From assembly GCA_017962235.1 (NCBI GenBank), contig JAGCVS010000001.1:1-44090 (forward strand): DNA of 44,090 nt, written 5' to 3'. This DNA comes from Bacteroidales bacterium (lineage in GTDB: Bacteria > Bacteroidota > Bacteroidia > Bacteroidales > UBA932). Under the pieces are notes generated by a model. It was not told where the DNA came from. It made no database searches and worked only from the letters and a program-made list of their open reading frames with translations. A program made the translations under genes and the position numbers. Positions within the stretch are counted from its first letter, which is position 1. Each line of letters opens with the position of its first letter. This document shows positions 1 to 44,090 of the stretch, piece by piece.

Positions 1-914
1 AACCCGTAGTTCTGGAGTCTATGGTATTCCCCGAGCCGGTTATCGGAGTAGCGGTGGAACCCAAGACACAGGGAGACATTGACAAGCTCTCGCTGGCGCT
101 GTCCAAGCTTGCTGAAGAGGACCCGACGTTTACCGCCGAGACCAATCAGGAAACTGGCCAGACCATTATCAGCGGTATGGGCGAGCTTCACCTTGACATC
201 ATTATAGACCGTCTGCGCCGTGAGTTCGGCGTAGAAATCAACCAGGGCGCACCCCAGGTCAACTAAAAGGATGCGATTCGTGGTACCTATCAGATACACG
301 AGACCTTCAAGAAGCAGACCGGCGGACGCGGCAAATATGCCGACATCGTGGTGGAGTTCTCTCCTGCCGACGAAGGTGTGGTTGGGTTGCAGTTTATCGA
401 CGAGGTCAAGGGAGGCAATATCCCTCGCGAGTACATTCCCGCGGTGGAGAAGGGTCTCAAGAGCTCTATGACAACAGGTGTGCTGGCAGGTTATCAGCTG
501 ATAAGCCTCAAGGCCCGTCTGCTGGACGGAGCTTATCACCCTGTGGATTCAGACTCGCTGTCGTTTGATATTTGCGCCAACCTTGCCTACAGGAATGCAC
601 ACAAAAAGTGCTCACCTGTGCTTATGGAGCCCATTATGAAGCTGGAGGTAGTAACTCCCGAAGAGTATATGGGCGATATAGTCGGGGACCTGAACCGCAG
701 GCGCGGCCAGATTCAGGATATGGATTCCAATGGCAACTCGCGCATCATAAAGGCGCTGGTGCCGCTGGCAGAGCAGTTTGGCTATGTGACGGTGCTGAGG
801 ACGCTCTCCTCGGGCCGAGCCACCAGCTCTATGGAGTTCAGCCACTACGAAGAGGTGCCCACACCTATTGCAAAAGAGGTTGTGGAACGTCAGGGACGCA
901 TTTTTATTGGATAA
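1..914 (+). CDS. fusA: Elongation factor G, C-terminal part, interrupted by an in-frame TAA
   Basis: GTP-dependent translocase of the ribosome; cytoplasmic. The reading frame is open from base 3 and gives the end of domain II/III through domains IV and V of EF-G, including the typical [20 protein letters not shown] stretch and a C-terminal region with [15 protein letters not shown]. The 5' part lies outside the window. At 264-266 a TAA interrupts the frame exactly where EF-G proteins have a conserved tyrosine (PQVN-Tyr-K); reading continues in the same frame without any shift to the normal stop at 912-914. One base change (TAC or TAT to TAA) explains it. rpsJ follows after 24 nt, as in a str operon, so this is probably the housekeeping copy and the stop is probably a sequence error. 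A decayed second fusA copy is possible but less likely. Confidence 0.9.
264..266 (+). other. In-frame TAA nonsense codon inside fusA
   Basis: TAA at the position of a conserved Tyr codon of EF-G. The frame before and after is the same and the flanking protein sequence is fully conserved, so this is a single substitution and not an indel. Confidence 0.85.
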
Positions 915-938
915 TAAATTCAAATAAATATTTATATA

Positions 939-1247
939 ATGAGCCAGAAAATCAGAATTAAATTGAAATCTTACGACCACGCGTTGGTGGACAAATCCAC
1001 TGACCAGCTCGTAAAGACAGTCAAAGCTACTGGCGCAGTTGTCAGCGGTCCTATTCCTCTGCCGACCGACCAGAAGATTTTCACTGTAAACCGCTCAACT
1101 TTCGTTAACAAGAAAGCTCGTGAGCAGTTCCAACTCAGTTCTTTCCGTCGTCTGGTTGACATTTACTCCTCCAACCCTAAGACTATCGACGCGCTGATGC
1201 GCCTCGAGCTCCCCAGCGGTGTGGACGTAGAGATCAAGGTCAACTAA
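939..1247 (+). CDS. rpsJ: 30S ribosomal protein S10
   Basis: Small-subunit ribosomal protein, also the transcription antitermination factor NusE. The 102-residue product begins [14 protein letters not shown] and has the whole family length and the conserved GPIPLPT loop region. It follows fusA by 24 AT-rich nucleotides and is preceded by an A/T-rich leader without a Shine-Dalgarno sequence, as is usual in Bacteroidota. In many relatives rpsJ leads on into rplC and the rest of the S10 operon; here the next gene is a tRNA and then an unrelated gene on the other strand, so the cluster is split after rpsJ. No terminator is seen between rpsJ and the tRNA. Confidence 0.97.
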
Positions 1248-1292
1248 TCGACGAAAAGGAGACAACACACAACTAGTTCCGGATAGTTTGCA

Positions 1293-1300
1293 TATATTTG
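1293..1300 (+). promoter_or_regulatory. Likely -7 box of the tRNA-CAU promoter
   Basis: TATATTTG matches the Bacteroidetes -7 consensus TAnnTTTG and ends 10 nt before the tRNA 5' end. I see no clear -33 TTTG at the standard distance, so the tRNA may also be read from the upstream rpsJ transcript. Confidence 0.45.
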
Positions 1301-1310
1301 CACCGGAAAC

Positions 1311-1384
1311 GGTCCCATAGCTCAGTTGGTTAGAGCATCTGACTCATAATCAGGGGGTCGCAGGATCATGCCCTGCTGGGACCA
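1311..1384 (+). tRNA. tRNA-Met (anticodon CAU)
   Basis: A full 74-nt cloverleaf: acceptor GGTCCCA/TGGGACC, D arm GCTC/GAGC, anticodon stem TCTGA/TCAGG with loop CTCATAA (anticodon CAT), T stem GCAGG/CCTGC, discriminator A. CCA is not encoded. The CAU anticodon allows elongator Met or the TilS-modified Ile2 isoacceptor; I cannot separate them firmly by eye. The D arm and lack of a C1 mismatch rule out the initiator. The T loop reads ATCATGC instead of the usual TTCRANY, so position 54 is A and position 58 is T, a swapped version of the T54-A58 pair. Confidence 0.93.
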
Positions 1385-1423
1385 CAAAAAAAGACAGCGT
1401 CAGCTGTCTTTTTTTGTGGTCCC
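1378..1423. terminator. Perfect 21-bp palindrome after tRNA-Met, likely bidirectional terminator
   Basis: Arms 1378-1398 and 1403-1423 are exact reverse complements around the loop GTCA. The centre, GACAGC/GCTGTC with seven A before and seven T after, looks like a bidirectional intrinsic terminator. The arms extend into the last seven nucleotides of the tRNA (GGGACCA), so the tRNA 3' acceptor strand can pair either with its own 5' end or with the trailer. Confidence 0.75.
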
Positions 1424-1441
1424 TTGGACCACTTATTTTAC

Positions 1442-1483
1442 TAGGGGGCTCTGCCCCCTAAAACCCCCGCGGCGCAAAGCGCC
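1442..1483. repeat. Two small GC-rich hairpins in the intergenic gap
   Basis: TAGGGGGC/GCCCCCTA (1442-1449, 1453-1460, loop TCT) followed by GGCGC/GCGCC around AAA (1471-1483). They lie between the tRNA and the end of the minus-strand gene at 1498 and could end its transcription. Their style (C-runs plus tiny GC-rich stem loops) is like the hairpin cluster at 31953-32078, so they may belong to a family of dispersed intergenic elements. Confidence 0.4.
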
Positions 1484-1497
1484 GGCCGTTTCCGCGG

Positions 1498-3117
1498 CTA
1501 TTCCTTCTCCAAGAGCCACTGCTGTGACTCGCCGTCGTTGGTTTTGTACAGCTGTAGGATGCCATTGTCAACGGCCCAGCCGTCGTAGAGGTCAAGGCTG
1601 AAACTTGTGTTGGCTGCGGGCTTCAACAGGAACAGCCCGCCCCCGAGATTGTCGGCTACCCACTGCTGGCTCTTGTCGCCGGTGTATTTATATACACATA
1701 TCTCGCTCTGATTGCTCAACGATTCGGCACCCAGCACAACGTTGTTATTTGCCATGCTGCGGATGTATACGTTGCCGTTGCCGGCGTTTTCTACTTTCCA
1801 CCTCTGTGCATTTGCGCCCTTCCATGTTGAAAGGCGCACGGGAGTTGCGTTCATGGCCTTCCCCTGATATATGCTCATCGCATAGTCCGGACTGGAGGCG
1901 TATCTGATTGAGTATACACCGTCGGGAAGCCCTGCGCTTTCGCTATGGGTTGTCACGGGCGTTCTTACAGGCTCTGTCTTCACGGGCTTCTTCTCCGCTG
2001 CGGGGCCGTTGCTATAATGGTTCTCTATTTCGCTCATTGGGATGTCGAACTTTTGGGCCATCTCCTCAATCTTGAACGGGTACACCTTGGTGCCGGTGCC
2101 CCGGCTGTAGGCTTTCTGGCCTGGTTCCAGAACAACTTCCTTCCCTGTTTTCTTGTTCGTGACAGTCACCTTACCCGCAAATAACCATACCGTGGATTCC
2201 AAACCCGTCTCCTCAAAGGCCACGATTGTGCCGTTGATCCCCGCGACACATTGGGACATCTCAAATACAATACTCCTGCCCCTTGCAAACTTTTTTATGT
2301 TGATAACCGCATTTCCAAGAAATACCTCAAACTTAGACCGCGTATCCTCAGTAGTACGAATAATCAGAATACTTTCTGGCTTGATAACATATGTACTCAG
2401 GTCATCAAGGCCCAGAATGGCGCCCGAATCCTCCTCAGTCTTTATTCTGGCATTCTCATAAATAACGGTTTCTCTATCGACAAATTCGTAGCTATCGTCC
2501 TCTTCATAATCGCACCGGATTTTTACTTCCCCATAATACTCATTGAAGCGTATTTTGCTGTCCATGACATGACATTGTGTGCTTACGGGGACTTCCTTAG
2601 GCCCGAACCATTCAGACTTTATTTCTTCTTCGTTCTCCGGCACATGGAAAGAGTAGATGGCGGTGATATTGTTGAATTCCCGGGAGAAATATAGATTCAC
2701 CTCTGCGTGCATGGCGCCTGTCGGCATCGTCCTGGATATCGCAATTGACTCGTTTTTGGTGCGTACGGTCTCTATCTCGCCAATGAGGTTACGTTTCTCA
2801 TCCTTGAATGCGATGGTCGCACGGAGCGAGTAATTGCCGCCATCCTCAACTGAGGGGCCGCCGTTCTTTCCCATCACGCTGATGGTGGATCCCGGCGATA
2901 CATCATACACAAAGCTCTGGGTGGTGTTCAGCTTACCCATATTCCTCGAATAATTGGGTTCGCCCGCCGTTTTGAGCCTGCCGCCGGAGATTGTATATTT
3001 CAGTTTGTCCAGTCCCGACTCTATCACACCCGAACTGCTCCCGTCAGACGGAACAAACGACATCAGCACCAACACCGCCAGTGCCGCGATGCCCTGTAAA
3101 ACTCTGGAAATCTTCAT
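1498..3117 (-). CDS. Exported protein with FecR-like domain and C-terminal ricin-type lectin domain
   Basis: Role unknown; probably an envelope or secreted carbohydrate-binding protein. I chose the ATG at 3117 (MKISRVLQG) because a hydrophobic export signal follows at once and a promoter lies just upstream; an in-frame start at 3174 would read across that promoter. The 539-residue product has a signal sequence (about 1-25), a region without a recognised fold (about 30-215), a FecR-like beta domain (about 221-341, with GINGTIVAF and VVLEPGQKA), a Lys/Pro-rich linker (about 370-395) and a ricin B-like lectin domain (about 397-538) with repeated QQW motifs. FecR domains usually belong to anti-sigma regulators beside an ECF sigma factor; neither a sigma gene nor a receptor is adjacent, so regulation is unlikely. 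Domain calls are by eye. Confidence 0.75.
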   Translation of the reverse strand: MKISRVLQGIAALAVLVLMSFVPSDGSSSGVIESGLDKLKYTISGGRLKTAGEPNYSRNMGKLNTTQSFVYDVSPGSTISVMGKNGGPSVEDGGNYSLRATIAFKDEKRNLIGEIETVRTKNESIAISRTMPTGAMHAEVNLYFSREFNNITAIYSFHVPENEEEIKSEWFGPKEVPVSTQCHVMDSKIRFNEYYGEVKIRCDYEEDDSYEFVDRETVIYENARIKTEEDSGAILGLDDLSTYVIKPESILIIRTTEDTRSKFEVFLGNAVINIKKFARGRSIVFEMSQCVAGINGTIVAFEETGLESTVWLFAGKVTVTNKKTGKEVVLEPGQKAYSRGTGTKVYPFKIEEMAQKFDIPMSEIENHYSNGPAAEKKPVKTEPVRTPVTTHSESAGLPDGVYSIRYASSPDYAMSIYQGKAMNATPVRLSTWKGANAQRWKVENAGNGNVYIRSMANNNVVLGAESLSNQSEICVYKYTGDKSQQWVADNLGGGLFLLKPAANTSFSLDLYDGWAVDNGILQLYKTNDGESQQWLLEKE

Positions 3118-3143
3118 ATTGATACGAATTGACACTCTTTTTA

Positions 3144-3175
3144 CAAAGCTATGCAATTCCCCCCACAAAACCAAA
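3144..3175 (-). promoter_or_regulatory. Bacteroidetes-type promoter of the FecR/ricin gene
   Basis: On the minus strand TTTG (3175-3172), 20 nt, then TAGCTTTG (3151-3144) fits the -33/-7 consensus with standard spacing. The predicted start near 3138 gives a leader of about 20 nt before the ATG at 3117. Confidence 0.6.
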
Positions 3176-3194
3176 ACGTCCGCCGCGGCGGACG
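3165..3194 (-). terminator. Likely terminator of the aminopeptidase operon
   Basis: The 18-nt perfect palindrome CGTCCGCCGCGGCGGACG (3177-3194) is followed on the minus strand by TTTTGGTTTTG. It lies 32 nt after the stop of the minus-strand aminopeptidase gene and overlaps the -33 region of the next promoter. Confidence 0.6.
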
Positions 3195-3226
3195 AATTAC
3201 ACTAGAGTATTTACTAAGCGCGGGAC

Positions 3227-4354
3227 TTATTTCCCCAGTATGGCTTTGGCGGCCCAGTCGGTGTCGAGGGCCTCTACGGTGCGGCCGTCCTTGCCCGTGA
3301 GGGTTTCTGCCATGAAGAGGGAATTCCAGATGGCCTCTGCAGTGGCCTCTATGGTGGCCTGGAACAGACCGGACATATCGTCGTTATGGAGCAGTGTGGG
3401 GGTGTAGAACTGCTCAGAATCGTCAACCAGGTTGGATTCGCAGTTGGAGAAGGCTATCACATAGTCGCCGCTGCCGTTGGAGGCGATGCCGCCGGTAAGC
3501 GCCAGGCCCATGAAGGCCCTCTCTGCCATACGCTCCAGGTTGCGCGCGTTCACGGGAGCGTTGGTGGCCACCACTATCATGCAAGAGCCGTCCACATCCT
3601 GAAGCAGTTTGTCGCGGAACGGATATTTGTCCATCATCTGGCCGATTTCGACCCCGGCAATCTTGAGCGCGCCACCGTAGTTGGTCTGAACCAGCACGCC
3701 CACAGTATATCCGCCCAGCGATTCTGGCAGTACGCGCGAGGCAGTGCCGATGCCGCCCTTCAGGCCGAAGGCGACGGTGCCGCGGCCGGCGCCCACATTG
3801 CCCTCTTCCACCGGGCCGTCGTGAGCTGAGAAGATGGCCTCCAGCACGTTCTTTTCGGTGACATAGCGCGCCCTGACATCGTTCAGCACGCCGTCGTTGG
3901 TCTCTCCCACCACTGCGTTCACGCTGCCCACCGTCTCGTTGCCCGGACGGGTCAGGGTATATGTGACGAGGGCACGGATACCCTCCGCAACATTCAGCGT
4001 ATTGGTGAGTATGATGGGGGTCTCAAGGGTGCCGAGCTCCTGAATCTGGGTGACACCCGCCAGTTTGCCAAATCCGTTGCCCACATATACCGCAGCGGGG
4101 CATTTCTTGCGGAAGACATTGCCCTGATGGGGGATGATGGCGGTGACGCCGGTATGCATCCGGTCGCCGTCGTCAAGGGTCCGGTGTCCCACGGTGACGC
4201 CAGCCACATCGGTTATGGCGTTGTTCCTGCCGGTCTTCATTACGCCGTATGTGATGCCGTAGTCGCGCATGCGTTTCTGCGCTGACGCCGGTGTGCTACC
4301 CGTAAGACAGAGGGCCGCGATTGCGGCAAGTATCAGTAACCTTTTCATAATCAT
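3227..4354 (-). CDS. Exported P1 family (DmpA/S58) aminopeptidase
   Basis: DmpA-type enzymes are N-terminal nucleophile hydrolases that remove N-terminal residues from small peptides, amides or beta-peptides after self-cleavage. The product has a Sec signal (hydrophobic stretch, cleavage after ASA), the family N-terminus RDYGITYGVMKTGRNNAITD, and NGSGDYVIAFS, whose serine matches the self-processing nucleophile of the family. About 375 residues, normal length. I chose the ATG at 4354 because it overlaps the preceding gene's TGA (ATGA), which suggests translational coupling; the ATG at 4348 is the other candidate. Last gene of the operon with the two lipid acyltransferases, which suggests a periplasmic peptide or amino-acyl substrate, possibly linked to amino-acid lipids; that link is inference. 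Confidence 0.85.
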   Translation of the reverse strand: MIMKRLLILAAIAALCLTGSTPASAQKRMRDYGITYGVMKTGRNNAITDVAGVTVGHRTLDDGDRMHTGVTAIIPHQGNVFRKKCPAAVYVGNGFGKLAGVTQIQELGTLETPIILTNTLNVAEGIRALVTYTLTRPGNETVGSVNAVVGETNDGVLNDVRARYVTEKNVLEAIFSAHDGPVEEGNVGAGRGTVAFGLKGGIGTASRVLPESLGGYTVGVLVQTNYGGALKIAGVEIGQMMDKYPFRDKLLQDVDGSCMIVVATNAPVNARNLERMAERAFMGLALTGGIASNGSGDYVIAFSNCESNLVDDSEQFYTPTLLHNDDMSGLFQATIEATAEAIWNSLFMAETLTGKDGRTVEALDTDWAAKAILGK

Positions 4355-4800
4355 GCTTGTTGCCACTTGTATCCCAGTTGTGAGAGGATGTGGCTGGCGC
4401 CCAGGGTATACATGGCTTCCAGGGCGTTTGTGAATGAGTTGTAGGCCTCCACGGTGCCGGGCTCCACGCCGCTGTGAAGCAGCATGCTGTGGGCTTCGGT
4501 GGCCTTAGAACGGAAAAAGTTTGCCAGATTCTCTGCCTGAGGGCTATCCAACTTTAATTCCAGAATATGTTCAGTGATATGCTCGTCCAGATAGTCAAAG
4601 CCCCTCTCGCCACAGTAAAAGGCATAATCACAATCTTTATACTTGACCCAGTCCCGGTCCCACAGACATGCCACGGCTGCGCCCAGATAGGCGGCCCACG
4701 CCAGCACCACTTCGGGATAGCCGTTGAACTCCCTTACGGCGTCTGGCATGAAACCGGGGGCTATCCGCTCCCATGTCTGTTCAAAATCGGGGGTCAGCAT
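4351..4800 (-). CDS. Hypothetical protein, 149 aa, in the acyltransferase operon
   Basis: I do not recognise a family. The product has no signal peptide or clear membrane segment, is rich in aromatic residues and acidic overall, and looks helical (MLTPDFEQTWERIAPGF at the start, several amphipathic stretches later). It starts 5 nt after the upstream acyltransferase and its stop overlaps the start of the aminopeptidase gene by ATGA, so it is a real, co-translated cytoplasmic protein. Context suggests a part in the same lipid pathway or a simple housekeeping passenger; no function can be given. Confidence 0.75.
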   Translation of the reverse strand: MLTPDFEQTWERIAPGFMPDAVREFNGYPEVVLAWAAYLGAAVACLWDRDWVKYKDCDYAFYCGERGFDYLDEHITEHILELKLDSPQAENLANFFRSKATEAHSMLLHSGVEPGTVEAYNSFTNALEAMYTLGASHILSQLGYKWQQA

Positions 4801-4805
4801 AAAGC

Positions 4806-5855
4806 CTATTTCTGCTTACGGCGAAGCTTCTCAAAGATGGCGGTCTTACGCGAAGAACGGCGCGATTTGAGTCTCTCCATGGATTCGTTGGAAATCTTGG
4901 GGAAGCGTTGGCGCACCTTGCGTGTCCACTCTGCAACTGATGCTGCGATATGGCGGTCGCGCTTCTCCGGATACATCTCGTTGTAGCAAATCATGATGCC
5001 CGTCTCTTCCACATCTGAGAACTCGTCGTTGATGGCGGTGCCCAGCATCTTCATGGCGGCGGAGGTGTTCATATATGAGTTCACCAGCGGCGGGATGTTG
5101 GCCCCCAGCTTGCGCACCGCCTCCTTGAGGTTGCGGTAGTCGTCTTTGAAATCGGTGTCCTTCAGAATCAGGTCCATCATTCGCGGACTGTTTTCCGGCA
5201 TTATCGGCTTGTAGGGGCGCACCAGCTCGTCCGGGTCGGGGAAATGCTTCCAGAGGAAGTGGAGGATAAGGTCGCGCGAAGGGCGGTCGAAGGAGGGATA
5301 CATCGTCATCTTGCCAAAGAAGTAGATGATGCCCAGGTGCTCTTCTGCCACAGCTGCGATGCCGTCCCACAGGTTGTCCAGAGCGTACAGCGCCTTTGCG
5401 CCGGCGCGGGAGCTCTGATAATCGGGGGTGACAAAGCTGCGGCCCAGCTCCATGGTGTGCGGCAGGTATTCCTGGATAAACAGGTCGCTGAAGTGGAACA
5501 TGTGCGAGGTGGCGAGTATCGGCTGCCCCTTGTCGTCCAGCTTGACATCGGGCCCGAGGATGTAGCGGTATCCGCCCAAGATAGCCTGTGCATCGGGGTC
5601 CCAGACCACAATCTGCTTGTAAGGCTCCTCCATGGTGTCAAAAATATCTATATCGGCTGCAAGTCCGCTGCCGCCGCCGCCGTCGCGGAAGGAGATTTCG
5701 CGCAGACGGCCAATCTCCTGCATCACGTTGGGGGAATCGTGCGCATCCACCACATAAATGATATTGCCGCCTTTATTGGTGTTGCAAAGCACTTTTTCAG
5801 GAGTCAGCTCCTTGCGGATAAGGTCCAGGCTTATGGGGTCAATTATCTTTTCCAT
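4806..5855 (-). CDS. glsB: GNAT-type N-acyltransferase, GlsB-like (glycine lipid synthesis)
   Basis: In Bacteroides, GlsB transfers a 3-hydroxyacyl chain to the amino group of glycine, the first step of glycine-lipid synthesis. This 349-residue protein has the features of that OlsB/hemolysin-like acyltransferase group: LREISFRDGGGGSG near the N-terminus, QIVVWDPDAQAILGGYRYILG, and ELGRSFVTPDYQ. No signal peptide; expected on the inner face of the membrane. It begins 3 nt after the O-acyltransferase gene upstream, so the two steps are encoded in the same order and operon. The gene name rests on this pairing and on recognition of the motifs, not on alignment. Substrate could be another amino acid (ornithine or lysine lipids). 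Confidence 0.75.
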   Translation of the reverse strand: MEKIIDPISLDLIRKELTPEKVLCNTNKGGNIIYVVDAHDSPNVMQEIGRLREISFRDGGGGSGLAADIDIFDTMEEPYKQIVVWDPDAQAILGGYRYILGPDVKLDDKGQPILATSHMFHFSDLFIQEYLPHTMELGRSFVTPDYQSSRAGAKALYALDNLWDGIAAVAEEHLGIIYFFGKMTMYPSFDRPSRDLILHFLWKHFPDPDELVRPYKPIMPENSPRMMDLILKDTDFKDDYRNLKEAVRKLGANIPPLVNSYMNTSAAMKMLGTAINDEFSDVEETGIMICYNEMYPEKRDRHIAASVAEWTRKVRQRFPKISNESMERLKSRRSSRKTAIFEKLRRKQK

Positions 5856-5858
5856 AAC

Positions 5859-6683
5859 TTACAGTTCGTATACTTTTTCGCGCACCCAGGCTGCCCATTC
5901 GGTGTCGGTTTTGCTCTTGTCAAACGTCTCCGGAGGGATGGGTTTGCCGAATATTACTTTGAAAGTGCCGCCCCGCTGACGATACATCTCGTCCGGCAGG
6001 AACAGCATGGCTACATTGAATTTCAACTTCAGGAACTTGCAGATGTTGGCGATGTTGTAGAAACGGTTGCTGTTGCGCCCGATAAAGTGCACCGGCACGA
6101 CCCAACGGGAGGTTTCGCGACTGTTCTTGATAAAGTTCTTGCCCCACGGCAGGTCCTGAATCTTGCCCTTGATCTTGCGGGAACAGAGCCCGGCGGGGAA
6201 AATCATGATGTTGTTGGGTGACTGATATAGCTCCTTTATCAGTCTGGGCAAGTCGCGGCCTTGGGCGCCCGTCTTGTTGATGGGGACGCTGAGGTCTGAG
6301 ATGCCCGGCAGCGCCATCAGAAAGTCATTCACCATGAAGCGGACGTTGTGCCCGAAGTTCTCTCCCACAAGGCTGCCCATGGCAACTCCGTCTATTCCGC
6401 CCAACGGGTGGTTGCAGGCAAAGGTCATGTACGACCCTTCCGGGACCACGACATTCTCCAGGCCGTGAACGTCCAGCTTGACATCCAGGAACTTTATGCC
6501 TTCAGTGCAGAATTCCACCCCTTCATAGCCTTTTACTATCTGTGTGTTGATCCAATCCTGATGGATGAACCGCTTCATCCAGTTGATGAACCATTTGGGG
6601 ATTTTCTTGCCGGGGAACTTCTTGGCAAGCACTTTATCCAGGTCTATGGCCAGGTCGGGACGGGGGACGGGAGCTTCGCTCAT
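5859..6683 (-). CDS. glsA: PlsC-like O-acyltransferase, GlsA-like (glycine lipid synthesis)
   Basis: Expected to add the second acyl chain, as an ester, to the N-acylated glycine made by the neighbouring GNAT enzyme. The 274-residue protein has the PlsC-fold signature NHPLGGIDG (about residues 91-99; an HX5D spacing instead of the common HX4D, typical of this branch), followed by the FPAGLCSRK motif (about 168-176). Membrane-associated, cytoplasmic face. First gene of a four-gene minus-strand operon; the next gene starts 3 nt after its stop. Assignment as GlsA rests on the paired GlsB-like gene and on the motif; it could act on phospholipid precursors instead. Confidence 0.75.
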   Translation of the reverse strand: MSEAPVPRPDLAIDLDKVLAKKFPGKKIPKWFINWMKRFIHQDWINTQIVKGYEGVEFCTEGIKFLDVKLDVHGLENVVVPEGSYMTFACNHPLGGIDGVAMGSLVGENFGHNVRFMVNDFLMALPGISDLSVPINKTGAQGRDLPRLIKELYQSPNNIMIFPAGLCSRKIKGKIQDLPWGKNFIKNSRETSRWVVPVHFIGRNSNRFYNIANICKFLKLKFNVAMLFLPDEMYRQRGGTFKVIFGKPIPPETFDKSKTDTEWAAWVREKVYEL

Positions 6684-6714
6684 AGCGGGTATCTAAATGA
6701 TTTACAAATGCAAA

Positions 6715-6748
6715 TTTGGTCAAAATTACAAAATAGGCGCTATATTTG
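6715..6748 (+). promoter_or_regulatory. Bacteroidetes-type promoter for the hydrolase/glycosyltransferase pair
   Basis: TTTG (6715-6718), 22 nt, then TATATTTG (6741-6748) on the plus strand. The start codon at 6786 lies about 30 nt after the predicted transcription start. On the minus strand TAATTTTG (6728-6721), a possible -7 box for the acyltransferase operon, lies inside the same stretch, so the two divergent promoters overlap. Confidence 0.6.
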
Positions 6749-6785
6749 TAACAACAAATGTCGTTTAATTTTAACCCGACGTAAA

Positions 6786-7331
6786 ATGAAAAAGTATGCC
6801 GTAATCGTCGTTGATATGCTCAACGACTTTGTAACGGGCCCTATAGCAGACCCGCGAGTACATCACATAATAGAGCCCATCAAACAGCTGTGCGAGAAGG
6901 CACGCAAGGCGGGCGTTCCCGTGCTGTATGCCAACGACTGCCATACTCCCGAGATAGACAAGGAGTTCCGCGTATGGGGTCCCCACGCAGTGGAAGGCAC
7001 CAAGGGCGCTGAGATCATAGACGAACTCAAGGCACAACCGGGCGACTACGTCATCCCCAAGAAGACCTACAGCGGCTTCTTTGAGACCACCATGGAGCGC
7101 GTGCTGCGCGAGCTTGGCGTCGACACCGTGATCATCACCGGCTGGCAGGCAGACTGCTGCTGCCGTCACACCAGTGCCGATGCGTTCTTCCGCGGCTTTG
7201 ACATCGTTGTTCCGCGCGAAACCACCGACACCACCTCTGAAGAGGCATATCAGGGTGCGCTCAAGTATATCGAAATGATTTACGGCGCCACCATCTGCGA
7301 CCTCAAGGATCTCCCTTTCTGGACTGAATAG
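6786..7331 (+). CDS. Isochorismatase-family cysteine hydrolase (nicotinamidase-like)
   Basis: Family members hydrolyse nicotinamide, isochorismate, ureidoacrylate or similar amides. The 181-residue protein has the Asp of the triad at D10 (VIVVDMLNDF), possible metal ligands in ANDCH (D51, H53), the Lys of the triad in VIPKKTYSGF (K92 or K93), and the nucleophile region GWQADCCC (C125 by alignment of motifs). Three cysteines in a row at the active site are unusual. I chose the ATG at 6786 because the conserved N-terminus begins there and the promoter lies upstream. Cytoplasmic. The glycosyltransferase gene follows after 6 nt. Exact substrate is open. Confidence 0.85.
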   Translation: MKKYAVIVVDMLNDFVTGPIADPRVHHIIEPIKQLCEKARKAGVPVLYANDCHTPEIDKEFRVWGPHAVEGTKGAEIIDELKAQPGDYVIPKKTYSGFFETTMERVLRELGVDTVIITGWQADCCCRHTSADAFFRGFDIVVPRETTDTTSEEAYQGALKYIEMIYGATICDLKDLPFWTE

Positions 7332-7337
7332 CCTCGT

Positions 7338-8576
7338 ATGAAAGTCGGGCTGTTCATCGACACCTTCTACCCGATGGTGGACGGTGTGGTTAAAGTTGTT
7401 GACAATTATGCACGTCGCCTCGCAAACAAATGCGAGGTGACTGTCTTTTGCCCCACGGTCAAGGGCTACAATACTGAAGAGGACAAGAAATATCCATACG
7501 AGATAATCCGCTGCACCTCCCTGCCTCTTCCGGGGCAGGACTATTCGCTGCCGCTGCCGCTGGCCGACCCCGCCTATAACGTCCCCCTTATCAAAAGCGG
7601 ACTGGACATCGTGCACATCCACTCCCCGTTTGCGGTGGGCACATCCGGCGTATTTTACGCAAAGACGCACGCCATTCCGGCTATCGCCACGCTGCATTCG
7701 CAGTTCCGTCAGGATTTTGAAAGGACCTTCAAGCTGGAGCCCACCATCAAGATGGCGCTGAACACCCTTATGATGACCTTCAACTCCTGTGACGAATGCT
7801 GGGCGGTGAACGCTGCCATAAAGGAGCTGTACGAGACAGAATACGGCCTTACGGCGCCCTGCAAGGTGATGCTGAACGCCACCGACCATGTTCCTGTGGC
7901 CGACCCCGCCGCAGCCGCCGCACGCGTAAACCAGCGCTTTGGGCTGGCACCTGACGAGACTGTATTGTTGTTCGTGGGCCGCATCAACTATCTTAAGAAG
8001 ATAGACTTTGCCGCACGCGCTCTGCGCATCCTCAAAGACCGCGGCGTGAAGTTCAAAATGATATTTGCCGGCCAGGGGTTGGATGAAGAGCGGTTTGCTG
8101 CGCTCATCCGCGAGCTGCATCTTGAAGACGACGTGATTATGGCAGGTCTGGTTGGCGGCCGCGAAGACCTTCAGGACCTTTATTCCCGCGCCAAACTGTT
8201 CCTCTTCCCGTCGCTATACGATGCGAATTCGCTGGTTCAGATAGAAGCCGCGTGCCAAAGCACCCCCACCGTATTCCTCAAAGGTGCGCGAACCGCAGCT
8301 ACCGTGGCCGACGGAGTGAACGCCCTGGTGAGCGAGCCCACAGAAGATGCATATGCCGATACCATCCAGGCCATTCTGGCCGACGAAGAGCGATATAACC
8401 GCCTTGCCAAGGCTGCCCGAGAGCAGCTGTACCTGGACTGGGATACAGTTGTGGACGGCGTATATCAGCAATATCAGGAAAAGATAGAGGCCAAGAAGAA
8501 AGACGTGGAGGCCAACAGCCTCGCCAACCGCCTCCGCCAGGCCTTCCTCCCCGACGTCGACGACCCGGTTCAGTAA
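7338..8576 (+). CDS. GT4 family glycosyltransferase
   Basis: Transfers a sugar from a nucleotide-sugar donor to a lipid or glycan acceptor at the cytoplasmic face of the membrane. The 412-residue protein has a GT-B fold pattern: N-terminal domain starting MKVGLFIDTFYPMVDGVVK, with IVHIHSPF and TLHSQF, and a C-terminal donor domain with LLFVGRINYLKKID and FPSLYDANSLVQIEAA, which corresponds to the EX7E region (first Glu replaced by Asp). The N-terminus resembles PimB-like and diacylglycerol glucosyl/mannosyltransferases. It may glycosylate a diacylglycerol-type lipid, which would fit the nearby lipid genes; this is inference. The end overlaps the convergent GH144 gene by 7 nt. Confidence 0.85.
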   Translation: MKVGLFIDTFYPMVDGVVKVVDNYARRLANKCEVTVFCPTVKGYNTEEDKKYPYEIIRCTSLPLPGQDYSLPLPLADPAYNVPLIKSGLDIVHIHSPFAVGTSGVFYAKTHAIPAIATLHSQFRQDFERTFKLEPTIKMALNTLMMTFNSCDECWAVNAAIKELYETEYGLTAPCKVMLNATDHVPVADPAAAAARVNQRFGLAPDETVLLFVGRINYLKKIDFAARALRILKDRGVKFKMIFAGQGLDEERFAALIRELHLEDDVIMAGLVGGREDLQDLYSRAKLFLFPSLYDANSLVQIEAACQSTPTVFLKGARTAATVADGVNALVSEPTEDAYADTIQAILADEERYNRLAKAAREQLYLDWDTVVDGVYQQYQEKIEAKKKDVEANSLANRLRQAFLPDVDDPVQ

Positions 8577-8583
8577 CTGAACC
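8567..8583. terminator. Small palindrome over two overlapping convergent stop codons
   Basis: GGTTCAG-TAA-CTGAACC is a perfect 7-bp inverted repeat that contains the stop codons of both convergent genes. It has no T-run, so a terminator function is only possible, not shown. Confidence 0.3.
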
Positions 8584-10207
8584 CAAGGACGTCCAGGCCA
8601 TGGCGGACGTCGGAATCGGTCATGAAGGTGTTCCAGAGCAGGCCGGAGCGGTAGTTTTCAATCATGCAGACAATGGGGCCCTGGTCTATGGCGATATAGC
8701 TGCGGGCGAACCATTGGTGCTCCAAGGAGAAGGCGTCGTAGAAGCCGTATTCGCCCCAGAGGCGTTTGCCCAGCTTATAGTAGAAGTATTCCATTGCCGC
8801 CAGAGATTCCTCCGGGGTGTAGGGGATGCTGGCCAGCGCAGCGGTGGGGGCGATGGTGCCGGTGTCGTTGGTGGGAGAGGATGCGATGTAGCCGCCCCAG
8901 TAGTCGCTGGCGGTGAGTCCCCAGCAGACGTCGCTGTAGCCGTAATTGCCTCTGGGGTTGGCGGCACAGTAGGCGTGGTTTATCTTTGCGTGTGCCACGT
9001 TTTGCTCCCAGTAGTTGGCGTACGTATCGCTCAGGTTGCGCGGGTCAAGCCCGAGGAAAGAGTAGTGTGCGAAGAACATCGGGCCGCCGTGGCTTTCTCC
9101 CAGCGACAGGGTGATGTCGTAGTACTTCTTGCCGTTCTTTATGCCGGAAGCCCACCCTTTGTCGTAGACATCCTTGGTTATGGGGTGGGTGGGAGACGAT
9201 GCTGCCAGCACGTATATAATCAGCGCCTCGTTCCAGCCCTTTATCTTCATGTTAATCTTCCAGTCGTAGTCGGCAGACCAGTGCCAATAAAGCACATCCT
9301 GCCCGCCTTGGGTGAACCAGTCCCACTCGACATCTTCCCAAAGGGTAGTGACGCCGCTGCGGATGGCGGTTTCGGTGGCATCGGCACCATCGAAATAGGC
9401 GCGCAATGTTAGCAGCCCCTCCATCAGGAAGGCAGTCTCTACCAGGTCGGCGCCGTTGTCGTATGTGCCGAATGGCATTGTGGCGCCGGTGGAACCGTTG
9501 AGCCAATGTGGGAACACGCCGTGAAAGCGGTCGGCATTGTTACATAGGAAGTTCACCACCTTGAGAGCGCGCTGCGCCCCTTCTTCGCGAGTAATGAATC
9601 CTCTGGCAATGCCCACCGGAATGGTCATCAGGCCGAATCCGCTGCCGCCGGTGGTCACTGTCTCGCCGCTGTTCAGACGCTCCCGCGCCAGACCGGAGAC
9701 GGGGTGCGCATAGTCCCAGAAATATGCAAAGGTGCGCTCCTGTACTTTGGTGAGCAAATCGTCTGTGGATATGCGCGGAAAGACATCTTTACTATCGTCA
9801 AAACCGGTGACAAACCCGAAGGAGTAATCCCCCAAGAGGTGGACTCCAAGATAATCGCCGGCCGTTATGAAGACAGTGTATTTGGAATACTCTTCGAGCG
9901 GTCCGGCCAGAGTAAGGGTCAGGGTGAAATCATTGGCCTGGGATACGGAATAATCGCCAAAGTTGCTGAACCAGATTTTGTCGCGGTCTAGCTTGGAGGC
10001 GTCAATCTGGCCGGTGAATTCAAGGTTTATAACCACGTTCTCCAGCGAGGTGCCGCTCGCGCTCTTCCCCTGGGCCACTATGCGTCCGTCTATGGTGCAT
10101 CTGAATATGACGGCACTGGTCAGGTCCTCTTTGCCGCGGCAGGAGGCGCACAGAAGCACGGCGCACAGAAAAGCGGCCGCGATAGATAATGTCTTCGGAT
10201 GTTTCAT
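8570..10207 (-). CDS. GH144-type lipoprotein with N-terminal Ig-like domain (beta-1,2-glucan hydrolase)
   Basis: Glycoamylase-like (alpha/alpha)6 enzymes of GH144 cut beta-1,2-glucan, as endo-glucanases or as sophorose-releasing exo-enzymes. The 545-residue product has a lipobox ending at C23, an Ig-like domain (about 30-140) and the catalytic domain (about 145-545) with TFAYFWDYAHPVSGLARER, TTGGSGFGLMTIPVGIARGF, GPMFFAHYSFLGLDPR and a C-terminal AIDQGPIVCMIENYRSGLLW. It should be anchored at the cell surface. Last gene of the locus, 46 nt after the LamG gene, with a strong hairpin in that gap. It is a paralogue of the gene at 15644-16924. Assignment to GH144 is from motif recognition; the exact cleavage mode is unknown. 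Confidence 0.82.
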   Translation of the reverse strand: MKHPKTLSIAAAFLCAVLLCASCRGKEDLTSAVIFRCTIDGRIVAQGKSASGTSLENVVINLEFTGQIDASKLDRDKIWFSNFGDYSVSQANDFTLTLTLAGPLEEYSKYTVFITAGDYLGVHLLGDYSFGFVTGFDDSKDVFPRISTDDLLTKVQERTFAYFWDYAHPVSGLARERLNSGETVTTGGSGFGLMTIPVGIARGFITREEGAQRALKVVNFLCNNADRFHGVFPHWLNGSTGATMPFGTYDNGADLVETAFLMEGLLTLRAYFDGADATETAIRSGVTTLWEDVEWDWFTQGGQDVLYWHWSADYDWKINMKIKGWNEALIIYVLAASSPTHPITKDVYDKGWASGIKNGKKYYDITLSLGESHGGPMFFAHYSFLGLDPRNLSDTYANYWEQNVAHAKINHAYCAANPRGNYGYSDVCWGLTASDYWGGYIASSPTNDTGTIAPTAALASIPYTPEESLAAMEYFYYKLGKRLWGEYGFYDAFSLEHQWFARSYIAIDQGPIVCMIENYRSGLLWNTFMTDSDVRHGLDVLGFSY

Positions 10208-10210
10208 AGT

Positions 10211-10240
10211 GACACGGAAGCCGGTCAGGGCTTCCGTGTC
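10211..10240 (-). promoter_or_regulatory. Strong intercistronic hairpin 3 nt before the GH144 start codon
   Basis: GACACGGAAGCC and GGCTTCCGTGTC form a perfect 12-bp stem around a 6-nt loop. There is no T-run on either side. On the transcript it ends 3 nt before the ATG at 10207, so it would hinder ribosome entry or act as a processing or stability element that sets the level of the last gene. Confidence 0.6.
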
Positions 10241-10253
10241 CGGGATAAGTCAA

Positions 10254-11102
10254 TTATTTGTCAAGACCGTCGGTAACGGCAACCTCAGCTCTGTAGAGCT
10301 GGCTGACCTCAGCTGCGGAGAGACCCTTGTTGAAGAGACGGATCTCATCGATCTTACCGCTGAAGTAGCTGAGCCATTCCTCTTTGGAAGCACCGGTCAT
10401 ACGCTGTGCGAATGCGCCGATGTAGCAGCAGGTTACATTGAAGAGCTGGAGCTCGCCTGCACCGGCTTTGCCGTCGCCCAGGAGAACGTCCTGCTCATAA
10501 ACGTCGCTGCCGTTCTTGTAAAGGTGGAGCTTGGAGGTAGCTGCATCGTAGGTCATAACCACGTGCTGCCATGCCAGAGTGTTGACAACCTGAGCAGTGG
10601 GATAGAAACCATGCCAGTCAGCAGCGGGGTTGTTGTTGAAGAAATAACCCTTGAGTATTGCGCCGTTGTCTGCATCGCCACCGTCCAGGAAGAGGTCCAT
10701 TGCGCCCCAGTTTGCATCTACGTTAGCATCGGAAGAACCCAGGGTGAAAATACCACCGCGATAGTCGTTGGGATAGATCCATGCAGAAAGGGTGAAGGAG
10801 GTCATGTCCTTTACAATGGTAACGGGAACGTTAACCTTCAGGTAAGCCTGGGTGTTTACATCACCTTTGCTCTCGTAGCAGCCGCCGCGTGCACCTACGC
10901 TAAAGGTAGCTGTGTTGGCATCGTAGCTGAGGCCTTCGCCCTTAACGCAGTCTTCTGCAGAGTTCAGAGGGAAATAAGCTACCAGGTTCTCCTTGGCAAC
11001 ATCAACGCCGCCGGTGCGCTCCTGTTCCTGTTTTTCTTTGCTGTTGCAAGCAGTCAGAGTGAGTGCAGCTACAGCTGCAAGAAGTAAGAATACTTTTTTC
11101 AT
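10254..11102 (-). CDS. LamG/concanavalin A-like lipoprotein, probable surface glycan-binding protein
   Basis: The 282-residue product has a lipobox (C19), a short charged linker and a LamG/ConA-like jelly-roll domain (about 40-280) with LVAYFPLNSAEDCVKGEG, SFTLSAWIYP, WQHVVMTYDAATSKLHLYKNG and GKIDEIRLFNKGLSAAEV, the usual core of this fold. It sits directly after SusD in the position where Bacteroidota loci normally carry a SusE/F-like surface glycan-binding lipoprotein, so that role is likely. No catalytic motif is seen. The gap to SusD is 39 AT-rich nt. Confidence 0.8.
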   Translation of the reverse strand: MKKVFLLLAAVAALTLTACNSKEKQEQERTGGVDVAKENLVAYFPLNSAEDCVKGEGLSYDANTATFSVGARGGCYESKGDVNTQAYLKVNVPVTIVKDMTSFTLSAWIYPNDYRGGIFTLGSSDANVDANWGAMDLFLDGGDADNGAILKGYFFNNNPAADWHGFYPTAQVVNTLAWQHVVMTYDAATSKLHLYKNGSDVYEQDVLLGDGKAGAGELQLFNVTCCYIGAFAQRMTGASKEEWLSYFSGKIDEIRLFNKGLSAAEVSQLYRAEVAVTDGLDK

Positions 11103-11141
11103 TTTGATTTGTTAATAAATTGGTTGGTTAATGATGGTTTA

Positions 11142-12623
11142 TTAATAATTGGGATTTTGTACCAGATTGGTATTCAGCTGACGCTGGGTCGCGGGGATGG
11201 GGAAGAGGTTGTTCTTGCCCTCTGTGTATCCCAGTGCGGAGAGGCATTCGGAAGCCTTTCCGGTGCGGATCAGATCCAGAAACCGGTCCTCTTCCAGAGC
11301 CAGTTCTGCACGACGCTCGTTAAGGATGTTATCCACAGTGGGGGCAACGCTTGCAAGTCCTGCACGGTTGCGGACCATATCCAGCGCGTCCTGTGCGGTG
11401 TAGCCGCTCTTGGTCCCGGGTTTGGCACCGCGGGCAAGGGCCTCGGCATACATCAGCAGCACTTCGCTGTAGCGCATAGCGCGGAGGTTGTGATCATAAC
11501 CATAGCCGTTGTTGTTCCACTTGTTGTAAGAAGAGGGGGTGTACACCTTGCCGTTGTAAACGGGGTTGGGGCATGTCTCCAGAATGTAATCGCCCTCCGG
11601 GGTGGTGGTGCCGCTGTAAAGCAGCGTGGTGGCCATGCGTATCTTGTCGCCGCGTTCTGTGAGGAACTGGATCAGCGAGTTACTGGGGGTGCAGAAGCCC
11701 CATCCCTGCATATTGGAGGGGGTGTTGTTGCGGGGTCCCTGATGATATGCATATTCGCTGTATGCGGCATCGCCGGTGGTCTTGCCAAGGGCGCTGCTCT
11801 CAATCTCGAACACGCTCTCCTGGCAGTTTTCACCATCCATTGAGAATACGTAGCGGAAATCGGGCATCAGCGCATATTTGCCGCTGGCGATAACCTCGTC
11901 GCAGAGCGCTGCGGCCTGGTCGTATTCCCCCTGATAGAGGTGCACCTTGGCCTTGTATGCCATTGCGGTGTACTTGTTAGCGCGGGAGATATATGCACGC
12001 GGCCAGCTTGCCGGCAGGCGGTCTATGGCATCCTGCAGGTCGGCCTCTATGAATTCATATACTTGTGCAGGAGTCTTCTGCTTCAGGGAAGCCAGCTCCG
12101 TTGCGGTCATGGTCTTGTCCACCACGGGGATGTTGCCCCACATACGTACCAGATAGAAATATGCGTAAGCGCGCAGGAACTTTGCATCTCCTATGCACTG
12201 CTCCGCGATGGCGATATTCTCTTCCGACTGGAGCTCTTTCTTGAATGTCTCCATCTGGTCCAGGGCATTGTTGGCTGCTGATACCAGGTCGTACCAGCCG
12301 GTCCACTGCGCCAGGATAAGCTCGTTGGCATCGCCGTAGGTGAAGGTCTGAAGCTCTTTCATGGAGGCGCCGTCTTCTGGGGTGGAACCCTTGTCGGCAT
12401 CGTCGCTGGTAACTTCAAGGCAGCCTATGAACGGGAAGGCGGAGCAGTTGTAAGAGCGCAGCTGTGCGTATGCGGCGCTCACCGGCTTGAATATGTTCTC
12501 CGGGTTGGTGTAGTCCAGACCTTCGCTGGTTGTGGTGCCCTCGGGGCGGATGTTCAGAAAGTCCGCGCAACCGGCCAGAATCATTCCGGCAGCGGCTATA
12601 GCAAGTATTATTGTCTTTTTCAT
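11142..12623 (-). CDS. SusD/RagB family surface glycan-binding lipoprotein
   Basis: Outer-membrane lipoprotein that caps the SusC channel and captures glycan. The 493-residue product has a lipobox (C19), the N-terminal ADFLNIRPEGTTTSEG pattern, tetratricopeptide-like helices (AKFLRAYAYFYLVRMWGNIPVVDKT), and the family C-terminus with LNERRAELALEEDRFLDLIRTGKA and a closing NPNY. It begins 6 nt after susC, the standard arrangement. Substrate is inferred from the flanking GH144 and GH3 genes as a beta-1,2-glucan. Confidence 0.95.
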   Translation of the reverse strand: MKKTIILAIAAAGMILAGCADFLNIRPEGTTTSEGLDYTNPENIFKPVSAAYAQLRSYNCSAFPFIGCLEVTSDDADKGSTPEDGASMKELQTFTYGDANELILAQWTGWYDLVSAANNALDQMETFKKELQSEENIAIAEQCIGDAKFLRAYAYFYLVRMWGNIPVVDKTMTATELASLKQKTPAQVYEFIEADLQDAIDRLPASWPRAYISRANKYTAMAYKAKVHLYQGEYDQAAALCDEVIASGKYALMPDFRYVFSMDGENCQESVFEIESSALGKTTGDAAYSEYAYHQGPRNNTPSNMQGWGFCTPSNSLIQFLTERGDKIRMATTLLYSGTTTPEGDYILETCPNPVYNGKVYTPSSYNKWNNNGYGYDHNLRAMRYSEVLLMYAEALARGAKPGTKSGYTAQDALDMVRNRAGLASVAPTVDNILNERRAELALEEDRFLDLIRTGKASECLSALGYTEGKNNLFPIPATQRQLNTNLVQNPNY

Positions 12624-12629
12624 GATGGT

Positions 12630-15600
12630 CTACTTGAAGTTGAGTTTAACACCGAGGGTATAGATGGCCTGCATCGGGTGGGTGGAGGTGTCTATGCCCG
12701 ACTCTGTGGGCGAACCTCCGATTTCTGCGGTGAAGCCGTTGTAAGGGAAGTAGGTGAAGGGACGCTGTGCCGATATGTAGAAGCGGGCGCTGTCAAATCC
12801 CTTCCAGCTCTCCGGAGCGGGGAGGGTGTAGCCCAGCTGTACATTCTGGATGCGCAGGAACCATGCATCCTCCACGAAGAACGAGTTGGCGCGCTGGGTG
12901 TACGCAGCGGTGTATGCGGTGGCGCTGGGGTAGTTCTTGTTCTTGGGGAATGCGTTGTTGTAGAAGTCCAGATCGTAGTTACCGTCTGAGAAGGTACCGC
13001 GGGTCATACGCTTGGCGTTGAGAATCTTGTTGCCGAACTGGCCGTAGAGGCTCAGAGCAAAGTCCCAGCGCTTATAGTTGAGCCCAAAGTCCAGGCCGGT
13101 CATCAGCCAGGGGATGGGGCTTCCCAGATAGGTGAGGTCGTCATCGTCTATCTTTCCGTCTCCAGATACATCGTGATAGCGGAAGTAGCCGGCAGCCTTC
13201 AGATCCTGTATCTGTTCGTCCAGCAGGGCGTCCTTGGTGCCTTCGTATACATAGTCGATCTTATATCCCCAGAAAGAGCCGATAGGGTAGCCGGGGAGGG
13301 TGCGGGTGGAGTAGTTGCCGCGCACGGTGGCGCCGGGGATGTACTCGCGGTCCTGCAGGTTCACCACTCGGTTGCGCACCGTGGTGGCGTTGAAGCCGAT
13401 GTTATAAGAGAGATCGTCGTTTATGCGGTCGCTCCACTTGATGTCGAACTCAAAGCCGCTGTTGCGCACGGTGCCGTTGTTGGCCAGCAGCTCCGTGGTG
13501 CCGCCGCCCACCGCGATGGGAACGTAGAATACAACGTTGTGGGTGGTACGGTTGTAATAGTCCAGCGAGCCGCTGAGCCTGCTCTTGAGGAAGGCGAAGT
13601 CAAAGCCGAGGTCGGCCTCGTCCACAACCTCCCATTTCAGGTAGTTCTGATATACTGTCTGGGCACCTACGCCGTCTACAAGCACATCGTTGAACACTGC
13701 GGATGCGCCGTAGCCGGTGGAACCGAGAATCGCCACGGAGTTGGCGGGGACGTTGTCGTTACCCAGCAGACCCCAGGATGCACGCATCTTGAGATACTCC
13801 CATGCGGGGTGGCTCTTCATGAACTCTTCGTTGCTGATTACCCAGCCCAGACCAACTGAAGGGAAGAAGCCCCACTTCTGCTGATACTTGCTGGAGGCGT
13901 CGGCACGCATGGTGACGGTGGCCAGATAGGTATCTTTGTAATTGTAGGTACCGCGGGAGAAGAACGACAGGCCGTGATATGTGTAAGGACCTGGGTTGAG
14001 GTCTGTTACGGAGATGCCGTTTGTGCTGCCAAGGCCGATATAGTGGCTCTGAGCATCGATGTCAGGAACGGCGGTGGCGCTGCCGGAGAGCCCCTGCAGC
14101 GTCTCTATGCGGGTACTCTGACCCAGCATCACGGAGTATGTATGAGGCCCCTTGCTGTCGTTCCAGGTGAGGGTGTTGTCTATAATCTGTTTGCGGCGGA
14201 TTGCAAACGACTTGCTCTGTACCGATGTGCTGGCGCCCTGGGTACCGTATACCAGATGCTCCGGGGTGTAGCCGGCGCTCTTGTATGCCTCGAAGTCCAG
14301 GTTGTAGGAAGTGCGGAACTTCAGATGGTCTTCAAAGAATTTGAGCTCTGCATAGGTGCTGAACACCAGGTCAAGACCGTCGGTGCGGTTGTCGCTGTAA
14401 TAGTTGGCGGCATAGGGGTTGCCGTAGGAACCGCCAAAGCCGTAGCGCTGAGGCGAATCAAAGTTCACCGGATATGCATCTGTGTTGGCGTCGTTGTAAA
14501 CCGGGTAAACCGGCGGGTTCACGAACGCCTGATAGAATGCGCCGGAGTTGGGATCTTTGCGGGCATAATCGCTTATGAGGGCGTTGGCGCCCAGGGTGAG
14601 CCAGTCCTTGACCTTCTGGTCTACGCGGGCGCGGAAGTTCACGCGGTGATACCAGTTGTCGGAATCCATGATACCGTCCTGATAGAAATATCCCAGACCA
14701 AAGCTGTAGTTGGTTCTTTCAGTTGCACCGGATACATCCAGCGAATGGCTGTGGGTAAGCGCCTTGCGCAGCAGGGTGGAATACCAGTCGGTGCTTGTGG
14801 GATAATCGGCGGCGTTCTTGGGAACGTAGCTTGCATCAGCACTGAACGCCTGGTTGAGCAGTTCCACGTACTGGTCGCGGTTGGCAAGCTTCATTACATT
14901 CACTGGAACCTGAAGGCCGGCATAACCGTCGTAGCTGATGTTGGTGTGATTCATCACGCCCTTCTTTGTGGTGATGAGGATTACACCGTTGGCGGCGCGC
15001 ACACCGTAGATGGCGGCGGCCGACGCATCCTTGAGAACCGTCATCTCTTCAATATCGCCCGTGGCGATAAAGGAGATGTTATCCACAAACACACCGTCCA
15101 CAACATAGAGCGGGGTGGCATAGCTGCCGATGGAGCCGGTACCGCGGATGGTGACTGCGGGAGCGCTGCCAGGAGCGCCGCTCTGGATGATGCGCACACC
15201 GCTGGCCTTGCCCTGCAGGGCGGATATCGCGTTGCCGGCGATCTGTTTGTTGAGTTCTTCACCCTTCACGTTAACGATGGGGGCGGTGAGGTCCTTGGCC
15301 TTCTGTGTGCCGTAGCCCACCACCACCGCCTCTTCTATCATGAGGGCGTCGGTGCGCATCTGGACATCGTAGGTATCGGCGTCACCCACAACGATATGCT
15401 CGTCAAGGAAGCCGATGCAGCTCACCACAAGGGTGGAGCCCTTGGGCACCTTGAGGGTGTAGACGCCGTCCAGGTCGGTCATGGCGCCGTTGCTGGTGCC
15501 TTGCTGCAGCACATAGACGCCCGGAGCGGGATATCCGGTATCGTCTGTGACAACGCCGCTCACGGTCTTGTTCTGCGCGAACGCCGTAACCGAAAGGGCG

Positions 15601-15632
15601 ATGAGCAAGGTTGTAATAAGAATTCTTTTCAT
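12630..15632 (-). CDS. SusC/RagA family TonB-dependent receptor
   Basis: Outer-membrane channel that takes up oligosaccharides in a TonB-dependent way. The 1000-residue product has a signal peptide (1-19), a carboxypeptidase regulatory-like domain (about 22-105), the SusC motif region EEAVVVGYGTQKAKDLT, a plug domain (about 110-230) with APAVTIRGTGS and VLKDASAAAIYGVRAANGVILITTK in the SusC manner, and a 22-strand barrel. It lacks an N-terminal STN domain, so direct anti-sigma signalling is not expected. It lies 11 nt after the GH144 gene upstream and 6 nt before susD. Confidence 0.96.
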   Translation of the reverse strand: MKRILITTLLIALSVTAFAQNKTVSGVVTDDTGYPAPGVYVLQQGTSNGAMTDLDGVYTLKVPKGSTLVVSCIGFLDEHIVVGDADTYDVQMRTDALMIEEAVVVGYGTQKAKDLTAPIVNVKGEELNKQIAGNAISALQGKASGVRIIQSGAPGSAPAVTIRGTGSIGSYATPLYVVDGVFVDNISFIATGDIEEMTVLKDASAAAIYGVRAANGVILITTKKGVMNHTNISYDGYAGLQVPVNVMKLANRDQYVELLNQAFSADASYVPKNAADYPTSTDWYSTLLRKALTHSHSLDVSGATERTNYSFGLGYFYQDGIMDSDNWYHRVNFRARVDQKVKDWLTLGANALISDYARKDPNSGAFYQAFVNPPVYPVYNDANTDAYPVNFDSPQRYGFGGSYGNPYAANYYSDNRTDGLDLVFSTYAELKFFEDHLKFRTSYNLDFEAYKSAGYTPEHLVYGTQGASTSVQSKSFAIRRKQIIDNTLTWNDSKGPHTYSVMLGQSTRIETLQGLSGSATAVPDIDAQSHYIGLGSTNGISVTDLNPGPYTYHGLSFFSRGTYNYKDTYLATVTMRADASSKYQQKWGFFPSVGLGWVISNEEFMKSHPAWEYLKMRASWGLLGNDNVPANSVAILGSTGYGASAVFNDVLVDGVGAQTVYQNYLKWEVVDEADLGFDFAFLKSRLSGSLDYYNRTTHNVVFYVPIAVGGGTTELLANNGTVRNSGFEFDIKWSDRINDDLSYNIGFNATTVRNRVVNLQDREYIPGATVRGNYSTRTLPGYPIGSFWGYKIDYVYEGTKDALLDEQIQDLKAAGYFRYHDVSGDGKIDDDDLTYLGSPIPWLMTGLDFGLNYKRWDFALSLYGQFGNKILNAKRMTRGTFSDGNYDLDFYNNAFPKNKNYPSATAYTAAYTQRANSFFVEDAWFLRIQNVQLGYTLPAPESWKGFDSARFYISAQRPFTYFPYNGFTAEIGGSPTESGIDTSTHPMQAIYTLGVKLNFK

Positions 15633-15643
15633 CAGGATATGGG

Positions 15644-16924
15644 TTAGTTATTATAATAAAATCCAAGTTTTTCAAGGCCGGACTGCACTTCCGGGCAACT
15701 GCCGAACAGCTTCCAGATAAAGCCGCTGCGGTAGTTCTCTATCATCACCGCCTCGGGGCCCTGGTCTATGGCCAGGTAGTGCTCAAGCACCTGCTTTTCC
15801 TTAGGCAGGGTATAGTTTATTGCATCGTAGAAGCCGTAGGGGCCGAAGGTGCGCTTGTCGGCAAGCAGGCGGCGGATAACCGCCATGCTCTCTTCAGGCG
15901 TATAAATTATAGACGATACCGCGGCGGTGGGGCTCACGGTACCGTTCTCTTCGCTGGTGCCTGGATAGTGGCCTGCATAGCCCAGCAAGGCGTCGTCGCT
16001 GGAGGTAAATCCCCAGAAATCCTCTCCCAGCAGCTTCTCCGGGTGGTCCATGGCATAGGCGCGGTGTATCAGACACTGGTTGCGGTTGCGCTCAAAGTAA
16101 TCTGTATGGCCGTCGCTCAAGCCGCGGGGGTCGAGTCCCAGAAAAGAGTAGTGGGTGAAGAACAATGGCCCGCCGTAATCCATGCCGATGGTGAGGGGGA
16201 TGCCGTAGTATTCTTTACCGTTGTAGTAATACGGGCTAGTCTTGTAAGAGGCCTCGTAACATTCTTTTGTGATGGGGTATGTGGGGGATGAAGCCGCCAG
16301 GACGTAGGTTATCAGCGTCTCGTCAAAGCCGCGGATGCGGTGGTTCATCTTGAAGTCGTAGTTCTTGGACCAGTGCCAGTAGAGGCTGTCGGTGGCCTGG
16401 GTATACCAGTTCCACTCTATGCCGCGCCAGAGGCTGTCGCAGCGCGCTTTCAGATTGTCGTTTGAGGTCCACTGACGGGTGGTGAGGATGCCCTGCGCCA
16501 GAAACGCCGTCTCTACCAGGTCGCCGCCATCGTCGTATTTGCTGAAAGGATAGGCCTCGCCGCTGTCACCGTCGTACCAGTGTGCCCAGGCGCCGTGGAA
16601 GCGCTCCAGCCGCTCCAGACTGGAGATGATTTTATCAAGGCGCGCTTCGCCCTCTTCGCGGGGGAAATATCCGCGCTCCGCCCCGGCTATGATGGCCATC
16701 ATGCCGAATCCGGTGCCGCCGGTGGTCACGATGTTGCCATGCACATCCTGATTACGCTCGCGCGCCATGCCGGTGTTGGGCTCGGCAAACTCGATGAAGT
16801 ATTTTACGGTGGCCTGCTCTATCTTGTCCAGAATCTCATCGTCCGTCTGCGGCTTGGGAGTACAGGCGGCAAATGTCAGCAAGGTGGCTGCAACAAGGCT
16901 GGCCGTGATGGCTTTACGTATCAT
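15644..16924 (-). CDS. GH144-type lipoprotein (beta-1,2-glucan hydrolase)
   Basis: Second GH144-like enzyme of the locus. The 426-residue product has a lipobox (C21) followed almost at once by the catalytic domain, without the Ig-like domain of its paralogue at 8570. Shared motifs include TGMARERNQ, TTGGTGFGMMAIIAGAERGYFPREEG, GPLFFTHYSFLGLDPRGLSDG and AIDQGPEAVMIENYRSGFIW. Its ATG overlaps the stop of the GH3 gene (TGATG), which indicates translational coupling. Two GH144 enzymes in one locus suggest one endo and one exo or oligosaccharide-trimming activity, but which is which cannot be read from the sequence. Confidence 0.85.
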   Translation of the reverse strand: MIRKAITASLVAATLLTFAACTPKPQTDDEILDKIEQATVKYFIEFAEPNTGMARERNQDVHGNIVTTGGTGFGMMAIIAGAERGYFPREEGEARLDKIISSLERLERFHGAWAHWYDGDSGEAYPFSKYDDGGDLVETAFLAQGILTTRQWTSNDNLKARCDSLWRGIEWNWYTQATDSLYWHWSKNYDFKMNHRIRGFDETLITYVLAASSPTYPITKECYEASYKTSPYYYNGKEYYGIPLTIGMDYGGPLFFTHYSFLGLDPRGLSDGHTDYFERNRNQCLIHRAYAMDHPEKLLGEDFWGFTSSDDALLGYAGHYPGTSEENGTVSPTAAVSSIIYTPEESMAVIRRLLADKRTFGPYGFYDAINYTLPKEKQVLEHYLAIDQGPEAVMIENYRSGFIWKLFGSCPEVQSGLEKLGFYYNN

Positions 16925-19170
16925 CAGTCGTTATAGGTGAATGTTACGTAGTCTTCGCAAGAGGAATCGCCGCCAATGAAAAGGCGGAATTCGCCCGCCT
17001 CGGGGCCGTAGGTCATGTCCTTGCGCCAGAATGAGAGCTCCTCCTGGGTGATGGTGAATTCCACCTCGGTGCTCTCGCCGGGGGCGAGGAGCACGCGCTG
17101 GAAGCCGCGCAGCATCTTGACGGGACGGGTCACGCTGCCCAGCATGTCGCGCAGATAGAGCTGGATCACCTCGCAACCTTCGCGGCTGCCGGTGTTGGTA
17201 ACCGTAGCCTTGGCGGTGATGCTGCCGCCGGGGCCAAAGCTGTCGCTGCTCAGGACGGGTTTGCCGTAGCTGAACGTGGTGTATGTAAGGCCGTAGCCAA
17301 ACGGATAGAGCGGCTCATTGGGGCAATCCAGATAGCGGCTCTCGTATTTTGCACCGATGTCCACGTAGGGACGGCCGGTGTTCTTTGCCCAATAATAGAT
17401 GGGTATCTGACCTATATTGCGGGGGAAGGTTACGCTCAGGCGGCCGCTGGGGCTGGCTTCGCCAAACAGCAGCCGGGCAACGGCCTCGCCGCCCATGGTG
17501 CCGGGGTACCACGCCTCAAGCACTGCATCTGCCAGTTCGCTCTCTTCGCTGATGTCCAGCGGACGGCCGTTCAGCAGCACCAGAACCACCGGGACGCCGG
17601 TGCCGGCAATCTCCTTGAGAAGCTCTGTCTGCACCTCGGGAAGCCTGATGGAAGTGCGGCTGGCAGCCTCGCCGGTCCAGTCGCAGGGCTCACCCAGAAC
17701 CATTATCACGGTGCCTGCGCTGCGGGCGGCATATTCTGCATGGCTGAAGAGTGCCTGACTCTCTTTTTCGACATCACAGCCGGGAGTGTAAACCACACTG
17801 CCGGCCATCTCTTTGATGCCGTCCAGGATGCTTTTGACCCCTTCTACCTGACCGGCTCCGCGCCAGGTGCCCAGCAGATCGTCTGCACTGTTTGCCAGCG
17901 GGCCGATAACGGCTACGGGGCTGTTTTTGGACAGAGGGAGGATGTTGTTGTGATTCTTGAGCAGCACGCAGCTCTCCTGTGCAAGCACAAGGGCGGTGTG
18001 CAGGTTTTCTTCCGTCTTGGTCTCAGCCTCTTCCCGCTCTTCGCTGCAGTATTTGAAGGGGTCGCTGAACAGGCCCAGGCGGGCTTTCACAGTGAGCACT
18101 CGGCGCACGGCCTCGTCCAGGATCTTGCGGCTCACCTTGCCCTCTTCCACAGCTTTCTTGAGGAATTCGGAATAGCCGCCGCTCTGCATGTCCATGTCGT
18201 TGCCGGCATTCAGCGCCTTTACGCTGGCATCGGCCAGATCTGCGCTGGTGCCGTGATTTATCATCTCCATTACGCCGGTGTAGTCGCTCACCACAAAGCC
18301 GTCAAAGCCCCACTCGTCGCGGAGAATCTCTGTGAGCAGGTGGGCGTTGGCGGTGGCGGGGGTGCCGTCGTATTCGTTGAAAGAGGCCATCACGGTCTGT
18401 GCCCCGGCCTCAACTGCAGCCTTGTAGGGAGGCAGGTAAAACTCGCGCAGCCAGCGCTCGCTCATGTCCACGGTGTTATAATCGCGGCCGGCGTGAGGGG
18501 CGCCGTAAGCTGCAAAATGCTTCACGCACGCGGCGATGGTGAACGGGTCTTCAAGGTCTGCGCCCTGATAGCCGTATACCATTGCGCGGGAAACTGCGCT
18601 GCCCAGGAAGGCATCCTCGCCGGCACCTTCGCTGATGCGCCCCCAGCGGGGCTCAACACAGATGTCGCACATGGGGGAGTAGGTCCAGTGCAGGCCAGCT
18701 GCCGCAGCTTCGCGGGCAGCCACGCAGGCACTCTCTTCTATCAGACCCGGATCCCAGCTGGAGCTGATACCCAGATTGATGGGGAAGATGGTGCGGAAAC
18801 CGTGAATCACATCGTATCCGAAAAGCAGGGGGATGCCCAGGCGGGTCTCGTTAACGGCGATTTCCTGCAGCTTGCGGGTGTACGCTGCGGTGTATGCATT
18901 GAAGATGTTGCCGCACTTGCCGGAGCGTATATCCTCTATATAGCCTTCGCGTATGCTGGGGCCGGTGACATCCCAGTCAGAGGTGTAAAGCACCAGCTGG
19001 CCGATTTTTTCTTCCAGCGTCATCACCTTCAGCAGGGAGTCAACTATGGGGTACGTTTTGTTGAAGTTGGCAGCCCTGGCCGGGTCGTCGGCGGGCTTAA
19101 CAGCTGCTCCGTTGCCGCCGCACGAAGTCAGCAGCATGGTTGCCAAGAGGAACAAAAATATCTTTTTCAT
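16924..19170 (-). CDS. bglX: GH3 family beta-glucosidase (BglX-like), lipoprotein
   Basis: Hydrolyses terminal beta-linked glucose; beside GH144 genes it would be expected to split sophorose and other beta-1,2-gluco-oligosaccharides. The 748-residue product has a lipobox (C17), the (beta/alpha)8 domain with KHFAAYG (217-223) and the nucleophile Asp296 in GFVVSDYTG, the alpha/beta sandwich domain and a C-terminal fibronectin III-like domain (about 640-745), i.e. full BglX length. First glycanase of the operon; the start lies 18 nt after the stop of the M48 protease gene, so both may be on one transcript. BglX names a fold group, not the exact substrate. Confidence 0.88.
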   Translation of the reverse strand: MKKIFLFLLATMLLTSCGGNGAAVKPADDPARAANFNKTYPIVDSLLKVMTLEEKIGQLVLYTSDWDVTGPSIREGYIEDIRSGKCGNIFNAYTAAYTRKLQEIAVNETRLGIPLLFGYDVIHGFRTIFPINLGISSSWDPGLIEESACVAAREAAAAGLHWTYSPMCDICVEPRWGRISEGAGEDAFLGSAVSRAMVYGYQGADLEDPFTIAACVKHFAAYGAPHAGRDYNTVDMSERWLREFYLPPYKAAVEAGAQTVMASFNEYDGTPATANAHLLTEILRDEWGFDGFVVSDYTGVMEMINHGTSADLADASVKALNAGNDMDMQSGGYSEFLKKAVEEGKVSRKILDEAVRRVLTVKARLGLFSDPFKYCSEEREEAETKTEENLHTALVLAQESCVLLKNHNNILPLSKNSPVAVIGPLANSADDLLGTWRGAGQVEGVKSILDGIKEMAGSVVYTPGCDVEKESQALFSHAEYAARSAGTVIMVLGEPCDWTGEAASRTSIRLPEVQTELLKEIAGTGVPVVLVLLNGRPLDISEESELADAVLEAWYPGTMGGEAVARLLFGEASPSGRLSVTFPRNIGQIPIYYWAKNTGRPYVDIGAKYESRYLDCPNEPLYPFGYGLTYTTFSYGKPVLSSDSFGPGGSITAKATVTNTGSREGCEVIQLYLRDMLGSVTRPVKMLRGFQRVLLAPGESTEVEFTITQEELSFWRKDMTYGPEAGEFRLFIGGDSSCEDYVTFTYND

Positions 19171-19188
19171 AAACCTGTATTTTCAATT

Positions 19189-19986
19189 TTACTGCACCTG
19201 CTGACCGGTGATGTAACCGTCTGCCATCGCCTTCTTGGTGATGCGGGCAATGCGGGTCTCAAGGTCGGGATGGGAAGAGAGCAGCGTGTTCACTGCACTG
19301 CTGTTGGAGCTGGAAGATGAACTCTTGAGCGCCAGCATCTTCTGGAAGCTCTTGATCATGGCCGTAGGGTTCTTGCCGTGCGCCTTCAGGAATTCGTAGC
19401 CGTAATCGTCGGCTTCATTCTCCTGTTTCTTGGAATACTTGGCGTTGAGCGCAGCCTCGCCCAGCGCACCCAGCTGTGAATCTGTGATTACGGCTATGGT
19501 GGAGCTTGTGGCTGCGAGTCCGTCCAGTATGGCGCTGGTCAAATAGGCGTTCTGAACCTCTTTCTTGGAATGCTTGAGCGCCACGTGCCCGATTTCGTGC
19601 CCTATCACGCCCAGCACTTCATCGTCTGTAAGCAGGTCCAACATGCCGCTGTATACCCGCACGCTGCCGTCTGCACATGCAAAGGCATTCACCTGGTTTG
19701 TTACGTATACCTTGAAGTTCAAGGGTACCCCGTCCACATCGGTAAGGCCCTTGGTGAGGTTGGCCAGACGTTTTGAGTATGTGCTGGTGGCCGGACTTAT
19801 CTTGCTCTTGGCATCCAGTTGCGCGATATACTGGCGCATGTAAGACTGCACCTGAGCGTCTGTGATGCTGGCTGCCTGAAGCGCCTTTGCCGCGCCGGTT
19901 GCCACGCGATTCGCGTCCATGTTTGCAAGGATACCGCAGGAGGTGGTCATGAGCGCCACCGTCAGAAACAAAAGAATTCTTTTCAT
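19189..19986 (-). CDS. M48 family zinc metalloprotease lipoprotein
   Basis: Periplasmic or outer-membrane quality-control peptidase of the LoiP/BepA type. The 265-residue product has a lipobox (C17), the zinc motif HEIGH (130-134), the third ligand Glu191 in NEADDYGYEF, and the family stretch ACADGSVRVYSGMLDLLTDDE before the active site. No TPR domain. It precedes the GH3 gene by 18 nt on the same strand without a visible terminator, so it may be co-transcribed with the glucan locus, although its role is probably general. Confidence 0.88.
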   Translation of the reverse strand: MKRILLFLTVALMTTSCGILANMDANRVATGAAKALQAASITDAQVQSYMRQYIAQLDAKSKISPATSTYSKRLANLTKGLTDVDGVPLNFKVYVTNQVNAFACADGSVRVYSGMLDLLTDDEVLGVIGHEIGHVALKHSKKEVQNAYLTSAILDGLAATSSTIAVITDSQLGALGEAALNAKYSKKQENEADDYGYEFLKAHGKNPTAMIKSFQKMLALKSSSSSSNSSAVNTLLSSHPDLETRIARITKKAMADGYITGQQVQ

Positions 19987-20049
19987 ACCACTAAGATAAG
20001 GAATTATTTCTTAATTTTATGGTCAAATCGTTTAACCACAACCAAAAAC

Positions 20050-21087
20050 ATGAAAGGCATCGGCATTATCGGCTGCGGAAAAATATCACAGATCCGCCAC
20101 ATTCCTGAGTATTACACCAACCCCAATGCAAAACTGGTGGGCTTCTTTGACCTGGCCAGGGAGCGTGCGGCGCAGATGGCGGCCAAATACGGCGGGAAGG
20201 TGTTTGACTCTGTAGAGGATCTGCTTGCAGACCCGGCAATCGATGCCGTGAGCGTGTGCGTGGCCAACAACATGCACGCTGACATCACCATCGCCGCCCT
20301 CAAGGCTGGCAAGCATGTGCTGTGCGAGAAGCCGATGGCCACCAATATTGCAGACTGCGAGCGGATGGTGGCGGCTGCCAGGCAGTACGGCCGGTATCTG
20401 ATGATAGGCCAGAACCAGCGCTTTGCAAAAGCCCATTCAGAGGCGCGAAAACTCATAAAGGAGGGGGCAATCGGCCGCGTGGTATCGTTCCGCACCACCT
20501 TCGGTCACTCGGGTCCCGAGACGTGGAGCATCACCCCCGGCCCCAACACGTGGTTCTTCGATAAAAAAGCGGCCGTGATGGGTGTGCTGGCAGACCTGGG
20601 CATCCATAAGACCGACCTGATTCAGTATATCCTTGACGACACCATCACCGCCGTCACTGCAAAGATTTCCACCATCGATAAGAAGTATGCCGACGGCACC
20701 CCCATCGGCGTGGACGACAACGCCATCTGTATCTTTGAGATGGCCGGCGGCGCCGTGGGCACCATGACCGCCAGCTGGACCTTCTATGGCCAGGAAGACA
20801 ACACCACCATCATATACGGCACGGAGGGCATCATCCGCATTTACGACGACCCTGCCTGCTCGCTGAAGGTTATCAGCAGGGACGGCAAGGTGAAGACTCT
20901 GGACATAGACCGCATCCAGACCAACGACAACCAGACCAAATCGGGTGTGATGGATGCCTTTGTGGATGCCCTTGAAAAGGGCGTACAGCCGCCCGTGGCG
21001 GGTGAGGAGGTCCTCACCGCCATGCGTGCCATCTTCGGTGCCCTGGAATCCTCTGAAAAAGGGGTCAGGGTAGAGGTCAATCAGTAA
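20050..21087 (+). CDS. Gfo/Idh/MocA family oxidoreductase
   Basis: NAD(P)-dependent dehydrogenase of sugars or sugar derivatives; cytoplasmic. The 345-residue product has an N-terminal Rossmann fold with GIIGCGKISQIRHIPEY (GxGxxxxxxH type), the family motif CEKPMA and GQNQRF, and a C-terminal beta-sheet domain with HKTDLIQYIL. The ATG at 20050 was chosen because the Rossmann glycine motif begins right after it; upstream in-frame sequence is the antisense of the M48 gene. It is divergent to the glucan locus and could process a released sugar, but nothing in the sequence fixes the substrate. The stop is directly followed by the rubredoxin gene on the other strand. Confidence 0.9.
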   Translation: MKGIGIIGCGKISQIRHIPEYYTNPNAKLVGFFDLARERAAQMAAKYGGKVFDSVEDLLADPAIDAVSVCVANNMHADITIAALKAGKHVLCEKPMATNIADCERMVAAARQYGRYLMIGQNQRFAKAHSEARKLIKEGAIGRVVSFRTTFGHSGPETWSITPGPNTWFFDKKAAVMGVLADLGIHKTDLIQYILDDTITAVTAKISTIDKKYADGTPIGVDDNAICIFEMAGGAVGTMTASWTFYGQEDNTTIIYGTEGIIRIYDDPACSLKVISRDGKVKTLDIDRIQTNDNQTKSGVMDAFVDALEKGVQPPVAGEEVLTAMRAIFGALESSEKGVRVEVNQ

Positions 21088-21249
21088 TTATTCGACGGGG
21101 GAGAAGTCTTCTTTGCCCACACCGCAGAGGGGGCATACCCAGTCTGCAGGGAGATCTTCGAAGGGGGTTCCGGGGGCGATGCCGTTGTCGGGGTCGCCGG
21201 CTGCGGGGTCGTATTCGTATCCGCAGATGTTGCAGGTGTACTTTTTCAT
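21088..21249 (-). CDS. Rubredoxin
   Basis: Small one-iron electron carrier, 53 residues, starting [15 protein letters not shown]. The four iron ligands are visible as CNICG (C6, C9) and CPLCG (C39, C42), with the conserved aromatic and DW residues between ([10 protein letters not shown]). It lies 40 nt downstream of the flavodiiron protein gene on the same strand and is its likely electron donor. The stop abuts the convergent oxidoreductase stop with no spacer. Confidence 0.96.
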
Positions 21250-21289
21250 ATCTGTCTTTTGCGTTGGATTATTCAGTTATGGCAGCGGT

Positions 21290-22489
21290 TCAGGCCAATT
21301 TTGCGGCAAACGCGCGGCCGTATTCTTCGCAGGCGGCAAGGGCGGTTTCGTCCGGCACCCACAGGGTGCGGATGCCCTCGTCAACAACGTTGATACCCGC
21401 TTCTGCAAGCAGGGCGGAGAGCTGTTTGGAGGCCTCGCCGCTCCAGCCGTAAGAGCCGAACGCGGCACCCGATTTTTTCTTGAGCTTGAGCCCCTTTACC
21501 ATCTCCAGCAGCCCGGCGATGGCGTATGAATAGCCGTTGTTGATGGTTGGTGAGCCAACCAGCAGCGCGCGGGAGTGGAATATCTCCGTGAGGATATCGT
21601 TCTTATCCTCTTTGGCGGCGTTGAACAGTTTTACGGTCATGCCCGGCGCAGCACTGCAGATGCCGCGGGCGATGGCCTCCGCCATCAGACGGGTGCTGTT
21701 CCACATGGTGTCGTATACAATGGTCACCTGGTTTTCTGAATAGGCTTCGGCCCAGAGCAGATATTTCTCTACAATCTTCTCCGGGTTGGTGCGCCATATC
21801 ACGCCGTGGCTGGGGCAGATGAGCTTCAGCGGCAGGTTCATGGCCAGAATCTCCTTCACCTTGCGGGTCACCATGGGGCAGAAGGGGCCCAGGATGTTGG
21901 CAAAGTATTTCTCCGCCTCGTACATCATCCCGCTTTCCGGAACTTCGTCGTTAAACAGGCTTTCGCTGGCGTAGTGCTGCCCGAAACCGTCGTTGGAGAA
22001 GAGCACGCCGCCGCATCCGTTATAGTAGCTGAACATGGTGTCGGGCCAGTGGAGCATGGGGGCCTCCACAAAGGTGAGGCTCTCACCGCCGCCCAGATCC
22101 AGGGTGTCGCCGGTCTTCACTTTGATATAGTTCCAGTCCTGGTGATAGTGGCCGCGCAGGATGGCCTCTCCCTTTGCGGTGCAGTAGACGGGGGTGCCTG
22201 GAATCTCCCGCAGCAGCTCTGCCAGTGCCCCGGAGTGGTCGGTTTCGTTGTGCTGCATCACAATCGCATCTATCTTGTCCAATGCGATTTCCTGCTTCAG
22301 GCGAGCCACAAACTCCTGGTCGTACGGACCCCATACGGTGTCAATCAGAACGGTCTTGGAGGCGCCGCGCAACAGATAGGCGTTATAGCTTGACCCGCGG
22401 CGGGTGGACAGCTCGTTGCCATGGAACATTTTCAATTCCCAGTCGGTTTTTCCGACCCAGGAAATATTGTCTGTAATCTTCTTTGCCAT
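21290..22489 (-). CDS. FprA family A-type flavodiiron protein (rubredoxin:oxygen/NO oxidoreductase)
   Basis: Reduces O2 to water or NO to N2O in anaerobes, taking electrons from rubredoxin. The 399-residue product has the metallo-beta-lactamase-like diiron domain with HNETDHSG (H80, E82, D84, H85) and a C-terminal flavodoxin domain (about 250-399) starting VTIVYDTMWNSTRLMAEAI. Length and order match class A flavodiiron proteins. The rubredoxin gene follows 40 nt downstream. Likely role is protection from oxygen or nitrosative stress. The -7 box upstream (22501-22494) is so close to the ATG that the transcript would have almost no leader. Confidence 0.95.
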   Translation of the reverse strand: MAKKITDNISWVGKTDWELKMFHGNELSTRRGSSYNAYLLRGASKTVLIDTVWGPYDQEFVARLKQEIALDKIDAIVMQHNETDHSGALAELLREIPGTPVYCTAKGEAILRGHYHQDWNYIKVKTGDTLDLGGGESLTFVEAPMLHWPDTMFSYYNGCGGVLFSNDGFGQHYASESLFNDEVPESGMMYEAEKYFANILGPFCPMVTRKVKEILAMNLPLKLICPSHGVIWRTNPEKIVEKYLLWAEAYSENQVTIVYDTMWNSTRLMAEAIARGICSAAPGMTVKLFNAAKEDKNDILTEIFHSRALLVGSPTINNGYSYAIAGLLEMVKGLKLKKKSGAAFGSYGWSGEASKQLSALLAEAGINVVDEGIRTLWVPDETALAACEEYGRAFAAKLA

Positions 22490-22493
22490 ACCA

Positions 22494-22523
22494 CAAATTT
22501 AAGAAATGTTTTTACTAAATTTG
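22494..22523. promoter_or_regulatory. Divergent -7 boxes between the flavodiiron gene and the nuclease operon
   Basis: TAAATTTG on the plus strand (22516-22523) and the same octamer on the minus strand (22501-22494) form an inverted repeat with a 14-nt spacer. Both match TAnnTTTG. The plus box gives a leader of about 30 nt for the gene at 22561; the minus box gives almost none for the gene starting at 22489. The symmetry could also be an operator. Confidence 0.5.
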
Positions 22524-22560
22524 AAGTCAGTCCGATAATAAAAACAATACATAAATTAAT

Positions 22561-24507
22561 ATGAAATCATTCAGATTATTATCTCTGGTGATGTGCATGT
22601 CCGCAGTGCTGGCACTTGGCAGTTGCAAGGAGCCGATTGAGGATCCGTACATCCTGATTAACGGAGAAAAGACTCTCTCCATCTCCCAGGACAAGGCAAC
22701 CTTACAAGTATATGTGGCCTCAAACCGGGAGTGGGCGGTACGCATGAACAAAGAAACGGAAGAGTGGATGCAGATAGAGCCTGCCGGCGGCATGCCCAGC
22801 GAGCATGCGGTGCAGGTGACCCTTACAGTGGCTGAGAACATGGGCGCCAACCGCACCGCGGCCATCGAGTTCTACACCGGCACCGCGACGGACATGCTCA
22901 CAGTAATTCAGCAGGGCCCCGACGGCGAGAGCGACGGTGTGAAGGCCATCTCCGTGGCTGAATTCATAGGCAAGGCCGATACCGGCACCTACTATCGACT
23001 TACCGGTGTGGTATCGGGCTTCAATGCCAGCTACTGCAGCTTTGATCTGACCGATGCTACCGGTACGATTTACGTATACTCGGTTACCGAGGCCAGCAAG
23101 GCGGAGTGGAAAGACAAGATTAAGAACGGCGGCACCGTAACGCTGAAGGGCGTGTACAAGTACTACGGCACCAAGCATGAGGTTGTGGAGGCTGTGATTG
23201 AGGAGTTCATCCCCGAAGCAGAAGCTCCCGTTACCACCGCTACCGCAGCCCAGATTATCGCTGCCGGTGTGGAGGGTAACTATCAGATAGCAGAGGCCAC
23301 CATTGTGAACGTGCCTTCTGTGAATACCCTGATAGTGAACGACGGCACCGGATATATGTACGCCTACAAGAGCAAGCACGGCTTTGCAGAGGGCGACGTG
23401 GTTACCGTGAAGGGCAAGGTGGTACTCTACGAGGGCAAGGTGCTCGAATTCGATAACCCTGATATCACAAAGACGGGAGCTGCCATAGTTACACATCCCG
23501 AGCCGGCGGCATGGGGCGCGGATGAGATAGACGGATACTTCTCAGCACCCGTCATTACCGTGAAATATGTGTCCGTTCTGGGTCTGGTGATAAAAGATGA
23601 CAAATACACCAACCTGAGGCCGTTCGGAACCAAGGCGTGCGAGGTGGTATCGCTGTATGTGGGCGATGCGGACCTTACGGCATATGAGAACTGTCCGGTA
23701 AGGGTTACCGGATATGCCTTCACCGCTACCGCAGAAACCAAGAACATCTCCGTGGCTGTGGTTGACATAGTGGAGATCAGCGGCGCACAGTATGTGCTCA
23801 CCGATCCCGCTTCGCTCCTGTGGGGCGCGGACGATGTGGCACCCAAGACGGTGGCGGTGCTCACCTCCGGTACGGATGTGACCGTAGAGGCGGTAGCAGA
23901 GGCGTTTGGCGGCGATGTATGGGCAACAGCCACCGTGAGCGGCAAAACCATCACTATAACTCCCAGCGGTGTCAACACCAGTCAGACTCAGGACAGGACC
24001 GGCGCCTTCAAGGTAACTTCAGACGGCATGTCCATAGTTCTGAATGTGACCCAGAGCAGGGTTCTGGGGGCACATCCGTTCACCAGCAACGTTACCTGGA
24101 AGCTGGGCTCCAGCGCATACGACCATACCACCGGCAACGACACCTCTCCCGGACAGTCGGCAGTGATAAACGGTACCGAGGTGAACGAACTGGTCAAGCT
24201 TGGCACATCGTCAAAGAACGGCGACTTTACCGCAACCATCCCGGCCGGCACCAAGAAGATCGCCTTCTATTCCCTCGGCTGGAAGGGCTCCAGCCCCAAA
24301 CTCAACGTCACTTGCGGCTCCGGCCAGAAGCAGACGTTCTCCATCAAGGCCAACGATGGCGTGGTAAGCAATCCTCCTTACACAATCACCACCAGCGACG
24401 CTGACGCTTACTATGAGGTACAGGTAGACGACGCTTCGGCTACTTCAGTCAAGTTTGAGTCGGAGGGCCGCGTGATAGTATGGGGTATTAACGCATATAA
24501 CGAATAG
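22561..24507 (+). CDS. BACON/OB-fold multidomain surface lipoprotein
   Basis: No catalytic motif; probably a ligand-binding surface lipoprotein. The 648-residue product has a lipobox (C22), a BACON-like domain (about 37-118), an OB-like module (about 130-216) with ISVAEFIG and FDLTDATGTIYVY, a second OB-like segment (about 228-301, VNDGTGYMYAYKSKHGFAEGDVVTVKGKV), a third region (about 320-405), a second BACON-like domain (about 418-498) and a C-terminal beta domain (about 503-648) of unknown type. The first OB-like module is the same type as the tandem repeats of the protein at 37471-40191. First gene of a tight operon with two nucleases and a TonB-dependent receptor, 2 nt before the next start. 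OB folds often bind nucleic acid or oligosaccharide; nucleic acid is inferred here from the neighbours. Confidence 0.75.
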   Translation: MKSFRLLSLVMCMSAVLALGSCKEPIEDPYILINGEKTLSISQDKATLQVYVASNREWAVRMNKETEEWMQIEPAGGMPSEHAVQVTLTVAENMGANRTAAIEFYTGTATDMLTVIQQGPDGESDGVKAISVAEFIGKADTGTYYRLTGVVSGFNASYCSFDLTDATGTIYVYSVTEASKAEWKDKIKNGGTVTLKGVYKYYGTKHEVVEAVIEEFIPEAEAPVTTATAAQIIAAGVEGNYQIAEATIVNVPSVNTLIVNDGTGYMYAYKSKHGFAEGDVVTVKGKVVLYEGKVLEFDNPDITKTGAAIVTHPEPAAWGADEIDGYFSAPVITVKYVSVLGLVIKDDKYTNLRPFGTKACEVVSLYVGDADLTAYENCPVRVTGYAFTATAETKNISVAVVDIVEISGAQYVLTDPASLLWGADDVAPKTVAVLTSGTDVTVEAVAEAFGGDVWATATVSGKTITITPSGVNTSQTQDRTGAFKVTSDGMSIVLNVTQSRVLGAHPFTSNVTWKLGSSAYDHTTGNDTSPGQSAVINGTEVNELVKLGTSSKNGDFTATIPAGTKKIAFYSLGWKGSSPKLNVTCGSGQKQTFSIKANDGVVSNPPYTITTSDADAYYEVQVDDASATSVKFESEGRVIVWGINAYNE

Positions 24508-24509
24508 CG

Positions 24510-25724
24510 ATGAAAACCGGAAATATCATAACCAGAGTGCTGGCTGTATCGCTGTTTGCGGCAGCCGCGCTCTCCTGCGGCCGGAAAGACGAGGTCGAGT
24601 TCAAGGTGGACGTGCGGCACGTGGCGGTGGAGAGCGACCGCGGCACCCAGTTCGTGACGGTCAGTGCCCCTGCCGGACAGGAGTGGACCATCACCCTTAC
24701 AGATGAGAACGGTCAGCCCGTGGACTGGGCGGTGGTGGATCCCGCCTCCGGCGTCGGCACCAGGACTGCCGTCACCATCACCTGGGACCAGAACTATACC
24801 AGTGAGGCACGCACGATAGTGATCACCTGCCGCAGCGATTCCAAGACCAGCAGCGTGAAGGTGGTGCAGGCAGCAAAGCCGGCCGATGCAGTGCTCTTCC
24901 CCGACAAGATTCAGCCCGACCCGGTGCGCAGGTGGATGGAACTTCCCGCTACCAACAACGAGTCGCTTTACTTCATATCCCACCCCAGCAGCACCAGTGA
25001 GACTGCAGGCCGCAACTACAGCTACTACTGGGATGTGGCCAATCTGGTGGCACACTGGGTGGCTTATCCGCTTAACAAGAACCTGATTGGCAGCGGTGGA
25101 CGTACAAATCTGTGGGGTCTGGACCCCAAACTGCCCAAGGACAAGCAGCCATGGCTCTTCTCCGGCTACCGCAGTTCCGCTTCCAGCGGCAACAGCGACG
25201 GCGGCACGCAGTGGTACGACCGCGGCCACCAGATGCCCTCTGCAGACCGTTTGAACTACAGCGATAACATCCAGACCTTCTACGGCACCAACATGACTCC
25301 CCAGATTAACGAGCTCAACAGCAACATCTGGGCGGCCCTGGAGGGGAGCGTGCGCGACTGGTCCAAGAAGTTTGACACTCTGTATGTGGTAACCGGCTGC
25401 GTGATTGACGGCAGCACCCAGTTTGCATACGACAACGAGGGCAAGAAGGTCACCGTTCCTGTGGGTTATTACAAGGCGCTGTTGGGCTACGACAAGAAGC
25501 ACAAGAACGGCATTGCCGCACAGACACAGGGCTATACCGGCGTGGCGTTCTACTTTGAACACAAAGGTTATCCGGACAGTCAGTATATGAACCAGGCCAT
25601 GACCATAGACGAGCTGGAGAAGAAGGTGGGCGAAGATTTCTTTGTGAACCTCCCTTCAGAAATCGGCGAGGTACTGGCCGCCAAGGTGGAATCTACAAAA
25701 GACAACTTCTGGTGGAGTAAATAG
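24510..25724 (+). CDS. DNA/RNA non-specific endonuclease lipoprotein with BACON domain
   Basis: Metal-dependent beta-beta-alpha nuclease of the NucA/Serratia type, which cuts DNA and RNA without sequence preference. The 404-residue product has a lipobox (C23), a BACON-like domain (about 30-120) and the nuclease domain (about 140-395) with the signature YDRGHQMPSADR (DRGH at 237-240, catalytic His240) and the metal-binding Asn region NMTPQINELNSNIWAALE (from 261). The lipid anchor would hold it on the envelope, most likely the outer surface. Starts 2 nt after the preceding gene and ends 2 nt before the next one. Confidence 0.92.
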   Translation: MKTGNIITRVLAVSLFAAAALSCGRKDEVEFKVDVRHVAVESDRGTQFVTVSAPAGQEWTITLTDENGQPVDWAVVDPASGVGTRTAVTITWDQNYTSEARTIVITCRSDSKTSSVKVVQAAKPADAVLFPDKIQPDPVRRWMELPATNNESLYFISHPSSTSETAGRNYSYYWDVANLVAHWVAYPLNKNLIGSGGRTNLWGLDPKLPKDKQPWLFSGYRSSASSGNSDGGTQWYDRGHQMPSADRLNYSDNIQTFYGTNMTPQINELNSNIWAALEGSVRDWSKKFDTLYVVTGCVIDGSTQFAYDNEGKKVTVPVGYYKALLGYDKKHKNGIAAQTQGYTGVAFYFEHKGYPDSQYMNQAMTIDELEKKVGEDFFVNLPSEIGEVLAAKVESTKDNFWWSK

Positions 25725-25726
25725 TT

Positions 25727-26779
25727 ATGAAAAGGATTCTTACAATAGCAGCGGTCTTGCTGCTCTCGGTTGCGTCATTTGCGCAGACCAGGACTTATGT
25801 AATAGGGTTCTACAACCTTGAGAACCTCTTTGACATATACGACGACCCCGCCAAGAACGACCAGGAGTATCTCCCTGACGGAGCCAACAACTGGACCCAG
25901 GCCAAGTACGAGAAGAAACTCGCCAACATGGCCAAGGTAATCCGCTCCATGAAAGACGACAACGGCCGCTATCACACGATTCTGGGTGTGAGCGAGATTG
26001 AGAACCGAATGGTGCTGGAAGACCTCGTGGCACAGCCGGCTATCGCAGACGCCAACTATCAGATAGTGCACTACGACGGCCCCGACCGCCGCGGCGTGGA
26101 CGTGGCGCTGCTCTACAAGCCGGAGCAGTTCAACTTCATAGAGTCAGAATCGATTCCGTTCACCTTTACTGGGAGCGAGATTGATTTCAGCGACACCGAT
26201 ACGGATTATTTCCGCACCCGCGACATCCTTATGGTGCACGGCACCATCGCCGGCGAGCATTTCGCCTTCTATGTGATGCACCTTCCGTCGCGAGTGGGCG
26301 GCAAGGGGGGCAACCTCCGCGCCCGCGGTGCAGAAATCGCCTATCAGCATTCGCTGCGTATGATGGAGAAGTATCCCGGCATCAAGATAGTGGCAATGGG
26401 TGATATGAACGACGACCCGTTTGACGAGAGTATGGCGGTTTATTATCACGGCCGCGAAACTCTTGAAGAGGTGGGTGAGCAGGATTACTTCAATCCCTTC
26501 CTGAAGATGGTGAAGGACGGCATGGGCTCGCTTTGCTATCAGGGACAGTGGAGCATATACGACCAGCTTCTGGTGAACAGGGACCTGGCGCTCGCCCCGG
26601 AAGGCGGCCTGAAATTGATGGCGATAAACAAGGGTTACTACGGCCGTATCTATAAGAAGCGCTTCATGACCACCAAGAGCGGTCAGTACAAGGGCTATCC
26701 GCTCAGGACATTCTCCCAGGGAGGCTTTATCAACGGCTACAGCGACCATTTCCCCACCTATATAGTAATCAGCAAATAA
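25727..26779 (+). CDS. Exported endonuclease/exonuclease/phosphatase family protein
   Basis: EEP-fold enzymes are metal-dependent phosphodiesterases (DNase I, exonuclease III, phosphatases). The 350-residue product has a Sec signal peptide ending at about residue 19-20 (ASFAQ) and the family motifs in order: FYNLENLFD, VSEIEN, GVDVALLYKP, MGDMNDDPFD and a C-terminal YSDHFPTYIV, with the acidic and His residues of the active site present. No lipobox, so periplasmic or secreted. Second nuclease-type enzyme of the operon; it could trim products of the DRGH nuclease or act as a phosphodiesterase. Gaps of 2 nt upstream and 8 nt downstream. Confidence 0.88.
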   Translation: MKRILTIAAVLLLSVASFAQTRTYVIGFYNLENLFDIYDDPAKNDQEYLPDGANNWTQAKYEKKLANMAKVIRSMKDDNGRYHTILGVSEIENRMVLEDLVAQPAIADANYQIVHYDGPDRRGVDVALLYKPEQFNFIESESIPFTFTGSEIDFSDTDTDYFRTRDILMVHGTIAGEHFAFYVMHLPSRVGGKGGNLRARGAEIAYQHSLRMMEKYPGIKIVAMGDMNDDPFDESMAVYYHGRETLEEVGEQDYFNPFLKMVKDGMGSLCYQGQWSIYDQLLVNRDLALAPEGGLKLMAINKGYYGRIYKKRFMTTKSGQYKGYPLRTFSQGGFINGYSDHFPTYIVISK

Positions 26780-26787
26780 CAGCAACG

Positions 26788-29736
26788 ATGATAAAACGTA
26801 TTACATTATCAATAATCCTGCTTTTCGCCGCTCTTTCGCTGTGGGCGCAGATTCCCACGGGCGGTGTCAAGGGCGTGGTTGTGAGCCGTGACGGGCGTGT
26901 CCCGGTGCCCGGCGCTGAGGTCGTCCTGAGTCAGGGCGGCGTCCAGATTGCCGGCTGCACCACGGGCGACCAGGGCGCATTCCTGATAGAGGCGCTCGCA
27001 AACGGCATGTACTCGATGACCATCACCGCCAACGGATTCGTCAGCACAGAAGTGAATGTCACAGTGGATGACGGATTCGTGAAGGATATGATGCGCATCT
27101 CGATGACTCCGGAGCTGATGGTGGCGGAGGTGGACGACTCCAGTTTTGTGGAGTTTGACATGGACGATTCCGGCTACACCGACAACCCCACTATCATGTA
27201 CGGCACCACCGACGTGTTTACCAGCGTTGCGGGCTACGGCTTCAGCTCCATCCGCTTCAAGAACCGCGGCTACGAGAGCGAGAGCCAGGACGTTTATCTG
27301 GCGGGAGTCAAGATGAACGACGCCATTACCGGATATTCCCCTTTCAGCCTTTGGAGCGGTCTCAACGAGGCGATGCGCAGCAAGGAGACCACCATCGGCA
27401 TGGAGTCGGCTGAATATGGACTGGGCCACTTTAACGGCACCACCAATCTGCTTGGCAACCCATCTGCGGTGCGTCCCGGATGGCGGTTCAGCCTGCTTAG
27501 CAACAGCGCGCTGTACCGTTTGCGCCTGATGGCCAACTACGCCTCCGGCGATCTGGACAACGGCCTCTCTTATGCAATCAACGTATCAGTACGTGCCGGC
27601 GGCAACGACTGGATAGACGGTGTCTACTACAAGAACTTCTCTTACTATGCAGGTATTGAGAAAAAGTTCAACGACAACAGCCGTCTGGCTCTGTTCACAT
27701 TTGCAAATACCGGCCAGAGGGGTGCCCAGAATGCTTCCACCCAGGAGGTTTACGATTTGATGGGTACCAACCTGTATAACTCCAACTGGGGCTATCAGAA
27801 CGGCGTGGTGCGCAACGCCCGCGTGCGCAAGACCTTCGAACCCGTCACGGTGCTGAAGTACACCGCGTCTCCCACCGACAAGCTGGATGTGGCGGCCACG
27901 CTGCTGTACCGCTGCGGATGGAACGGCTACACTGCCCTTGACTGGTACGATGCCCCCGACCCGCGCCCCGACTACTATCGCAACCTGCCCAGCTATTTCT
28001 ACATGGACGACGATGATTACAACCGTCTCAACGAGGGCAAGTACAACTGGGCGCTGGAGTCCTGGTCCAACCATTCTCGCGACTATGCGAACTATCAGCA
28101 CATCAACTGGGACCGTCTCTACAACGTGAACTACAATCAGGCCGACGGCCGCAGCAAGTATGCTCAGGAGCAGCGTCACGTGGACCAGCGCGACCTTAAC
28201 CTGGCGGCATCCATGCAGTGGTATCCCACCGACCAGTTCACTCTGCAGGCGGGCTTAAGCGGAAAGATAAACCGCACGGAGAACTACAAGAAGATCGCTG
28301 ACCTGCTGGGCGGACAGTATTACCTGAATATCGACCAGTTCGCAGAGCGCGACTTTGCCAGCAATGAGGCGCTGATTCAGAATGACCTGGATTACTTCCT
28401 GGCCAACGGCAGCGCTGAGAAGGTTGTAAAGGGCGGCAAATACGGCTACGACTATTATGCGCATGTGCGTAAGGGCAATCTCTGGGTCAACGGCATCTAC
28501 ACTGTGGGCGGCCTCACCGCATCGCTGGGCGCGAGCCTGGGATATGAGACCTTCTGGCGCGAAGGTCTGATGCGCAAGGGTCTGTTCGCCGGCCTGGACG
28601 ACAACGGAAGGGAGATAACCTATCAGGGCAAGACCCTCACCACCTACGACAACAAGGGGCAAGTGATATCGTCAAAGGGTAATTCTGACAAATGCAAGTT
28701 CCTGACTTATTCCACAAAGATGTCGCTGGCATACCTGATGACGGGTGGCCACCGCTTCAGCCTGAACGCAGGTTACTTTGCAGACGCTCCCACCTTTACA
28801 GACGCATTCGTATCGCCCCGTACCCGCAACACCATCATTGATGGCCTCACCACCCAGAAGACCATGTCGGCAGATGTCAACTATCAGTGGGGCGGCAACG
28901 GCTACAGCGTGCGTGTAACCGGATACTGGACCAAGATCAAAGACCAGACCGACCTGATGAGCGTCTACGACGACTCTCAGCAGTCTTTCGTCAACTTTGC
29001 GATGACCGGCATAGAGCAGCGTCACCTCGGCCTGGAAGTGGGCGCCAAAATGCCCCTCCCGGTGCAGGGCCTCTCGCTGTCGGGCGTGCTGAGCCTTGGC
29101 GAATACATCTACACCTCCAATCCCACCATGACGATGACCATAGACAACAGCGCGGATGTCATCTATGAGAACGTGGAGATTCCTTACTGGCAGGGCACTC
29201 CCAAGTATCGTCATGTTAATTACAACGGGGAGAGGGTGATAGAGTTTGACGTCCGCGGCGATGCCGTGATAGACGGTTATACAAAGCACCACGTCCCCTC
29301 CACACCTGAGCTGGCAACGGCGCTCGCGCTTAACTATCGCACCCGTTCTTACTGGTTCTTCGAACTCACCGGGCAGTTCTTTGCCAAGTCATATCTCGAC
29401 ATGAATCCGCTCTACCGCACAAACATCGCGGTGGGCGGTGCAGACGGCATCATCACGCCGGAGGAGGTCGAGTATATGACAGAGCAGGAGGAGTTCGACC
29501 CCGCGTTCCTGCTCAACCTGAGCATCGGCAAATCGTGGTATATCCACCGCAAATACAACATCGGCTTCTCGCTGAATGCGCAGAACCTGCTCAACGAGCT
29601 CAATGTGAAGACGGGCGGCTATGAGCAGAACCGCCTGATCTCCAGCCTTGGCAAAGACCGCTACTACCGGTTCAATTCCAAGTACTTCTACATGCCTGGA
29701 GCCAATTATATGTTGAACCTTTATTTCAGATTCTAA
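26788..29736 (+). CDS. TonB-dependent receptor without SusD partner
   Basis: Outer-membrane active transporter. The 982-residue product has a signal peptide (about 1-21), a carboxypeptidase regulatory-like domain (about 24-110), a plug region with FSSIRFKNRGYESESQDVYLAGVKMND, and a C-terminal barrel closing in LNLYFRF with terminal Phe. The typical SusC signature and a SusD gene are absent, so this is not a standard polysaccharide importer. Its place between an exported phosphodiesterase and a DUF5689-like lipoprotein suggests uptake of oligonucleotides, nucleotides or another phosphodiester product; this is inference from context only. Confidence 0.9.
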   Translation: MIKRITLSIILLFAALSLWAQIPTGGVKGVVVSRDGRVPVPGAEVVLSQGGVQIAGCTTGDQGAFLIEALANGMYSMTITANGFVSTEVNVTVDDGFVKDMMRISMTPELMVAEVDDSSFVEFDMDDSGYTDNPTIMYGTTDVFTSVAGYGFSSIRFKNRGYESESQDVYLAGVKMNDAITGYSPFSLWSGLNEAMRSKETTIGMESAEYGLGHFNGTTNLLGNPSAVRPGWRFSLLSNSALYRLRLMANYASGDLDNGLSYAINVSVRAGGNDWIDGVYYKNFSYYAGIEKKFNDNSRLALFTFANTGQRGAQNASTQEVYDLMGTNLYNSNWGYQNGVVRNARVRKTFEPVTVLKYTASPTDKLDVAATLLYRCGWNGYTALDWYDAPDPRPDYYRNLPSYFYMDDDDYNRLNEGKYNWALESWSNHSRDYANYQHINWDRLYNVNYNQADGRSKYAQEQRHVDQRDLNLAASMQWYPTDQFTLQAGLSGKINRTENYKKIADLLGGQYYLNIDQFAERDFASNEALIQNDLDYFLANGSAEKVVKGGKYGYDYYAHVRKGNLWVNGIYTVGGLTASLGASLGYETFWREGLMRKGLFAGLDDNGREITYQGKTLTTYDNKGQVISSKGNSDKCKFLTYSTKMSLAYLMTGGHRFSLNAGYFADAPTFTDAFVSPRTRNTIIDGLTTQKTMSADVNYQWGGNGYSVRVTGYWTKIKDQTDLMSVYDDSQQSFVNFAMTGIEQRHLGLEVGAKMPLPVQGLSLSGVLSLGEYIYTSNPTMTMTIDNSADVIYENVEIPYWQGTPKYRHVNYNGERVIEFDVRGDAVIDGYTKHHVPSTPELATALALNYRTRSYWFFELTGQFFAKSYLDMNPLYRTNIAVGGADGIITPEEVEYMTEQEEFDPAFLLNLSIGKSWYIHRKYNIGFSLNAQNLLNELNVKTGGYEQNRLISSLGKDRYYRFNSKYFYMPGANYMLNLYFRF

Positions 29737-29740
29737 GGAT

Positions 29741-30835
29741 ATGAAAAGGACATTATTGATATTCGCACTTGCGGCCGCACTGGTCTCCTGCACATCTCTC
29801 TACGAGGAGTTCGAACCGGTGTTCACCGGCAAATACGAGGCCCCCACTGCCGCCAAGAAGGTGGCGCTGGAGCCTAACATCACCATCGCCGACCTGTGCA
29901 AGATGTACAAGACGGCCATGCCCTGGAACGTAGACCAGAATCTGATTATCGCAGGCAAGGTCTCCACCACAGACAAGCCGGGCAACTTTTACAAGTCTCT
30001 CTACATCCAGGACGAGACGGGCGGCATAGAACTCAAGCTGGGGCGCAACGGTTTGTACAATTACTATCAGGAGGGGCAGATGCTGTATGTCCGCTGCTTT
30101 GGCCTCACGCTGGGCATGTACGGCTATAAAAGCGGCAACTATGGTGGTCAGGGTATGGTGCAGCTGGGCTATGAAGACCCCACCGGCTCTTATGAGACAT
30201 CGTATCTGGAGGCGCCCTATCTGATAGACTCCCACATTTTCGCCGGCGAGACCGGGGATAAGGTGGTGCCGGCCGTGATTACCGAGGCGCAGCTCCCCGG
30301 CAAGAACGATACCCAGGCTACCAATGAATATGTCGGGAAACTGGTTACCCTCAAGGGTCTCACATATGGCAACCAGGTGTTCTGCTTGATTTACATCAAC
30401 TCCAACAAAGATAAGAGTATGTCGGCAAACCGCATTTTCCTCTCAGATGAAACATGGGGCGTAACCACCTGGGCCATGAGCGAGAACAAGTTCAAGGAGT
30501 ACTTTGATTCCGGAGTGTGGGATTCAGTCAAGATTGGCAATGCGGGCGACTACAACTACGGTACTGTGGGCGAGCCCAACGACCCCGGTTTTGCCACCAG
30601 CAGGGCGGAGATCCGCGCCCATTCGGCTGCATACTCGGTGAGCCAGTACTTCAAGATGGGCAATACTGACATTGCGCTGCGTACCAGCGGCTATTCCAAG
30701 TTCGGTGACAACGAAATCCCCAAATCGGTGCTGGAAGGCAAAGCCACCGTGGATTTAACCGGCGTGCTCACCCTGTATCAGGGCACAATCCAGTTAATCG
30801 TCAATTCTCTGGACGATATTGTGGTTCACGAATAG
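29741..30835 (+). CDS. DUF5689-like (OB-fold) surface lipoprotein
   Basis: The 364-residue product has a lipobox (C17) and two beta-rich halves. The first (about 45-140) contains LIIAGKVSTTDKPGNFYKSLYIQDETGGIELKLG and LYVRCFGLTLG, the pattern of the DUF5689 family as I remember it; the second (about 170-362) contains EYVGKLVTLKGLTYG and ends in VLTLYQGTIQLIVNSLDDI, again OB-like. No catalytic residues. It follows the TonB-dependent receptor by 4 nt, the place a SusD-like capture protein takes in sugar loci, so it may be the receptor's substrate-binding partner. The gene ends 9 nt before the convergent BACON lipoprotein gene. Confidence 0.75.
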   Translation: MKRTLLIFALAAALVSCTSLYEEFEPVFTGKYEAPTAAKKVALEPNITIADLCKMYKTAMPWNVDQNLIIAGKVSTTDKPGNFYKSLYIQDETGGIELKLGRNGLYNYYQEGQMLYVRCFGLTLGMYGYKSGNYGGQGMVQLGYEDPTGSYETSYLEAPYLIDSHIFAGETGDKVVPAVITEAQLPGKNDTQATNEYVGKLVTLKGLTYGNQVFCLIYINSNKDKSMSANRIFLSDETWGVTTWAMSENKFKEYFDSGVWDSVKIGNAGDYNYGTVGEPNDPGFATSRAEIRAHSAAYSVSQYFKMGNTDIALRTSGYSKFGDNEIPKSVLEGKATVDLTGVLTLYQGTIQLIVNSLDDIVVHE

Positions 30836-30844
30836 AATGCTGAT

Positions 30845-31447
30845 TTACCGGTACTGGTAAAAACTGAAAGAATCAGAGTCACCGTCGATTGCAAAAATGA
30901 CGGTGATTTTTCTTACTGCTCCGGTGGTGTTGGCGGGAACGTTGACATTCACGGTAAAGCTGCCGATACCCTCTCCGGCGGGCTGGAATGTGACGCCTGG
31001 AGTGTCACTAGAGGCTGTCCACGGAGCATTGGCGGTAACATAGAGTTGCAGTATGCCGCCTTCTGCCGGCAGGGTGGGAGCCTCTCCCGATACGGAAATG
31101 TACGGCTTGTATCCCTGGGTGATATATGCGTATTTATAAGACGACCCGGCGGTGCTGCGGCAGTAGAACTGCACCTTTACGCAACTGGTGGTCCAGTTTT
31201 CTGTGGCGGGGATATCTACTCTGACAACATCGTCACCCACACCGTTTACCTTTGATACGGTGGCGGGGCACCCTTCTTCCAGCACCACTTTCCACGGCAA
31301 TTCCGTCATGATGGTGACATCAACAGTGCCGCCGGTATAGGGCACATAATTGAGGCTGGGGGTGATTCTTATGGTGGGGGAGAAGTTCTCCGCGCAGGAA
31401 CAGAGCACCGCCAGCGCTGCAAGCAATATCGGAAGGGCTTTTTTCAT
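30845..31447 (-). CDS. Lipoprotein with two BACON-like domains
   Basis: 200 residues, starting MKKALPILLAALAVLCSC (lipobox C18), then two BACON-like beta domains (about 25-110 and 115-200) with the telltale WKVVLEEG and PWTASSDTPGV strands. I chose the ATG at 31447; an in-frame GTG at 31453 lies too near the -7 box. No enzymatic motif. BACON domains usually mediate carbohydrate or surface binding. Convergent with the nuclease operon and divergent from another BACON lipoprotein, so it may have an accessory role there, but that is only positional. Confidence 0.75.
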   Translation of the reverse strand: MKKALPILLAALAVLCSCAENFSPTIRITPSLNYVPYTGGTVDVTIMTELPWKVVLEEGCPATVSKVNGVGDDVVRVDIPATENWTTSCVKVQFYCRSTAGSSYKYAYITQGYKPYISVSGEAPTLPAEGGILQLYVTANAPWTASSDTPGVTFQPAGEGIGSFTVNVNVPANTTGAVRKITVIFAIDGDSDSFSFYQYR

Positions 31448-31455
31448 ATACACTG

Positions 31456-31482
31456 CAAAGATATTAATTTTTTGTAACTTTG
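31456..31482. promoter_or_regulatory. Divergent -7 boxes between two BACON lipoprotein genes
   Basis: TATCTTTG on the minus strand (31463-31456) and TAACTTTG on the plus strand (31475-31482) both match TAnnTTTG. Neither has a clean -33 TTTG at the standard distance. The minus transcript would have only a few nt of leader. Confidence 0.4.
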
Positions 31483-31501
31483 CTTTGCTAAACTCTTTTG
31501 C

Positions 31502-31873
31502 ATGGGAAAGCGGCTCATATCGGCATTCGGGGCAGTTGCGGCGGTGGCCGTGGTTGTTGCGTGCATCTGCTTGTCGTCTTGCGAGAAGTATATCCTGCCG
31601 CGTCTGGAGTGCGACGTGGACACTATCTGGGCCCCCGTCTCCGGCGGCTTGTACGATGTGACGCTGTCTACCAATGTAAAATGGATGTTCGACAGCAACA
31701 CCATTCCGGAGTGGGTCACCATTGATGTTAAAAATGGCGAGAGCGACTATCAGGATGCCATTTATCCGCTAAAAGTTGAGGTCGGCCCCAACACCGCCGG
31801 CGAAGCCCGAGAGGCCGTCATGGTCTACTCCTCCGCCACCATCTCCAAAAAGCTTGTCGTAGAACAGAAATAA
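31502..31873 (+). CDS. Small lipoprotein with one BACON-like domain
   Basis: 123 residues. Signal with lipobox LSSC (C27), then one BACON-like domain (about 30-123) with WAPVSGGLYDVTLSTNVKW and a closing AVMVYSSATISKKLVVEQK. Function unknown; such short proteins look like detached binding domains. The stop codon at 31871-31873 is directly followed by a tRNA-Gly 3' remnant and a palindromic terminator. Part of a cluster of BACON proteins with the neighbours at 30845 and 22561. Confidence 0.7.
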   Translation: MGKRLISAFGAVAAVAVVVACICLSSCEKYILPRLECDVDTIWAPVSGGLYDVTLSTNVKWMFDSNTIPEWVTIDVKNGESDYQDAIYPLKVEVGPNTAGEAREAVMVYSSATISKKLVVEQK

Positions 31874-31875
31874 CC

Positions 31876-31909
31876 GGGGTCACCGGTTCGAGTCTCGTTT
31901 TCCGCTCTC
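31876..31909 (+). pseudogene. tRNA-Gly 3' fragment (T arm and acceptor 3' strand)
   Basis: GTTCGAGTCTCGTTTTCCGC plus the following TCT (31886-31908) is identical to the 3' end of the tRNA-Gly gene at 34964-35036, and GGGGTC just before matches its variable loop. No 5' half exists upstream, where the BACON gene ends, and the T stem no longer pairs (ACCGG against CTCGT). It lies in inverted orientation to the intact tRNA. Confidence 0.7.
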
Positions 31910-31949
31910 AAAAAGTCCAGCAAACTGCTGGACTTTTTGAGAGCGGAAA
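31899..31949. terminator. Perfect 24-bp palindrome with terminator core
   Basis: Arms 31899-31922 and 31926-31949 are exact reverse complements around AAC. The core AAAAAGTCCAGCA/TGCTGGACTTTTT is almost the same as the terminator after tRNA-Gly (34929-34959). The outer part is the acceptor 3' strand of the tRNA fragment and its mirror image. Likely ends transcription of the BACON gene. Confidence 0.7.
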
Positions 31950-31952
31950 TTT

Positions 31953-32078
31953 ACCCCCCTGTCGCTTCGCGACATCCCCCCAGGGGGAAAATGCCGGAAC
32001 CTGCTTCGCAGAACCCGGGTGGCTTCGTGGCTCGTGTCCTTCGGACGCTCTCACACTCCGCCACGGCGCTGAAGCGCC
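31953..32078. repeat. Cluster of small GC-rich hairpins with TTC/TTCG-type loops
   Basis: Within about 125 nt lie TGTCGC-TTC-GCGACA (31960-31974), flanked by C-runs and a matching CAGGGGG, then CTGC-TTC-GCAG, GTCC-TTC-GGAC and GGCGC-TGAA-GCGCC. No reading frame is convincing. It looks like a dispersed structured intergenic element rather than a gene. Confidence 0.45.
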
Positions 32079-32105
32079 TTACTACGTGTCGGGACTCTTT
32101 CCCCA

Positions 32106-32136
32106 CTAAAAAAACAGCAGCCTTTCGACTGCTGTT
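32106..32136 (-). terminator. Intrinsic terminator after the lipocalin-like gene
   Basis: On the minus strand AACAGCAG, 8-nt loop, CTGCTGTT followed by a run of T (complement of the A-run 32108-32114), starting about 20 nt after the stop of the gene at 32157. Confidence 0.75.
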
Positions 32137-32156
32137 ATTGTTGTATGTAGGATAAC

Positions 32157-33122
32157 CTAGCGTTTGCAAACCAAGAGGTTCAGCCCCACTACGCCGCCGT
32201 AAGCCTCTTTGCCGTTGCTTGCTACGCAAAGGTAAAAGTCGCAAAGGCTCATGGCAACATCATACTGGCTCTCTCCCCACTCATAAAGCATGAATTTAAA
32301 CAGATACGGCTCTTTCTTGTATTCCGGGTCGTTAGGGTCCGGTTTCTTACCCATAGCCAGTATCTGGGTTATTGTATACCACGAATAGGGACTTTGTAAT
32401 GCGAAGGTCTCTGCATTCATGCTGCCGTAAGAGTTATCCCATGTTGCAGGGGTCTCATCTGTAGGCGGACCCCATGCATTCCAGCCAATAGAACCCGACC
32501 TGTCGTCGCCGGTCCTGTATGCTGCAGTCCAGATGTGATCGTTGTCGGTTTCGATGTGCATCTTACCATTGGCGAGGGTGTATGTTCCCTGGATATGGAA
32601 TCCCCACATGGGGACATACAGATCCACGGTCTTGCCTTTTATCACCATGCAGAAGCTGTAATCGGCATCAGGAGTATACGCTTCGGGCTTTACACCGCTG
32701 TGGCTTGCATCCCACCTGCCGTCAGACAGCTTGCCAGAATCTACTGTAGCGCCCTCTTTGATGAAACACTCATAGGAGCGGGTCATTTCTGAGCCCGTGC
32801 CATATTCAGAAATTAATACCAACCATGCTTTTCCGCCGGTGAGCACAACTTTAACGTTCCATGCTTCGCCGCCGTTGGGTATGCAGGTCAGTTTGTTATC
32901 GGACATTGTCCAACTTCCGGCAATATTTTCTCCCCATCTGACATCTTTATATGTACCGTCTCCGTTAAAAACAAAAGCAGGGGTTCCGTCAGACAGCCAG
33001 GTGCCAACCAGGTCGGCACTGGTTACCTTTTCGTCATTGCCACTGGGTCCGTCTTCCTTCTCGCAACTAACTGCAATAAGGGCGAACACCGCTAAAAGAG
33101 CAACGAATAATCTTTTTGCCAT
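32157..33122 (-). CDS. Lipocalin-like lipoprotein
   Basis: Function unknown; envelope lipoprotein. I chose the ATG at 33122 because MAKRLFVALLAVFALIAVSC is a clear lipoprotein signal (C20); in-frame codons further upstream belong to the leader. The 321-residue product contains a lipocalin-like unit (about 32-125: DLVGTWLSDG, FVFNGDGTYKDVRWGENIAGSW) and a second, related half (about 135-310: GKTVDLYVPMWGFHIQGTYTLANGKMHIE). It follows the YeaQ-type gene by 20 nt and is probably the third gene of the transcript that starts with the rSAM-associated lipoprotein. Confidence 0.7.
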   Translation of the reverse strand: MAKRLFVALLAVFALIAVSCEKEDGPSGNDEKVTSADLVGTWLSDGTPAFVFNGDGTYKDVRWGENIAGSWTMSDNKLTCIPNGGEAWNVKVVLTGGKAWLVLISEYGTGSEMTRSYECFIKEGATVDSGKLSDGRWDASHSGVKPEAYTPDADYSFCMVIKGKTVDLYVPMWGFHIQGTYTLANGKMHIETDNDHIWTAAYRTGDDRSGSIGWNAWGPPTDETPATWDNSYGSMNAETFALQSPYSWYTITQILAMGKKPDPNDPEYKKEPYLFKFMLYEWGESQYDVAMSLCDFYLCVASNGKEAYGGVVGLNLLVCKR

Positions 33123-33142
33123 AATAGTTTGATTTACCGATT

Positions 33143-33400
33143 CTACTTGAAAAGTTTCTTGATGGCGTTCCAAACTGCCAGAAGCACAACAGCACCGATA
33201 ACGGCACTTACAATCTGACCGTACCACTGAGACCAGAAAGATCCGCCGGCACCAATCAGGCCGAGAAGCCAGCCACCCACAACACCGCCCAGAAGGCCGA
33301 TGATGATGTTCCAGAGCAGACCGCCCTTGTCCTTGATAACAAAGAATCCGGCCAGCCAGCCTGCGACTGCACCGATAAGTAAAGTGATGATAATGTTCAT
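33143..33400 (-). CDS. GlsB/YeaQ/YmgE family membrane protein
   Basis: 85-residue inner-membrane protein of the transglycosylase-associated family, with three hydrophobic Gly-rich segments (IIITLLIGAVAGWLAGFFVI, LLWNIIIGLLGGVVGGWLLG and IVSAVIGAVVLLAVW). Family members are linked to stress responses, but no biochemical activity is established. The family label GlsB here is unrelated to the glycine-lipid enzyme at 4806. The gene starts 6 nt after the stop of the upstream lipoprotein, so both are co-transcribed. Confidence 0.92.
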   Translation of the reverse strand: MNIIITLLIGAVAGWLAGFFVIKDKGGLLWNIIIGLLGGVVGGWLLGLIGAGGSFWSQWYGQIVSAVIGAVVLLAVWNAIKKLFK

Positions 33401-33406
33401 AATGTT

Positions 33407-33787
33407 TTATTTATTGGTTGTTTCAATCAACTTTATGACGATATCCCTTTCACTCAGGTCCTCAAAGGTTGTATCCTTTGCAGCATATTTACCGGAAGGG
33501 TCCTCGAAACGGATGGGAGAACTCTTTTCTGCCTCCCAGCTGAAAGGCATCTGCACAGAGCAGCGGCCATCGGCATCGGTAATACCGAGTTCCAAGGGAT
33601 CTGCATTTCCCCTGTTTGCAAGAATCTTGATACCCTCCAGAGGAGTGCCGGCCTTATCTGCCTCCAGAACGAATGTCATAGGGGTAACCCCCATATCCAA
33701 ACCCTGAGGGGTTCCGTAACATGCTTGAAAAATGAATAGTGCAGTGGTGAGGGTCGAGGCCTTCAATATATTATGCAACCATTTCAT
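33407..33787 (-). CDS. Putative lipoprotein of the rSAM/lipoprotein system
   Basis: 126 residues with a signal and a lipobox ending at C23 (FQACYGTPQ), followed by a beta-rich domain (about 36-124) like carboxypeptidase regulatory/CNA-B domains. CYG followed by a Pro/Thr-rich stretch is the hallmark, as I recall it, of small Bacteroidetes lipoproteins (TIGR04134) that occur beside a dedicated radical SAM protein (TIGR04133). Exactly such a gene lies divergently 64 nt away. The protein is therefore the likely substrate of a peptide modification, possibly at the CYGTPQ region or the single further Cys (C76). The nature of the modification is unknown. Confidence 0.8.
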   Translation of the reverse strand: MKWLHNILKASTLTTALFIFQACYGTPQGLDMGVTPMTFVLEADKAGTPLEGIKILANRGNADPLELGITDADGRCSVQMPFSWEAEKSSPIRFEDPSGKYAAKDTTFEDLSERDIVIKLIETTNK

Positions 33788-33812
33788 AGATTGGGGATTT
33801 GTTCTCTCTATG

Positions 33813-33847
33813 CAAAGCTACTAAAAAAATACAATTTTCTAAATTTG
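33813..33847. promoter_or_regulatory. Divergent promoters of the rSAM/lipoprotein pair
   Basis: Minus strand TAGCTTTG (33820-33813), about 25 nt before the lipoprotein ATG. Plus strand TAAATTTG (33840-33847), which ends only 4 nt before the rSAM ATG at 33852, so that transcript would be leaderless or nearly so. Confidence 0.5.
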
Positions 33848-33851
33848 TAGT

Positions 33852-34901
33852 ATGAACCCTCTATTATTCCGTCTTTTCCGGGACAACGAAGTCAAAGTCC
33901 ACGAACTCAACTACCTGTTCTGGGAATGTACCACCCGGTGCAATCTGCACTGCCGTCATTGCGGCAGCGACTGTTCTCAGTTGAGCCGGGAGAAAGATAT
34001 GCCATTGCAGGATTTCATCTCTGTGCTGGATACCATTCCGCAAAAGAACCGTCCAAAAGACTTTACTGTGGTGCTTACCGGCGGCGAGCCCCTGCTGAGA
34101 CCCGACATAGTTGAGATTGGCCGTGAAATCCGGCGGCGAGGCTTTGCATGGGGCGTGGTTTCCAACGACTGGAATTACACGGATCAGATGCAGCAAAAGC
34201 TTCTGGGTGCCGGAATGGGCGCGCTCACCATCAGTCTGGACGGAATGGAAGATACCCACGACTGGATGCGGGGCGTGACAGGCAGCTACCAACGCACAGT
34301 GAAAGCCATAGAACTCTTTAGAAAGGAACCCCGCCTTAACGCCGACGTGGTGACATGTGTGAACAAACGCAACCTGAGTCAGCTTGAACAGATATACGGC
34401 TTGCTGTCGGGTATCGGCCTGAAACAGTGGCGTCTTTTTACCGTCATCCCCATTGGCCGTGCAACCTCCGACCCTGACATGCAGCTCTCAGACAGTGAGT
34501 TCGTAACGTTGATGGAATTCATAAAGACGAAGCGGGCGGCGGACGGTGTCATGAACGTCACTTTCAGTTGCGAAGGATATCTGGGACGATATGAAGAGGC
34601 GGTGCGCCCGGCCCGTTATTTCTGCCGCGCCGGCGTCAATATCGCATCTGTGCTGATAGACGGGCGGATATGCGCCTGTCCCAACATAGACCGCGACCGT
34701 TTCAGCCAGGGAAGCATTTATACCGAAAATTTCTACGAAGTGTGGGAGAACCGGTTCCGGGACTTCCGCAACCGCAGCTGGGCCCGCACAGGACGGTGCG
34801 AAAAGTGCAGTCAGTGGCGCAACTGCCTTGGCGGCGGCATGCACAATTGGCACGGCAACGGCGACCAGGTGCTGCAGTGCCACTACGCAAAAACGATGTG
34901 A
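33852..34901 (+). CDS. Radical SAM/SPASM protein of the rSAM/lipoprotein system
   Basis: S-adenosylmethionine radical enzyme, cytoplasmic, expected to modify a peptide substrate. The 349-residue product has the 4Fe-4S motif CTTRCNLHC (CxxxCxxC, about residues 27-34) followed by RHCGSDC, the GGEPLLRPD glycine motif, SLDGMEDTHDWMRG, and a Cys-rich C-terminal SPASM domain with CRAG, CACPN, CEKCSQWRNCLGGG and a last Cys in LQCHYAKTM for auxiliary clusters. It is paired divergently with the small CYGTPQ lipoprotein, matching the TIGR04133/TIGR04134 pair as I recall it. Reaction and product are not known for this family. The TAAATTTG box is almost at the start codon. Confidence 0.88.
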   Translation: MNPLLFRLFRDNEVKVHELNYLFWECTTRCNLHCRHCGSDCSQLSREKDMPLQDFISVLDTIPQKNRPKDFTVVLTGGEPLLRPDIVEIGREIRRRGFAWGVVSNDWNYTDQMQQKLLGAGMGALTISLDGMEDTHDWMRGVTGSYQRTVKAIELFRKEPRLNADVVTCVNKRNLSQLEQIYGLLSGIGLKQWRLFTVIPIGRATSDPDMQLSDSEFVTLMEFIKTKRAADGVMNVTFSCEGYLGRYEEAVRPARYFCRAGVNIASVLIDGRICACPNIDRDRFSQGSIYTENFYEVWENRFRDFRNRSWARTGRCEKCSQWRNCLGGGMHNWHGNGDQVLQCHYAKTM

Positions 34902-34928
34902 TTGTTGCAGGGGTAATCTTTCCGCACG

Positions 34929-34959
34929 AAAAAAAGTCCAGCAAAACTGCTGGACTTTT
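34929..34959. terminator. Bidirectional terminator between rSAM gene and tRNA-Gly
   Basis: AAAAGTCCAGCA/TGCTGGACTTTT is a perfect 12-bp stem with a 4-nt loop and T-runs on both strands (seven T on the minus strand). It ends the minus-strand tRNA-Gly and probably the plus-strand rSAM gene. A near copy is at 31910-31938. Confidence 0.8.
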
Positions 34960-34963
34960 AGAG

Positions 34964-35033
<70 letters not shown>

Positions 35034-35036
<3 letters not shown>

Positions 35037-35058
35037 GATTTTTCTTTGAAAAATCGCG
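35034..35058 (-). promoter_or_regulatory. Hairpin overlapping the tRNA-Gly 5' end
   Basis: CGCGATTTTTC, loop TTT, GAAAAATCGCG: a perfect 11-bp stem. Its inner arm contains the first three nucleotides of tRNA-Gly, so the 5' leader can pair with the beginning of the mature tRNA. Confidence 0.5.
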
Positions 35059-35161
35059 CTGATTTTGGCGGCGCCTCGGAAATAAAAGCGAACTTTAATT
35101 TCGCTCGGCTTGCACAAAATCTCCGCAACCCTCAAAGAACTATTCCCGTCAAACGGGACTG

Positions 35162-35192
35162 CAAATGTAGTAATAAAAATCTGCTGCGCAAA
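35162..35192 (-). promoter_or_regulatory. Promoter for tRNA-Gly in the pheS-tRNA gap
   Basis: Minus strand TTTG (35192-35189), 19 nt, TACATTTG (35169-35162). The predicted start near 35156 gives a leader of about 120 nt that opens with the small hairpin TCCCGT/ACGGGA (35144-35158). The gap between tRNA-Gly and pheS holds nothing else I can support. Confidence 0.55.
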
Positions 35193-35197
35193 TTTTT

Positions 35198-36226
35198 TTA
35201 CACGACGGTGGCAAATTCTTGCAGGAAACGGACGTCGTTCTCGAAGTATTCGCGAAGGTCCTTGACCTGCCACTTGAGCATTGCGATGCGCTCTACGCCC
35301 ATTCCGAAGGCGAACCCGCTGTATACTTTGCTGTCTATGCCGTTGGCCTCAAGCACGTTGGGATCCACCATGCCGCAGCCCATGATTTCCAGCCAGCCGG
35401 TACCCTTGCAGATATTGCAACCCTTGCCCTTGCAGATGTTGCAGCTCACGTCTACCTCTGCGCTGGGCTCGGTGAAGGGGAAGTAAGACGGCCTGAGTCG
35501 AATCTGGGTGTCGGGGCCGAACATCTCCTGTGCAAACAGCAGCACTGCCTGCTTGAGGTCTGCAAACGATACGTTCTTGTCTATATACAGACCTTCAACC
35601 TGATGGAAGATGCAGTGTGCGCGGGCGCTGATGGCCTCGTTGCGGAATACGCGTCCGGGGCATACCACGCGGATGGGCAGCTGCCCTTTCTCCATGGTGC
35701 GCACCTGGATGGAAGAGGTGTGGGTGCGCAACAGGATGTTGTTGTCGGTCTGGTTGTTGATGAAGAATGTATCCTGCATGTCGCGGGCGGGGTGCTCAGG
35801 CGGGAAGTTAAGCGCGCCGAACACGTGCCAGTCGTCTTCAATCTCCGGACCCTCTGCAACGGAATAACCGAACTTCTTGTATATGGAGAGAATCTCTTCG
35901 CGGGTGATGGATATCGGGTGGCGGCTGCCAAGCGGCATGGCGTCACCGGGCATTGTGAGGTCTTCTCCGGAGGCTGCGGAATCGCCTGCAGAAAGGCTCT
36001 CGCGCAGCGCGTTGAGCTGCTGCAGCGCCTCGTTCTTGAGTACGTTGAGCCGCTGTCCGAACAGCCTTTTCTGCTCTGCCGGCACGGTGCGGAATTCCTC
36101 AAAAAGTTTGGTTATCTCACCCTTCTTGCCAAGCAGCCGGACCCTGAGGTCCTCAATCTCCTGCTCTGTCTTTGCAGAAAGCGCCTTGACCCTGGCAGAG
36201 AGTTCATCTATAATGGATTCGTTCAT
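35198..36226 (-). CDS. pheS: Phenylalanine-tRNA ligase alpha subunit
   Basis: Catalytic subunit of the alpha2/beta2 enzyme that charges tRNA-Phe. I chose the ATG at 36226 (MNESIIDELSARV), since the in-frame start at 36250 lies inside the -7 box. The 342-residue product has the N-terminal coiled coil (about 1-85, with LLGKKGEITKLFEEFR), class II motif 2 (VVCPGRVFRNEAISARAH with FHQVEGLYID) and motif 3 (GFAFGMGVERIAMLKW near the end), plus the Cys pairs CNICKGKGCNIC typical of bacterial PheS. Normal length. pheT is not adjacent. A promoter lies between it and the manC-like gene upstream. Confidence 0.97.
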   Translation of the reverse strand: MNESIIDELSARVKALSAKTEQEIEDLRVRLLGKKGEITKLFEEFRTVPAEQKRLFGQRLNVLKNEALQQLNALRESLSAGDSAASGEDLTMPGDAMPLGSRHPISITREEILSIYKKFGYSVAEGPEIEDDWHVFGALNFPPEHPARDMQDTFFINNQTDNNILLRTHTSSIQVRTMEKGQLPIRVVCPGRVFRNEAISARAHCIFHQVEGLYIDKNVSFADLKQAVLLFAQEMFGPDTQIRLRPSYFPFTEPSAEVDVSCNICKGKGCNICKGTGWLEIMGCGMVDPNVLEANGIDSKVYSGFAFGMGVERIAMLKWQVKDLREYFENDVRFLQEFATVV

Positions 36227-36247
36227 CTTTGTGTTATAAATAGGGTG

Positions 36248-36255
36248 CAAAGATA
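36248..36255 (-). promoter_or_regulatory. -7 box of pheS
   Basis: TATCTTTG on the minus strand, about 20 nt before the pheS ATG and just after the stop of the upstream gene. No clear -33 element at standard distance, so this promoter is tentative. Confidence 0.4.
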
Positions 36256-36262
36256 ATCTTTT

Positions 36263-37360
36263 TTAGAGATATTCGCCTTTGTCCTGTGCGGTGAGGTCTA
36301 CCAGTATCTCTTTTACATCATCGTCGCGGCGGGGACATACCATGAGGGCGTTGTCGCTATCCACCACCATATAATCTGTAAGGCCCTTTACCACAACCAG
36401 TTTGTTGGGGTCGAGGGAGACCACCACGGTCCCCTTGCACTTGCGCATGATGGTGTTGGCGTGCACGGCATTGCCAAGCTCGTCCTTGAACTCAACATAT
36501 TCGTACAGCGATTCCCAGGTGCCAAGGTCGCTCCAGCCGAAATCGGCGGGGAACACCCACGCCTTGCGGGTCTTCTCCATTACGCCGTAGTCCAGCGAGA
36601 TGGAGGGGGAGTTGTTGTAGCTGTGCTGGATGAACTCTTTCTCGCCAGCGGTGTTGTATACATTCTTGCCCTTGGGGTTGAAAAGCTCCGTCATCTCGGG
36701 CAGATACCGCTCCATCTCCTCTTTTATAGTCTTCAGGTTGAAGATGAAGATGCCTGCGTTCCAGAGAAACTCGCCGCTCTCGTAGAAGACCTTTGCCAGG
36801 TCGCTGATGGGTTTCTCCGTGAAAGTCTTGACCTGGAACCCCTCTTTGCGGACCCCTTCTGTGTGGACATCACGGTTGAACTGGATATAACCGAAGTTGG
36901 TGTTGCCAAAGGTGGGCTTGATACCTATTGTGAACAGCTGGTTGTGGGTGGAAGCATAATCCATCACCGCCGACATGGTATCCACAAAGTTGCATTCATC
37001 GGTGATAATGTGGTCGCTGGGGGTCACCATCACGGTGGCGTCCGGGTCCTTGCTGAAAAGCTTGTATGTGGCGTACGCGATGCATGGTGCAGTATTGCGC
37101 CGGTACGGCTCGTACAAGATGTTTTCCAGAGGGATGCCGGTGGCCTGGGCCTCTACCAGTTCGCGGTATTTGTCGCTGGTGACGATGAGGATATTCTCGC
37201 GCGGAACTATGTGTGCTGCGCGGTCTATAGTCATCTGTATCAGCGATTTGCCGGTGCCAAGAAGGTCTATGAACTGTTTGGGGCGCGAGTTCCGGCTCAG
37301 GGGCCAGAGGCGGCTCCCCACGCCGCCGGCCATGATTATACAGTACTTGTTGCTGCTCAT
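36263..37360 (-). CDS. manC: Mannose-1-phosphate guanylyltransferase
   Basis: Makes GDP-mannose from mannose 1-phosphate and GTP for surface glycans and fucose synthesis; cytoplasmic. The 365-residue product has the nucleotidyltransferase signature IIMAGGVGSRLWPLSRNSRPKQF with the preceding residues (about 9-30), VTPSDHI (about 113-119), FTEKP, and WNAGIFIF, all typical of this family. It lacks the C-terminal phosphomannose isomerase domain of bifunctional enzymes, which fits the length. It has its own promoter and stands alone between pheS and the repeat-protein locus. Confidence 0.95.
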   Translation of the reverse strand: MSSNKYCIIMAGGVGSRLWPLSRNSRPKQFIDLLGTGKSLIQMTIDRAAHIVPRENILIVTSDKYRELVEAQATGIPLENILYEPYRRNTAPCIAYATYKLFSKDPDATVMVTPSDHIITDECNFVDTMSAVMDYASTHNQLFTIGIKPTFGNTNFGYIQFNRDVHTEGVRKEGFQVKTFTEKPISDLAKVFYESGEFLWNAGIFIFNLKTIKEEMERYLPEMTELFNPKGKNVYNTAGEKEFIQHSYNNSPSISLDYGVMEKTRKAWVFPADFGWSDLGTWESLYEYVEFKDELGNAVHANTIMRKCKGTVVVSLDPNKLVVVKGLTDYMVVDSDNALMVCPRRDDDVKEILVDLTAQDKGEYL

Positions 37361-37385
37361 TATAGATTCAAAAGATGTCCGATAT

Positions 37386-37419
37386 CAAAGATAATAAATA
37401 ATGCTGACATGACTGCAAA
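37386..37419 (-). promoter_or_regulatory. Bacteroidetes-type promoter of manC
   Basis: Minus strand TTTG (37419-37416), 22 nt, TATCTTTG (37393-37386). The -33 element overlaps the T-run of the terminator of the upstream gene. Confidence 0.6.
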
Positions 37420-37452
37420 AAAGAAGCCGGGACCGATGGTCGGCCCCGGCTT
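37417..37452 (-). terminator. Terminator of the OB-repeat lipoprotein gene
   Basis: Minus strand AAGCCGGG, 13-nt loop, CCCGGCTT followed by CTTTTTTGC, starting 18 nt after the stop of the gene at 37471. Confidence 0.8.
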
Positions 37453-37470
37453 GATTCTTCAAAAGATTGT

Positions 37471-40191
37471 TTAGTTGGTAGCGTCTGCCTTCTTGTAGAG
37501 CTGAACAACGGTCTGGTTGTTGTTGCCGTAGCAAGCAAAGCGGGGGCTGTTCTTGTTCCACTGGAGGTTGCGGACAGCGGTCTCTGCATTGAGGATCACC
37601 ACATGGTCAGTATCATAGGTGATGTTCCAGTTTGCCTTTGCAGACTCTTCGTCTGCGTTGTTGAGAGCGTTGCCGGAATTCCAAGCGAAGAACTTGTCGC
37701 CGAACTTGATGGTGTAAGCACCTGCTGTAACGGTTGCGGGAGCAATCACTATCTGGCAAGCATCCACATCTGCACTGCCGGCAATGGTGCCATTGTCTAT
37801 GGTGACGGTGATGTAGCTGCCAATGGTGCCGCTGAAGCCGGAGAATGCGGCATTGATGCCGTCCTGGTCGCAAACCAGCAGGTAAGTGCCGCTCCAGTCA
37901 GAAGGAGCGGAAGTCACCTTGGTGTAGCTTGCACCGGAAGGAGTAACTACTACTGGCTCGCTCTCCAGTTTCTCAAGGAACCATGCATTCAGCACCTCGA
38001 TCTTGTCGCCGTAAGAGCCGCGGTAGCCGCGGATCTTGATCTTGTCACCTTCCTTGAGGCCGAGGCTTGCATAGCTCTTGTCGTTCTTAGCGCCATAGCC
38101 CAGCTCGGTAGCAGTAAGGCCGTATACGTAAACTGTACCGGTCTCGTCGGTGAGATCAAAGTTGCCGTAGGTGGTGTTGATGCTGCCGCCGATGGTTCCC
38201 ACCAGTTCGTAAACCTGAGAGTCGGACTCGGGAGCTGCGTTGAACTCTGCAACTGTTACAGCAAGGGGACCGCTGGACAGTTTCTCAATGAACCAAGCGT
38301 TCAGCACCTCGATCTTGTCACCGTAGGAGCCGCGATAACCGCGGATCTTGATCTTGTCGCCCTCTTTGAGGCCAAGGCTTGCAAAGCTCTTGTCGTTCTT
38401 TGCGCCGTAGCCCAGTTCGGTAGCGGTAAGACCGTATACGTAAACTGTGCCGGTCTCGTCGGTGAGGTCAAAGTTACCGTAGGTGGTGTTGATGGTGCCG
38501 CCGATGGTGCCTACCAGTTCGTAAACCTGAGAGTCAGATTCGGGAGCTGCGTTGAACTCTGCAACGGTAGCAACCACAGGGCCCACGTTCATCTTCTCGA
38601 GGAACCAAGCGTTCAGCACCTCGATCTTGTCACCGTAGGAGCCGCGGTAGCCGCGGATCTTGATCTTGTCACCTTCCTGCAGGCCAAGGCTTGCGAAGCT
38701 CTTGTCGTTCTTTGCGCCGTAGCCCAGCTCGGTAGCGGTCAGACCATATACGTAAACCGTACCGGTCTCGTCGGTGAGGTCAAAGTTACCGTAAGTGGTG
38801 TTGATGGTGCCGCCGATGGTGCCCACCAGCTCGTATATCTGAGTGTCAGACTCGGGAGCTGCGTTGAACTCTGCAACGGTAGCGTGGATAGGACCGCTGG
38901 CCAGTTTCTCGAGGAACCACGCGTAAACAACCTGCTCCTTGCCGTTGTAAGAGCCGCGGTAACCGCGGATCTTGATAACGTCGCCCTCGTTGAGGCCGAG
39001 GCTTGCGAAGCTCTTGTCGTTCTTGCCGCCGTAACCCAGTTCTGTAGCTGTCAGACCGTATACATATACAGTACCGGTAGCATCGGTGAGGTCAAAGTTA
39101 CCGTATGTGGTGTTGATTGTGCCGCCGATGGTACCTACGAGGTCGTACATAACCACGTCGGACTCGGGTGCAGCAAGGAACTCGGCCACAGTTACGGACT
39201 GAATGCTGCCTGCCTGCTTTACAGTGAAATCTACGGAAGAAGACTCACCCTTGTCGTTCTTGGTGGTGACGGTAATCACTCCTGTTCTGGGGATGCCGGT
39301 GTTCTCTTTTGCGCGGAAGTGCATGGTGAGTTTGTCGCCATCCTTGTCGCAGCCCAGGTATTCAATCCAGTCGGAATCGAATGCAACATTCAGGTCGCTG
39401 CCCTTGACTGTGGCAGTAATGTCGAATGCCTGACCCTCCTTGGGAACATCCACACCGGTCTCTGTAATCTCTACGAGGGATTTCTGGTGAGATACGTAAA
39501 CGGCGTTTACAATCTCCCAGGTGCCGCTGTAGAGCTTCATCTCGTTGGCCTTGATGGTGAGCTGGTCGCCCTGTGCAAGACCCTTGTCTTTCCAGCACTT
39601 CTGTGCTTCAAGAGCCTCGTTGAGCAGACCGTATACATAGATGGTTCCGGTCTCGTCTGTCAAGTCAAAGTTACCATAGTTGGTGTTAACCACGCGGGTA
39701 ATGGTACCTGTGATGATGTAGGGATCGGTGTTGGCGCCAAGGGCAAGGTAATCCTTAATGCTGATTACGGTACCATCGCCTGTGCCGGGGCCGGTCTGAT
39801 TGGGATCGGCAGCCTGGGTGATGGTGAACTCGGACAGAGGAGTGCTTTCAAGGTCGATGGTGGTGCAGCCCACATCGCCCACGGCGCTGTAGAAGCCCAC
39901 CTTGCCGGTGCGCTCACCGCCGTCGTTGGGAGCAACGGTGATCTTGACAGCCTGGTCGCGGGTGCCGCTGGCAGGGGTTACGGTGATCCAGGCGGGAGCA
40001 CTTACAACCCATGCGCCGTCGGCAGTGACGTTTGCGTCGTAGCTCTGACCTGCGGCGGGAACGGCGTTGGCGGCGTTGGGAGCAACGGTGACGGTGGTTG
40101 CCATCGGTGCTACGGGGTAGTCATAGGTACAAGCTGCAAGGCCTGCAAGGCAGATCACAGCTGTAAGGAGTATGTTGAATATCTTTTTCAT
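37471..40191 (-). CDS. Surface lipoprotein with BACON domains and tandem OB-like repeats
   Basis: 906 residues, lipobox C21. Domains in order: BACON-like (about 33-128), a divergent OB-like module (about 142-240), BACON-like (about 242-329), four near-identical OB-like repeats of 104 residues (334-437, 438-541, 542-645, 646-749), and a C-terminal beta-trefoil-like or FAW-type domain (about 755-902) with SAPSDWSGTYLLVCDQDG. Each repeat starts TVAEF, carries NTTYGNFDLTDETGTVYVYG and IKIRGYRGSYG. The same module occurs once in the nuclease-operon lipoprotein at 22561. No catalytic motif; likely a long binding stalk on the cell surface. It follows an Oar-like TonB-dependent receptor by 19 nt. Ligand unknown. 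Confidence 0.82.
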   Translation of the reverse strand: MKKIFNILLTAVICLAGLAACTYDYPVAPMATTVTVAPNAANAVPAAGQSYDANVTADGAWVVSAPAWITVTPASGTRDQAVKITVAPNDGGERTGKVGFYSAVGDVGCTTIDLESTPLSEFTITQAADPNQTGPGTGDGTVISIKDYLALGANTDPYIITGTITRVVNTNYGNFDLTDETGTIYVYGLLNEALEAQKCWKDKGLAQGDQLTIKANEMKLYSGTWEIVNAVYVSHQKSLVEITETGVDVPKEGQAFDITATVKGSDLNVAFDSDWIEYLGCDKDGDKLTMHFRAKENTGIPRTGVITVTTKNDKGESSSVDFTVKQAGSIQSVTVAEFLAAPESDVVMYDLVGTIGGTINTTYGNFDLTDATGTVYVYGLTATELGYGGKNDKSFASLGLNEGDVIKIRGYRGSYNGKEQVVYAWFLEKLASGPIHATVAEFNAAPESDTQIYELVGTIGGTINTTYGNFDLTDETGTVYVYGLTATELGYGAKNDKSFASLGLQEGDKIKIRGYRGSYGDKIEVLNAWFLEKMNVGPVVATVAEFNAAPESDSQVYELVGTIGGTINTTYGNFDLTDETGTVYVYGLTATELGYGAKNDKSFASLGLKEGDKIKIRGYRGSYGDKIEVLNAWFIEKLSSGPLAVTVAEFNAAPESDSQVYELVGTIGGSINTTYGNFDLTDETGTVYVYGLTATELGYGAKNDKSYASLGLKEGDKIKIRGYRGSYGDKIEVLNAWFLEKLESEPVVVTPSGASYTKVTSAPSDWSGTYLLVCDQDGINAAFSGFSGTIGSYITVTIDNGTIAGSADVDACQIVIAPATVTAGAYTIKFGDKFFAWNSGNALNNADEESAKANWNITYDTDHVVILNAETAVRNLQWNKNSPRFACYGNNNQTVVQLYKKADATN
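37945..39192 (-). repeat. Four tandem 312-bp repeats inside the OB-repeat gene
   Basis: Four in-frame units of exactly 312 bp (104 codons) that are nearly identical at DNA level, differing mostly at scattered third positions. The unit nearest the N-terminus (38881-39192) is the most diverged. Such repeats can change copy number by recombination without breaking the frame. Confidence 0.9.
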
Positions 40192-40210
40192 ATCGTTTGT
40201 CCTCCCTTAA

Positions 40211-43200
40211 TTAGAATGTGATTCTTGCACCAACCTGGCAGCGCCATCTTGAATAGAAGTCACTCAGGGAGATTGTGTAAGGACTGTACTGATAAGTAGG
40301 AGTAGCGTTGCCTGCTGCATCTACGGATACGGAGGTAACCTTGAGGATGCGGAGGTTGTTGGTGCTGCCGTAGTTGGAGCCCCATTCGCGGTTGATCATG
40401 TTGCCGATGTTCATCACGTCTGCGAACAGCTGGAGCTTGGTGCCCCTTGCGCGGTCAAAGATGAAGTCCTGGCCAAAGTGCAGGTCAAAGTGATGCTCGA
40501 AAGGAGCGATGCCTGCATAGCGCTCTGAGTACTGTCCGCGGTGGCTGCGCAGATAGAGGTCGTCGCGGATGTAGTTCTCAAACTTGGCTGCATCGCCGGC
40601 GGTGGCCCATTTCATCTGGGGAACTTCTTCTGCCGTAGGGATGTACATCAGGGAGTTGCCGGTGAAACCGTCACCGTTGAAGTCGGCAGACTCGTTGTAG
40701 GTGTAGCAGTAGCGCTGGCCGCTCTCACCGGTGTAGGTGAGGGAGATGTTGGATGCCAGACGGCCTGCCAGGTAAGGCTTGGAGTTGTAAGAAACAACGG
40801 CCATTACGCGGTGAGGCTTATCAAACAGGGAGTAGCTGAGCTCGTCGCTGTTGGAATCCACGGAGTAGTTGTATTTCCAGTTGGAATATGCAACTGAAGA
40901 GGTACCATCGTTCACGCTGTATGCGTGGCCGTAGGTGTAGGATGCCATCAGGTTGAGGCCGCACTCGAACGCTTTCTCCAGCTTGCCGCTCAGGGAGTAG
41001 GTGTAGCCCCTGTTGGTGTTGCTCAGGGCAACGATGGTGGAGTATGCACTGGACATCTGAGTGTAGTAAGGAGCCGCTGCGCTTGCGGGATTTGCCGCTG
41101 CTGCGTCTGCGTTCACTGCATATACCTTGTGGTTCTCGTTGGTGATAGCCAGGTTCTTGAAGTATACGTTGTTGAGCGTCTTGCTGAACAGGGCGTCCAG
41201 GGTGAGGTTCCAGCCGCCGTCCCACTTCTTGTCCAGACCGAGGTTAACACGGAACACCTGAGGATACTTGAAGTTGCGGTTCATGGTATTGATGGTTGCA
41301 CCGCTGTTGCTTGCCTGCAGGATACCGCTCTTGATAAAGGTGTTGTAAGGGTCGGAAGTAAGGATGTTGTCTACACCCTTCTCGTGAGCTGCTGCAATGA
41401 GGTTCGAGCCCTTGACCTGTACCGATTTAGCCTCCATACCGGTGTTGTTGTATGCATTGGAGAGCCATACGAACGGTACGCGGCCGGTGAACAGGCCGGC
41501 ACCTCCGCGGAGAACTGCGGAGTGTTCATCGTCCATGTACCAGCGGAAACCGATTCTGGGCGAGAGAAGTATGCTGGCCTTGGGAATCTCGCCTACGCGT
41601 GCGTTGTAAAGCTCGGGATAGGTGTTCTGGAAGGTGTCGGCATACATGTTGAATCCGGGATTCTCGGTGGGCTTGTTAAGCAGCAGCGGCATGTCGGCGC
41701 GGATACCGTAGGTGAGGGTGAAGTCGCGGTTGGGCTTCCACTCGTCCTGTGCATAGAGGCCGAACTGTGCAGCCCAGGTGGTTGCGCCCCAGGTGGGGTT
41801 GCCGCCGGTGAGCTCGGGATCTGCGTAGTTGTAGTAGTAAGTGTCCACGTTGTCCTCGAAGAAGTTGGCCACGCTGGTGTACTTATACTCGCCGAATGCA
41901 TACTGGCGGAATATGTTGTAGAAGCGGAACAACTCGTTGTGGGTACCCAGGGTAATGTTGTGCTTGCCGGCAAAGATTGAGAAGTTGTCGGTGAAGGTGT
42001 AAGCATCGGAGTGCATTGCATTCGCACCGGAAGAGTACTCGGTACCGAGGTTGATGGTGTAGGTGTCGCCGGTGATGTAGATGTTGGCGCCCTGATAAGG
42101 GATCTCGCGGTGGTCGCGTACCAGCACGGCGGTAGCGCGGGCCTCGTTGGACATCATCTCATTGATGCGGCTGTTGAGCTCGAGTACAAAGGTGTTGGTG
42201 TAGTCCACCATCTTGTAAGACGAGTTGTTGAAGTAGTAGGTATACCTGCCTGATCCGTACTGGTCTGCATAAGCGTGTGCAAACTGGTAGCGGAACATGA
42301 GTTTGTTATCTGTGTTGATGTTCCAGTCCAGACGGAGAAGGGCGTTGATGGAGAGGTCCTCTACCTGATGGGGAGTGTAGCTCTCTGAGAAGTTCTCGCC
42401 GGGAGCGTACTTGGACTGATAGCGGGCAAGGATTGCATCTGCCAGGGCGGTGTTGAAGGTGGTACCGTCAAATGCCTGGCCGGTGAGGTTGGTGGTCTGG
42501 CCGTTGACTACAACGGGGAAAGCGACCTCCTTGTAGATATCGGCACCGTCCACGCCCACGGGAGCGTTGTTGCTGAAGTAGCCGTTGTAAGTGCCTGCGC
42601 CGGGGTTGTATACATTGGGACGGCTCTTCTTGTAGTATTCGCCGCTGGCAAAGAAGAAGAGTTTATCCTTGATGATGGGACCGCCCAGGGTTGCGCCGGC
42701 ACGGAGGGTCAGCTGCTCTTCATATTTGGTACGCTCAGCGCCCTCTGCGATGGGGCCAGCGGTGGTACCGATGAAGTCCTGGTTGTTATAGTAAGCGTAT
42801 GCGGAACCGTGCAGCTTGTTGGTACCGGACTTGGTGATGGCGTTCATCGCACCGCCGGTAAAGCCGCTCTGGCGTACGTCAAACGGAGCCACAACCACCT
42901 GGATTTCCTCAATTGCATCCAGGGAGATAGGCTGGGCGCCGGTCTGGCCGCCGTTGGTGCCGGAAGCTGCAAGACCGAATGCATCGTTGGCGATGGCACC
43001 GTCTATCTGGAAGCTGTTATAACGGTTGTTACTGCCGGCAAACGAGATACCGCCGCTCTTGCTTACGGATGCCTGAGGGGTGAACTTCACGATATCGTAG
43101 ATACTGCGGTCCACGGTAGGCATCGTCTCTACTGTCTGACGGTTGAAGTGGTCACCGGCACCCGTCTTGGTGGCGTTGAAAGACTTGTCGCTCACAACGT

Positions 43201-43558
43201 ACACGGCGTCCAGCTGCTCGGAGCTCTTCATGGTGAGGTTGAGCTCGTACGGGTCGCCCAGCTTGAGGGTGACATCGGTGATGTTAACGGTTTCCATTCC
43301 GATGAAAGAAACCTCGATAACGTACGGACCGCCGATACGCATACCGTTGATTATGAAACGGCCGTCTGTGTTGGCCGCGGTAGCGTACTGTGTTCCGGAA
43401 GGTGTGTGGGTAGCAATCACGGCCGCACCTGCGAGCGGATCACCATCGGCATCGGTGATGAGACCGTTCATAGATGACGTTGTGACCTGTGCATAGGCCC
43501 CCACACCAACAAAGACAATCGCCATAATGGCGACTAATCGCTTAATTAGTTGATTCAT
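40211..43558 (-). CDS. Oar-like TonB-dependent receptor
   Basis: Outer-membrane active transporter or adhesin-type receptor. The 1115-residue product has a signal peptide (about 1-23), a carboxypeptidase regulatory-like domain (about 27-112, MNGLITDADGDPLAGAAVIATH), a plug domain with SFQIDGAIANDAFGL and FDVRQSGFTGGAMNAITKSGTN (Oar-type pattern), and a large barrel ending in RITF with terminal Phe. No SusD gene is adjacent; instead a lipoprotein of OB-like repeats follows after 19 nt, so the pair probably works together as receptor and surface-binding protein. Substrate not readable from the sequence. Confidence 0.93.
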   Translation of the reverse strand: MNQLIKRLVAIMAIVFVGVGAYAQVTTSSMNGLITDADGDPLAGAAVIATHTPSGTQYATAANTDGRFIINGMRIGGPYVIEVSFIGMETVNITDVTLKLGDPYELNLTMKSSEQLDAVYVVSDKSFNATKTGAGDHFNRQTVETMPTVDRSIYDIVKFTPQASVSKSGGISFAGSNNRYNSFQIDGAIANDAFGLAASGTNGGQTGAQPISLDAIEEIQVVVAPFDVRQSGFTGGAMNAITKSGTNKLHGSAYAYYNNQDFIGTTAGPIAEGAERTKYEEQLTLRAGATLGGPIIKDKLFFFASGEYYKKSRPNVYNPGAGTYNGYFSNNAPVGVDGADIYKEVAFPVVVNGQTTNLTGQAFDGTTFNTALADAILARYQSKYAPGENFSESYTPHQVEDLSINALLRLDWNINTDNKLMFRYQFAHAYADQYGSGRYTYYFNNSSYKMVDYTNTFVLELNSRINEMMSNEARATAVLVRDHREIPYQGANIYITGDTYTINLGTEYSSGANAMHSDAYTFTDNFSIFAGKHNITLGTHNELFRFYNIFRQYAFGEYKYTSVANFFEDNVDTYYYNYADPELTGGNPTWGATTWAAQFGLYAQDEWKPNRDFTLTYGIRADMPLLLNKPTENPGFNMYADTFQNTYPELYNARVGEIPKASILLSPRIGFRWYMDDEHSAVLRGGAGLFTGRVPFVWLSNAYNNTGMEAKSVQVKGSNLIAAAHEKGVDNILTSDPYNTFIKSGILQASNSGATINTMNRNFKYPQVFRVNLGLDKKWDGGWNLTLDALFSKTLNNVYFKNLAITNENHKVYAVNADAAAANPASAAAPYYTQMSSAYSTIVALSNTNRGYTYSLSGKLEKAFECGLNLMASYTYGHAYSVNDGTSSVAYSNWKYNYSVDSNSDELSYSLFDKPHRVMAVVSYNSKPYLAGRLASNISLTYTGESGQRYCYTYNESADFNGDGFTGNSLMYIPTAEEVPQMKWATAGDAAKFENYIRDDLYLRSHRGQYSERYAGIAPFEHHFDLHFGQDFIFDRARGTKLQLFADVMNIGNMINREWGSNYGSTNNLRILKVTSVSVDAAGNATPTYQYSPYTISLSDFYSRWRCQVGARITF

Positions 43559-43596
43559 AGATTTATATTGTTGGTATAGTATTATCGGTCAGATGT

Positions 43597-43604
43597 CAAA
43601 TTTA
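43597..43604 (-). promoter_or_regulatory. -7 box of the Oar-like receptor operon
   Basis: TAAATTTG on the minus strand, giving a leader of about 30 nt before the ATG at 43558. No clean -33 element at standard distance. The rest of the gap to metK (43605-43672) shows no gene and only a weak hairpin (CACCT/AGGTG, near 43641-43658). Confidence 0.45.
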
Positions 43605-43672
43605 GTCAATTTTAAGATATGACTATTAACATCTTATCAACACCTTTACCAACAGGTGCGAGGGGCCTTGAA

Positions 43673-44090
43673 CTAGAGGCAAATCTGCTTGCAGAGGGCT
43701 GTAGAATCCAGTTTTTCCCAGGTGAAGAACTCGACTTCTTTAGTGTATTCACGGTCGCCGTCGTAGAATTTCACAGTCTGCTTGTAAGGCTTGCGGCCAA
43801 ATGGCCGTAGGCGGCGGTGGGGAGGTAAATCGGGTTCTTGAGACCGAAGCGGCGGATGATGGCGGCGGGGCGCAGATCAAAGTTGGCACCGATGGCGTCG
43901 GCGATTTCTGCATCTGAAAGGCGCGAATGACTGGTGCCGAAGGTGTTTACAAAGATGCTGCACGGGCTGGCGATGCCGATGGCGTAAGAGATCTGGACCA
44001 TCATCTCGTCTGCGACGCCGGCTGCCACCATGTTCTTGGCGATATGACGGGCAGCATACGCGGCGCTGCGGTCCACCTTGCTGGGGTCCT
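43673..44090 (-). CDS. metK: S-adenosylmethionine synthetase, C-terminal part, frameshifted
   Basis: Makes S-adenosylmethionine from methionine and ATP. The window contains the last third of the protein, entering at 44090 with [20 protein letters not shown], then QISYAIGIA and [19 protein letters not shown]. After TAAYGH the frame breaks: reading on gives a premature stop near 43771, while the frame one base over gives the correct continuation ([20 protein letters not shown], then [10 protein letters not shown]) to a TAG at 43675-43673. The missing base is in or next to the A-run 43799-43801. Since metK is essential, a sequencing or assembly error is the best explanation. Confidence 0.9.
43798..43801 (-). 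other. One-base deletion in metK at a short homopolymer
   Basis: On the minus strand CAT-TTG-GCC replaces the expected CAT-TTY-GGC. One extra base in this run restores the full conserved C-terminus. Confidence 0.8.

Follow-up and report, generated by a model that had tools for sequence, protein, structure and literature searches.

The 44,090 nt stretch of a Bacteroidales genome analysed here (the window) contains an operon of five genes at positions 22561–30835 that probably encodes a TonB-dependent nucleic-acid import system of the Bacteroidia. Its core is of a recently described kind. The import reading is based upon homology and synteny with a Riemerella locus in which natural transformation requires both the receptor gene and the DUF5689 gene, upon a neighbourhood of receptor, DUF5689 and EEP genes that is lacking from the loci of paralogous receptors, and upon the TonB-dependent receptor fold of a protein that falls in a single receptor clade. 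It also draws on the probable OB fold of the DUF5689 protein, for which the best structural matches are nucleic-acid binders, on DRGH nuclease genes that are neighbours of the receptor in differing arrangements, on the reduced transformation of tonBA and tonBB mutants (PMC8383284) and on the increased transformation of R. columbina under peptone or phosphate restriction (PMC7965970). The host genome is 2.07 Mb in 22 contigs and 99% complete, with the window as contig C18.

The five genes (A to E) are all on the plus strand, all begin with ATG, and are separated by gaps of 2, 2, 8 and 4 nt (A–B, B–C, C–D and D–E). The list of open reading frames thus bears out the operon as it was set out in a preliminary description made from the sequence, and the family given there for each gene agrees with Pfam. 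Tight spacing is unremarkable alone, several other same-strand pairs in the window being equally close. The feature beyond chance is that D, E and C recur together in other genomes and not at the paralogous loci (see below). The operon is preceded by a divergent intergenic stretch of 71 nt (22490–22560, no strand assigned) that from its position is likely to contain the promoter; the Bacteroidota-type promoter consensus matches four times across the window, and none of these matches is within the 71 nt. The 5′ neighbour is a divergent flavorubredoxin-type gene, 71 nt from the operon start, and the 3′ neighbour is a convergent lipoprotein gene located 9 nt past the operon end, with a Pfam BACON match below the cut-off. 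By eye, A, B and E each show a lipobox-like cysteine and are predicted lipoproteins, and C and D have Sec-type starts and are predicted to be exported. Each of the five proteins has an acidic overall pI, from 4.7 to 5.7, which counts against the import reading.

Gene A (22561–24507, plus strand) encodes a predicted surface lipoprotein of 648 amino acids, with Pfam matches to BACON (2.3e-11) and to an OB fold (tRNA_anti-codon, in two stretches, 2.4e-08). Gene B (24510–25724, plus strand) encodes a lipoprotein of 404 amino acids that combines a DRGH-type DNA/RNA non-specific endonuclease (Endonuclease_NS, 7.3e-35) with a BACON domain (3e-05) that at 24.4 bits just misses the cut-off of 25. The DRGH motif is located at position 237 and the N...E stretch begins at 270, as expected of a DRGH nuclease, and the protein matches the solved nuclease 2o3b (2.5e-15). 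Gene C (25727–26779, plus strand) encodes a predicted exported EEP-fold phosphodiesterase of 350 amino acids, with a full-length Exo_endo_phos_3 domain in Pfam (9.6e-94, positions 2–311 of 311). The stretches SEIEN, HLPS, GDMND, YDQ and SDH are present, and we take these to be the expected EEP catalytic motifs. Among solved structures C has no sequence relative at 0.01.

Gene D (26788–29736, plus strand) encodes an outer-membrane protein of 982 amino acids with a TonB-dependent receptor fold. Its N-terminal region matches CarboxypepD_reg (2.3e-12), while the TonB barrel (3.7e-04) and Plug (0.072) matches are both below the Pfam cut-offs. Its fold, a plugged β-barrel, is that of TonB-dependent receptors in general and is not closest to any one subgroup. 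Matches to solved chains are limited to the N-terminal carboxypeptidase-like domain, one of these being that domain of a SusC homologue. The preliminary description took D to be a non-SusC importer, and this is supported by the lack of a SusC-type NCBIfam match and by homology to the Riemerella receptor (26% identity over 1020 columns, 7e-87, BLASTP). It had regarded a grouping with receptors known for siderophores, vitamins or glycans as evidence to the contrary; comparison with solved chains gives no such grouping by sequence, and the fold leaves the protein without a nearest subgroup. A tree of 59 receptors places the family, with 42 rows that include the window and Riemerella, on one side of a branch with an SH-aLRT of 100, and 16 paralogues together with the window's second receptor on the other. 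The share of conserved positive charge is 0.56 in the family (subsample range 0.45–0.69) and 0.47 in the paralogues, and so is not clearly higher.

Gene E (29741–30835, plus strand) lies directly 3′ of D and encodes a DUF5689 lipoprotein of 364 amino acids (3.2e-40 in Pfam). Residues ~30–178 of the structural model probably form an OB fold, and the best rows of the structure comparison are OB-bearing nucleic-acid binders. The model has a mean pLDDT of 64 and gives no Foldseek match at E ≤ 0.001, both of which weigh against the import reading, and the two sequence matches among solved structures have E-values of 0.35 and 0.85. The NCBIfam family M949_1556 was rejected for E, with a score of 56.6 bits that is far below the cut-off of 475; the literature found under that name, as far as it was available, contains nothing on function.

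The relative of this core was described in Riemerella anatipestifer, a related bacterium of birds. Markerless deletion of either RA0C_RS04915 or RA0C_RS04920 abolished natural transformation of R. anatipestifer (PMC8459023), the frequency falling from 5.4e-5 to below detection (limit ~4.2e-10) in both mutants. The paper describes RS04915 as a carboxypeptidase-like receptor and RS04920 as a protein with DUF5689 and DUF5017, and also names RS04870 (RecA) and RS04895 (ComEC). It reports no pilus homologues in Riemerella and supposes a new machinery, and it finds the receptor homologue only in Flavobacteriaceae. Its evidence consists of transformation frequencies, which limits what it says of import as such; the word 'complement' is absent from the main text, and the tables contain no EEP mutant.

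Riemerella genomes were recognised by a published primer, which is exact in G621 and G623 and has one mismatch in G622. Each of six Riemerella genomes contains one high-scoring full-length receptor in addition to lower-scoring paralogues. The G623 locus starts with RecA, a DinB-type gene, three genes resembling SDH subunits (Pfam identifies SdhA, and the two genes next to it were judged from size and start) and ComEC (Competence and DUF4131), and then continues as a gene of 145 amino acids, a carboxyl transferase, a divergent EEP gene, the receptor and the DUF5689 + DUF5017 gene. Counted in steps of five, this order fits RS04870, RS04895, RS04910, RS04915 and RS04920. On gene order the receptor matched here is therefore RS04915, and from its position the EEP gene would be RS04910. 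As in the window, the receptor has a carboxypeptidase-like N-terminus, is followed directly by a DUF5689 gene and is adjoined by an EEP gene, and the proteins are homologous (C matches the Riemerella EEP protein with 30% identity over 408 columns, 3e-59, and E the DUF5689 protein with 29% over 227, 8e-16). The Riemerella EEP gene is divergent, whereas that of the window is on the strand of the operon; the Riemerella DUF5689 protein carries an extra DUF5017-type part; and the DRGH nuclease and BACON/OB lipoprotein, both present in the window, were not found near the Riemerella locus.

Nucleic acid as the substrate, proposed in the preliminary description, gains support from this correspondence, the receptor, DUF5689 and EEP families being those of RS04915, RS04920 and (by position) RS04910. 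The statement that no system with exactly these genes had been described holds for the five-gene form and fails for the core, whose Riemerella relative is known for transformation (PMC8459023). A search of titles and the beginnings of abstracts found no published description of the EEP partner or of the five-gene set. The EEP gene as a usual neighbour, the reach into other orders and the five-gene form armed with nuclease and OB protein did not turn up in the literature searched.

The receptor search covered 119 genomes of the order, of which 79 have a match at 1e-10. A cut by eye left 54 as the true family (tier 1, host genome included), and 54 loci outside the window were analysed, with G078 represented twice; in one of these (L035, from G030) the receptor is broken by a stop codon, and the larger piece was used as it is. 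The class sample of 198 genomes gave 39 in tier 1 by eye (one split over two contigs) and two fragments, from which 25 loci were analysed, three of them from the window's own order. A further set comprises 80 named loci, the best of 590 found; these were obtained with a Chryseobacterium-led query and are thus biased to the kin of that genus, and most are from Flavobacteriaceae and Weeksellaceae. The class sample includes a Chryseobacterium (G139), whose receptor is 96% identical to that of C. takakiae, and this identifies the class as Bacteroidia. The controls were 15 tier-2 loci, with paralogous receptors, picked from many; a sixteenth paralogue, from Riemerella, entered only the tree and the charge test.

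A DUF5689 gene adjoins the receptor in 52/54 order, 24/25 class, 80/80 named and 6/6 Riemerella loci, and in the 52 order loci it directly follows the receptor on the same strand. An EEP gene is located within 3.5 kb of the receptor in 36/54, 20/25, 71/80 and 6/6 loci, respectively. It is on the opposite strand in 34 of the 36 order loci that have one, and six of the 18 order loci that lack it have <1.5 kb of contig upstream. At the paralogous loci neither neighbour is found (0/15 for each), and a chance neighbourhood of D, E and C is thereby ruled out. Judged by these sequences, the conserved unit is EEP–receptor–DUF5689, at loci that reach the window's order and other groups of the class. 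The five families had been expected to co-occur as a unit, and only these three do so; the DRGH and BACON/OB families occur in few lineages.

A DRGH nuclease gene is found within 9 kb of the receptor in 6/54 order and 3/25 class loci, and at none of the 80 named, six Riemerella or 15 paralogue loci. The nuclease tree combines 10 proteins that are linked to the receptor with 21 that are not; nine of the 10 linked proteins fall in one subclade together with four unlinked ones (support 93/84, not starred), that of L085 lies apart, and at least four changes of linkage are needed. The position of the linked gene varies between genomes (upstream, or else downstream of DUF5689), and the association cannot be put down to a single frozen operon. 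Profile homologues of A in the same place were found only in L069, L070 and L154 among the loci examined; the L070 counterpart, the one scanned of these three, matches DUF5689 in Pfam and has no BACON or OB match at 0.01. The complete order A-B-C-D-E on one strand is seen only in the window, in G008 (of the same family), in G059 and in G190. Neighbourhood profiles found neither A nor B at the Riemerella loci or the 80 named loci, so that a role for these two in import is guilt by association, and this was counted against the import reading; the profiles were built from order-level loci and iterated, and distant nucleases or OB proteins may escape them. On these comparisons, B (the DRGH nuclease) and A (the BACON/OB lipoprotein) were added to the core in a few lineages.

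SusCD loci have the same plan as the window, with surface lipoproteins, surface enzymes and a TonB-dependent importer. They differ in that D resembles a SusC homologue in its N-terminal domain only. No match to the SusD family was found at 0.1 among the five operon proteins and two flanking proteins, and the enzyme families of the operon in Pfam and NCBIfam are nuclease and EEP, with no carbohydrate-active enzyme. A SusCD-type glycan locus is ruled out, there being neither a SusD nor a glycanase family. EndA/NucA-type nucleases of DNA uptake share with B the DRGH family, the surface location and the vicinity of DNA uptake genes. In contrast, the nuclease of the window is a lipoprotein with a BACON domain, lies in an outer-membrane operon, and is present in a minority of loci. 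BtuB–BtuG likewise pairs a receptor with a surface lipoprotein, but the lipoprotein and enzyme partners in the window are from other families and the identity in alignment is 14%.

On the import reading, the OB-fold lipoproteins A and E would retain DNA or RNA on the outside of the cell. The lipoprotein nuclease B would cut it and C would trim the ends or cut again, as their families and motifs suggest. D, energised by TonB, would move strands or fragments to the periplasm, consistent with its fold and with the effect of tonB mutations on Riemerella transformation, and E would take the place of the SusD-like lid of glycan systems. It is possible, and we propose it tentatively, that this is a class-wide DNA importer of the Bacteroidia, with a TonB-driven receptor and an OB-fold lid rather than a pilus and secretin and with the EEP protein as a standing partner, which serves transformation in some lineages and feeding in others; the window would be a feeding version, to which a further nuclease and a binding lipoprotein have been added at the surface. 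If so, the receptor family would account for DNA uptake by Bacteroidota that have no recognised pilus, and the trait would extend beyond Flavobacteriaceae, reaching the order of the window and further orders of the class. The EEP protein would be a frequent third partner, directly testable, and lineages with extra nucleases would help to distinguish uptake of DNA for food from uptake of DNA for its genes. To our knowledge, nucleic acid would then be a new class of substrate for TonB-dependent receptors.

Surface nucleases are also known for the clearing of matrix. A role in defence or matrix turnover, in which such nucleases degrade invading or biofilm DNA beside an unrelated receptor, is nevertheless very improbable, since the EEP–receptor–DUF5689 unit is conserved in the class and the receptor is not a chance neighbour. 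Enzymes of the EEP superfamily also act on lipids and sugars, and the receptor might import another phosphodiester or phosphate ester (a phospholipid head group, cyclic nucleotide or inositol phosphate), with an indirect, nutritional phenotype in Riemerella. Transformation of R. anatipestifer depends on phosphate, peptone and iron, and the effect of tonBB is ascribed to iron (PMC8383284), which also counts against nucleic-acid import. This alternative is unlikely, because the loss in the deletion mutants far exceeds the ~100-fold effect of iron chelation reported in that paper, and because OB folds and a DRGH nuclease are present in the same operon.

A natural-transformation machine as in Riemerella, in which D and E would carry entire strands over the outer membrane to ComEC, and B and C would do no more than generate ends or a single strand, like EndA of pneumococcus, is a serious candidate that we nonetheless consider doubtful for the window. 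The host genome contains DprA (contig C16, 231 bits), and both homologues are essential in Riemerella (PMC8459023). ComEC is kept as an open frame in the host and in G008 (349 and 373 amino acids, one in-frame stop each), but it is cut short, with the Competence match ending at 235/270 and no DUF4131 match; in the other four ComECs scanned (the six were picked partly for short frames) the match reaches 264–266. G059, with the same five-gene order, has a ComEC of 731 amino acids with Competence and DUF4131. The missing DUF4131 is weak evidence and not special to the window's family, since the ComECs of G111, G113 and G087 also have no match. A non-specific surface nuclease should moreover destroy transforming DNA.

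Food (phosphate, nucleosides) is slightly more likely than genes as the use of the imported material in the window's lineage, given the shortened ComEC and the two extra degradative or binding parts of the operon, and both may apply. The use as a source of phosphate, nucleosides or nitrogen suggested in the preliminary description is not supported as stated. Evidence from nutrients points in both directions: restriction of peptone or phosphate raises transformation in R. columbina, for which DNA as food was suggested (PMC7965970), whereas R. anatipestifer transforms less without phosphate or peptone (PMC8383284), the phosphate effect being counted against import. Extracellular nucleases and use of DNA are described for marine Bacteroidota such as Lutibacter in PMC8289736, in a text where, as available, the word TonB does not occur.

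ComEC and DprA do not clearly track the receptor, which was also counted against the import reading. ComEC is found in 113 of the 119 order genomes (50/54 receptor carriers and 63/65 non-carriers, p 0.41) and DprA in 114 (54/54 and 60/65, p 0.06), with the below-cut-off matches to ComEC in G091 and DprA in G114 counted as present; neither is a significant predictor of the receptor. Four of the six genomes without a ComEC match carry the receptor, which speaks against transformation, although these are drafts and assembly gaps could explain some. HHH_3 was rejected as a marker of the Riemerella HHH protein, as it matches in 117/119 genomes, where the best frames (~700 amino acids) look like another protein.

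The window encodes a second outer-membrane receptor together with a BACON and OB lipoprotein, on the minus strand at 37471-43558, ~7 kb from the five-gene operon. The receptor is 1115 aa in length, with CarboxypepD_reg and OMP_b-brl_4 domains, and is followed by a lipoprotein of 906 aa that is also matched by the iterated profile of gene A, the BACON and OB lipoprotein of the operon. The two may form another pairing of an OB lipoprotein with a receptor. Closer to the operon are two small proteins, one convergent to it and 9 nt from its end (30845-31453, minus strand) with a BACON match below the cut-off, the other just beyond it on the plus strand (31502-31873), also with a BACON match.

In other loci (L053-L055, L061, L062, L083 and L084) the DUF5689 gene is followed by a common trio encoding proteins of ~245, 450 and 120-170 aa. 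Inspected by eye in L061, L083 and L084, the trio seems to consist of a small lipoprotein gene preceded by genes for a polyprenol-phosphate glycosyltransferase and a dihydroorotase. Among the control genomes searched, Bacillus subtilis has a DUF5689 match over the cut-off. This protein may be YhcR, a secreted nuclease/nucleotidase; if so, the domain would be tied to nucleic acids.

ComEC is shortened both in the genome of the window (349 aa; L264:2689-3738) and in G008 of the same family (373 aa; L265:2226-3347). A domain scan gave no DUF4131 match in either protein, and the Competence match stops at an identical position (235/270) in both.

Chryseobacterium and its kin have two divergent receptor versions, with 63-96% (L159-L178) and 45-48% (L179-L183, L221 and L237) identity to the query, which is led by a Chryseobacterium sequence. 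The DUF5689 partner scores higher beside the second version than beside the first. The receptors of one host family, f59, are also split, those of G059 and G190 lying in a separate part of the tree from those of G255 and G286, and the position of the nuclease differs between the same two pairs of genomes; together these hint at transfer or an old duplication.
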